Below are positions 1 through 40,354 of a DNA stretch of 40,354 bases, piece after piece (within the stretch, counting starts at the first letter, position 1; every line of letters begins with the position of its first letter). The position numbers and the translations under genes are program-made. Source of the stretch: a virus; the IMG/VR virus record IMGVR_UViG_3300021356_000049, positions 1 to 40,354 of that record; one strand, 5' to 3'. The notes beneath the pieces are model-generated. The model had not been told where the DNA came from. It saw only the letters and a list, made by a program, of their open reading frames with translations, and did no database searches.

Positions 1-1
1 C

Positions 2-2110
2 AAAGAATCTAGAAAAGAATGGGAAGAAGGATACACAAAAGGTTTAGATTTACTTGGTGTTAAATACACTGAGCAAACAAGACCATTCAAAGGTGCATCC
101 GGTGTCACCCATCCGTTGTTAACTGAGAGTGCTACGACTTTCCAAGCTTCTGCTTATAAAGAATTATTACCAAGTGATGGTCCAGTAAGAACTCAGGTTA
201 TAGGTGCAAGAACACCGGCTACCGAACAACAAGCTGATCGTGTTAAAGAATATTTAAATTATCTTCTTATGGAGAAGATGGAAGACTACACAACTGATAT
301 GGATCAAATGTTATACTACCTTCCATTATCAGGATCGACTTTCAAAAAAGTTTATTACGATGCATTCTTACAAAGACCTATTTCTAAATTTATACCTGCT
401 GAAGATTTAGTTGTTCCATACTATGCATCAGATTTAAAAGATGCCGGAAGAATTACTCACGTTTTAAAAATGGGTGAGAATGATTTGAACAAAAGAATGG
501 CTGCAGAATTTTATAGAGATATAGAATTACCAAAACCAAACGTAGACGAATCAGATCTTCAACAAAAGATTGATGAGCTTGATGGTCAGAAACCAGGCTT
601 TACAGATTACATCCACACTATTTTAGAAATGCATGTTGATCTAAACTTAGATGACTACGAAAATTTTGACAATAAAGTTAAGAAAGCAATCAAGATTCCA
701 TACATTGTAACTATTGATGAAAGTTCAGGAGAAGTTTTATCTATCTACAGAAACTACAGGGTAGATGATCCTAACTACACAAGAATAGAATACTTTGTAC
801 ATTACAAATTTTTACCAGGTCTTGGTTTTTATGGCTTTGGTTTAATTCATACTATTGGTGGTTTGACTAGAGCTGCCACTGTTGCACTTAGACAATTGAT
901 TGATGCAGGTACTTTAAAAAATTTACCAGCAGGATTTAAGTCTAGAGGTATCAGAGTTAGAGATGATGACCAACCAATACAACCTGGAGAGTTCAGAGAT
1001 GTTGATGCACCAGGTGGAAACATCAGAGATCAGTTTTTTAACTTGCCTTTTTCAGAGCCAAGTACAACTTTATTCAATCTTTTAGGTTTTGTAGTGCAAG
1101 CGGGTCAAAAATTTGCTGCGATAACCGATACCGCAGTAGGAAATGACACGCAGAACAGAGCTGTGGGCACAACTATCGCTATGTTAGAACGTGGTTCTAG
1201 AGTGATGAGTGGTGTTCATAAGCGATGTTACTATGCAATGAGACTAGAATTTAAAATTTTAGCAAGAATTTGTTCAGAATATTTACCACCTGAGTATCCT
1301 TACGATGTTTTTGGTGGTCCAAGACAGATAAAAGCAGCAGATTTTGACTCAAGAGTTGATATTTTACCTGTTGCTGATCCAAATATCATGTCTATGGCAC
1401 AAAGAGTGACGTTAGCACAGACACAATTGCAAATTGCTAGTTCAAATCCACAATTACACAACATTCATGAAGCATATAGACGTGTTTATGAGGCATTAGG
1501 CACAAAACAAATTGATACTTTGTTAAAACCACCTCCAAGGCAGCCTGAGCCAATGGATCCAGCTAAAGAAAACGCTAGAGCATTGCAAATGAAGCTATTA
1601 ACTGCGTTTGAATTCCAAGATCATGATGCTCACATAGCTGCACACACTGCATTTATGGAATCTAGAATGGTTCAAATCAATCCGCAAGTATATGCATTAT
1701 TACAATCACACGTTTCTGACCATATTTCTTTCAAAGCTAGAAAAGAAGTTGCAGAACAAATGATGCAAGACCCTAATATGGCAAGGTTACAACAAGAAGA
1801 CCCACAATCTTTTCAAATTGCATTTGATAATGCAGTTGCAACAGCTTCAGCAGAAATTACAACTCAACTAGTTCAAGGTGAAATGGAAGCTAACAGAGCA
1901 AAAGCAGATCCGTTAGTAAGAATTAAACAACAAGAAGTTGATTTAAGAGCTATGGACATGCAAAGAAAAGCTGAAGAAACTAAATTTAAACAAGATCAAG
2001 AAAACCAAAGACAAGCTAATAAATTAGATTTAGAATATAATAGATTAGCCCAACAAGATGAGCAATCTGATAAGAGATTAGATATTGCAGAAAGAAAATT
2101 AGAAAAATAA
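2..2110 (+). CDS. Portal protein, 5' end outside the window
   Basis: The frame is open from base 2, so the gene begins upstream of the window and 702 codons are visible. A TTG at 116 could be mistaken for a start, but the open codons before it encode a GVTHPLL stretch that I know from portal proteins of marine podovirus-like phages. The portal is the dodecameric ring at the head vertex through which DNA is packaged and ejected. The body is mixed alpha/beta. The last 150 or so residues are Gln/Lys/Glu-rich and look like a long helix or coiled coil, as in P22-like portals with a C-terminal barrel. It heads the structural operon and its TAA overlaps the next ATG by one base. Portal identity is confident; the P22-like subfamily is inference. 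Confidence 0.85.
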   Translation, partial: KESRKEWEEGYTKGLDLLGVKYTEQTRPFKGASGVTHPLLTESATTFQASAYKELLPSDGPVRTQVIGARTPATEQQADRVKEYLNYLLMEKMEDYTTDMDQMLYYLPLSGSTFKKVYYDAFLQRPISKFIPAEDLVVPYYASDLKDAGRITHVLKMGENDLNKRMAAEFYRDIELPKPNVDESDLQQKIDELDGQKPGFTDYIHTILEMHVDLNLDDYENFDNKVKKAIKIPYIVTIDESSGEVLSIYRNYRVDDPNYTRIEYFVHYKFLPGLGFYGFGLIHTIGGLTRAATVALRQLIDAGTLKNLPAGFKSRGIRVRDDDQPIQPGEFRDVDAPGGNIRDQFFNLPFSEPSTTLFNLLGFVVQAGQKFAAITDTAVGNDTQNRAVGTTIAMLERGSRVMSGVHKRCYYAMRLEFKILARICSEYLPPEYPYDVFGGPRQIKAADFDSRVDILPVADPNIMSMAQRVTLAQTQLQIASSNPQLHNIHEAYRRVYEALGTKQIDTLLKPPPRQPEPMDPAKENARALQMKLLTAFEFQDHDAHIAAHTAFMESRMVQINPQVYALLQSHVSDHISFKARKEVAEQMMQDPNMARLQQEDPQSFQIAFDNAVATASAEITTQLVQGEMEANRAKADPLVRIKQQEVDLRAMDMQRKAEETKFKQDQENQRQANKLDLEYNRLAQQDEQSDKRLDIAERKLEK

Positions 2111-2505
2111 TGAAATCAGGAAAATATTTAGCTGGCGGTTTAATAAAAGGCACAGGTGGCAAGGCCATTAAAGCTTTTTTAAAATCTGATTTATATAAAG
2201 ATCTTAAAAGTGATATGATAAAAAGGGTTAATAAACTTTACAGCAAAAGTCCTGTTGGGACTGTTCAAAGATCATCTTTTTTAAAAGGTTTAAAAAAATT
2301 AGATGTAAAAGGCCAAAAAGCAGACATAATTAAAAAGGCACTATCTTTTACTGGTGATGCAGTTAAAAGAACACCTAGAAATATTCAAGCTTCATTAAAG
2401 AGAGGTGCTAGAAATATTACTAAATACAGAAAGAAATTAGATCAACAAGGCAAAGCATATCTTTTAAAAGGTGAAAGAATGCTTAAAGGCAAGAGAGATA
2501 ATTGA
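2110..2505 (+). CDS. Small basic protein after the portal, unknown
   Basis: A 131-residue, strongly Lys/Arg-rich protein with no recognised motif. It is likely helical and soluble, with a glycine-rich start that includes the stretch KGTGGKAIKAF. It is translationally coupled on both sides: its ATG shares a base with the portal stop codon and its TGA overlaps the next ATG (TGATG). A position between portal and scaffold suggests a DNA-binding or minor virion role. That is inference from charge and place only. Confidence 0.7.
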   Translation: MKSGKYLAGGLIKGTGGKAIKAFLKSDLYKDLKSDMIKRVNKLYSKSPVGTVQRSSFLKGLKKLDVKGQKADIIKKALSFTGDAVKRTPRNIQASLKRGARNITKYRKKLDQQGKAYLLKGERMLKGKRDN

Positions 2506-2702
2506 TGCCTAGATATTTTTTTGGAGTTGCATTTAAATACGGAAAACCAATTGTAAAAGGTGCATCTAAAAAATTTCAAAAACTATTTGAACAAGAGTAC
2601 AAAGAAACTAGAGCTGCAGGAGTTAGTTCATCGGGAGCTTTTAAATCTGCTGCAGAAACAATTAACAAACAATTAAAAGAGTTCCCTAAAAAAGGAAAAT
2701 AA
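2505..2702 (+). CDS. Small basic protein, unknown
   Basis: A 65-residue Lys-rich protein. I chose the ATG at 2505, which overlaps the preceding TGA as TGATG, rather than the in-frame TTG at 2502. The sequence alternates aromatic and basic residues (YFFGVAFKYGKP near the start), then forms a charged helix. No family is recognised. It sits in a tightly packed string of small basic genes between portal and holin-like gene. Confidence 0.6.
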   Translation: MPRYFFGVAFKYGKPIVKGASKKFQKLFEQEYKETRAAGVSSSGAFKSAAETINKQLKEFPKKGK

Positions 2703-2851
2703 TGCCATTAAACAAAAAAGGTAGAGAAATAATGAAATCCATGAAAAGCCAGTATGGATCTAAAAAAGGAGAGCAAGTTTTCTACGCATCCAAAAATAAA
2801 GGCAAGATCAAAAATGTCGAAAAAAAGTCGAGAAAAAAGAAAAGGTCTTAG
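2702..2851 (+). CDS. Small conserved basic protein with possible frameshift
   Basis: 49 codons from an ATG overlapping the previous stop (TAATG). The core KKGEQVFYASKNKG is a motif I recall from many small marine phage proteins encoded near the portal. The zero frame ends early at a TAG at 2849, while the +1 frame continues into SGGKRFGPPPERGPNPQG and stops at 2942. That proline-rich tail resembles the normal C-terminus of such proteins. The zero frame carries two copies of the slippery heptamer A_AAA_AAG, at 2821-2827 and 2833-2839. A -1 slip there enters the endonuclease frame. Either the 7-A run at 2820-2826 has gained one base, or recoding occurs here. Existence is likely; the true C-terminus is uncertain. 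Confidence 0.6.
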   Translation: MPLNKKGREIMKSMKSQYGSKKGEQVFYASKNKGKIKNVEKKSRKKKRS

Positions 2852-2942
2852 TGGTGGAAAAAGATTTGGACCACCACCTGAAAGAGGACCAAACCCTCAA
2901 GGTATTAAGGTTTCCACAAAGAAGAGATCAAAGAGAGTCTAA
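2840..2942 (+). CDS. Proline-rich C-terminal extension in the +1 frame of the small protein
   Basis: This is the +1 frame continuation of the preceding 49-codon gene. It encodes roughly 34 residues including RFGPPPERGPNPQG and a basic end, then stops with TAA at 2942. An in-frame ATG at 2754 gives an apparent separate 62-codon gene, but its N-terminal part has no plausible ribosome site and lies inside the conserved core of the other frame. I therefore read only the tail as protein-coding. It overlaps the endonuclease frame for most of its length. Confidence 0.4.
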
Positions 2943-3318
2943 TCAAGAAGCATACTTTGCGGGCATCATAGACGGTGAAGGATATATATCTTACGAAAAA
3001 TCTAAAAAGAATTATTCTATTCCATGTATTTCTGTTGAAATGACAGACAAAGATGTAATTGATAAAATATTTAATTTTTTTGGTGCAGGGTCAGTTGTTT
3101 TTATCAAACCAAGACAAGATCATCATTTAGATAGTTGGCGTTGGAGAGTCAGAGGTAAAGCTGCAGTTAACATTTACTTTAAAATCTATAATTACTTAAG
3201 TGCAAGAAGAAAACAAAAGATAGATCAGGTATTGAAAAACTATTGTGAAGATGCTAATGCTAGGGAGAAGTATAGAAAATTAGAAGGAGTATTAAAAAAT
3301 GTGGTTACAAGCAATTAA
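2851..3318 (+). CDS. LAGLIDADG homing endonuclease-like protein
   Basis: The core, from about 2944, contains YFAGIIDGEGYI, a single LAGLIDADG helix with its acidic metal ligands. It is followed by the usual WRWRVRGKAAV strand and a helix with YNYLSARRKQK. A single motif in about 125 residues fits the homodimeric class that makes a double-strand break at a long recognition site. The GTG at 2851 is one possible start, with a weak AAAGG upstream. The frame is open back to 2800, so a -1 slip from the upstream gene would also make a fusion of about 205 residues. The recognisable domain begins immediately after the stop of the proline-rich tail, as expected for an insertion at a gene boundary. No intron borders are evident. 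The start is uncertain. Confidence 0.75.
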   Translation: MVEKDLDHHLKEDQTLKVLRFPQRRDQRESNQEAYFAGIIDGEGYISYEKSKKNYSIPCISVEMTDKDVIDKIFNFFGAGSVVFIKPRQDHHLDSWRWRVRGKAAVNIYFKIYNYLSARRKQKIDQVLKNYCEDANAREKYRKLEGVLKNVVTSN

Positions 3319-3682
3319 GTTAGCAGCACAAGCTGGATCAAAGATTTATGCAAACAGACAAAAAGCAAAAATGGCTATGTCTGAAGCACAATTGTTGCAT
3401 GCCGAAAAACAGGCTCGAGGTGAGGAAGCTTACCAAGGTAAATTGTTAGAAGCTAGACAATCTGACTGGAAGGACGAAGCCGTCCTCATAATCTTATCAA
3501 CTCCAGTGGCTGTGCTTGCTTGGGCAGTCGTATCAGACGACCCAACTGCAATGGACAAAGTAAAATTATTTTTTGAAATGTTTTCGCAACTACCATCTTG
3601 GTTCACAAATCTGTGGATTTTAGTTGTAGCAAGTATTTACGGTATTAAAGGGACACAAATATTTAGAAACGGCAAAAAATAA
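3299..3682 (+). CDS. Membrane protein, candidate holin (GTA 3TM-like)
   Basis: 127 residues with a charged N-terminal half, an SDWKDE motif at 55-60 and two strong membrane segments at about 61-79 and 100-122. The DxWKDE motif directly before the first membrane helix resembles the three-TM holins described for gene transfer agents and their phage relatives, which permeabilise the inner membrane at lysis. It starts at an ATG inside the end of the endonuclease gene and is followed two bases later by the methyltransferase. It lies far from the endolysin candidate at 14196, so the lysis role is inference. It could instead be a virion-associated membrane protein. Confidence 0.55.
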   Translation: MWLQAIKLAAQAGSKIYANRQKAKMAMSEAQLLHAEKQARGEEAYQGKLLEARQSDWKDEAVLIILSTPVAVLAWAVVSDDPTAMDKVKLFFEMFSQLPSWFTNLWILVVASIYGIKGTQIFRNGKK

Positions 3683-3684
3683 AT

Positions 3685-4272
3685 ATGATTGCAGGAGACA
3701 GTGCTGAATACGAACTTTTAGAAAAATGGTCTAAAGGTTTTGATTGTAATGGTTACTATTCATGTGAGATTGGAGTAAGAGAAGGTCTTGGCTCTAAAAT
3801 TATAATGGATAATGTTATAAATAACTACTTACACATTGGTATAGATCCTTATGGTGATTTAGTTTACCAACATTTAGATAATCAAAAAGATTGCCAGTGG
3901 CAAGGTTTAGAAAAAGGTGTAGCACCAACTTATTCTGACAAGCTACGAGACCAACTTTTAGAAGATTTCAAACCATACATAGAAAAAGGTAAATTTACAT
4001 TATCAAATATCACCGACACCCTATTTATGACCTATCCACCAAATCAAGATAAAAAATTTGCTTTTGTGCATTTTGATGGTCCCCACATGACAAAGGACGT
4101 TATTACAGAAGCAGTGTGGTTTGCTAATAGATCAGCCCCAAATACTAGATTTATCTTTGATGACTACCCACAATACAATCAAAGACTTATAAACGAAATG
4201 TTAGTGCCCTTTGGATTTATTGTAAAAGAAGAAGGCACACAAAAAATACTATTAGAGAAAAATGGCAATTGA
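3685..4272 (+). CDS. SAM-dependent methyltransferase (Methyltransf_24-like)
   Basis: 195 residues with a class I methyltransferase layout: motif I CEIGVREGLGS at 27-37 (SAM loop), an acidic strand end IGIDPYG at 51-57, HFDGPH at 129-134 and FIFDDY at 156-161. The pattern resembles small-molecule or sugar O-methyltransferases of the TylF/Methyltransf_24 type rather than DNA methyltransferases: there is no DPPY or PC motif. The substrate is unknown. It is cargo within the head module and overlaps the next gene by 11 bases. It may belong to the same decoration activity as the sulfotransferase, carbamoyltransferase and glycosyltransferases elsewhere in the window. Confidence 0.7.
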   Translation: MIAGDSAEYELLEKWSKGFDCNGYYSCEIGVREGLGSKIIMDNVINNYLHIGIDPYGDLVYQHLDNQKDCQWQGLEKGVAPTYSDKLRDQLLEDFKPYIEKGKFTLSNITDTLFMTYPPNQDKKFAFVHFDGPHMTKDVITEAVWFANRSAPNTRFIFDDYPQYNQRLINEMLVPFGFIVKEEGTQKILLEKNGN

Positions 4273-4450
4273 TACAGCATCGAATGATATAATAAAAAAT
4301 CTAATCCATAGACGGAGAGAAAGATTAAAAGATACTTTGATCCGTGATGTTGACAATGTTGAACAGCTTCACTATATTAGAGGACAAATCAAGTCACTTG
4401 ATGACTTGCAACAAGACATAATAGACTTGTTAAAAAAACAGGAGCAATAA
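4262..4450 (+). CDS. Small coiled-coil protein, unknown
   Basis: 62 residues, almost entirely helical, with heptad-like spacing (LHYIRGQIKSLDDLQQDIIDLL) and an RRRER cluster near the start. It begins inside the methyltransferase gene and ends two bases before groES. No membrane segment or catalytic motif is visible. Proteins of this kind are common next to scaffold genes in marine phages, where assembly roles are suspected but not shown. Confidence 0.6.
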   Translation: MAIDTASNDIIKNLIHRRRERLKDTLIRDVDNVEQLHYIRGQIKSLDDLQQDIIDLLKKQEQ

Positions 4451-4452
4451 AA

Positions 4453-4899
4453 ATGACAGAGTCCACGGAGCAACCGAAACGGACTGAGACATTGAAAAAC
4501 GCTTACAAAGATGAAGCTGAAGTCAAAAAAGTCTTAGACCAAAAAGCAATTGATAAATCATTATTAGATAGATTACCGACACCTACGGGTTATAGAATGT
4601 TAATTCTTCCGTATTCAGGTCCTAAAAAGACTAAAGGTGGTTTATATCTTAGTGAACAAACTCAAGAAACAATCCAATTAACAACAGTAGTTGGCCTTGT
4701 ACTTAAACAAGGGAATCTTTGTTATAGAGACAAAGAAAAATTTCCTTTAGGTAAATGGTGTAACGAAAAAGATTGGGTTATCTTCGGAAGATACGCAGGC
4801 TCTCGATTCAAAATAGATGGCGGAGAAGTGCGGATCTTAAACGATGATGAAATCATCGCTACCATATCTAATCCTGCTGATATTTTGCACCATTACTAG
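4453..4899 (+). CDS. groES: GroES-like co-chaperonin
   Basis: 148 residues. After a charged N-terminal extension of about 42 residues comes a Cpn10 fold: TGYRMLILPY, then the mobile-loop region KKTKGGLYLSEQTQE, then a second half with WVIFGRYAGSRFKIDGGEV and a C-terminal DDEIIATI strand. Bacterial GroES is about 97 residues, so this form is extended at the N-terminus and has a longer middle. Phage co-chaperonins such as T4 gp31 replace host GroES on GroEL to fold the capsid protein, and the place just before scaffold and capsid fits that. The last residues follow the domain and are not conserved in ordinary GroES. Confidence 0.85.
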   Translation: MTESTEQPKRTETLKNAYKDEAEVKKVLDQKAIDKSLLDRLPTPTGYRMLILPYSGPKKTKGGLYLSEQTQETIQLTTVVGLVLKQGNLCYRDKEKFPLGKWCNEKDWVIFGRYAGSRFKIDGGEVRILNDDEIIATISNPADILHHY

Positions 4900-4908
4900 G
4901 GAGGTAAA

Positions 4909-5922
4909 ATGGCAGAAGAACAAAAGTCTCAACAAGACGTTGAGCTAGATACTGATGGCGTTAATGAGGAATCCATTAGTGTTGAACAACCACAAGAACC
5001 TGATGATGCATTTGCAAAAAAAGAAAATGTTGATTTAGGATATACTGATCCAATACAAGAAACTAAAGAAGAAGCTGAATCTGAAGAAAAAAAGGAAGAG
5101 CCAAAAACTGAAGTTGAAGTAAAGGATGAGCAAGTTGAACCTAAGAAAGATAATCTTAAAAAAAAACAATCTGATTATCAAAAGAGGATCAACGAATTAG
5201 TCTTTGAAAAAAAAGAAGCAGAGAGAAGAGAAAAAGCTGCTTTGAACTATGCTAAAGGACTAAAAAAGAAATATCAGAACGTTGAGTCAAAACTTAATGA
5301 GACTGATAATAATTACCTTAAAGAAATCCAAGCAAGAGTAACTTCTGAACAAGATAAGTTAAAAACTTCTCTTAAAGAAGCTATGGAAGCTCAGGATGCT
5401 GAAAAGGTAGCTGAGATAAACTCTCAAATGACTAAATTAGCTGTCGAAAATGAGAAAGTTAATTTAACATTACAGGAGAGAGAAACTCAAAAAAAACAAC
5501 TTGAAGAAAACAAAGACTCACCAAAAGAAGAATCTGTACCTGGTGAACAACCTGTACAAGTTAGTCAGAAAGCTCAAGAATGGGCTTCTAAAAATGAGTG
5601 GTTTGGCACTGATAGAGTGTTAACTGGAGCTGCTATGGCTATTCATGAAGAACTTGTAGGGCAAGGTATTGAAACAGAAAGTGATGAGTATTATAATAAC
5701 ATTAACAAACGAATGAGAGAGTATTTCCCTCAACAGTTTGCCCAGGATTCGACTGACAAAGAGCCTGTAGTAACAAAGCAACCCGTCCAAAACGTTGCTG
5801 GGGTAAGTCGAAGACAAGGAGGACGCAAGTCTGTGAAACTCACCAAGTCACAGGTAGTTATCGCTAAGAAATTAGGGGTGCCACTAGAGGAATACGCAAA
5901 ATTCGTGAAGGGAGGAAACTAA
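4909..5922 (+). CDS. Scaffold protein
   Basis: 337 residues, very acidic in the first 80 (Glu-rich), then a long coiled coil from about 85 to 210, and a compact basic C-terminus with RRQGGRKSVKLTKSQ followed by a short amphipathic helix. Coiled coil plus basic C-terminus just upstream of the capsid gene is the usual layout of phage scaffolds, whose C-terminal helix binds the capsid protein during procapsid assembly. A strong site GGGAGG lies before the ATG. The stop overlaps the next ATG by one base. Family assignment rests on composition and position. Confidence 0.75.
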   Translation: MAEEQKSQQDVELDTDGVNEESISVEQPQEPDDAFAKKENVDLGYTDPIQETKEEAESEEKKEEPKTEVEVKDEQVEPKKDNLKKKQSDYQKRINELVFEKKEAERREKAALNYAKGLKKKYQNVESKLNETDNNYLKEIQARVTSEQDKLKTSLKEAMEAQDAEKVAEINSQMTKLAVENEKVNLTLQERETQKKQLEENKDSPKEESVPGEQPVQVSQKAQEWASKNEWFGTDRVLTGAAMAIHEELVGQGIETESDEYYNNINKRMREYFPQQFAQDSTDKEPVVTKQPVQNVAGVSRRQGGRKSVKLTKSQVVIAKKLGVPLEEYAKFVKGGN

Positions 5923-6392
5923 TGGAAAAGATAAGAACTTCACGCGAGTCATCAACTAGGGCCAAAGAGGTCAGAAAAGTTGATTGGGCTCCTTCATCCA
6001 GTTTGGATGCACCACCTGCACCGAAAGGTTTTGCACACCGTTGGATAAGAACAACAGTGCAAGGATTCGATGATACGTCTAACGTATCTAGAAAACTTAG
6101 AGAGGGTTGGGAATTCGTTAGAGCTGATACGATCGTAAGTGAGTTAGGCAAAAATGATTATCCAACAATTTCTGAAGGAAAAAATCAGGGGTTAATCGGA
6201 ATTGGAGGGCTGGTGTTGGCCAGAATCCCAATTGAGATACTTGAAGCAAGACAAGCTTATTTTGAAAAAATAACTCAAGATAGGATGAACTCTGTGGATA
6301 GTGACTTAATGAAGGAACAACATCCGGATATGCCAATCAATATTGAAAGGCAATCCAAAGTGACCTTTGGTGGTAGTCGCGGAAAAAAATAA
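5922..6392 (+). CDS. Conserved head-module protein, unknown
   Basis: 156 residues with WAPSSSLDAPPAPKGFAHRW near the N-terminus, then REGWEFVRADTI, a GLIGIGGLVLARIP stretch and a C-terminal MPINIERQSKVTFG. I know this pattern as a protein encoded between scaffold and capsid in many marine podoviruses. Its function is not established. It may be a capsid accessory or assembly factor. It starts on the last base of the scaffold stop and has GGGAGG upstream inside the scaffold gene. Confidence 0.7.
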   Translation: MEKIRTSRESSTRAKEVRKVDWAPSSSLDAPPAPKGFAHRWIRTTVQGFDDTSNVSRKLREGWEFVRADTIVSELGKNDYPTISEGKNQGLIGIGGLVLARIPIEILEARQAYFEKITQDRMNSVDSDLMKEQHPDMPINIERQSKVTFGGSRGKK

Positions 6393-6450
6393 TTTTTTTG
6401 CAATTGCTACAGGGTCTTAAAACTAAAACGTTAAATGAGAGGAAACATAA

Positions 6451-7038
6451 ATGGCAAACGTAAGTGAAAAGTTTGGTCTAAGACCTTACAGAAAACTAGA
6501 CGGTACACCACTTGTGGGTGCTCAAAACAGATACACAATTGCAAGTAACTACGCTACAGCGATTTACCAAGGAGATATGGTAAAAGTTGTTACAGCTGGG
6601 AATATCGAAAGACATTCTGCTGCTAACGATGCTGGTAACTCTACTGCAGTTGTTGGTGTTTTTAACGGTGTGTTTTATACAGATCCAACTACTCAAAAGC
6701 CAACTTACAAAAACTACTACCCAGGTAGTGTTGTTGCAAGTGATATAACAGCTTTTGTTGTAGACGATCCGGATGCAGTCTTCTTAATAGATGCTGATGA
6801 AGCATTTACAAGAGCAGACTTGTACAAAAACTATGCTGTTACTGATACTACTGGAGTAACTCAAACTGGTATATCGAAAGTACAATTAGATGTATCTAAC
6901 TCAGGAACTACAGTATCTTTCGTGTTACAAGCGATCGATATTTCACAAGATCCTGATAACTCAGATACAGCAACATCAAATGCTAATATCTTGGTGAGAA
7001 TAAACCACCACCAATATAGAAGCAGAACAGGCGTATAA
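6451..7038 (+). CDS. Virion structural protein, probable capsid decoration
   Basis: 195 residues, mostly beta. It opens with KFGLRPYRKLDGTPLVGAQ, a signature I recall from the protein just upstream of the capsid gene in many marine phages. Several short loops of Asp, Thr and Gly suggest a compact beta-barrel such as a capsid-stabilising cap. The ATG has GAGAGGA 10 bases upstream. The 58-base gap before it contains only an A/T run pair and no clear promoter. The decoration role is inferred from position. Confidence 0.65.
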   Translation: MANVSEKFGLRPYRKLDGTPLVGAQNRYTIASNYATAIYQGDMVKVVTAGNIERHSAANDAGNSTAVVGVFNGVFYTDPTTQKPTYKNYYPGSVVASDITAFVVDDPDAVFLIDADEAFTRADLYKNYAVTDTTGVTQTGISKVQLDVSNSGTTVSFVLQAIDISQDPDNSDTATSNANILVRINHHQYRSRTGV

Positions 7039-7050
7039 GGAGATTAAATT

Positions 7051-7962
7051 ATGGCTATATCACGTTCGCAACTAGTTAAAGAACTAGAGCCAGGTTTGAA
7101 TGCTTTATTCGGCCTGGAATATAAAAGGTATGAAAATCAGCATGCTGAAATTTATACTACAGAAACATCTGACAGAGCTTTTGAAGAAGAAGTAATGTTA
7201 GCGGGATTTGCTTCTGCACCAACTAAACAAGAAGGTGCTGGAGTTGTGTTTGATCAAGCTCAAGAAACATTCACGGCTAGATACAATCACGAAACAATCG
7301 CGTTAGCGTTCTCAATCACTGAGGAAGCAATCGAAGATAACCTATACGATAGACTTGCAGCTAGATACACTAGAGCATTAGCAAGATCTATGGCAAACAC
7401 GAAGCAAGTAAAAGCAGCTAACGTATTGAACAATGCGCAAAACACAGCTTTCACAGGTGGTGATGGTAAAACGCTTATTAACGCGGCACACCCATTAGCT
7501 ACAGGTGGACAGTTTTCGAATGTTCTTGCTACAGCAGCTGACCTTAACGAAACGTCATTGGAACAATCTTTAATTGACATCCAAGCGTTTGTTGATGAAA
7601 GAGGTCTAAAAATTGCAGCTCAAGGTGTAAAAATGATAATTCCAAAAGAATTACAATTTACAGCTGAGAGACTAATGAAGTCTCCACAAAGAGTTGGAAC
7701 TGCAGACAACGACATCAACGCTATTGCTTCTATGGGAATGGTACCTCAAGGTTACAGAGTTAATAACTTCTTAACTGATACAGATGCCTTTTTCCTATTG
7801 ACTGATGTACCTAACGGCTTAAAAATGTTCGTTAGATCACCAATCAAAACTGCAATGGAAGGTGACTTCGATACTGGTAATGTTAGATTTAAAGCTAGAG
7901 AAAGATATTCATTCGGGTTCTCTGATCCTAGATGTATATTTGGAAATGGTAAATTAGTCTAA
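7051..7962 (+). CDS. Major capsid protein
   Basis: 303 residues, a usual length for an HK97-fold capsid protein. It is the last gene before a strong terminator and follows scaffold and putative decoration genes. Features are an N-terminal arm, an acidic E-loop region (ERAFEEEVMLAG-like, residues 40-55), a helical spine with TEEAIEDNLYDRLAARYT and a C-terminal domain ending in RERYSFGFSDPRCIFG. No delta-domain protease is seen nearby, so maturation by cleavage is unlikely. The site GGAGA precedes the ATG. A DNA-free shell would be assembled with the scaffold at 4909 and GroES at 4453. Confidence 0.85.
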   Translation: MAISRSQLVKELEPGLNALFGLEYKRYENQHAEIYTTETSDRAFEEEVMLAGFASAPTKQEGAGVVFDQAQETFTARYNHETIALAFSITEEAIEDNLYDRLAARYTRALARSMANTKQVKAANVLNNAQNTAFTGGDGKTLINAAHPLATGGQFSNVLATAADLNETSLEQSLIDIQAFVDERGLKIAAQGVKMIIPKELQFTAERLMKSPQRVGTADNDINAIASMGMVPQGYRVNNFLTDTDAFFLLTDVPNGLKMFVRSPIKTAMEGDFDTGNVRFKARERYSFGFSDPRCIFGNGKLV

Positions 7963-7987
7963 TACTTACTTTAGTATTACGAATTAG

Positions 7988-8018
7988 AAGGGGCGGTGTT
8001 CACATCGCCCCTTTTTTT
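7988..8018 (+). terminator. Rho-independent terminator after the capsid gene
   Basis: GGGGCGGTG at 7990-7998 pairs with CATCGCCCC at 8003-8011 (nine pairs, one G-T) around a TTCA loop, followed by seven T at 8012-8018 and preceded by AA that can extend the stem. It is the clearest intrinsic terminator in the window and would limit read-through from the capsid gene. The loop also forms part of a -35 element (see 7999-8027). Confidence 0.92.
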
Positions 8019-8027
8019 ATGTATAAT
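7999..8027 (+). promoter_or_regulatory. Sigma70-like promoter overlapping the terminator
   Basis: TTCACA at 7999-8004 (five of six bases of TTGACA), then a 17-base spacer, then a perfect TATAAT at 8022-8027. The -35 lies in the loop and 3' arm of the terminator. Transcription would start near 8034 and give an 80-base leader before the gene at 8113. It is predicted from sequence only; AT-rich DNA yields chance matches, but the spacing and the two near-perfect hexamers make this one good. Confidence 0.6.
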
Positions 8028-8045
8028 AAAAAAACTAGATAATTT

Positions 8046-8101
8046 ATTATGTGGACTGGCTAGTCAGACGGTATAGAGACCACATAATTAAACCGCTATA
8101 C
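8046..8101 (+). promoter_or_regulatory. Structured leader RNA before the gene at 8113
   Basis: 8046-8054 pairs with 8080-8088 (nine pairs, ATTATGTGG with CCACATAAT). Inside, CTGG at 8056-8059 can pair with TCAG at 8064-8067 around a CTAG loop. GTATAG at 8071-8076, left in the loop, is complementary to CTATAC at 8096-8101, which abuts the ribosome site AGGAGG at 8102-8107. The arrangement would be an H-type pseudoknot ending at the ribosome site. No known riboswitch class is recognised. Confidence 0.45.
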
Positions 8102-8112
8102 AGGAGGATATT

Positions 8113-8667
8113 ATGGCAAATACTACTTTTTCAGGACCGGTCCGTTCAGAGGGTGGCTTTCAAATGGCTACTAAAAACTCTGTTACTGGTGCTGTAACAA
8201 CGAGAATGAGTTCAGGAATGCCTGACCTAACAGGTTTGGTTTTAGCTGATACAGCAACAGGTGCAAATATTTCTATCGCTGATGGAATTATCGCTACTGT
8301 TGATTATACAGGTGCAGCAGCATGTGCTGTAGCATTACCAGCAGCAACAAGAGGAGCTATTGCTGTTTATGTACAAGCTAAAGACACAGCAGGTGGAACT
8401 AACACATTAACTTTTAACGCAGCTGGAACTGATGTTTGGGCGACAGGTTCTTTAATTGAATCAAGAGCAACAAATGAAGTAACTTTTGATACTTCAGCAG
8501 CAGGTGAAACACAACTAGTTTTCACTCCAGCAGATGCAGCAACTAATCTTTTAACAACTGGTGGCAAAATTGCTTTCATGTGTTTTGAAGATGGTGTATG
8601 GCACATTGCAACTGAATTCACTGGAGCAGCAGCAGCTGTAACTGGTGCGTTTGCATTTGCAGCGTAA
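8113..8667 (+). CDS. Virion surface protein, probable head decoration or fibre
   Basis: 184 residues, starting MANTTFSGPVRSEGGFQ, a start I know from structural proteins of marine cyanophages and pelagiphages. The rest is Ala/Thr/Gly-rich beta structure without charged clusters, consistent with an exposed trimeric head protein. A very strong site AGGAGG precedes the ATG by five bases. It is the first gene after the capsid terminator and has its own predicted promoter and structured leader, so it may be expressed at a different level from the capsid. Confidence 0.65.
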   Translation: MANTTFSGPVRSEGGFQMATKNSVTGAVTTRMSSGMPDLTGLVLADTATGANISIADGIIATVDYTGAAACAVALPAATRGAIAVYVQAKDTAGGTNTLTFNAAGTDVWATGSLIESRATNEVTFDTSAAGETQLVFTPADAATNLLTTGGKIAFMCFEDGVWHIATEFTGAAAAVTGAFAFAA

Positions 8668-8677
8668 TAATTAAACT

Positions 8678-8707
8678 GGAGCTCCTTCGGGAGCTCCTAA
8701 TTAGGAG
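8678..8707 (+). promoter_or_regulatory. UUCG hairpin overlapping a ribosome-site switch
   Basis: GGAGCTCC at 8678-8685 pairs with GGAGCTCC at 8690-8697 around TTCG, giving the very stable C(UUCG)G tetraloop. The 3' arm CTCC plus TAATTAGGAG forms a perfect 14-base palindrome at 8694-8707 that contains the ribosome site AGGAG of the gene at 8713. The two pairings exclude each other: the tetraloop hairpin frees the ribosome site. No T-run follows, so it is not a standard terminator. Confidence 0.6.
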
Positions 8708-8712
8708 ATAAT

Positions 8713-9324
8713 ATGTCAAGTACAAGTATACAGGCAAAAATGTTTAAAGCAGTTTCAGCTGATACAGCTGCCGTTGCTGCTTTGCAAACAACTGCTGGTG
8801 CTGGCGATTTTACATTAACATCAAGTTCTGTAAGTGATGGATCAAACATGGCTACGACTGTAACTTTAACTTCTGCTGGAAATATTTCAGGAGTTAATTT
8901 TACAATAACAGGAACTGATGAAAATGGGGACGCGGTAACTGAAACAAGAGTTGGTCCTAATGCAAATACGGTAACAACCACTGAAGCTTTCTTAACTGTA
9001 ACGCAAGTCTCTGTAGATGCTGCTGTTGGAACTAACACATCTGTTGGTTTTTCTGCAACATCAACAACAAAAGGAATTGTTTTTGCAGGAGCGACAAGAG
9101 TTAGAGGAATGCATGGTGTATCAGCTGCTTCAACAGCTGGAGCTATGATCATAAGAAATACATCTCATTCAGGAGATAAGAGATTGGAACTAGATGCACC
9201 TGCTGCAGCTGGTATGATCGATCCTTATATCCCTGATGAGGGAATAAGATACCCTAATGGAGCCTACATTGATATTAGTTCAGGCTTTGATAGTGTAACG
9301 GTATTTTATGATGGAAGTTACTAA
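8713..9324 (+). CDS. Virion structural protein, unknown
   Basis: 203 residues, beta-rich, with two repeated-looking Thr/Val/Ala stretches and a central GTDENGDAVTETRVGPNA segment. The C-terminal part (IPDEGIRYPNGAYIDISSG) ends in VTVFYDGSY. Close relatives are common beside head proteins in marine phages, but I cannot give a proven role. Start: ATG five bases after AGGAG in a ribosome site that can be hidden by the palindrome at 8694-8707. The C-terminal end overlaps an alternative start (9308) of the next gene. Confidence 0.6.
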   Translation: MSSTSIQAKMFKAVSADTAAVAALQTTAGAGDFTLTSSSVSDGSNMATTVTLTSAGNISGVNFTITGTDENGDAVTETRVGPNANTVTTTEAFLTVTQVSVDAAVGTNTSVGFSATSTTKGIVFAGATRVRGMHGVSAASTAGAMIIRNTSHSGDKRLELDAPAAAGMIDPYIPDEGIRYPNGAYIDISSGFDSVTVFYDGSY

Positions 9325-9352
9325 GTATACATTAGAGCTTTTAAAATTAAAA

Positions 9353-9378
9353 CGTGGAGGCGATGTTATGCCTCCACG
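9353..9378 (+). promoter_or_regulatory. Hairpin enclosing ribosome site and start codon
   Basis: CGTGGAGGC at 9353-9361 pairs perfectly with GCCTCCACG at 9370-9378, with an eight-base loop. The ribosome site GGAGG (9356-9360) is in the stem. The ATG at 9368-9370 sits at the loop edge, so the RNA would block initiation unless opened. The upstream gene stops at 9324, 28 bases before the stem, which suits translational coupling. Confidence 0.6.
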
Positions 9379-9631
9379 AAGTAAAAAGTATTTTCGGTCT
9401 ACAAAAAGTGGAGCGGGGATGACAGCAGCTGGTGTTGCTAAGTACAGGAGAGATAATCCTGGTTCAAAACTTAGAACAGCAGTTACAGGAAAAGTAAAAC
9501 CTGGATCAAAGGCCGCAAAGAGACGTAAATCATTTTGTGCTAGAAGTGCTGGACAAATGAAGAAGTTTCCAAAAGCAGCAAAAGATCCAAACTCTAGATT
9601 AAGGCAAGCTAGAAGGAGATGGAAATGTTAG
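9368..9631 (+). CDS. Conserved Lys/Arg-rich protein, KSFCAR family
   Basis: 87 residues from the ATG at 9368, chosen because GGAGG lies eight bases upstream; a longer form from 9308 (107 residues) has no ribosome site. The protein is strongly basic. It contains TAVTGKVKPGSKAAKRRKSFCARSAG and a terminal RRRWKC with conserved cysteines (split here for length), a pattern I recall as a domain of unknown function widespread in aquatic phages (DUF6321-like). A nucleic-acid-binding or virion role is likely from charge alone. Translation is probably controlled by the hairpin at 9353-9378. Confidence 0.65.
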   Translation: MPPRSKKYFRSTKSGAGMTAAGVAKYRRDNPGSKLRTAVTGKVKPGSKAAKRRKSFCARSAGQMKKFPKAAKDPNSRLRQARRRWKC

Positions 9632-9738
9632 AAAAAATAAAACAACAAATTTTGTGGGTAGTCAGAACTATTTGGAACAAAATAAAAGCTGTTTGGAACA
9701 AATGGGTAAACTGGGTATCCAAAGGATTTTATAAGTAG
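9625..9738 (+). CDS. Trp-rich 37-residue amphipathic peptide
   Basis: An ATG overlapping the previous stop (ATGTTAG) opens a 37-codon frame rich in Trp (five), Lys and Val. Two short units, IWNKIKAV and VWNKWVNWV, look like an internal repeat. Projected as a helix it has a Trp/Val/Ile face and a Lys/Asn face, as in membrane-active peptides. The site AAGGAGA lies just upstream. Function unknown; a lysis or membrane-binding role is speculation. Confidence 0.5.
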   Translation: MLEKIKQQILWVVRTIWNKIKAVWNKWVNWVSKGFYK

Positions 9739-9745
9739 GTAATTT

Positions 9746-10174
9746 ATGGCGCTAAAAATCGGTGAGGACCAAGCCGTACAGATGCCGATGAAAACGGTCA
9801 TTAGTTTGATCGTGATTGTCGCCTTGGGCACGATGGGCTATTTCCAGATTGTAGAGCGTCTCAATGTTGCTGACACTAAAATTCAGATCATGGAGAAAGA
9901 TCTAGAAGAGAACACGTTGTTCAGAATAAAATGGCCACGTGGTGAAATGGGATCTTTGCCCGCGGATTCTGAGCAATTCATGATGTTGGAGGATATTTAT
10001 AAGCAGGTGGATAAGATCAATGCGCAACTTGAAAAGATGATGAACAATAGAATTAATATTGAATTTTTACGAGGACAAATGGATAAAGTTCTTGTAGATA
10101 TTGAAGCTTTGAAAGATAAGAACAGGGAGATGTATTACAATGGCAACGGATCGAATAACAAAACAAGTAATTAA
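9746..10174 (+). CDS. Membrane-anchored coiled-coil protein, spanin-like
   Basis: 142 residues: a short cytoplasmic N-terminus, one membrane segment at about 17-36 (VISLIVIVALGTMGYF), then a long charged coiled coil to residue 130. This N-in, C-out layout matches inner-membrane spanins, which link to an outer-membrane lipoprotein and fuse the envelope layers at lysis. No lipobox partner is obvious, although the next but one gene (10307) has an N-terminal hydrophobic segment. Similar proteins are common in marine podoviruses and often lack annotation. The higher G+C at its start, compared with neighbours, is notable. Confidence 0.55.
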   Translation: MALKIGEDQAVQMPMKTVISLIVIVALGTMGYFQIVERLNVADTKIQIMEKDLEENTLFRIKWPRGEMGSLPADSEQFMMLEDIYKQVDKINAQLEKMMNNRINIEFLRGQMDKVLVDIEALKDKNREMYYNGNGSNNKTSN

Positions 10175-10310
10175 ATATATTTCTGATATGGAAAAGAAAG
10201 CTAAACAAATGAGTTATGTTAAGCATCTTAAAAAAGAAGTAGAAATTGGTGCTAACGGCACACAAAAATATATGGTAAAAGAAGGACCAAACAAAGGTAA
10301 AATATTATGA
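10140..10310 (+). CDS. Small basic helical protein, unknown
   Basis: 56 residues starting MATDRITKQV, with a Lys-rich helix then a short YMVKEGPNKGKIL tail. The ribosome site GGGAG lies about nine bases upstream, inside the spanin-like gene, and the stop overlaps the next ATG as ATGA. The overlap at both ends supports it as a real gene. No family recognised. Confidence 0.5.
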   Translation: MATDRITKQVIKYISDMEKKAKQMSYVKHLKKEVEIGANGTQKYMVKEGPNKGKIL

Positions 10311-10522
10311 TCGCTGAAGTAGTGGCTCTCCTCATGTTTATAGGACCTGATATCAAGGAACATCGTATTCAGCCAGAGGGTATGGCTCAATGCCTTCGCC
10401 ATAAGCGTATCGCGGAGAGACAGTTTAAACCAAACATTCAATATAAATGCATAAGATCTAAAGCAGAATTAGAAACAAATATTGATGGATCACAGGCTAT
10501 TAAAAAACTAATATTAAGCTAA
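10307..10522 (+). CDS. Small exported or anchored protein with two Cys
   Basis: 71 residues. Residues 1-13 (MIAEVVALLMFIG) are hydrophobic and could be a short signal or anchor. A basic region follows with Cys at 29 and 48, suitable for one disulfide in the periplasm. Homologues with the same IKEHRI and KSKAELE pieces are familiar from marine phage genomes, without known role. It lies between a spanin-like gene and two single-helix peptides, which suggests an envelope job. Confidence 0.55.
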   Translation: MIAEVVALLMFIGPDIKEHRIQPEGMAQCLRHKRIAERQFKPNIQYKCIRSKAELETNIDGSQAIKKLILS

Positions 10523-10578
10523 TGGAACCCATCTGTTATATATTTATAGTGTTATGGTTAATGGGGGTATCTGTATAA
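10522..10578 (+). CDS. 18-residue hydrophobic peptide
   Basis: An ATG overlapping the previous stop (TAATG) begins MEPICYIFIVLWLMGVSV, one short membrane-spanning stretch. Its TAA overlaps the next ATG in the same way. No ribosome site is visible, so it would depend on coupling. It is listed because of the perfect junctions; it could be a chance frame. Confidence 0.3.
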   Translation: MEPICYIFIVLWLMGVSV

Positions 10579-10676
10579 TGGAAAATTATATTGTTGAGCC
10601 ATTTTTACCTATCAATACAATCATAGCAATTATTTTACTTGGTGTTGTAATATGGTATGGATTAAATGATAAATGA
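10578..10676 (+). CDS. 32-residue single-membrane-helix peptide
   Basis: Starts at a TAATG junction. Residues 11-28 (PINTIIAIILLGVVIWYG) form one membrane helix, with an acidic N-terminus and Lys at the end. Its stop overlaps the next gene's ATG (ATGA). Together with 10522 and 9625 it forms a run of tiny membrane-associated products. A small holin or antiholin is possible, but nothing in the sequence proves it. Confidence 0.45.
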   Translation: MENYIVEPFLPINTIIAIILLGVVIWYGLNDK

Positions 10677-11317
10677 GTTATTTAAATGCAAACATACCTG
10701 TGCAATACGCACAGATAAGGAGGGAGTATCTTTATGATCTTAAAAAACATCATGGAGAAGTTGAAGACTGTATTATTTTTGGTGTTACATGCATTACGGG
10801 GCGTAGTCCACTTTTTCATTGTATTATGGAAAATGGAGCTGTCTTCTATCGTCTCCCAATATCTGCATTCATTCAAAGAGGTTTTGAACCGGACGATGTT
10901 CCTAAACGTAGGCTTGATGAGTTGGTTTTATGGAACTGTTTTAGTTACTATCCTGCTATTACTTCTTGGGACATTTTAGATGGACAAGCTGGTAAGTATA
11001 TCGGCAAAGATAAAAAATGGCATTCAGGCGCATATTTATTTACTATTGATTTTGCTCACCCTGAATCTAATATTATTGATACTGATCATTCTGAGATACC
11101 ACATGAACATAAATGTGCCCATGTTTTGGCTCTAGATGACGGTAACTATGCTGCACAGCCAAACAATAGGTTGATTTGGGACATTCCATCCTTTACAGTT
11201 AAGGATAATGTTCCTGATTGGAAAGTACAAACTTCTGAATGGAATGTTGAGGATTCAAGAAAATGGAAGACAGAAGATACAGATAAATTTTTTTACGAAA
11301 TAGAAGAAAAAAAATGA
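10673..11317 (+). CDS. Conserved marine phage protein, unknown
   Basis: 214 residues, no membrane segment. Conserved-looking stretches are DCIIFGVTCITGRSPLFHC, LPISAFIQRGFEPDDV, LDELVLWNCFSYYPA and EIPHEHKCAHVLALDDGNYA. I recall the same protein in many uncultured marine phages, always unannotated. The several His, Asp and Cys residues might bind metal, but no catalytic signature is evident. It begins within the previous stop and its last bases overlap the sulfotransferase start. It is probably the last core gene before the cargo cassette. Confidence 0.65.
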   Translation: MSYLNANIPVQYAQIRREYLYDLKKHHGEVEDCIIFGVTCITGRSPLFHCIMENGAVFYRLPISAFIQRGFEPDDVPKRRLDELVLWNCFSYYPAITSWDILDGQAGKYIGKDKKWHSGAYLFTIDFAHPESNIIDTDHSEIPHEHKCAHVLALDDGNYAAQPNNRLIWDIPSFTVKDNVPDWKVQTSEWNVEDSRKWKTEDTDKFFYEIEEKK

Positions 11318-12039
11318 AAAATTTTTATTTTCTGTGTTGTATGCCTAGATCTGGGCAAACTTATATAAATGCCATTTTAAATCAAAGTAAACAACTTAGA
11401 GTTTCTGCAAATAGTATTCTTCCGAACATATTTTATAATTTGAATAGTGTAACTGAATCAAGTATATACAAAAATTTTCCATATAAAAAAGGTTTAAATT
11501 TAATAGCTAAAAATATATTTGAAAATTATTATAGTGATATAAAACAAAATAATATTATTGATAACGGACCGTGGGGTACACCATACAATTTAAAAATTTT
11601 GCAAAGTATTTTCAATCAAAGAAAATTTATAATTTATACAAGACCTGTTTTAGAATGTTTAGCTTCTTTTATTAAAGTAGAAAAACCAAAAGATGTAAAA
11701 AAAAGATGTGATGAATTAATGGAACAAAATGGAAGAGTTCATAAATGTGCATGGTCTATACATCATTTAAAAAAAACAGAGCATTTTATAGAATTTAATT
11801 TTGATGAAATAGTAGATAATACTGATGAAGTAATTGAAAAAATATTTAAATTTTTAAATTTAGAAAATGAAAAATTATCTAAAAATGTAAAAAAATTCAT
11901 TTTTGATAATGTTGAGTATGATGATAGTGTTTTATACGGTCCTTTACATACACTCAAAAGGGATAATGATCCACATAATTATAAAGATTTTTTACCAAAC
12001 AGTGTAATACAAAAGTACAAACATTTTGATGAAAATTAA
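11314..12039 (+). CDS. Sulfotransferase-family protein
   Basis: 241 residues. MPRSGQTYI at 10-18 is the PAPS 5'-phosphosulfate loop. R110 and S118 in YTRPVLECLASFI have the eight-residue spacing of the 3'-phosphate-binding pair in sulfotransferases. The rest is a small alpha/beta domain as in Sulfotransfer_3. The enzyme would move sulfate from PAPS to a hydroxyl or amine on a glycan, peptide or small molecule; the substrate is not visible. It is the first gene of an AT-rich cassette, overlapping the unknown gene before it by four bases and the oxygenase after it by eleven. Composition is more AT-rich than the neighbouring core genes, which suggests transfer. Confidence 0.75.
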   Translation: MKNFYFLCCMPRSGQTYINAILNQSKQLRVSANSILPNIFYNLNSVTESSIYKNFPYKKGLNLIAKNIFENYYSDIKQNNIIDNGPWGTPYNLKILQSIFNQRKFIIYTRPVLECLASFIKVEKPKDVKKRCDELMEQNGRVHKCAWSIHHLKKTEHFIEFNFDEIVDNTDEVIEKIFKFLNLENEKLSKNVKKFIFDNVEYDDSVLYGPLHTLKRDNDPHNYKDFLPNSVIQKYKHFDEN

Positions 12040-12535
12040 AATATATCAAAATTTCATAGATAATGAATATTGTGACGTATTAAAAAATTGGATATTTAAA
12101 AATAAAAATTTATCATTTTTTTCAGATGCGAATATGAATGGTAAAAGAGTTACAACAAGATATTCAAAAGAAAATATCGTTTTTCCGCAAGAAGCTTTTG
12201 AAATAAAAAATAAAATTATAAATCACCTAAATTTAAAATTTTTTAAGCATGCTCCCTTTATTCATGGTATGTACGCTAGTATTGCTTTCAAAAACGATGA
12301 CTGTTATTTGCACAAAGATCCAAGGCACTATAATAATCACATTACGTTACATTGTAACTTGAAATTAAATGATACAGTTGGAGGTGATATTTTAGTAGAA
12401 GATCAAGTTTATAAATTAAACAAAGGTGATCTGTGGGTATACCCAACCTCAGAAATAAATCACGGGAGCAACAAACTTATTAGTGACAATAGATTAATTT
12501 GGGTGTATGGCTTTTGCTTATATGCAAATAGATAA
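12029..12535 (+). CDS. 2OG-Fe(II) oxygenase-like protein
   Basis: 168 residues from the ATG at 12029 (a TTG three bases earlier is less likely). It shows HKD at 95-97 and H145, the iron-binding triad, with R155 ten residues after the distal His to hold 2-oxoglutarate. The DSBH strands between them (ITLHCNLKLND, GGDILVEDQ, GDLWVYPT) are clear. Such enzymes hydroxylate amino acids, sugars or nucleobases. The substrate is unknown; between a sulfotransferase and a carbamoyltransferase it may create the hydroxyl group that those enzymes modify, which is inference. Confidence 0.75.
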   Translation: MKIKIYQNFIDNEYCDVLKNWIFKNKNLSFFSDANMNGKRVTTRYSKENIVFPQEAFEIKNKIINHLNLKFFKHAPFIHGMYASIAFKNDDCYLHKDPRHYNNHITLHCNLKLNDTVGGDILVEDQVYKLNKGDLWVYPTSEINHGSNKLISDNRLIWVYGFCLYANR

Positions 12536-13079
12536 AAAAATTAAATTAGAAAAAGTTACAAAATTATTAGAAAACAACGAAATTGTTGCTTTGTATCAAG
12601 GAGCTTCTGAAGCTGGCCCAAGAGCTTTAGGAAATAGATCATTTTTAATGAGTCCCATAAAAGAGATAAATAAAGTTACGATGAATAATGTGAAGGGAAG
12701 AGAATTGTTTAGACCTTTAGCAGCAAGTGTTTTACAAGAAAAAGCAAATGATTGGTTTGATATGTTAAATATAAAAGAGTCCCCTTACATGAGTTTTTCA
12801 TTTGAAGTAAGAGAAGATAAAAAAAATTTAGTTCCTGCTATTGTTCATGTTGATAACACCTGTAGAATACAAACAGTGACTAAATCACAGAATCTTTACT
12901 TATATAATATTATCAATTATTTTTATAAAAAAACGAAAATACCTATGTTAATGAACACATCTTTTAATTCTAAAGATGAACCTATCGTTGAAAGTGTTGA
13001 TGATGCTATAAATTGTTGTAAAAAAATAAATGTTAAATATATATTTTTTCCTCAAGCAAACACACTGATATCATTATGA
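12507..13079 (+). CDS. Carbamoyltransferase, C-terminal domain as a separate gene
   Basis: 190 residues. ASEAGPRALGNRSFL at 33-47, then KGRELFRPLAASVL and MLMNTSFNSKDEPIVES, are the hallmarks of the YrdC-like C-terminal domain of NodU/TobZ carbamoyltransferases, which makes carbamoyl adenylate from carbamoyl phosphate and ATP. Normal enzymes carry this after an N-terminal Kae1-like domain in one chain of 550-600 residues. Here it is alone and placed upstream of the N-terminal domain gene. Starts at 12507 or 12522 are both possible; both overlap the oxygenase. Its stop overlaps the next ATG (ATGA), so the two halves should be made together. Confidence 0.8.
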   Translation: MAFAYMQIDKKIKLEKVTKLLENNEIVALYQGASEAGPRALGNRSFLMSPIKEINKVTMNNVKGRELFRPLAASVLQEKANDWFDMLNIKESPYMSFSFEVREDKKNLVPAIVHVDNTCRIQTVTKSQNLYLYNIINYFYKKTKIPMLMNTSFNSKDEPIVESVDDAINCCKKINVKYIFFPQANTLISL

Positions 13080-14212
13080 TACTTTCACTTTCTAAAAATA
13101 ATCATGATGCTTCGTATTGTATTCTTAATGAAGAAGGCAAAATTATTTACTTTTCACAAGAAGAAAGATTTTCAAGAAAAAAACATTCATCTTTTTTTAA
13201 TAGTGAGTTTGCAGAACATGTTAAAGAAAGAATTAAATTTTTTAATATAAAAAAATTACATACTGTTTTAATTTCAAATTCTTTATGCACAAACAAAGAA
13301 CCTATGTCTTTGTTTAATTTTATCAAAAATCTTGATGTAACAGTTTGTTTTGGTAAACTTAATAATAAAGATCACCATAAGTCTCATGCCTTTTGTGGAT
13401 ATAGTTTTTCTTCATTTGATAATGCAGTTTGTTTAGTAATTGATGGCTGGGGTTCAAAATTTAAAATTGATAATTTTGTAGGTTATGAAAGCACATCAAT
13501 TTTTGAAATCGAAAAACAAAAAATAAAAACACTTTATAAAAAAATTAACTATGATTCCGGTAGATTTAAAATAGTAAATTCTAAGTTTATAAAAGATAAA
13601 ATAAAATATGATTTAGATATTACTCATCGTTTAGATTTAGGTGTTATGTATGGCACTGTGAGTAGACATCTTGGATTTAATTCTTTAGATGCAGGAAAAA
13701 CTATGGGTCTTGCATCATGGGGAAAACAAAATGAAAAAATACCCAATATGTTGTTAGAAAACAAATTTTGTAATATGAATTTATTTAAAAACGATAGAAC
13801 GTTAGATACTGAATATTACCCTTTTTTAAAAAATTTGTCGTTTGATGAAAAAAAAGATTTAGCTTATGCTATGCAACAAAGTTTAGAAAAGTATTTTATT
13901 AATTGTATGGAATATATAAGCAGTAAATCTAAAATTAAAAACATTATATTATCAGGGGGCTGTGCTTTAAATGTCATGGCTAATAGTGCGTTAGTTAAAA
14001 ATTTTCCAAAATATAATTTTTTTGTTGATCCTTTAGCTAGTGATGCGGGTCAATCTATAGGTCATGCAAAAATGTATTATAGTGAATTAGAAGATTTAGA
14101 GGGAATTAACAATTATAATAAGTCTTTTAAAGAAAAAGATGTATACTTGAATACATGTTATAATAAAGATACAATTTTAAACAATTTGAAAAAATATGAA
14201 ATTGACAGCTAA
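13076..14212 (+). CDS. Carbamoyltransferase, N-terminal Kae1-like domain as a separate gene
   Basis: 378 residues of the ASKHA fold. Visible motifs are NNHDAS at 8-13, EERFSRKKH at 29-37, the metal-site DHHKSHA at 99-105, VIDGWG at 121-126, GGCALNVMAN and SDAGQSIGHA. This half transfers the carbamoyl group to the acceptor. The protein stops at about the point where the domain linker would lead into the GPRALGNRS domain, which is instead encoded just upstream at 12507. The pair therefore keeps all parts but in circularly permuted, split order. The 3' end overlaps the peptidase gene by 17 bases. Confidence 0.8.
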   Translation: MILSLSKNNHDASYCILNEEGKIIYFSQEERFSRKKHSSFFNSEFAEHVKERIKFFNIKKLHTVLISNSLCTNKEPMSLFNFIKNLDVTVCFGKLNNKDHHKSHAFCGYSFSSFDNAVCLVIDGWGSKFKIDNFVGYESTSIFEIEKQKIKTLYKKINYDSGRFKIVNSKFIKDKIKYDLDITHRLDLGVMYGTVSRHLGFNSLDAGKTMGLASWGKQNEKIPNMLLENKFCNMNLFKNDRTLDTEYYPFLKNLSFDEKKDLAYAMQQSLEKYFINCMEYISSKSKIKNIILSGGCALNVMANSALVKNFPKYNFFVDPLASDAGQSIGHAKMYYSELEDLEGINNYNKSFKEKDVYLNTCYNKDTILNNLKKYEIDS

Positions 14213-14666
14213 CATAACCTTGGACGAGCTTACCAAAAGCCAGGTTGCTGAGAGGAAGGGAATCAATAATAATCCTAACCCAGCTCAAATAGAAAATTTA
14301 AAAGCATTGGCTGTAAATATATTACAGCCAGTTAGATCACATTTTGAAAAACCATTAATTATATCATCGGGATTCCGTTGTGCTCAGCTGTGCCTAGAGA
14401 TAGGAAGTTCAGTTAACAGCCACCATGTAGCAGATAATAATTGTGCTGCGGCAGATTTTGAAATACCTGGTGTAGATAATAGAGAACTTGCTCTTTGGAT
14501 TAGAAGAGAATTAACCTATGACCAACTCATCTTAGAATTTTACCGTGATAACGAACCAACTTCAGGCTGGATACATTGTTGCTACTCGACAGATCACAAC
14601 AGAAATCAACCACTCAGAGCCTACAGAGAGGACGGCAAGGTAGTCTACAAACCTTGGTTGGAATGA
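14196..14666 (+). CDS. M15 peptidase, probable endolysin
   Basis: 156 residues of the Peptidase_M15_3 type (D-Ala-D-Ala carboxypeptidase-like zinc enzyme). It has LIISSGFR at 54-61, SHH at 75-77 and D87 for zinc, and WIH at 125-127 for the third ligand. There is no signal peptide, so it needs a holin to reach the wall; candidates are the membrane proteins at 3299, 10578 and 36412. It would cut peptide cross-links of peptidoglycan. Less AT-rich than the cassette before it, which supports the cassette being an insertion upstream of a core gene. It overlaps the carbamoyltransferase half by 17 bases and the cupin by 4. Confidence 0.8.
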   Translation: MKLTANITLDELTKSQVAERKGINNNPNPAQIENLKALAVNILQPVRSHFEKPLIISSGFRCAQLCLEIGSSVNSHHVADNNCAAADFEIPGVDNRELALWIRRELTYDQLILEFYRDNEPTSGWIHCCYSTDHNRNQPLRAYREDGKVVYKPWLE

Positions 14667-15061
14667 TAATAAAAAAAAATTATCACAAGGATTTTCCAAG
14701 TTGGGATTCTTTACTAAATAATTTTAATCAAAGTTTAACGAAAAAAAAGATTATCAAACATAATGAATCTTTTTTAGTATCACATGAGGCAATAGAAATT
14801 CCTGAAGTAAAAAAATTTGCTCTTTTACTAGGCGCTAAGGATGCACATTTATACATGAGTTTTTTACCAAAAGCTAAAGGATTAGGAAGACATAAGGATC
14901 GTATGGATGTTGGTTTTTGGCAAGTAAAAGGAAAATCATTATGGAATATAAATGATAAATCTGCTATATTAGAAGAAGGAGATTACCTATTTATACCTAA
15001 AGGAACCTATCATGAAGTTATAGGTCTTAATGTGAGAGCAGGTATATCTTATGGTTTTTAA
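14663..15061 (+). CDS. Cupin-type Fe(II) oxygenase-like protein
   Basis: 132 residues. I chose the ATG at 14663, which overlaps the peptidase stop (ATGA); a longer frame from 14576 lies inside the peptidase. Beta strands surround HKD at 77-79, and GDYLFIPKGTYHEVI gives the distal His at 117, a facial triad like that of JmjC/cupin 2OG oxygenases. It ends RAGISYGF, with R125 able to hold an acidic cosubstrate. Substrate unknown. The placement of one more iron oxygenase directly beside the lysis enzyme repeats a pattern of this window. Confidence 0.6.
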   Translation: MIIKKNYHKDFPSWDSLLNNFNQSLTKKKIIKHNESFLVSHEAIEIPEVKKFALLLGAKDAHLYMSFLPKAKGLGRHKDRMDVGFWQVKGKSLWNINDKSAILEEGDYLFIPKGTYHEVIGLNVRAGISYGF

Positions 15062-15066
15062 AAATT

Positions 15067-15201
15067 ATGGCAATATCTAGAGGATCAATACCAGCTCAAA
15101 TAGAAGGCAAATTAAGAGGTGCCCGTGATGAGAAAAAGAAGAAAAGAAGAGTTATTAGAGCCATCAAAATCAAATCCAATCGCAAAAGTCGTAAGGTCTA
15201 G
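15067..15201 (+). CDS. Small basic protein, overlapping the next gene
   Basis: 44 residues, MAISRGSIPAQIEGKLRG then a run of Lys/Arg. It overlaps the 15128 gene in a different frame for 74 bases. Starts beginning MAISRG are frequent in small proteins of this phage group, which supports it, but no clear ribosome site is present. It may be real or a chance frame in Lys-codon-rich DNA. Confidence 0.4.
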   Translation: MAISRGSIPAQIEGKLRGARDEKKKKRRVIRAIKIKSNRKSRKV

Positions 15202-15295
15202 AACATTTAGACCGAAAGTGATACAATCAAAAAAGTTGTACAACCGCTCAAAGGAGAAAACATCTCTCAAAGTGGCCACTAAAGAAGGAGATTAA
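15128..15295 (+). CDS. Small basic protein, unknown
   Basis: 55 residues starting MRKRRKEELLEPSKSNPIAK with a C-terminal KLYNRSKEKTS. Closely similar small proteins with the start MxxRRKEE and a SNPxAK motif are familiar from marine phages. It ends immediately before the next ATG (TAA ATG). Positively charged and probably unstructured; a DNA-binding or minor head role is guesswork. Confidence 0.55.
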   Translation: MRKRRKEELLEPSKSNPIAKVVRSRTFRPKVIQSKKLYNRSKEKTSLKVATKEGD

Positions 15296-15721
15296 ATGAC
15301 TAAACTATGTCCTAGAGGCAAAGCTGCAGCTAAACGAAAATTCGCTGTGTATCCCTCAGCATATGCTAACGCCTATGCTAGTAAAATTTGTGCGGGTAAA
15401 ATAAAAGATCCATCAGGTAAAAAGAAAAAAGATTGGGGTCCTAAAAAAGCTTCAAAAGGAGCTTCTATCAAAATTAATCAAGTTGCAAGTAAATTAGAAA
15501 AAGCATCTAAAGCACATGCAGCACAAGCTAGAACACTTAGAACAATCAAAGCAAAAGATGGTTATCATAATGATCAACCAATCAAACAAAAGAAAAAACC
15601 ATATTTAAAAAGAATGCCTGAAGGTCAGTATAATGGTTCGTACATAAAAGGTGATTTAGGTGGTCAAGAAGTTTCAAATAAATCATACATAAATTATTAT
15701 AAAGGTATGATTGATGTCTAA
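15296..15721 (+). CDS. Conserved Lys-rich protein with YPSAYANAYA motif
   Basis: 141 residues. The start LCPRGKAAAKRKFAVYPSAY, followed by ANAYASKICAGKIKDPSG, is a widespread small domain of unknown function in phages of aquatic bacteria. Two Cys (5 and 32) flank it. The remainder is Lys-rich with a Tyr-rich end. Ribosome site GAAGGAGA precedes the ATG. Its last eight bases overlap the next gene, and the two may be made together. Confidence 0.65.
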   Translation: MTKLCPRGKAAAKRKFAVYPSAYANAYASKICAGKIKDPSGKKKKDWGPKKASKGASIKINQVASKLEKASKAHAAQARTLRTIKAKDGYHNDQPIKQKKKPYLKRMPEGQYNGSYIKGDLGGQEVSNKSYINYYKGMIDV

Positions 15722-16100
15722 ACGTGGTTCATGCTGGGTTGGATACGAACAAAAGGGTATGAAGAAAAAAGGAAATAAAATGGTTCCTAATTGTGTTCCT
15801 GCTGGTATGAAAAAAGGTGGACTAAAAAAATGGTTTCAAGAAAAGTGGGTAGATATATCTGCACCCAAAAAAGGAGGAGGGTATAAAGAATGTGGAAGAA
15901 AATCTGCAAGTGGCTCAAAACGTGGTTACCCCAAATGCGTGCCTGCTGCAAAAGCCGCCCGAATGACAAAATCAGAAAAGCGTTCTGCTGTTGTGAGAAA
16001 GCGCCAAGCCCCAAACATTGGCCCTAAACCAACAAATGTGAAGACGTTTACTAAGAAAAGTCTTGGTGGTATGGTAGACTATTACGAAGGAGTTTTATAA
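15714..16100 (+). CDS. DUF5872-like basic protein
   Basis: 128 residues from the ATG at 15714 (a TTG at 15711 is less likely). It contains WFQEKWVDISAPKKGGGYKE, then CGRKSASGSKRGYPKCVPAA and AARMTKSEKRSAVVRKRQA, which matches what I know as DUF5872, found in phages and some large viruses. Five Cys (two in the first 30 residues, CG near 65 and C near 76) hint at zinc binding. The role is unknown. It joins directly to the adaptor gene (TAATG). Confidence 0.7.
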   Translation: MSKRGSCWVGYEQKGMKKKGNKMVPNCVPAGMKKGGLKKWFQEKWVDISAPKKGGGYKECGRKSASGSKRGYPKCVPAAKAARMTKSEKRSAVVRKRQAPNIGPKPTNVKTFTKKSLGGMVDYYEGVL

Positions 16101-16798
16101 TGGCAACATCAGGTTCAACATCATTTAATTTAAATATAGATGAAATCATCGATGAGGGTTACGAAAGATGTGGGCTTATGCCTATGGCTGGTTATGATTT
16201 AAAAACAGCTAGAAGATCTTTAAATTTATTATTTGCTGATTGGGGCAACAGAGGTATTCACCTTTGGAAAGTTCAATTAAACGAACAAGCATTAACTGCA
16301 GGTACAGCAACATACACAGTAGCTTCGAATGTAAACGATGTATTAGAAGCTTACATATCAACTACAGCTGCAGCTTCTGATGGACCAAGTACACAAGATG
16401 TATCTCTAACAAAAATCGACAGATCTGCATATGCAGCTCTGCCAAATAAATTAGCAACAGGACAACCATCGCAATATTATGTTGATAGACAAACGACACC
16501 AACAATTAGTTTGTATTTAGCACCTGATGCAACAACTTACACAACACTTAAATTTTACACAATCAACAGAATTGAAGATGCTACAGCTTATAATGATCAA
16601 CAAGCAGATGTAGCTTACAGATTTTTACCATGTATGTGTGCAGGTCTTGCTTACTACTTGTCTATGAAAAAAGCACCTGACAGAATACAAGCTATGAAAC
16701 TTATTTATGAAGATGAATTAAAAAGGGCTTTGGAAGAAGATGGTCAGAGAACATCATTATATGTTTCTCCTCAATCGTACTTTCCAAATGTATCATAA
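16100..16798 (+). CDS. Head-tail adaptor, P22 gp4-like
   Basis: 232 residues. The N-terminal segment with GYDLKTARRSLNLLFADWGN and RGIHLW is typical of the adaptor that binds below the portal and closes the filled head. A beta insertion follows, and a C-terminal helix includes RALEEDGQRTSLY. It is the first gene of the tail module and overlaps the next by one base. The P22 gp4 comparison is from recalled family pattern, not a search. Confidence 0.65.
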   Translation: MATSGSTSFNLNIDEIIDEGYERCGLMPMAGYDLKTARRSLNLLFADWGNRGIHLWKVQLNEQALTAGTATYTVASNVNDVLEAYISTTAAASDGPSTQDVSLTKIDRSAYAALPNKLATGQPSQYYVDRQTTPTISLYLAPDATTYTTLKFYTINRIEDATAYNDQQADVAYRFLPCMCAGLAYYLSMKKAPDRIQAMKLIYEDELKRALEEDGQRTSLYVSPQSYFPNVS

Positions 16799-17238
16799 TG
16801 GCTAAATACGCAAACGGTAATAGATCATTAGCAATATCAGATAGAAGTGGACAAGCATTTCCATACACTGAAATGGTTACAGAATGGAATGGATCATTTG
16901 TACATATATCTGAATACGAACCAAAACATCCTCAAATAAGAAGAAAAAAGGTTACAGCTGATGCTATTGCTTTACAAAAAGTTAGACCTCAAAGATTTCA
17001 ACAACCTAGAACAGTTGCATTAAATGATGCCACATTAGCTGATTCTGGAGGTATTACAGTTGGTGTTGCAAATCTTACATTACCTGGTGATTTTGCTTTT
17101 GAAACATTTGATACAACAATTACAAGTAACGGAATAACTACATCACAACAATCTATGCAACCAAGAGATCCATCACTACAAAATAGAAGAAGAGAAGCTT
17201 CAACTATTGTGGGATCTGTAACAGTGAGTATATCATAA
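16798..17238 (+). CDS. Conserved tail-module protein, unknown
   Basis: 146 residues. The first 60 carry AISDRSGQAFPYTEMVTEW and NGSFVHISEYEPKHPQ, a recurring block in marine phage genomes between the two adaptor genes. The second half is Thr/Pro/Gly-rich and probably flexible. No function is known. One-base overlaps join it to both adaptor genes, so it is probably a minor virion protein of the neck. Confidence 0.6.
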   Translation: MAKYANGNRSLAISDRSGQAFPYTEMVTEWNGSFVHISEYEPKHPQIRRKKVTADAIALQKVRPQRFQQPRTVALNDATLADSGGITVGVANLTLPGDFAFETFDTTITSNGITTSQQSMQPRDPSLQNRRREASTIVGSVTVSIS

Positions 17239-17891
17239 TGGCAATAACACACTCAGCATTTTTAACACAAGTAAGAAACTATACAGAAGTTGATAGTAAT
17301 GTTTTATCTGATTCAATTTTAGATCAATTCATAAGAAACGTAGAGTTAGATATTGCTGGTCAAGTTGATTATGACGATTTAAGAAAATATGCTACTTCTA
17401 ATACAACAGCTAGTAATAGATATGTATCTATGCCTAGCGATGCTTTAATTTTAAGATCAGTTCAAATTATAAGTTCTAACGTAAGAGATTTTTTAGAAAA
17501 AAGAGATACAAGTTTTATATCTGAATTTTCACCAAATGATACTGTTACTGGTCAGCCTAAATATTATGCTAACTGGGACGAAAATAATATCTTATTAGCT
17601 CCTACACCTGACCAAGCTTATACAATTCAAATAAATTACATTAAAGATCCACCTCATTTTGATGCATCTACAAATACATACATTTCTACTAATCAAGAAG
17701 CTATGCTTTTGTATGGAGTATTGAAAGAGACTTATGGATATTTGAAAGGACCTGAAGACCTATACAAATTGTATTCTGACAGGTATAATCAAAGCATACA
17801 AGCTTTTGGTCTACAGCAAATGGGTAGACGAAGAAGAGGAGAATACGACAGTGGAGTTCCTCGAATTAAAATACCTTCACCGTCACCATAA
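17238..17891 (+). CDS. SU10-type adaptor protein
   Basis: 217 residues. The early LDQFIRNVELDIAGQVDYDD, the RYVSMPSDALILRSVQI strand and NQEAMLLYGVLKETYGYLKG belong to the adaptor family named after phage SU10, which extends the portal channel. The end is Arg-rich then proline-rich. It is the second adaptor-like gene after 16100, so the neck probably has two stacked rings. Joined to its upstream neighbour by a one-base overlap. Confidence 0.65.
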   Translation: MAITHSAFLTQVRNYTEVDSNVLSDSILDQFIRNVELDIAGQVDYDDLRKYATSNTTASNRYVSMPSDALILRSVQIISSNVRDFLEKRDTSFISEFSPNDTVTGQPKYYANWDENNILLAPTPDQAYTIQINYIKDPPHFDASTNTYISTNQEAMLLYGVLKETYGYLKGPEDLYKLYSDRYNQSIQAFGLQQMGRRRRGEYDSGVPRIKIPSPSP

Positions 17892-17906
17892 TTTTAAGGA
17901 GAAAAC

Positions 17907-18344
17907 ATGGCTATAACAACTAATGCTATCTGTAATACTTTTAAAAAAGAATTATTAGAAGCAACACACAATTTTAGTAACCCAGGTGGTAACACATTCA
18001 AATTAGCAATGTACACTAACTCGGCTACTTTAGGAAAATCAACTACATCTTTCACAACAGGTAACGAAGTAACTTCACCAGCAGGATACACATCTGGTGG
18101 TAAAGCTTTGGTAAATACTGGAACGTCAGTTGCATCAGACACTGCAATTACAGACTTTTCTGATTTATCATTCACAGGTGTTACACTTACTGCGAGAGGT
18201 GCCTTAATCTATAACGATACTGCAACTGGTGATCCAGCTGTAGCTGTATTAGATTTTGGAGGAGATAAAACTGCAACTGCGGGAACTTTTACTATTCAGT
18301 TTCCAGCATTTACAACGAGTGCAGCTATATTAAGAATCGCATAA
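17907..18344 (+). CDS. Conserved virion protein, unknown
   Basis: 145 residues of beta-rich sequence: FKLAMYTNSATLG, then a loop region and GVTLTARGALIYNDTA with AVLDFGGDKTATAG. I know it as a recurrent small structural protein encoded before fibre genes in marine phages. Likely a minor tail or head fibre component. Ribosome site AAGGAG is seven bases before the ATG. Confidence 0.6.
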   Translation: MAITTNAICNTFKKELLEATHNFSNPGGNTFKLAMYTNSATLGKSTTSFTTGNEVTSPAGYTSGGKALVNTGTSVASDTAITDFSDLSFTGVTLTARGALIYNDTATGDPAVAVLDFGGDKTATAGTFTIQFPAFTTSAAILRIA

Positions 18345-18362
18345 CTTAAGGAGGAGCCTGCT

Positions 18363-18425
18363 ATGGCAAACATTACTAATTTGTTTTCTGTAGCGGGACT
18401 TCCGTTAGGAGTTCTTCATGGCTAA
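18363..18425 (+). CDS. 20-residue leader peptide
   Basis: MANITNLFSVAGLPLGVLHG, preceded by the strongest ribosome site of the region (AAGGAGGAG, about nine bases upstream). Its stop lies across the start of the next gene (ATGGCTAA). A short frame with a strong site that ends on the next start suits translational coupling. It could also be a relic of a longer gene. Confidence 0.35.
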   Translation: MANITNLFSVAGLPLGVLHG

Positions 18426-19308
18426 GACATGGGGAGCGGAAAACTGGGGAACAGGTACTTGGAGTGACCAAGACTCTAATGCTGTTGAACTTTCAGGAAT
18501 TTCACTTTCATCAACAATAGGCACATTAGAATTTGCAGGCTCTATAAATGGTTGGGGTAGAGCTGAATGGGGTTCTGGTGCTTGGGGTATTACAGGATCA
18601 GTTTTAGTTTCAAGTCCATCACTATCAGCAAGTTTAGGTACAATCACAGTTGATGCCAAAGTGGAACAAGGATGGGGCCGAGGAGGCTGGGGTAACAGAG
18701 CTTGGGGTGAAACATTCTCAGTGCAGTTAACTGGTCAACAAGCTACAATAACAGCAGGCACGGCAATTGGAAAAGCTGATGTAGATGTATCAGTTACAGG
18801 TTTAGATTTATTAACAATTACACAAGGTTTAAGTTCAATACAAATTGATAACAATGTATTTGTATTCGCATCAGAAGATCAACTAGACACTGCTATTGGA
18901 ACTGTTCCATCAGTTACAGGAGATGGTTTAGTTCAACCAACTGGTCAATCATTAAGTGGATCTATTGGTCAAGTAGTACCTGAGCCTTTATTAGAGGTTC
19001 CTGTTACAGGTATTTCAGCTACTTTATCTTTAGGTAGCATAACTTTAATACAATCAACTAATGAGACAGCCACAGGTCAATCAGCTACAATTTCATTAGG
19101 TACGGTAGACCCAGTCGCTGTATACCCAGTGACTACAGCAGGATTATTAAATGGATCTGTGGGCTCAGTAACAGTAATTGGACAAGCAAATACTAACGTT
19201 ACTGGTATAGGGTTGACAGCAAATATAGGCTCAGTTAATGTAACGCCATGGAGTGAGATCGATCCAGGTGTAAATAATGTTTGGACCGAAGTTGATTTCG
19301 CAGCCTAA
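18418..19308 (+). CDS. Repetitive tail or fibre protein with GWG repeats
   Basis: 296 residues. Three Trp-Gly units (WGAENWGTGTW, GWGRAEWGSGAWG and GWGRGGWGNRAWG) are spaced by about 45 residues. The rest is built from repeats of roughly 20-45 residues ending in patterns such as SLGSITL, SLGTV, SVGSVTV and NIGSVNV. The design suggests a beta-solenoid or fibre shaft with exposed Trp loops, perhaps sugar-binding. It ends with WSEIDPGVNNVWTEV. Start is translated from a weak TAGGAG site and may be coupled to the 20-codon leader. Confidence 0.65.
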   Translation: MAKTWGAENWGTGTWSDQDSNAVELSGISLSSTIGTLEFAGSINGWGRAEWGSGAWGITGSVLVSSPSLSASLGTITVDAKVEQGWGRGGWGNRAWGETFSVQLTGQQATITAGTAIGKADVDVSVTGLDLLTITQGLSSIQIDNNVFVFASEDQLDTAIGTVPSVTGDGLVQPTGQSLSGSIGQVVPEPLLEVPVTGISATLSLGSITLIQSTNETATGQSATISLGTVDPVAVYPVTTAGLLNGSVGSVTVIGQANTNVTGIGLTANIGSVNVTPWSEIDPGVNNVWTEVDFAA

Positions 19309-19329
19309 TTTTGTTAAAATAGGAGATAT

Positions 19330-20730
19330 ATGACATCATCATATTCAACAGATTTAAAACTAGAATTAATGGTAACTGGCGAAAACGCTGGTACATGGGG
19401 TGATAAAACTAATACTAACTTAAACTTAGTACAACAAGCTATCGCAGGTGTTGAGTCTATTACACTAACTGATGGTGGAACAAAAGCATTGGTGATGTCT
19501 GATGCTGCATTATCAAACGCAAGAAACATGGTTTTAAAACTTGCAACAATTACTTTAAACAGTGCAAGTAATTTAACTATACCTGATGGTATTGAAAAAT
19601 TTTATATCTTAGATGCAACAGCAGTAACTAATCCTACAAATTTAACTTTTAAAACTGCATCAGGAACAGGATTTACTTTAGACTCTGCAAAAATTTATGC
19701 AGCATACGCTGATGGTACAAACATTGTTGAAGTATCACTAGATACTTTAGGCGGTTCAATTGGTACTGCACAAATTTCAGACAACGCAATAACTGCAGCT
19801 AAAATTTCAAACAATGCAGTAACAACTGACAAAATTTTACAATCGAATGTTACAACAGCTAAACTTGCTCAAAACTCTGTAACAGCGAATCAAATTGTAC
19901 AATCTACAATTACAAAAACTAAATTAGCTTCGAATTCTGTTGGAACAGATCAGTTACAATCAACAGCGGTTACAGCAGGTAGTTACACTACAGCAAACAT
20001 CACTGTTGACGAGGATGGGCGACTAACTGCAGCTTCTTCCGGCACTGCAGGGGCTACTAATTGGTTAGAAACTTTTTACAATGGAGGAGTATGGTCTGTA
20101 CCTGCTAGAGGATCCCCAGGAATAGAAAGCACATTTACTGCAAATCCTGCTACGACTAAAATTAAAGTTATGTTAATAGGAGGCGGAGGAGGTGGAGGAT
20201 CAAATCCTCCTGGTGCTCAATTTGGTACTGCTGGAGGTCCAGGTGGAATGGGAGTGTATGCTTTTCCTATATCTCAACCTTATACTGCTAATATGACTGT
20301 TGGCTATGGTGGACAGGCAACTTATCAAAATCCTCAAAGAGGTACAGCAGGAGCAGATACATCTTTTGTTGCAAGTCCTACATCTACTTTTGTTGCAACA
20401 GGCGGTTCAGTAGGAGTTACTTATACTCCTGACTCAGAAAATTTAGGTGCTCCAGGTGCAGTTCCAGTAGCACATCCATCTAAAGTGGATTTGACATCGT
20501 CAGTAGCTGATAGAATTGCAATGAACCCACCAGGTCAATACGGTTTTAATGTAAACAAACTTGGATTGAGAAGTAGACAAAGTCGTACTTCAGCAGGTCC
20601 AGCACCGAGCACTAATAATAATGGTTTTGATGGAGCTGGAGGTATTTCAGGAGGTCCTCCTTCTGGTGGTAAAGATGGTTTTCAAGGTGCTGTTTGTATT
20701 TGGGAGGATATTGATCCAAGCGGATCATAG
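19330..20730 (+). CDS. Tail fibre with Gly-rich receptor-binding tip
   Basis: 466 residues. An N-terminal head-binding part (residues 1-150) is followed by about seven short repeats of the type NAVTTDKI / NSVTANQI / STITKTKL at 150-215, which I read as a trimeric shaft. Then comes TAGSYTTANITVDEDGRLTA, a common end-of-shaft motif. The C-terminal half starts with IKVMLIGGGGGGGS and is Gly/Pro/Ser-rich like phage adhesin tips. It should bind the host surface. AGGAGA precedes the ATG. It is followed by a small unknown gene and then by oxygenases that could modify it. Confidence 0.75.
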   Translation: MTSSYSTDLKLELMVTGENAGTWGDKTNTNLNLVQQAIAGVESITLTDGGTKALVMSDAALSNARNMVLKLATITLNSASNLTIPDGIEKFYILDATAVTNPTNLTFKTASGTGFTLDSAKIYAAYADGTNIVEVSLDTLGGSIGTAQISDNAITAAKISNNAVTTDKILQSNVTTAKLAQNSVTANQIVQSTITKTKLASNSVGTDQLQSTAVTAGSYTTANITVDEDGRLTAASSGTAGATNWLETFYNGGVWSVPARGSPGIESTFTANPATTKIKVMLIGGGGGGGSNPPGAQFGTAGGPGGMGVYAFPISQPYTANMTVGYGGQATYQNPQRGTAGADTSFVASPTSTFVATGGSVGVTYTPDSENLGAPGAVPVAHPSKVDLTSSVADRIAMNPPGQYGFNVNKLGLRSRQSRTSAGPAPSTNNNGFDGAGGISGGPPSGGKDGFQGAVCIWEDIDPSGS

Positions 20731-20738
20731 GATAAAAT

Positions 20739-21218
20739 ATGGCTTTTGTTGCAATACATAATACTCAACTATACATACAAAAAGCAGCTTTAAACCAAGC
20801 TGACTATGATACATTTAATTTAAATTCAATTTATAATAAAGTTACAATTTCTGATGCAGATTTCAATTCACTTATGAGTGAAAAAAAAATAGTTGATACG
20901 ATAACTGCAAATTCAGTAACTTTTGTAGATCAAGACCACAAAAACATACATGACTCTGAAACTAAAGTAGATATATCTCTTACTCAAGATAATATAGAAA
21001 ATATGATTAAAACTGATTTAGAGCTTGTCGAAGGTTTTTTAAAAAATGTTAATGGTAGATCACATAGGCAACATTGGGTTTCAAGATACGAAGCTTACAA
21101 AACAACGTTAGAAGAATTTGATGCTTCTACCTTAACTTATCCAACTAATAAAAATATTTACGAAATTTTTCACGATAACAGTAAAGATTTTATAAATTTA
21201 AGATACCAAGGTTTTTAA
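20739..21218 (+). CDS. Protein after the tail fibre, unknown
   Basis: 159 residues, mixed alpha/beta, acidic, with Trp-containing HRQHWVSRYEAYK near position 110. It begins eight bases after the fibre stop. Tail-fibre assembly chaperones often occupy this place in phages, so a chaperone role is possible, but no family is recognised. It is the last gene before the oxygenase run. Confidence 0.5.
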   Translation: MAFVAIHNTQLYIQKAALNQADYDTFNLNSIYNKVTISDADFNSLMSEKKIVDTITANSVTFVDQDHKNIHDSETKVDISLTQDNIENMIKTDLELVEGFLKNVNGRSHRQHWVSRYEAYKTTLEEFDASTLTYPTNKNIYEIFHDNSKDFINLRYQGF

Positions 21219-21221
21219 TAC

Positions 21222-21250
21222 TTTACACATAAGTTTAAAAGAAATATAAG
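21222..21250 (+). promoter_or_regulatory. Promoter, leaderless start of the oxygenase run
   Basis: TTTACA at 21222-21227, 17-base spacer, TATAAG at 21245-21250; both hexamers match five of six consensus bases. The expected start of transcription is about the A of the ATG at 21257, and no ribosome site precedes that ATG. The next site, before 22893, has the same geometry. Confidence 0.5.
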
Positions 21251-21256
21251 TCGTTC

Positions 21257-21829
21257 ATGACTAATATAGAAAACTTCATAAAAATTTACGATAATGTTGT
21301 GCATCCTAAGTTTGTGTCTTACATGGTAAGATATTTTAATACGTTAGAAGATTTTAAAGATGCAGCTATTGTGGGCAAAAATGGAGAAAATCAAATAGAT
21401 AAAAAAGTAAGAGATGTTCAAAGTTATGGTTTGAATAGAGTAAGGGAATCATTAACAAGTGTATTCATTCATAATAAATTAACAAAAATGATTTTTAAAC
21501 AAATAAATGAATATCAAAAAATTCATAGTTTTGCTCAAGTCAAATACCTAGATATGAGTGTTTTAAAATATGGTCTTGGAGGACATTATAAATGGCACGT
21601 AGATGCTGGTACAACACTCAATAGATCTTTAAGTATAATAATAACTTTAAATAATGATTACGAAGGTGGTAATTTGTTAATATCACCGTCAGGAGATGAA
21701 AAAGATAAAATAATTATTAAACCTGGTGTTGGTAAAATGATAATATGGCCAAGCAATTTTATGTTTCCGCATATGGTAGAGCCAGTAACAAAAGGTAAAA
21801 GATATTCAATAGTAGGATGGTTATGGTAG
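21257..21829 (+). CDS. 2OG-Fe(II) oxygenase, prolyl-hydroxylase-like
   Basis: 190 residues with HVD at 114-116, H172 and R182, the complete 2OG-Fe(II) set. The strand SLSIIITLNNDYEGGNL and the FPHMVEPVTKG block are typical of the prolyl 4-hydroxylase-like family in cyanophages. It would hydroxylate an amino-acid side chain or another small substrate using O2 and 2-oxoglutarate. It starts without a ribosome site directly after a predicted promoter. It overlaps the next oxygenase. Substrate unknown. Confidence 0.75.
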   Translation: MTNIENFIKIYDNVVHPKFVSYMVRYFNTLEDFKDAAIVGKNGENQIDKKVRDVQSYGLNRVRESLTSVFIHNKLTKMIFKQINEYQKIHSFAQVKYLDMSVLKYGLGGHYKWHVDAGTTLNRSLSIIITLNNDYEGGNLLISPSGDEKDKIIIKPGVGKMIIWPSNFMFPHMVEPVTKGKRYSIVGWLW

Positions 21830-22359
21830 AAAAATATAAATTAATAAAAGATTTTTTAACTAAGGACGAGACTGATATTTTTAGAAGATATTGTTTAATG
21901 AAGCATAGAGTGGATGATGGCAATATGCAAGAAGATGATCAAGCTCCTTTAGCCACTTCAAATTATGGTGATCCAGCCATGGAATCATTAATGTTAAATA
22001 AAAAAAACAAATTAGAAAAAATTATAAATTTAAAATTGCTTCCAACTTATTCTTATTGGAGAATTTATGTTTGGGATCAAAATTTGAAAGATCATACAGA
22101 TAGACCCTCTTGTGAAATTTCAATAACAGTTCATTTTGGTTCAGACGGAAAAGAAGAATGGCCTATATATATGGGTGATACACCAATAATTTTACAGCCA
22201 GGAGATGCAGTAGTTTATAAAGGATGTGAAATAAATCACAAAAGAGATCATTACAAAGGAGATTGGTACGCTCAAGCTTTTTTACATTATGTTGATGCAA
22301 ACGGTCCTAACCAACATTTATGGAAAGATGAAAGAGCTTTTTGGGGTACTAGAAAGTGA
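21823..22359 (+). CDS. 2OG-Fe(II) oxygenase
   Basis: 178 residues from ATG 21823, which overlaps the preceding TAG; an ATG two codons earlier is equally open. HTD at 91-93 and H139 are candidate iron ligands, with R141 close by. The stretches YSYWRIYVWDQNLKDHTD and PGDAVVYKGCEINHKRDHY match a phage/bacterial oxygenase family with a Y-x-G-x-E-x-x-H signature. Its stop lies inside the next start (GTGA). Substrate unknown. Confidence 0.7.
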   Translation: MVEKYKLIKDFLTKDETDIFRRYCLMKHRVDDGNMQEDDQAPLATSNYGDPAMESLMLNKKNKLEKIINLKLLPTYSYWRIYVWDQNLKDHTDRPSCEISITVHFGSDGKEEWPIYMGDTPIILQPGDAVVYKGCEINHKRDHYKGDWYAQAFLHYVDANGPNQHLWKDERAFWGTRK

Positions 22360-22862
22360 TTCTCAAACATATTGAGAGACAAGTAGATAAATCAGCTATT
22401 TTATTTGAACTAAAGTTAAATATAGAAGCTTCTTATTTTATTGATAAAATAGAAAATAACCTTAAAAATAAAAATTTAAAAAATCAAACAAATGTCAAAG
22501 CAGACATGACCAATTGGTGTGTTTTTAATAATGATACAAATTTAATAAAGACTATCACAAATGGTCTAACAGAATTATCTGAAAATTTTGTTTTCAAAAA
22601 ACTAGGTGTAGAAAATAGTTGGGGAATAAAAAAAAGTTACGGTGATAAAACAATAAGACATAATCATAGGGGGTCTGAATACTCTGGAGTGTTATATTTG
22701 AGTGACGAGTCTCCACCTGTTATATTCCCTGAAATGAAAATAGTTATTAAGCCTCGATCTGGTACATTAATATTATTTGATGGTTTTTTAGATCATTTAT
22801 CTCCACCAAATCAATCAAATGATATTAAATACGCTATCGCATTTAATTTAGAACATATTTAA
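22356..22862 (+). CDS. 2OG-Fe(II) oxygenase (2OG-FeII_Oxy_5-like)
   Basis: 168 residues from the GTG at 22356, which overlaps the preceding stop. RHNHRGSEYSGVLYLS (His 102 and 104) and DHLSPPN (His 147) match the HxH...H pattern that I know from the 2OG-FeII_Oxy_5 group. The AFN near the C-terminus replaces the usual R-x-SIAFN. Two further genes in this window (25057, 26067) share the HxH and distal His plan, so these may be paralogues. No substrate is evident. Confidence 0.65.
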   Translation: MILKHIERQVDKSAILFELKLNIEASYFIDKIENNLKNKNLKNQTNVKADMTNWCVFNNDTNLIKTITNGLTELSENFVFKKLGVENSWGIKKSYGDKTIRHNHRGSEYSGVLYLSDESPPVIFPEMKIVIKPRSGTLILFDGFLDHLSPPNQSNDIKYAIAFNLEHI

Positions 22863-22886
22863 AAGGTATCAGATAAATGATATAAT
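22858..22886 (+). promoter_or_regulatory. Possible promoter with leaderless start before 22893
   Basis: A perfect TATAAT at 22881-22886 lies exactly six bases before the ATG at 22893, with a weak -35 (TTTAAA at 22858-22863) 17 bases upstream. The last bases before the ATG, TC, and the six-base gap match the 21245 promoter. No ribosome site is present. Confidence 0.35.
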
Positions 22887-22892
22887 TTTGTC

Positions 22893-25070
22893 ATGCCATT
22901 AGCAAAAGTTAACATAGCACCAGGATTTGATAAACAATCTACACCAGCAGATGCTGAGGGACGTTGGGTAGATGGTGATAATGTAAGATTTAGATATGGT
23001 GAACCTGAAAAAATAGGTGGATGGTCAGCTTTAGTAAATAATAAAATAGTTGGTGTAGCAAGAGCTCAACACGTATGGGCTAATACTGATGGTAAAAGAT
23101 ATGCTGCAATTGGCACAGACAAAGTTTTGGTCATTTATTTTGATGGTGCCTTTTACGATATTACACCTTTAGATACAGATAATTACTCCACAGGCGCAAA
23201 CATAACAACGACCAACGGATCAACGACAGTTACCATTACTACAACTGGATCTCACAATCTAACTGTTGGAGATATTATAACTTTTGCAAACGCTGGATCT
23301 TTTGGTGCTGACACCGATTACACAGCTACAGATTTTGATGACAAACTTTTTGAAGTTCAAAGTGTTCCAACAATAACGACTTTTACAATTACAATGCCTA
23401 CAGCTGAAACTGGTTCAGGAGAAACAAATGATGGCACACTTGATGTAAGACCGTATGTTCCTGTGGGGCCTTTGGTCCAAACAGCAGGATATGGTTGGGG
23501 TACATATTTATTTGGTGGTCGAACAATTGCACAAACGACAACTACAATGAACAATGCTGGTAATATGTTAGTTGGGGATACTTCAGTAATTTTAACAGAC
23601 TCTTCTAATTTTCCATCTTCAGGTAAAATAAGAATTGGATCTGAGGATATGGAATACACAGCAAATAACACCGGCACAAACACTATTAGTGGAATTACTC
23701 GAGGAATAAATGGAACCTCAGCTGCAGAACACACAGACGGATCTACTGTTACAAACATAACTGATTACATAGGGTGGGGTGATGCATCAACATCTAGCAC
23801 GGTAACAATTGAACCTGCTAACTGGTCTTTAGATAATTATGGTAATATTTTAATTGCAACAATTCACAATGGAAGAACTTTTACTTGGGACGCTTCATCT
23901 ACAAACGCTTTACAAACAAGAGCAACGATTGGTTCAGGTATGCCAACAAAATCCGTAATGACAATTGTCTCAGATAGAGACAGACATCTTTTTCATTTAG
24001 GCACAGAAACTACAGTTGGGTCACCTACAACACAAAATAAAATGTTCATTAGATTTTCTGATCAAGAAAGCACAAGTGTATATGAACCAACGTCAACAAA
24101 CACTGCAGGAACATTTCAGCTTGATGATGGCACACGTATTGTAGGTGCATTCAAAGGTAAAGATTATATCTTGGTTCTTACTGATACTGCAGCTTATGAA
24201 ATGCAATTTGTTGGGCCGCCTTTTACTTTTTCTATAAGAAAAGTAGGATCTAATAATGGATTGATGGGTCAGCATGCAGGAGTGTTTGCAAATGGTGCAG
24301 TTTATTGGATGGGAAAAACAGGTGGATTTTATGTTTATGATGGAACAGTAAAATCATTACCTTGTCTTGTAGAGGACTTTGTTTTTACAACAGATGGTAA
24401 TAATCCAGGTATAAATTATGACTCTGGTCAAGTAGTATTTGCTGGTATTAACGAATTGTATTCAGAAATAAATTGGTTTTACCCAACAGCTAATTCATCT
24501 CAAGTAAATAGAGTTGTTACATATAATTATGATGAAAATGTTTGGACTACTGGAACATTAGACAGAACTACATGGATTGGATCGACTGTGTATGAGGTTC
24601 CTTACGCAACTGATTATAATGCTTCTGACGCACCTACTTTTCCTACTGTAAGTGGAATATCAAATGGCGCAACTATTTACTACGCACATGAAGTTGGAAT
24701 AAATCAAGCTAATGGAGATGGTACACAAACAGCTATAACTTCTTTTATTAAATCAGGTGAATTTGATTTAAATGGAAGACAAGGTGTTCCTGGAGATGGT
24801 GAGTTTTTAATGAGTATAAAAAGATTTTTACCTGATTTTAAACGTATTAGTGGTAATGCAAAAGTAACTATATTTTTAAACCAATTTCCACAGGGGACAA
24901 CAGCTTCGTCTAGTCCACTTGGACCTTTTACTGTTAGCTCAAACACATCTAAAATTGATACAAGAGCAAGAGCTCGACTAGCATCTGTTCAAATAGAAAA
25001 TGAAAATTTAGATGAAAGTTGGAGATATGGCACGTTTAGATTTGATGTAAGGGTAGATGGTAGAAGATAA
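22893..25070 (+). CDS. Tail/DNA stabilisation protein, P22 gp10-like, with inserted modules
   Basis: 725 residues. The start MPLAKVNIAPGFDKQSTPAD, and later RWVDGDNVRFRYGEPEKIGGW and the segment QHAGVFANGAVYWMGKTGGF, match the family of P22 gp10-like packaged-DNA stabilisation proteins. P22 gp10 is about 470 residues. Here two beta modules are inserted around residues 100-280. The second (TSVILTDSSNFPSSG through SGITRGINGTSAAEHTDG) is a module I know from several marine phage tail proteins. It should form the plug or tail hub below the adaptors. It starts after a leaderless promoter and its end overlaps an oxygenase. Confidence 0.65.
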   Translation: MPLAKVNIAPGFDKQSTPADAEGRWVDGDNVRFRYGEPEKIGGWSALVNNKIVGVARAQHVWANTDGKRYAAIGTDKVLVIYFDGAFYDITPLDTDNYSTGANITTTNGSTTVTITTTGSHNLTVGDIITFANAGSFGADTDYTATDFDDKLFEVQSVPTITTFTITMPTAETGSGETNDGTLDVRPYVPVGPLVQTAGYGWGTYLFGGRTIAQTTTTMNNAGNMLVGDTSVILTDSSNFPSSGKIRIGSEDMEYTANNTGTNTISGITRGINGTSAAEHTDGSTVTNITDYIGWGDASTSSTVTIEPANWSLDNYGNILIATIHNGRTFTWDASSTNALQTRATIGSGMPTKSVMTIVSDRDRHLFHLGTETTVGSPTTQNKMFIRFSDQESTSVYEPTSTNTAGTFQLDDGTRIVGAFKGKDYILVLTDTAAYEMQFVGPPFTFSIRKVGSNNGLMGQHAGVFANGAVYWMGKTGGFYVYDGTVKSLPCLVEDFVFTTDGNNPGINYDSGQVVFAGINELYSEINWFYPTANSSQVNRVVTYNYDENVWTTGTLDRTTWIGSTVYEVPYATDYNASDAPTFPTVSGISNGATIYYAHEVGINQANGDGTQTAITSFIKSGEFDLNGRQGVPGDGEFLMSIKRFLPDFKRISGNAKVTIFLNQFPQGTTASSSPLGPFTVSSNTSKIDTRARARLASVQIENENLDESWRYGTFRFDVRVDGRR

Positions 25071-25587
25071 AAAAGTAATTCAATACAATATTACCACTTC
25101 TGTATTTGAAACTGTAATTGTTGTAAAAGAAAATTTATTAAATTTAATAAATACTATTAACACAAAAAAGAATGAAAATCATACAAGTTTTTATAACAAA
25201 GAAAAACAAAACAAGATTATTGAAACTATAAATTCAGACTACGAAGAAGAACTAAAAGATTTAATAAAAGCAATTTATAAAAAAGACAGCTTTAAAATTA
25301 CAGATGCTTGGGTACAAAAATATAACAACTCGCATCATTCGCTGCACACTCATGGTATGGATTCATCAAGTAAATCTTTTGTTTGGTATATTAAAATAGA
25401 TAAAAAAGCTTCACCTATTAAATTCTACAATCCTGGGTTTCCCTACTGCTTTTATTATGCTAATGTAATTCAACCGAAAACTAATAAATTTGTAATATTC
25501 GATTCTTACATACCTCACGAGGTTTTATTTAATCATGATGCTGAAAGAATCGTAATAAGTGGAAATATTAAAGTATGGCAAAAATAA
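25057..25587 (+). CDS. 2OG-Fe(II) oxygenase-like, HxH type
   Basis: 176 residues from the ATG inside the end of the gp10-like gene. The motif LHTHGMDSSSKSFVWYIK puts His at 97 and 99, IPHEVLF gives His 154 and R164 follows in ERIVISGN. The distal half is thus that of 2OG-FeII_Oxy_5, with HxH where most families have HxD. Position directly downstream of a tail gene makes a virion protein a possible substrate, but this is inference. Confidence 0.6.
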   Translation: MVEDKKVIQYNITTSVFETVIVVKENLLNLINTINTKKNENHTSFYNKEKQNKIIETINSDYEEELKDLIKAIYKKDSFKITDAWVQKYNNSHHSLHTHGMDSSSKSFVWYIKIDKKASPIKFYNPGFPYCFYYANVIQPKTNKFVIFDSYIPHEVLFNHDAERIVISGNIKVWQK

Positions 25588-25739
25588 CTATACAAATACC
25601 TGAACCAAAACCTGAATATTCGCAAGAGGATCAAAGACAAATTCTTCAAGCGTTTAGAACTCTTCAGTCTCAGTTGAACTTCTCTTATGAGAATGATATA
25701 AAAAACAAACAAGATGCATTTACTTATTTTTTATCATGA
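25575..25739 (+). CDS. Small conserved protein, unknown
   Basis: 54 residues starting MAKITIQIPEPKPEYSQEDQ, then QILQAFRTLQSQLNFSYEND and FTYFLS. Similar short proteins with the start MA-x-x-x-IQPP, then YSEENQRQI, occur in many marine phages, beside the gene that follows here. Its ATG lies within the oxygenase stop region and its TGA overlaps the next ATG (ATGA). Role unknown. Confidence 0.6.
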   Translation: MAKITIQIPEPKPEYSQEDQRQILQAFRTLQSQLNFSYENDIKNKQDAFTYFLS

Positions 25740-26074
25740 CAATACAATATAAAAGCGATACTTTTGATTTAGATACAACTAATGTAACAACTATTTTGAC
25801 TTGTCCTGCTGATGCAACAATAATTGTAAAAAATATTGAAGCAGTTCATAATACTGCGAGTAATGTGGATACTGATTTACTTATCAGAAAATCTGGTGCA
25901 GGTGCAGATGTACAACTTGCACATAAACAAATGAATAAAGAAACTTTTAATTTTGCATTAGAAACAATAAATTTAGAAGCTAGTGATATTCTCAAAATGC
26001 AAGCAGATACTGCTGACCAAATATCAGGTCTTATAAGTTATGCATTATTAGACAGATCTCAAGAAAATGGCTAA
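25736..26074 (+). CDS. Small virion protein, unknown
   Basis: 112 residues, beta-rich, with TTILTCPADATIIVKNIEAV and a C-terminal ISGLISYALLDRSQ. It resembles short tail-associated proteins seen in marine phages. The final bases overlap the next oxygenase by eight. A trimeric tail spike or decoration role is possible but not shown. Confidence 0.55.
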   Translation: MTIQYKSDTFDLDTTNVTTILTCPADATIIVKNIEAVHNTASNVDTDLLIRKSGAGADVQLAHKQMNKETFNFALETINLEASDILKMQADTADQISGLISYALLDRSQENG

Positions 26075-26636
26075 AACAATTTTATTTTCAGAATCGTTTT
26101 ATTCAGAGATAGTCAATAATTCTGAGTTAGATAATTATATTATAGAATTACTTGATAAAGCTGTAAAAGATAAAAATGTTGACTTTAGAAGTAATGTTAA
26201 TGGAATCCAAACAGGAAATATCCTTACTAAAAAAGTTGTTGAATTTTTTTCAACACAAGTACAAAACGCTATGCATGCTTTTGAAGTTAAAAATTCTACA
26301 CCAATATGTACGGCAGCATGGATAAATAAAAATATGAAAAACAGTTACAATAATGTACATACTCATCCACAAAGTCATTTTGCAATCGTATATTATTGTA
26401 AAGCTCCAAGGAATTCAGGAGGACTTATATTTAGAAGAAATGATCAGACAGTTGAAATGCAAATGTATGATGAACATTTTAAAAGTACAGATAGCTTTAA
26501 TAAATTTGCAATCGTTCCAGAAAAAGGTCTTTTTGTTTTATTTCCTTCTCATTTACAACATTATGTATCTTTAAATAATACAGACGAAGAAAGAATAAGT
26601 CTTTCTTGTAATATACAACTTAAAAAAAATGGCTAA
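26067..26636 (+). CDS. 2OG-Fe(II) oxygenase, HxH type
   Basis: 189 residues. NVHTHPQSHFAIVYYCKAP gives His 98 and 100, HLQHYVSLNNTDEER gives His 165 and R176, and SLSCNIQL closes the fold. It follows the 2OG-FeII_Oxy_5 pattern more closely than the genes at 22356 and 25057. The last eight bases overlap the small basic gene at 26629. Substrate unknown. Confidence 0.7.
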   Translation: MAKTILFSESFYSEIVNNSELDNYIIELLDKAVKDKNVDFRSNVNGIQTGNILTKKVVEFFSTQVQNAMHAFEVKNSTPICTAAWINKNMKNSYNNVHTHPQSHFAIVYYCKAPRNSGGLIFRRNDQTVEMQMYDEHFKSTDSFNKFAIVPEKGLFVLFPSHLQHYVSLNNTDEERISLSCNIQLKKNG

Positions 26637-26763
26637 GAAAAAATCAATCTTTGGAGTAAATAATTACCACAAACGCACACCTAAAAAACGTCCAGGTCAG
26701 CACGCAAAAAGTTATAGTAAAAGAAAACCACATCGTAAGAAATATCGTGGACAGGGTAGATAA
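26629..26763 (+). CDS. Small very basic conserved protein
   Basis: 44 residues: MAKKKSIFGVNNYHKRTPKK at the start and HRKKYRGQGR at the end. The same FGV-x-x-YHK-RTP-KKRPG-x-H pattern recurs in phages of SAR11 and cyanobacteria. It has an odd Lys/Arg/His-rich composition and would bind nucleic acid. Ends 19 bases before the next ATG. Confidence 0.55.
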   Translation: MAKKKSIFGVNNYHKRTPKKRPGQHAKSYSKRKPHRKKYRGQGR

Positions 26764-26782
26764 TTTAGTATATTAAAAACAC

Positions 26783-26959
26783 ATGACTGTTTATCACAAA
26801 ATAAAATGCGAAACTAAAACTATTTATAGAAGTATTAAGACAGGTGAGAGATATGAAACAGAGGAGGCTTTTTTAGCTAACCATCCTAAAGAAGATTTAG
26901 CCACTGATGTTGAAGTGATGGTCCCTGATCTTCCTATATTTAGTAAAACAAAAAAATGA
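26783..26959 (+). CDS. Small acidic protein, unknown
   Basis: 58 residues, MTVYHKIKCETKTIYRSIKT then an acidic stretch with ETEEAFLANHPKEDL and a VPDLPIF end. It fills the interval up to the glycosyltransferase and its TGA overlaps the next ATG (ATGA). An AT-rich -10-like sequence lies upstream, but no convincing -35. Unknown function. Confidence 0.5.
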   Translation: MTVYHKIKCETKTIYRSIKTGERYETEEAFLANHPKEDLATDVEVMVPDLPIFSKTKK

Positions 26960-27888
26960 ATCCATTAGGCGGAACTGAATTACAATACAAGTTTTTACAA
27001 GACAATGTTGAAAAGTCTTTGTTAGATCAATTTCAAATATGTTTGTCTGTACCAGGTAAGGTTCCTTTATCAGCTAATAAAATAAATATACTTTGGCAAA
27101 AAAATTCTTGGGACCAACCACCTCTACAACCATTCTTTAAAGATAAATCAAGACACAAAGAATATGATTACTATGTTTTTAATAGTCATTGGAATTATGA
27201 AAACTTTAGAAAACGTTTTGATATACCACAAGAAAGATGCACTGTAATAAAAAATGGAATACCTGATATAAAACAAAGAAACGCAGAACAAAAGAAAGAT
27301 AAAATAAAACTTATATATCACCCTACTCCATGGAGAGGGTTATCTGTATTACTTGGTGCAATGCAACTGATCAAAAATCCAAACATAGAGTTAGATGTAT
27401 ATAGTAGCACTAAAGTTTATGGATCGGAGTTTGAAAAACAAAATGATGATCAATACAAAGCTTTGTATGATCAAGCTAAAATTTTACCTAATGTAAATTA
27501 CATTGGATACAAATCAAATGAATACATATTAGATAATCTTCATACGTATGATGCTTTTGTTTATCCTAATATATGGGAAGAAACATTTTGTATATCAGCA
27601 CTCGAAGCTTTAGCATGTGGTCTAGCTGTAGTGACAACGGACAACGGAGCACTTTATGAAACTTGTTCTGAGTTTCCAGTGTATGTACCTATGGATACAA
27701 ATTACAATAATTTAGCTGTACAATTTGCTTCTGTGATTGATGGATTACCTGAGCAACTGAATACGCCAGGTTTTCAATATCACTTAAAGTTTCAACAAAA
27801 GTTTTTTAATCATTTTTATCACTGGAAAAATATTGCCGGACAATGGACAAGTTTCTTGAAAGGAGCTGTAAATGCAAGATCCAAGTAA
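26956..27888 (+). CDS. Glycosyltransferase, GT4-type
   Basis: 310 residues of the GT-B fold. GGTE at 5-8 is a nucleotide-sugar loop usually preceded by a longer strand in relatives, so this start is short; an upstream in-frame stop at 26944 prevents extension. The C-terminal domain shows KLIYHPTPWRGLSVLL and EETFCISALEALACG, with the E-x7-E of retaining GT4 enzymes. It would transfer a sugar from an activated donor. The next gene is another glycosyltransferase overlapping by 17 bases, so the pair probably builds one glycan. Confidence 0.75.
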   Translation: MNPLGGTELQYKFLQDNVEKSLLDQFQICLSVPGKVPLSANKINILWQKNSWDQPPLQPFFKDKSRHKEYDYYVFNSHWNYENFRKRFDIPQERCTVIKNGIPDIKQRNAEQKKDKIKLIYHPTPWRGLSVLLGAMQLIKNPNIELDVYSSTKVYGSEFEKQNDDQYKALYDQAKILPNVNYIGYKSNEYILDNLHTYDAFVYPNIWEETFCISALEALACGLAVVTTDNGALYETCSEFPVYVPMDTNYNNLAVQFASVIDGLPEQLNTPGFQYHLKFQQKFFNHFYHWKNIAGQWTSFLKGAVNARSK

Positions 27889-28696
27889 ACCAATGTGGTT
27901 TAATAAAACAATTGAACCTAAAATTGAAACAAAACCAAATAAGAAGTTTTCTATATTTGTTGCTACACCTGTACATAGCGAAGTATCTATTCACTACTTT
28001 CAAGCTTGCTTAGAATTTCAAAAGCATTGTTTAAAGAATGATGTACTTGCTTCTTTCCAAGTAATGAAATCATCTCTTATAACTCAAGGTCGTAATTTAT
28101 GTGTATCTAGTTTTATGGAATCAAAGCATACTCATTTATTATTTGTAGATTCAGATATAGAATTTCAAACTCAATCTGTTTTTAAAATGTTAGCTTCTGA
28201 TAAAGATATTATTTCAGTTCCTTATCCATTAAAACAATTAATGTGGGATAAAGCTTGGGAGAGAATAACGAAAGGTAATATTAAAAATTCTAAAGATTTA
28301 AAATTTAAAGGTCTTTATACTTATCCTATGAAAGTAAAAGACGATAAGAATATAAAGATAGAAAATGGTATTATTGAAGTTACTCATTCTCCAACAGGAT
28401 GTATGCTTATAAAAAGAGAAGTTATCGAAAAAATGATTGATGCTTATCCAAATACAGAAATAGTATCTAAAACAGTTATCAACGGAGAATTAATCAATAG
28501 ACCTTATTTTTATAACCTTTTTGATACTATGTATGATCCTGTCAATAAATCATATCTTGGTGAGGACTTTGCTTTCTGTAAGAGATGGAAAGATATTGGC
28601 GGTAAATGTCATGCTCTCATAACCGACCGAATTACTCATGTGGGTGAACATCAGTATAGAGGCTGTTTTGCTGATGAGTTGATAAAGACTGAGTAA
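27872..28696 (+). CDS. Glycosyltransferase, GT-A-type
   Basis: 274 residues. DSD at 93-95 in LLFVDSDIEF is the metal/sugar-nucleotide motif of GT-A enzymes. THSPTGCMLIKREV and YLGEDFAFCKRWKD are characteristic of a family seen often in marine phages. Ribosome site AAAGGAG lies inside the preceding gene. Possible acceptors are the tail fibre, the gp10-like protein or a host surface glycan. No signal peptide, so it acts in the cytoplasm. Confidence 0.75.
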   Translation: MQDPSKPMWFNKTIEPKIETKPNKKFSIFVATPVHSEVSIHYFQACLEFQKHCLKNDVLASFQVMKSSLITQGRNLCVSSFMESKHTHLLFVDSDIEFQTQSVFKMLASDKDIISVPYPLKQLMWDKAWERITKGNIKNSKDLKFKGLYTYPMKVKDDKNIKIENGIIEVTHSPTGCMLIKREVIEKMIDAYPNTEIVSKTVINGELINRPYFYNLFDTMYDPVNKSYLGEDFAFCKRWKDIGGKCHALITDRITHVGEHQYRGCFADELIKTE

Positions 28697-28741
28697 AATG
28701 GTAAACTTTTAAACTTAGCTAAATTAAGGAACATATAATAT

Positions 28742-29833
28742 ATGGCATTACAATTTTTACCCTATGCACTAGCAGCCTACGGAGGATACAAAGGTTATAA
28801 AGGATCTAAAGACGCTGGTGGATCAGGACTTCAAAGAATATTGGGCGGAATTACAGGAGCTGTCGCTGGGTACTATGGCGGTAAAGGAGTTTTAGGTGGC
28901 GGATCAGCGTTAGGTTTACCAGGTTTTGCTACAGCACAATCTCAATTTGCTCCGATGGCATTTACAAAATTAGGACCAGTGCAAAGTTTAGGACAAACAT
29001 TTCCTGCTTTAAATATACCAAGGGTAAATCCTCTACCAGGAGATGATATAGGCACAACTTCAATGGCGAATGAAATAGCAAAAGCACAAATGGGATCAGT
29101 AGCAGGCGGACCAGGTGGACAAAGAGCTGATCAAAACTTTTTACAAAAATTATTTACAAGACAGAGATTAACAAAAGCTGGTGACTTTACAGGTGAGTTA
29201 GAAATAAGCCCAGGTAAAGCAGCAACTGGAATTGCAACCTTAGCTTATTTATCAGGTGCATTTGAAAATGAACCACAAGATGTTTACACACCTACATATA
29301 ATTTAGCAGTTGCAGAATTACAAAAACAAAGAGGTGGGTTTAAATATATAGATCCTGAAACAGGACAAGAAAAAGTATTTGCACAACCATATATACCTGA
29401 AGCTGATCCAGCAAACAAAACTGACTATCAGATGGGTCCTTATGCATTAGCGTACAATAGATTTAACACAGGTGGTTTAGCTGAAATAAAAAAATTTAAT
29501 GAAGGTGGTATTAACTACCTACCAAGTAAAAGATCTCATGACGAAGACGATGCAAACAATTATGTTAGAGCATCAGGATATGTCGAAGATGGGTCTGGCA
29601 CAGGAGATAAAGACGAAGATACAATGTTAGCTCAATTAGCAGACGGAGAGTTTGTAACAAGAGCAGATGGAGTATTAGGCGCAGGAATCATAGCTGGTGC
29701 AAATCCGAATAGCATGAAAGATATGAGAGAAAAAGGTGCACAATACTTCTACGAACAACAAAAACGATACAAAAGAGTTTTTGATTTATTAGAAGGAAGT
29801 AGAAATGCAAAAGCAGAAACCAAAGCCAATTAA
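28742..29833 (+). CDS. Ejection-module protein, LADGEFV-type
   Basis: 363 residues. The first 65 are Gly/Tyr-rich and hydrophobic (GITGAVAGYYGGKGVLGGG), possibly membrane-inserting. The C-terminal part has LADGEFVTRADGVLGAG and QYFYEQQKRYKR, a conserved segment in marine phage internal proteins. It heads a block of five head-internal proteins as in T7-like phages. I infer ejection into the cell envelope; not proven. A TATAAT at 28734 has no -35 at the right distance. Confidence 0.6.
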   Translation: MALQFLPYALAAYGGYKGYKGSKDAGGSGLQRILGGITGAVAGYYGGKGVLGGGSALGLPGFATAQSQFAPMAFTKLGPVQSLGQTFPALNIPRVNPLPGDDIGTTSMANEIAKAQMGSVAGGPGGQRADQNFLQKLFTRQRLTKAGDFTGELEISPGKAATGIATLAYLSGAFENEPQDVYTPTYNLAVAELQKQRGGFKYIDPETGQEKVFAQPYIPEADPANKTDYQMGPYALAYNRFNTGGLAEIKKFNEGGINYLPSKRSHDEDDANNYVRASGYVEDGSGTGDKDEDTMLAQLADGEFVTRADGVLGAGIIAGANPNSMKDMREKGAQYFYEQQKRYKRVFDLLEGSRNAKAETKAN

Positions 29834-30266
29834 GCCTGACATTTCAGTATTATCTGTTGAACCAAAATATATAGAAAAGTTTTGGCCACTATGTGATTTT
29901 ATGGTTGCTGAAGCTCTTAGATACTCAGGTGGTTTTGCAGAACCAAGAGATATCAAAGATCTACTACAAAAAGATGAAGCACAATTGTTCTTAGTCTTTG
30001 GTAGTGACGAGGAAGAGCTCAATCAGGTGTTTGGTTTATTTGTAACTAGAATCGCAGCACTACCAAATTACTCTCAGCTTGAAGCCATTGTCTGCACTGG
30101 ACGTAAAAGACATTTATGGGAGGACAAGCTAGTGAATACTGTAACAAAATTTGCTAAACTAAATGGATGCAAAAAATTAAGTTTTTGGGTCAGACCTGGC
30201 TGGTCAAGAGTTTCAAAAAAATGGGGCTGGAAAGCTAAACATATTCAAATGGAGAAAGAAGTATAA
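29805..30266 (+). CDS. Internal virion protein, GNAT-like (T7 gp13-like)
   Basis: 153 residues with a GNAT-like alpha/beta layout: FWPLCDFMVAEALRY helix, a central QVFGLFVTRIAALP strand pair and a C-terminal LSFWVRPGWSRVSKKWGW. T7 gp13 (internal virion protein A) is a GNAT-fold protein in the same place, before the large ejection proteins. Catalysis is not needed for that role. It overlaps the upstream gene by 29 bases and the next by one. Confidence 0.6.
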   Translation: MQKQKPKPIKPDISVLSVEPKYIEKFWPLCDFMVAEALRYSGGFAEPRDIKDLLQKDEAQLFLVFGSDEEELNQVFGLFVTRIAALPNYSQLEAIVCTGRKRHLWEDKLVNTVTKFAKLNGCKKLSFWVRPGWSRVSKKWGWKAKHIQMEKEV

Positions 30267-31129
30267 TGGGTTCTATTGTTAAAAGTGTATTCGGAGGCGG
30301 TGGAAGTAGTGCACCTGCACCATCATCAGGTGGATCACAATTTACTCAATCCGTAATTAGAGAAGCTCCAGGTATAGAAGAACGTAAAATAGAATTGATG
30401 GATCTAGCACGTGCCGCTGCAGATCAACCTGTAAATATTCCTGATATGCAAGTTGCACCATTTGGTGCGCTAGAACAACAAGGATTAACGGCTGCCGGAA
30501 CAACAGGAGTTGGCGCTCCAACTGTTACATCGGGCATCGGACAATTACTTGCAGCACAAACACCAAATATAAATCAATTTTTTAATCCTTATCAATCTTA
30601 TGTAGTAGATGAAATTAACAGACAAGCAGCACAAGCTCAAAATAGATTAGGCGCACAAGCAGTTTTATCAGGAGCATTTGGTGGTGGAAGAGAAGGAGTT
30701 GCACAAGCAGAATTAGAAAGAGCAAGACTAGGTCAAGTTGGTTTAGCTCAACAACAAGGATTTGGTCAAGCTTTACGAGCTGCCCAACAGCAGCAACAAC
30801 AACAAGCAGCTATCGGTGGTCAGTTAGCTAGTATAGGTGCTGGTCAACAACAAATGGCTCAAGCAGATATTAATCAATTATTACAAGCAGGTGGATTACA
30901 AAGACAACTTGCTCAAACAACTTTAGATGCAGCAAGACAATCACAATTACAACAAGCATATGAACCTTACCAAAGAGCTGAGTTTCTTTCTAACATCTAT
31001 GCTGCTGGACCTAAATCACAATCTACGATTACAGCTTCGACTCAGCCACAAACTAGTCCACTAGCTCAATCTATTGGAACTGGTATTGGAGCTTTCCAAG
31101 CATTCCAAGGTATGCAAGGGAGGGGTTAA
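30266..31129 (+). CDS. Internal virion/ejection protein, Gln-rich
   Basis: 287 residues, Gly/Ser-rich at the start, then a Gln/Ala-rich helical region including a run of seven to eight Gln around 173-180 and many AQ repeats. Predicted to be a long flexible helix. It joins both neighbours by one-base overlaps, typical of the gp14-type protein of T7-like ejection modules. The role is inferred from order. Confidence 0.6.
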   Translation: MGSIVKSVFGGGGSSAPAPSSGGSQFTQSVIREAPGIEERKIELMDLARAAADQPVNIPDMQVAPFGALEQQGLTAAGTTGVGAPTVTSGIGQLLAAQTPNINQFFNPYQSYVVDEINRQAAQAQNRLGAQAVLSGAFGGGREGVAQAELERARLGQVGLAQQQGFGQALRAAQQQQQQQAAIGGQLASIGAGQQQMAQADINQLLQAGGLQRQLAQTTLDAARQSQLQQAYEPYQRAEFLSNIYAAGPKSQSTITASTQPQTSPLAQSIGTGIGAFQAFQGMQGRG

Positions 31130-33354
31130 TGTCTCTCAATAAAGTTTTAAACAGACCACTGTTTCGACAACAAGCTTTGAAGAAAGGTGCATTAAAACCT
31201 ATCAAAGCTTTTGATGGTCGTATGATAGGGATGCCAACAGGAGGTTCTTCTGCTTACAATCCAAATAGAGTTCCAGTGGTTGTGCCACAACCAGGATTAT
31301 TTAGTAGAGCAGGTCAATTTTTAAAAAGAACTGGAAGAGATATTAGATCTTTTCCAAGATCTGTTCCAGGTCAAGTTATGAACCCAAGAACAAGAGTTCC
31401 TTTTGGTATGGGAGGTGGTATAAGTAGATTATTTGTGGCTCCTATGGGTACTTATGATGCAGTATCAGCTATGACAGACAAGATAGGAATGAAACCTGGT
31501 ATGCTAAAAACTGGAGTAGATTTTGGTTTAAGTGGATTAGCATTATTAAATCCTTACACAAGAGCTGCAGGTTTAGCTTATGGTGCTTATAATTTGGCTA
31601 GACCTTTAGTAGGGGGAGCTATTGATTATGTAACTCAAAAACCTATAGGGACTACAAGTCAAGCATTAGATGTGAGAAATTATCTTGGCGAACCAATTCA
31701 AACAAGTTTGTTCTCTCCTATAGATACAAGTAAAAGAGAAACTAGAAAAGAAAGAAGAGATAGAAAAAAATTAGAAAGGGTTGCTCAAGCTGAAGGATCA
31801 GAAGTAGGGATAGTACCTGATCAATTAACTCAGCCACAAAACGAAACTCAATTAGGACAAACAGAAGTTGTTGATTTAAACAAAACAATTAGAAACAGAA
31901 GAGGTGAATCAGTATTAGAACCAACTGTACCAGTGCAAACTGTTGCACAAGTAAAAGAACAACCTAGTGGTATTGATGGAGGACTTGAAGGTCCTGTTGG
32001 TGTTGAGGGCAAAGATATATCAATTAAACCTAAAGCACCTGTTAAAGAAAATGCATTACAACAAGCACAAAAAATTTACCAAGATTCTACTGAAGGTAAA
32101 GGAACTGAAAGACCTATTGGTGGTAAGTTATTTACATCTGATTTAATTGAAAGAGCTAAACAAATAAGAAGTGAACTTGGTCAAGATCCACAAGGTGATT
32201 TAGCTAGAACAACATTCTTATCTACATTAGCTGCAGGTCTTATGGGAGGCACAACAAGAAAAAGAGGTCTTGGTGGTGCGTTAGAAGTATTTGGTAATGC
32301 TTTAGGTCCAGCAGTAAGTAACTATGCTGTGATGAAACTTAAACAAAACGAATTAGAAAACAAATCTATGGAAACTTATTTAGGTTATGCCTTAGATGAA
32401 ATGAAATTATTTAATGAAGCTTTAGCTGGTGAACCATTTGGTGGTGAATTAGGTGTTGTTCAATTTATTGATGATAATGGTAATACAATAAATGTAAAAG
32501 GTAGACAAACAAAAGGCGGAACAATTGAATTTGCTACAGGTCAAATAGGTCCTAGAGGTAATGAAATTTATGCATCTATTTCTAGTCAAGCAAATGTTCC
32601 TGGTTTTGGTAAAGTAAATCAATTTTTAGATAAGAAAACAGTAGATACTGAAACAATAAAGATTGGTGAAATTTTATCAGGAAGATATAAAACATTTAAA
32701 ATTACTAATGACGTATTAGATACAATAGCTGAGCAACCTAAATCAGTTGGACCTGCTGGTGCAATTAATTTGTTCAAAACACGTGTAGGATCTGCATTAT
32801 CTGACTTAGGATTCTCATTCGGTGCTTCTAAAGAAGAAGCAAGAGGTATTGCTGAATCATATAGAGCACAGATAGAAGCTTCTGATTTAGACGAAGATAC
32901 TAAGAAAAGATTATTAAAGAGCACAGACTTTAACAAATTATATAAAGATGCTGAGAAAAGAATAAAAAGTAGAGTGGGTGGTAAAGTAGATTCTGAAACA
33001 TTAGAAGAACTAGCAGTGGCAGAAACAACTTTGGTATATGCATTAGCTAACTCATTTAAAGATAAAGATAGATTGACTGCTAGAGACGTAGCTGCTGCTG
33101 AAAAACTTGTAAACCTATTTACATTAACAAGAGGTTCTAAAGCTGTAGAAGCATCAATCAGAGCGATTGGTAAACAACTACAAGATGATATCATAAGATA
33201 TGAAAACGATTATAGAAGAGTTGGTGGTCTTGAAAGAACTCTTCAAAACATGAGACAGCAAAATCAATTTAGATTGACAGGAGGCGGAACTATTACAGAT
33301 CAATTTATTAAAACATTAGATGAAGCTGGTTTATTAGAGGAGTTTAATAAATAA
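31129..33354 (+). CDS. Internal virion/ejection protein
   Basis: 741 residues. Basic, Gly-rich start with a hydrophobic stretch near 125-160, then a helical charged body and a C-terminal helix. No catalytic motif such as a transglycosylase glutamate loop is recognised. Its length and order (after a Gln-rich protein, before the 1021-residue protein) match gp15-like ejection proteins of podoviruses. Joined by one-base overlaps on both sides. Confidence 0.65.
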   Translation: MSLNKVLNRPLFRQQALKKGALKPIKAFDGRMIGMPTGGSSAYNPNRVPVVVPQPGLFSRAGQFLKRTGRDIRSFPRSVPGQVMNPRTRVPFGMGGGISRLFVAPMGTYDAVSAMTDKIGMKPGMLKTGVDFGLSGLALLNPYTRAAGLAYGAYNLARPLVGGAIDYVTQKPIGTTSQALDVRNYLGEPIQTSLFSPIDTSKRETRKERRDRKKLERVAQAEGSEVGIVPDQLTQPQNETQLGQTEVVDLNKTIRNRRGESVLEPTVPVQTVAQVKEQPSGIDGGLEGPVGVEGKDISIKPKAPVKENALQQAQKIYQDSTEGKGTERPIGGKLFTSDLIERAKQIRSELGQDPQGDLARTTFLSTLAAGLMGGTTRKRGLGGALEVFGNALGPAVSNYAVMKLKQNELENKSMETYLGYALDEMKLFNEALAGEPFGGELGVVQFIDDNGNTINVKGRQTKGGTIEFATGQIGPRGNEIYASISSQANVPGFGKVNQFLDKKTVDTETIKIGEILSGRYKTFKITNDVLDTIAEQPKSVGPAGAINLFKTRVGSALSDLGFSFGASKEEARGIAESYRAQIEASDLDEDTKKRLLKSTDFNKLYKDAEKRIKSRVGGKVDSETLEELAVAETTLVYALANSFKDKDRLTARDVAAAEKLVNLFTLTRGSKAVEASIRAIGKQLQDDIIRYENDYRRVGGLERTLQNMRQQNQFRLTGGGTITDQFIKTLDEAGLLEEFNK

Positions 33355-36300
33355 TGGCTACTCTAGAACAATTACAAGAACAATTAGATAATAGATCTTT
33401 AGATCCATCTACTCTTTCAAATAAACAAAGAAGAATTATTGATGAGTTAATTAGTAGAGGTAAATTAAAAGGACCTACTACTTCTCAGTTAACAGAGCAA
33501 AGACAAGAAGCAGCCCAAGATATTGCAAGAGAAGAAGAGTTTAGAAGAGATCCTATTGCAACAGCACTAGCTGCTGAAGATTCGTTTTTTAAAGGAAGAC
33601 CAACAGCAGTATTCGCTGGTGATATTACAGGAAGTATTACTCCTTACTTGATGATGAGAGAAAAAATTTATGGTGCAGCTAAATCAGGTAATCTTTGGAA
33701 AAAAGGTCCAGGTAAAATGGCACAAGTTGCAGCTGGTGTAGCAGATAGATTACCAGGCAGATTAAAATTATTAGGAGGTGCATTTAAATTATTAGGTAGA
33801 GTAGCCGATGTACCAACAAAAGTATTACAAAGTCCATTAGGTAGAGCAGAAATTTACTCAATACTTGGTGGAACGGCAGGAGCGGGAGCAGGTTCAATTA
33901 CATATGATATGTTAAATGAGCAAGCTGGAACATTCATAGCATCACAAATCTCAGATCAATTTGCAGATTTAAAACCAGGAGAAGTAGATGCAGATATTAC
34001 ATTGAATGCGTTAAATGAAATGAAGTCAGCATTGATGTGGAATGCTGGTGCATCATTACTTACACCATTAATTACAGGACCATTAGGTAAAGCAGGTAAA
34101 AAACTTTTTGGTACAACAGGACCAAAACAAAAAGAACTTGCAGAGTATGCAAGAGATAAAGGCTTACCTATTCCACTAATTCAAGCAATGAATGACGGAC
34201 CGCTAACAGATGTTGGTAAAGGTTTTTTTAAAACTGTTGGTGTATTCCCATTTATAGGTCCAATAGCTAATCAAGCTTTTCAAGGTGCAGAGCAAAAAGC
34301 AGGTAAAATGTTTTTAGACCAATTAACAACATACGCACCTTTAATGAAAACAGGTGCATTATCTCATTCTATTTATAACCAAGCAGCAAAAGTATTTAAT
34401 GATAATATGGATTTAATTGGTGCTAAATACGATGCATTTGAAAGATTAGCAGATACTATCGGTAACCCAGCTATTATTAAATTAGATAAAACTGTAGCTA
34501 AAGCCCAAGAGTTAAGACAAGCATTTGCACAAGCTTTCCCTGATACTCAAAGATCAATTCAAGCTAAGAATATTGATGAAACTCTAAAACAATCTGGTGA
34601 CCCTATAAATTTATTTTATGATGCTATGGATGCTATTGGAACTAACGCAATTACACCAAAACAATATAAAGGTGTAATTCAAATGTTAAATAATGCAATA
34701 CAAGGCACAGATTATAGAACTTTAGGTAGACAACTATTTATGATTAGAGAAGCATTAGAAAATGACTTCAATGCTTTTGGTGCAAATCTCACAAAAAATG
34801 CTTTCTTACAAGATCCAGGATTAAAAGCTACTTTCGATGGTTTAGCTAAACAAAGCACTGAAAGAGCAGAGGCTTTCATTCAACAAAACATTAGAAATGG
34901 TGAGAAGTTGAGAGATAAACTTTACGATGCTAACGCAACATTCAACAAAGTATTAAATATGTATACAACACCAGCTGCTGCTAGATCATTACAAAAGTTT
35001 GATAGAACATTATTTACAAACAAAGGTACATTTGGAATTGTAGGGAGAGAAGCCCTACCAAGAGATTTATTATTCTCAACTATGGAAAGAGATGTTTTTC
35101 AATCTAATTCACCTGAAGCTTTAAAAAGTTTCAAAACATTAATTGGTGCTGAAGGTAAATATGCTACTGAAAATGGTAAACAATTATTTCAAGCTGCGAA
35201 AGCCAGATATATGTTCAATGCATTTTTAGATTCTTTTGACTCAGCTACAGCTCCACAAGCCAAATCAGTATTTAGAGATACAATTGATTTAGCACCAGGT
35301 GTCAAAGCTGGTACAGAGTATGCACAAGACGTAATGGAAAGATTAGGTACAGATTCAATTGAACAAGCAAGAGGTTTTAGAATTGAAGATGTAAGAACGG
35401 GTAATGGAGTATTTGATGTGAAAGATATTAGATTCTCACCTGAAGATTTCGCACAGTTTAATATTAATAAGTTTATGAACAAACTTGGTATTGGTAAAGC
35501 AACAGAGGATCTTGGTCGAGATAAGATGGTAGAGATGTTAGGTAAAGATGGTGCTAAACAATTCTATGGTTTTACTAATTACATGAAATCTATTTCTGAT
35601 ATTCCTGTATCAGATACATCAACTTTCTTACAAAGAAGATTCACACTAGGATCATTAGGATCTGTAGCTGGTGGTATGTTTATTGGTGGTGCTGCTTTTG
35701 CTGTGAACCCATTTGCACCTGCAATATTTTTATTATTAGCAAGGAGAGCAGGTTTAATGCTTACCGATCCTACTGCATTAAGATATATGAATGATGCCTT
35801 ATTACCTGAAGAACAAATCAAATTGTTAAAAGGTCAATCTATTGGTGAAGCACAAAAAGGTTTGTTTGGTACTACAAGAAAGTTTACTGGAAGAAGTATC
35901 AATCCAAAACTAACAGCTGTGGGTTTAACAAGAAAGAGAGATGCTTTTGCTAGATTATACAATTACTTTGCAGATCAAGAACAAGATTTACCAAGAGTAG
36001 ATCCAAGAACTGTTGATCCAAAAGAAATACAACAAAGATTATTAAACTTATCTTTTCAAGTACCACAACCTATTTACGATGATAAAAATTTACCAAAGGA
36101 TGTTGTTGAAACAATGTTTGCTGGTGACTTTACAAAGTCATCGGGTAACAAAGCACTTGATAATGACATGGTGGCATACTTAGATCAAACAGTAAAAGCA
36201 GATGAAGATACTATGTTAGAGCAAGCTCAAAGAGATCAAGAGGCAGATGATCCAAGTGTTACTGCAGATCTACAATTACAACCTGCATTTGGTCAGCAAC

Positions 36301-36419
36301 AGATGGCACAAGCGCCACAAGTACCACAAGGTCAAGCTACAGCTCAAGACGTTCAAGCTTTATTTCCATTTGATACAACAGCACAAGCTATAGCTCAAAG
36401 GAGACAGAATCGTGGCTAA
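33354..36419 (+). CDS. Large internal virion/ejection protein
   Basis: 1021 residues, the largest gene here. The N-terminal third contains several Gly-rich and hydrophobic segments. A strong hydrophobic stretch with VAGGMFIGGAAFAV and PFAPAIFLLLA near 770-800 is suited to form the membrane channel. The tail (last 60 residues) is Gln-rich and acidic. T7 gp16-like proteins have the same order but normally carry a lytic transglycosylase; I do not see that domain. Confidence 0.65.
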   Translation: MATLEQLQEQLDNRSLDPSTLSNKQRRIIDELISRGKLKGPTTSQLTEQRQEAAQDIAREEEFRRDPIATALAAEDSFFKGRPTAVFAGDITGSITPYLMMREKIYGAAKSGNLWKKGPGKMAQVAAGVADRLPGRLKLLGGAFKLLGRVADVPTKVLQSPLGRAEIYSILGGTAGAGAGSITYDMLNEQAGTFIASQISDQFADLKPGEVDADITLNALNEMKSALMWNAGASLLTPLITGPLGKAGKKLFGTTGPKQKELAEYARDKGLPIPLIQAMNDGPLTDVGKGFFKTVGVFPFIGPIANQAFQGAEQKAGKMFLDQLTTYAPLMKTGALSHSIYNQAAKVFNDNMDLIGAKYDAFERLADTIGNPAIIKLDKTVAKAQELRQAFAQAFPDTQRSIQAKNIDETLKQSGDPINLFYDAMDAIGTNAITPKQYKGVIQMLNNAIQGTDYRTLGRQLFMIREALENDFNAFGANLTKNAFLQDPGLKATFDGLAKQSTERAEAFIQQNIRNGEKLRDKLYDANATFNKVLNMYTTPAAARSLQKFDRTLFTNKGTFGIVGREALPRDLLFSTMERDVFQSNSPEALKSFKTLIGAEGKYATENGKQLFQAAKARYMFNAFLDSFDSATAPQAKSVFRDTIDLAPGVKAGTEYAQDVMERLGTDSIEQARGFRIEDVRTGNGVFDVKDIRFSPEDFAQFNINKFMNKLGIGKATEDLGRDKMVEMLGKDGAKQFYGFTNYMKSISDIPVSDTSTFLQRRFTLGSLGSVAGGMFIGGAAFAVNPFAPAIFLLLARRAGLMLTDPTALRYMNDALLPEEQIKLLKGQSIGEAQKGLFGTTRKFTGRSINPKLTAVGLTRKRDAFARLYNYFADQEQDLPRVDPRTVDPKEIQQRLLNLSFQVPQPIYDDKNLPKDVVETMFAGDFTKSSGNKALDNDMVAYLDQTVKADEDTMLEQAQRDQEADDPSVTADLQLQPAFGQQQMAQAPQVPQGQATAQDVQALFPFDTTAQAIAQRRQNRG

Positions 36420-36612
36420 CGGAAAAGAACCAAAGACTACCGGAGAACACATCATAGCCTTATACGGTCATATTACTGGTTTGAAAAAACAACAAGATCA
36501 CATGCACAAAGGTCTTGATGATGTAAGACAAAAAGTGAATTGGTTTTTTATTGCCTTAGTTGGAGGCATGGGTGCAATTATTTTGACATTGGTAAATTTA
36601 TTGGCTAATTAG
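36412..36612 (+). CDS. XhlA-like membrane protein, holin accessory candidate
   Basis: 66 residues from a GTG inside the previous gene. A helix with GEHIIALYGHITGLKKQQ is followed by one membrane segment at 43-64. The layout, a coiled-coil-like helix then one C-terminal TM, resembles the XhlA/haemolysin-type lysis proteins. It could work with the M15 peptidase, though separated from it by 22 kb. No ribosome site is evident. Confidence 0.55.
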   Translation: MANGKEPKTTGEHIIALYGHITGLKKQQDHMHKGLDDVRQKVNWFFIALVGGMGAIILTLVNLLAN

Positions 36613-36616
36613 TGGA

Positions 36617-37291
36617 ATGTCACTAATTAAGATTAATAAAAAATATCCTTACAAAAAACATAATCGATTTCAATCAGAGACAGGTAGAAAGTATTTAGTA
36701 GATGAAGCTCCTGTTCCTAGCGTAACTACAATATTATCAGCCACAAAAGATAGAAAACATTTAGATGATTGGCGTAGAAGAGTGGGTAATGCAGAGGCAG
36801 ACAGAATAATGAACAACGCATCAACTGTTGGAACTGAGATGCATAGAGTATTAGAATTTTATTATAATGGTGAAAAGTATTTTAATGAAACAGAAGAAGG
36901 TATCAAGCCACGTAAAATGGCTGAGGTCATAAAAGATAATTTAAAAATAGATGAAGTATGGGGTAATGAAGTATCCCTGGCTTATAATCAAGAATATGCT
37001 GGAACTACAGATCTTGTAGCTATGGCTTATGGTAAGCCCTCAATAGTCGATTTTAAACAGTCAAATAGACCAAAGAGAGAAGAATGGATAGAAGACTACA
37101 AATGCCAGCTAGGAGCCTATTATTTGGCCCATAAAACGCATTACGGGCCCATAGAGCAGGGTGTAGTAGCTATTGCGACCAGGGACCTACAATATCAAGA
37201 ATTCAAGCTCTCAGAGCCTCTATTGCACGAATATGCAGAGAAATTCCTTGAAAGACTAGAAACATATAAGAAAACGATGAAAAAAGGCTAG
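36617..37291 (+). CDS. PD-(D/E)XK exonuclease
   Basis: 224 residues. VPSVTTIL at 33-40, GTEMHRVLEFYY at 72-83, a catalytic cluster with D132 in GTTDLVAM, D145 and K147 in IVDFKQS and Q164 in CQLGAYYLAH fit the RecB/MGME1-like family that phages use for host DNA degradation or recombination. First gene of the replication region. Its TAG overlaps the opposing helicase stop in a CTAG at 37288-37291, with no terminator between. Confidence 0.8.
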   Translation: MSLIKINKKYPYKKHNRFQSETGRKYLVDEAPVPSVTTILSATKDRKHLDDWRRRVGNAEADRIMNNASTVGTEMHRVLEFYYNGEKYFNETEEGIKPRKMAEVIKDNLKIDEVWGNEVSLAYNQEYAGTTDLVAMAYGKPSIVDFKQSNRPKREEWIEDYKCQLGAYYLAHKTHYGPIEQGVVAIATRDLQYQEFKLSEPLLHEYAEKFLERLETYKKTMKKG

Positions 37292-38721
37292 AGAAGCCAA
37301 TCCTTGGCTTTATCACCCAAAGTCTTAGCAGAAAGTTGAATTTTTCTTTTCAAAGCTTGAACGATTCGTTCATCAATTGTGTCTTTAGCAATGATATCAA
37401 TATAGACAACATTCTTTGTTTGACCAATCCTGTGAGCACGATCTTCAGATTGTAAACGAACTTCAAGATTATAATTGTTAGAATAATAAATTACATACTT
37501 TGCAGCAGTTAGAGTTAATCCATAACCACCTGTTGTTGGATTACCTACAAAAAATCTACACTCAGGATCATTTTGAAAACGTTCAACGGCTGTCATTCTT
37601 TGTTGCTGTGATACTTCACCATAAATTGAAACAACAGATTTACTTCCATACTTATCATTTAAGGCTCCAATAATTTCATGAATATTATGTACGTAGTTAG
37701 CCCAAATAATTACTTTCTGATCTGTCTCCTCCAAGATCTCCATCATAGCTTTTAACTTTTCATTATTGAATTGAAGTATTTCACCATCATCACTTTTACA
37801 GTAACCATTAGCTACTTGATGAAGTCTAAGTATTTCAGTTAATTGATTGTGAACTGATATTGTTTCATTTTCAAACTTAGCTAGAGCTTCGATCTTTAAT
37901 CTTTGATAAACTCTTTTCTGCTCACCTGATAATTCTATCTCTCTTTTTTGGTAAACCTTTTCAGGTATGTCCAAACACTCATCTTTAGTTAGTCTAAGTG
38001 AGAATGCTTTTAGCTTTTGCTCTAATTCATCTAAATTAGTGAAACCATCAGGTACCATAATAGCTTCTCCCCTAGCTATATACACCTCATCAAATGTACA
38101 ATATCTATTTCTGAATGCATAAAAGCTTTTAAACCCTAATAATGCTGGATCTAGGAAGGCACATTGTGTATATAAATCTAATGGAGATTTTGTTACTGGC
38201 GATCCTGTTAGTATACGCCTCATACGCGCTCGCCATCTTAGTGCTAAAATGTTTTTTGTTCTTTTTGCTTTTGGGTTTTTTATGGTCGTTGATTCATCAA
38301 TCACCATTATATTATTTGGTTGGTTTGTAAGAAATCTATTACACTCATCTAATCCTTTCTTTGTTGATAACGCTTCAACGTTTATTAGAAAGAATTTCAT
38401 TTTATCTTTTTGTGTTAAGAATTTTTTATATTGTTTAGGTTTATCTACTTTCCAAGCAAAGACAGATCTTTCTATTTCACTTGGTAAGTGAGTTTCTATT
38501 TCATTTTTCCAAACTGTGTATACAGATTTTGGCGCAACAATAAGCGCTGCATCTATACGTTTTTTTAAATATAGGTAACCAATATTGTCTATTGTAGTTT
38601 TTGTTTTACCCGTACCCATCTCCATGAACAAAGCGTAAGTCGTTCTATCAGCCGATTCGGCTAATGCTTTACGTTGATGTTCATAAGGTTGTGTCTTATA
38701 AGGGTATTTCCATTTTGCCAT
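37288..38721 (-). CDS. SNF2/DEAD-type DNA helicase
   Basis: 477 residues from the ATG at 38721 on the reverse strand (a TTG at 38760 would give 490). It has GTGKT at 36-40 (Walker A), a DEST box in VIDESTTIKNPK and, near the C-terminus, NPTTGGYGLTLTAAK and QSEDRAHRIGQ (motifs V and VI). This is the superfamily 2 SNF2 layout common in phage replication modules. It is the only reverse-strand gene seen. The TTG start is unlikely because the ATG aligns with the MAKWKYPYKT start I recall for relatives. Confidence 0.85.
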   Translation of the reverse strand: MAKWKYPYKTQPYEHQRKALAESADRTTYALFMEMGTGKTKTTIDNIGYLYLKKRIDAALIVAPKSVYTVWKNEIETHLPSEIERSVFAWKVDKPKQYKKFLTQKDKMKFFLINVEALSTKKGLDECNRFLTNQPNNIMVIDESTTIKNPKAKRTKNILALRWRARMRRILTGSPVTKSPLDLYTQCAFLDPALLGFKSFYAFRNRYCTFDEVYIARGEAIMVPDGFTNLDELEQKLKAFSLRLTKDECLDIPEKVYQKREIELSGEQKRVYQRLKIEALAKFENETISVHNQLTEILRLHQVANGYCKSDDGEILQFNNEKLKAMMEILEETDQKVIIWANYVHNIHEIIGALNDKYGSKSVVSIYGEVSQQQRMTAVERFQNDPECRFFVGNPTTGGYGLTLTAAKYVIYYSNNYNLEVRLQSEDRAHRIGQTKNVVYIDIIAKDTIDERIVQALKRKIQLSAKTLGDKAKDWLL

Positions 38722-38748
38722 ATCCGAAGCCTTTGTATATTTTTCTGT

Positions 38749-38776
38749 TTGACTTTGCAAGAGAAAAGTCTATAAC
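38749..38776 (+). promoter_or_regulatory. Sigma70-like promoter before the replication operon
   Basis: TTGACT at 38749-38754, a 16-base spacer and TATAAC at 38771-38776, each five of six from consensus. The ATG at 38788 is 11 bases after the -10, leaving a leader of about five bases and no ribosome site. The sequence lies in the gap between divergent genes, so the helicase promoter must be close on the other strand. Confidence 0.55.
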
Positions 38777-38787
38777 CCGAATCAGAT

Positions 38788-39330
38788 ATGGATATCGAAA
38801 AGTTTTCAAATTTAGAAGTTGATACTGCGAGCACGAAATCAATCTCGGATGCTTGTAATGAAATGAAAAAGTTGGAAGCTGAGATAGAACAAGCTGAGGA
38901 AAATCTTTCCGTAAAAAAAGCTAAATACAGAGATTATCAGGAACGTAAAATACCAGAGCTTATGCAAGAAGCTGGTGTTAATGCGATCAAACTTGCTGAT
39001 GGTACACAAGTTGAAGTTAAGCCGTTTTATTCGGCAAGAATACCTGAGAGTCGTACCGAAGAAGCTTTTAGTTGGCTTCGAGATAAAGGTTTCGGTGATC
39101 TTATTAAGAATACGGTTACTACTACTTTTAACAGAGGACAAGACAATCAAGTTGCAGAACTTGTAAAAGTTTGTGAGCAGTTTGGGTTTAAATACTTGCA
39201 GAAACAAAAAGTTGAACCTATGACACTCAAAGCGTTTGCGAGAGAACAAGTTGAAAAAGGAAAGGAACTCCCGTTTGATTTATTTGGTATCTATATTGCA
39301 AATAAAGCAAAACTAAAAACGAAGGAGTAA
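38788..39330 (+). CDS. Conserved replication-region protein, unknown
   Basis: 180 residues: an N-terminal coiled coil to about 65, then a domain with IPELMQEAGVNAIKLADGT, ARIPESRTEEAFSWLRDKGF and a C-terminal VEPMTLKAFAREQVEKG. I know this as a protein of marine phage replication modules with no known function (DUF7173-like, recalled only). It may bind DNA. The promoter at 38749 appears to serve it; ribosome site absent. Ends with GAAGGAG shared with the next gene's site. Confidence 0.65.
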   Translation: MDIEKFSNLEVDTASTKSISDACNEMKKLEAEIEQAEENLSVKKAKYRDYQERKIPELMQEAGVNAIKLADGTQVEVKPFYSARIPESRTEEAFSWLRDKGFGDLIKNTVTTTFNRGQDNQVAELVKVCEQFGFKYLQKQKVEPMTLKAFAREQVEKGKELPFDLFGIYIANKAKLKTKE

Positions 39331-39332
39331 AC

Positions 39333-40112
39333 ATGTCTAACGGAAAAGACGTAGCTACAAAAAAGAAAAACGAAGTAGCAACAATCGACATAGAAAAGTT
39401 TGCTGATCAAGGTTTTGAAAACATTGATAGCAAATCGTTGCAGTTACCATTCTTAAAAATTTTAGGACAGTTGTCGCCACAAGTTACAGCTGGTGATTCT
39501 AAATATATAGAAGCTGCAAAACCAGGAATGATCTACAATACTGTTACAGATAAACTGTATGACGGTAACAAAGGTATCTTGGTAATACCTGCTTATTACA
39601 AGTTTGAATACATTGAATGGGCAGACAGAGGACAAGAAGGTAGTAATGCACCTAGAAATATCTATCCTGCTGATAGTGATATCATGTCTAAAACTACTAG
39701 AGGTGATGACGGTAAAGATAGATTAGAGTCCGGTAATTACATTGAAGAGACAGCGTCTCACTTTGTAGTCGTAGTCGAAGAAAGTATGGCCAGCGAAGCA
39801 TTGATCACAATGAAATCTACTCAAAGAAAAAAATCTAAGAAGTGGAATTCAATGATGAATATGATGCAAGTACCTAAAAAAGATGGCAAAGGTTTCTTCA
39901 GACCAGCACCATTCACTCAACAGTATAGACTAAAAACTGTGTTGGAGAAAAACCAACTTGGTTCTTGGTATGGTTGGGAGATTACATCTGAAGGATTGGT
40001 TAATGATGAGAGTCTAGTAAATAGATCTTATAAATTTAGACAATCTTTGATGAGTGGAAGTGTTAAAGTAAAACACGGCCAAGAAGAAGAATCAGTTAAA
40101 ACACCATTCTAA
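39333..40112 (+). CDS. ssDNA-binding protein candidate
   Basis: 259 residues. The order LQLPFLKILGQLSPQVTAGD, GILVIPAYYKFEYIEW and RPAPFTQQYRLKTVLE is shared with a protein often annotated as single-stranded DNA-binding in uncultured marine phages. An OB-like beta core is plausible; no OB motif is certain. Expressed just upstream of a primase fragment, so a replication role fits. Confidence 0.55.
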   Translation: MSNGKDVATKKKNEVATIDIEKFADQGFENIDSKSLQLPFLKILGQLSPQVTAGDSKYIEAAKPGMIYNTVTDKLYDGNKGILVIPAYYKFEYIEWADRGQEGSNAPRNIYPADSDIMSKTTRGDDGKDRLESGNYIEETASHFVVVVEESMASEALITMKSTQRKKSKKWNSMMNMMQVPKKDGKGFFRPAPFTQQYRLKTVLEKNQLGSWYGWEITSEGLVNDESLVNRSYKFRQSLMSGSVKVKHGQEEESVKTPF

Positions 40113-40114
40113 TT

Positions 40115-40354
40115 ATGGATTTTAATAAATCCCTGGAGCAGTTTAAAAAGCTGTTCCAGGGGTCTGATACATATCACGGACAATCTAAGAAGTTAGGCAA
40201 GAAAAGAGCTGACGGAAAAGATGAATGGCGTAGTTGGATAAACCCTATCCCTATGACAGATAAAAATTGGCTTGACCATTTAGAAGGTAAAGACAGTTTT
40301 GGAACTGTTCCAATAAGAGACGACTCCACAGCAAGTTGGGGTGTTATTGATGTT
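40115..40354 (+). CDS. Archaeo-eukaryotic-type primase (TOTE-like), 3' end outside the window
   Basis: 80 codons of the start of a primase. It has FKKLFQGSDTYHGQSKK early, WINPIPMTDKNWLDHLEG, then TVPIRDDSTASWGVIDV at the edge, the segment before the catalytic acidic residues in AEP primases of the TOTE-conflict type. A 31-base inverted repeat lies in codons 6-16. Only the first domain is visible. Confidence 0.6.
   Translation, partial: MDFNKSLEQFKKLFQGSDTYHGQSKKLGKKRADGKDEWRSWINPIPMTDKNWLDHLEGKDSFGTVPIRDDSTASWGVIDV
40131..40161 (+). promoter_or_regulatory. Hairpin in the first codons of the primase
   Basis: CCCTGGAGCAG at 40131-40141 pairs with CTGTTCCAGGG at 40151-40161 (eleven pairs, one G-T) around a nine-base loop. 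It begins 16 bases after the start codon and no T-run follows. It could slow ribosomes or transcription at the head of the primase, or be an RNA processing site. Confidence 0.5.

Follow-up and report, generated by a model that had tools for sequence, protein, structure and literature searches.

Gene content of the locus

The sequence analyzed here (hereafter the window) is the 40,354-nucleotide marine phage record IMGVR_UViG_3300021356_000049 of IMG/VR, in which the two domains of a carbamoyltransferase are encoded by two separate, overlapping genes (Table 1). Specifically, the open reading frame (ORF) at 12507-13079 matched Carbam_trans_C (PF16861, E=8.5e-57, profile positions 2-163 of 170), and the ORF at 13076-14212 matched Carbam_trans_N (PF02543, E=2.2e-26, profile positions 126-345 of 346), bearing out an initial annotation in which the C-domain gene was placed ahead of the N-domain gene and joined to it by ATGA. 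Against PHROG 1601, a single-chain carbamoyltransferase of 528 positions, the C ORF aligned with positions 354-523 and the N ORF with positions 3-328, and hence the two jointly span almost the entire chain. Relatives of the C half with solved structures included VtdB (7xb6, E=3e-34), NovN, GdmN, and TobZ. A search of the window for further N or C domains returned none besides this single C and single N.

Table 1. Features of the carbamoyltransferase locus, in window coordinates
Feature	Position	Strand	Basis
Sulfotransferase gene, first of the cassette	11314..12039	+	PF13469 E=7.5e-9, PF00685 E=1e-8
2OG-Fe(II)-oxygenase-like gene, overlaps the C gene	12029..12535	+	weak PHROG 61 match E=3.5e-5
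C-half gene (YrdC-like, putative carbamoyl-AMP-forming domain)	12522..13079	+	185 aa; PF16861
GPRALGNRS motif, C half, residues 32-40 counted from ATG 12522	12615..12641	+	conservation in split C
ATGA overlap, C-gene stop and N-gene start	13076..13079	+	sequence
N-half gene (Kae1-like, putative carbamoyl-transfer domain)	13076..14212	+	378 aa; PF02543, TobZ E=6e-14
HHxxH codons H100-H104, metal ligands (TobZ H114, H118)	13373..13387	+	TobZ alignment
D123, metal ligand (TobZ D137)	13442..13444	+	TobZ alignment
D323, metal ligand (TobZ D338)	14042..14044	+	TobZ alignment

Although the C ORF is open from an ATG at 12507 (190 aa), the C genes of its relatives begin in register with the ATG at 12522, so the upstream start is probably wrong. 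In these relatives, the split C begins at the profile start (median leader of 0 aa) and the split N terminates near the end of the N domain, while fused enzymes have a median linker of about 12 aa. Judged by these boundaries, the break in the window pair falls at the normal linker, and all parts are present, as the initial annotation had also proposed. The ATGA overlap makes translational coupling of the two genes probable.

Conserved residues and comparison with known enzymes

When the window N chain was aligned with the TobZ chain (PDB numbering offset of 6), its residues H100, H104, D123, D323, and H10 fell on TobZ H114, H118, D137, D338, and H14, the first four of which are the metal ligands. 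In GdmN, the equivalent ligands coordinate iron, and the general base has been proposed to be H27 (PMC9633730). All 74 split N sequences have H100, H104, and D123, and all 73 in which the position is represented have D323; the H10 equivalent is retained in 60 of the 74. The 51 split C sequences are invariant at R34-S40, N55, K58, R60, E61, R64, N145-S147, and N149, with P33 of GPRALGNRS present in 46 of them, and the window pair retains the GPRALGNRS, VKGRE, and NTSFN motifs. The metal and adenylate residues, whose loss had been named in the initial annotation as the mark of a relic, are thus all in place, and since the ligands, H10, and the C-domain motifs are intact together, neither half is a relic. 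Elsewhere in the collection, the first of two tandem fused genes at one locus (L026, 964-2160) has lost metal ligands, carrying K-Q-S-D-F at the five key positions, and is probably an inactive duplicate N domain.

The class III enzymes TobZ, GdmN, NovN, VtdB, and NodU share with the window pair both domains, the H-H-D-D ligands, the general-base His (TobZ H14, GdmN H27), and the GPRALGNRS and NTSFN motifs (PMC9633730). They are, however, single chains, whereas the window has two genes with C first. Of the features that define the class, the window pair has a Kae1-like domain with four metal ligands and a YrdC-like C domain that bears the motifs of the carbamoyl-phosphate/ATP site, but in place of one chain ordered N then C it has two ORFs in the opposite order, and we accordingly file it as a variant rather than as a plain member.

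HypF carries its YrdC domain before its Kae1 domain along one chain, following additional N-terminal domains (acylphosphatase and zinc fingers). The window pair shares this YrdC-like-then-Kae1-like order, and because the order is natural in HypF, only among NodU/TobZ enzymes is it out of the ordinary. The window pair nevertheless lacks the complete set of HypF domains (acylphosphatase, zinc fingers, YrdC, and Kae1), and for it the HypF model TIGR00143 gave only a partial match to the Kae1-like part (21.5 bits vs. a cut-off of 466). The t6A proteins TsaC/Sua5 and TsaD/Kae1 likewise separate the adenylate-forming protein from the transferring one, but t6A synthesis moves a threonylcarbamoyl group to tRNA, and the window halves match Carbam_trans_N and Carbam_trans_C far better.

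Among phages, a TobZ-related enzyme is already described for the carbamoylation of 5-hydroxymethylcytosine (5hmC); it is a single chain with the motif GPRALCNTT (eLife 2021, PMC8670742), in contrast to the GPRALGNRS of the window C half, with its TobZ-type G421 and R423. No thymidylate synthase gene was recognized beside the window pair, whose annotated neighbors are the sulfotransferase, the 2OG-like gene, and an M15 peptidase. A role in 5hmC modification is disfavored for the window on both counts. The cyanophage pairs annotated as "Nol-like carbamoyltransferase" in S-SCSM1, S-RIM44, and Sf-FP1 have the same C-then-N order and similarly tight junctions, but the first S-SCSM1 pair and the pairs of S-RIM44 and Sf-FP1 fall in a clade other than that of the window and adjoin a thymidylate synthase gene, while the window N is nearer to the second S-SCSM1 N. 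In S-SCSM1 (L001, NC_070962.1, 2627-6209), the C-N-C-N array lies behind the thymidylate synthase gene, and each of its four members bears a carbamoyltransferase annotation.

Recurrence of the C-first layout

Searches of phage records with tblastn recovered C-then-N pairs in S-SCSM1, S-RIM44, Sf-FP1, and Marine virus AG-345-D19, with the two S-SCSM1 pairs arranged in tandem. When the viral_contigs collection was scanned with single window-half proteins as queries, no matches were obtained; two scans with alignment queries yielded 160 loci. The layouts were tallied by profile search of 167 loci, a set from which repeat entries for the window and L010 had been removed. A C gene directly followed by an N gene was found at 38 of the 167, a split in N-then-C order only at 5, and fused genes only at 119, which, as the loci were chosen by similarity to the window halves, are not natural frequencies. 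Across 43 complete C-then-N junctions, the spacing ranged from -20 to +61 bases, with 41 lying between -20 and +4 and 18 having the same -4 overlap as the window. Among the best 80 cellular loci, 77 have a fused gene, one (L172) an N-then-C split, and one (L217) a C-then-N split, while in the remaining locus (L191) the N is cut by the contig end. The C-then-N pair of L217, from a Lachnospiraceae MAG (3336-4978), has an ATGA overlap, and its halves are nearest to cellular rather than phage sequences, which suggests a separate origin.

The C-N order is neither chance nor an assembly error of this one contig, as it occurs in many independent contigs and in sequenced phage genomes. Hence, whether other phages keep this order, a check called for by the initial annotation, is answered by the 38 loci, four sequenced marine phage records among them, and the idea that the rearrangement is a transitional step was not borne out, as the layout is widespread, diversified, and stable. 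From the sequences compared, the two-gene, C-first carbamoyltransferase is an established design and no accident. In our survey of the literature, which covered mainly open-access papers, no carbamoyltransferase was described as split or as having its C domain first. The two-gene, C-first NodU/TobZ-type form is thus real, conserved, and apparently undescribed, and phage genes annotated as repeated carbamoyltransferases resolve into complementary halves of one enzyme.

Descent, co-divergence, and selection

In the N tree, the window falls within an all-split group of 30 sequences (support 97), with L090 as its sister. In the C tree, it belongs to a clade of 8 sequences (support 99), again all split. 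The same partners of the window, namely L090, L010, L093, and L095, are common to these matching clades. Parsimony placed five changes between split and fused forms on the N tree and three on the C tree, of which strong branches force at least two and at least one, respectively. These counts suggest more than one such event while fixing neither the number nor the direction. One possible route is tandem duplication, in which an N-C N-C arrangement lost its outer halves; tandem fused genes do occur among the loci, but the trees leave the direction of change unresolved.

Across 39 C-then-N pairs, mirror-tree comparison gave a correlation of 0.61 between C and N distances (permutation maximum of 0.14). 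This fits partner proteins, although linkage alone is expected to predict part of the same signal. Wherever it could be measured among close relatives, dN/dS was 0.04-0.38 for C and N genes, and both halves are under purifying selection there. For the window against L090, a comparison with high dS, the C ratio was 0.20 and the N ratio 0.35.

Predicted pairing of the halves

Single-chain folds were predicted for relatives that have both genes in one frame, with the separating stop read as a residue; the sets of alignment rows were adjusted beforehand, solely according to where the rows were placed, and the best of five models was chosen by pLDDT. For L080, a relative of the window pair, the C-Q-N pseudo-chain with its one-residue join reached a pLDDT of 89.3 and a pTM of 0.82 from 69 alignment rows, 3 of them paired. 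By our own simple estimates, such a pTM would result from domains placed with a mean error of about 6-7 Å, and poorly placed domains would be expected to give 0.63-0.75. A pseudo-chain of adjacent halves from different pairs (N1-C2 of L096) gave a pTM of 0.69 and superposed on TobZ with an rmsd of 16-17 Å. The difference between 0.82 and 0.69 fits a model in which each C pairs specifically with its downstream N, but it is only indicative, since locus, linker, and paired-row count were not the same in the two predictions. The L080 model did not superpose on HypF (rmsd of approximately 23 Å), a comparison made in sequence order; because Foldseek aligns in this way and a permuted docking is not recognizable to it, the C-N geometry cannot be compared with that of TobZ. 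Taken as predictions, the folds lend moderate support to a two-subunit enzyme.

Cassette and genome setting

The window pair belongs to a conserved cassette. Homologues of the sulfotransferase lie upstream of C-N in L090, L010, L093, and L095, and homologues of the 2OG-like gene lie directly upstream in L090, L010, and L093. Among the closest homologues, the order sulfotransferase, 2OG-like, C, N is kept in three, in which the sulfotransferase is separated from the 2OG-like gene by one gene (L090 and L010) or by several (L093); in L095 the order is sulfotransferase, C, N. L010 further carries an APS-kinase-like gene and a cytidylyltransferase/ATP-sulfurylase-like gene, both from weak matches, which would be in keeping with PAPS supply for sulfation. 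Nod-factor decoration combines sulfation (NodH) with carbamoylation (NodU/NolO), and the resemblance of the cassette to that system may serve as a hint to the acceptor.

The window portal shows 60% similarity to that of Pelagibacter phage HTVC023P, which marks the virus as pelagiphage-like. In HTVC023P, the interval from capsid to M15 peptidase holds different genes, including one annotated PurM, and the carbamoyltransferase thus occupies a variable accessory site. A JmjC/cupin-like gene, possibly another 2OG-type oxygenase, follows the M15 peptidase at 14576-15061; two adjacent genes with glycosyltransferase/radical-SAM-like matches form a second accessory site at 26956-28696; and the region 31129-36419 holds large genes of 741 and 1021 aa without NCBIfam or PHROG match.

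Proposed function and alternatives

Co-divergence, purifying selection, and the pTM of 0.82 in a relative make a two-subunit enzyme the best reading. Specifically, we propose, with a probability of about 0.74, that the window pair works as a class III O-carbamoyltransferase of the NodU/TobZ type, made of two subunits and encoded by a pelagiphage-like virus. In this reading, the C chain would bind ATP and carbamoyl phosphate to form carbamoyl-AMP, and the N chain, holding the metal and the acceptor site, would pass the carbamoyl group to a hydroxyl of the acceptor. The overlapping frames would give coupled, near-equal translation, such that the pair could assemble while being made, and once the chain is cut, gene order would be irrelevant to the protein. 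Within its cassette, the enzyme probably decorates a glycan or small molecule during infection. The initial annotation had likewise read the halves as a two-subunit enzyme; that part stands on the intact parts, co-divergence, selection, and the relative's fold, while the role it tentatively assigned to the pair as a step toward another form does not.

Two alternatives would deny that the two genes make two working chains. Ribosomal frameshifting near the overlap could yield a single permuted C-N chain, and the N frame of the window is indeed open for 39 bases upstream of the N ATG and contains a T6 run. The window has no canonical slippery heptamer, however, the N frame of L010 is closed directly before its N ATG, and a search of the loci turned up no fused C-N chain; we consider this very unlikely and reject it. 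Still less credible is that the pair is a decaying remnant or an assembly artefact of a normal fused enzyme, a reading favored by nothing beyond the split itself and rejected given the intact residues, the purifying selection, and the recurrence in many contigs and sequenced phages.

Other readings concern loci in which N genes outnumber C genes. An excess of N over neighboring C genes was counted at 20 loci, with L011 and L039 excluded for their uncertain tallies; the layouts include N-C-N, C-N-C-N-N, C-N-N-C-N-N, and a fused enzyme plus an extra N, and nearly all of the N genes retain the metal ligands. One tentative explanation is a modular enzyme in which a common C chain supplies carbamoyl-AMP to more than one N chain, much as TsaC/Sua5 supplies adenylate to Kae1/TsaD in tRNA modification, with the window as the minimal one-C, one-N case. 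Under such an arrangement, which we hold possible though doubtful, one C would serve exchangeable N subunits, each with its own acceptor, leaving the order free and allowing N genes to multiply and diverge. In three of four array groups (L094/L096, L101/L106, and L099/L100/L104), the C genes are 84-95% identical, while the N genes that follow them are only 50-63% identical. N is also less conserved than C in fused enzymes, however, where median N identity is 74% (range 41-91) at C identities of 82-96%, the L012/L043 array is off the pattern, array pairs are very few, and the window itself has one C and one N. Given the faster change of N in fused enzymes and the L012/L043 misfit, a shared C subunit is put forward only as a hypothesis, one that extends the two-subunit reading and is no alternative to a functional split. 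Less probable again is that extra or split N chains are noncatalytic partners, like TsaB beside TsaD, making the C-N pair part of a larger assembly. A small-N class of 254-286 aa with a shorter middle region (L004, L012, L032, L035, L066, L072, and L074), found at C-N and multi-N loci, has Asn at the TobZ H14 equivalent, the substitution that also distinguishes H14N, a variant whose solved structure includes the carbamoyl adenylate intermediate (PDB 3vex). Yet this class retains all four metal ligands, and the window N retains these together with H10.

Should the two-subunit reading hold, it would bear on how class III enzymes handle their intermediate. In those described, a single chain both makes and uses the reactive carbamoyl-AMP, which passes from one site to the other. 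With a natural two-chain version, one could test directly whether channelling of the intermediate is required. The diverse phage pairs and multi-N arrays offer material for subunit mixing. Arrays with a conserved C and diverged N genes lie at about 350-6500 in L094, L096, L101, and L111.
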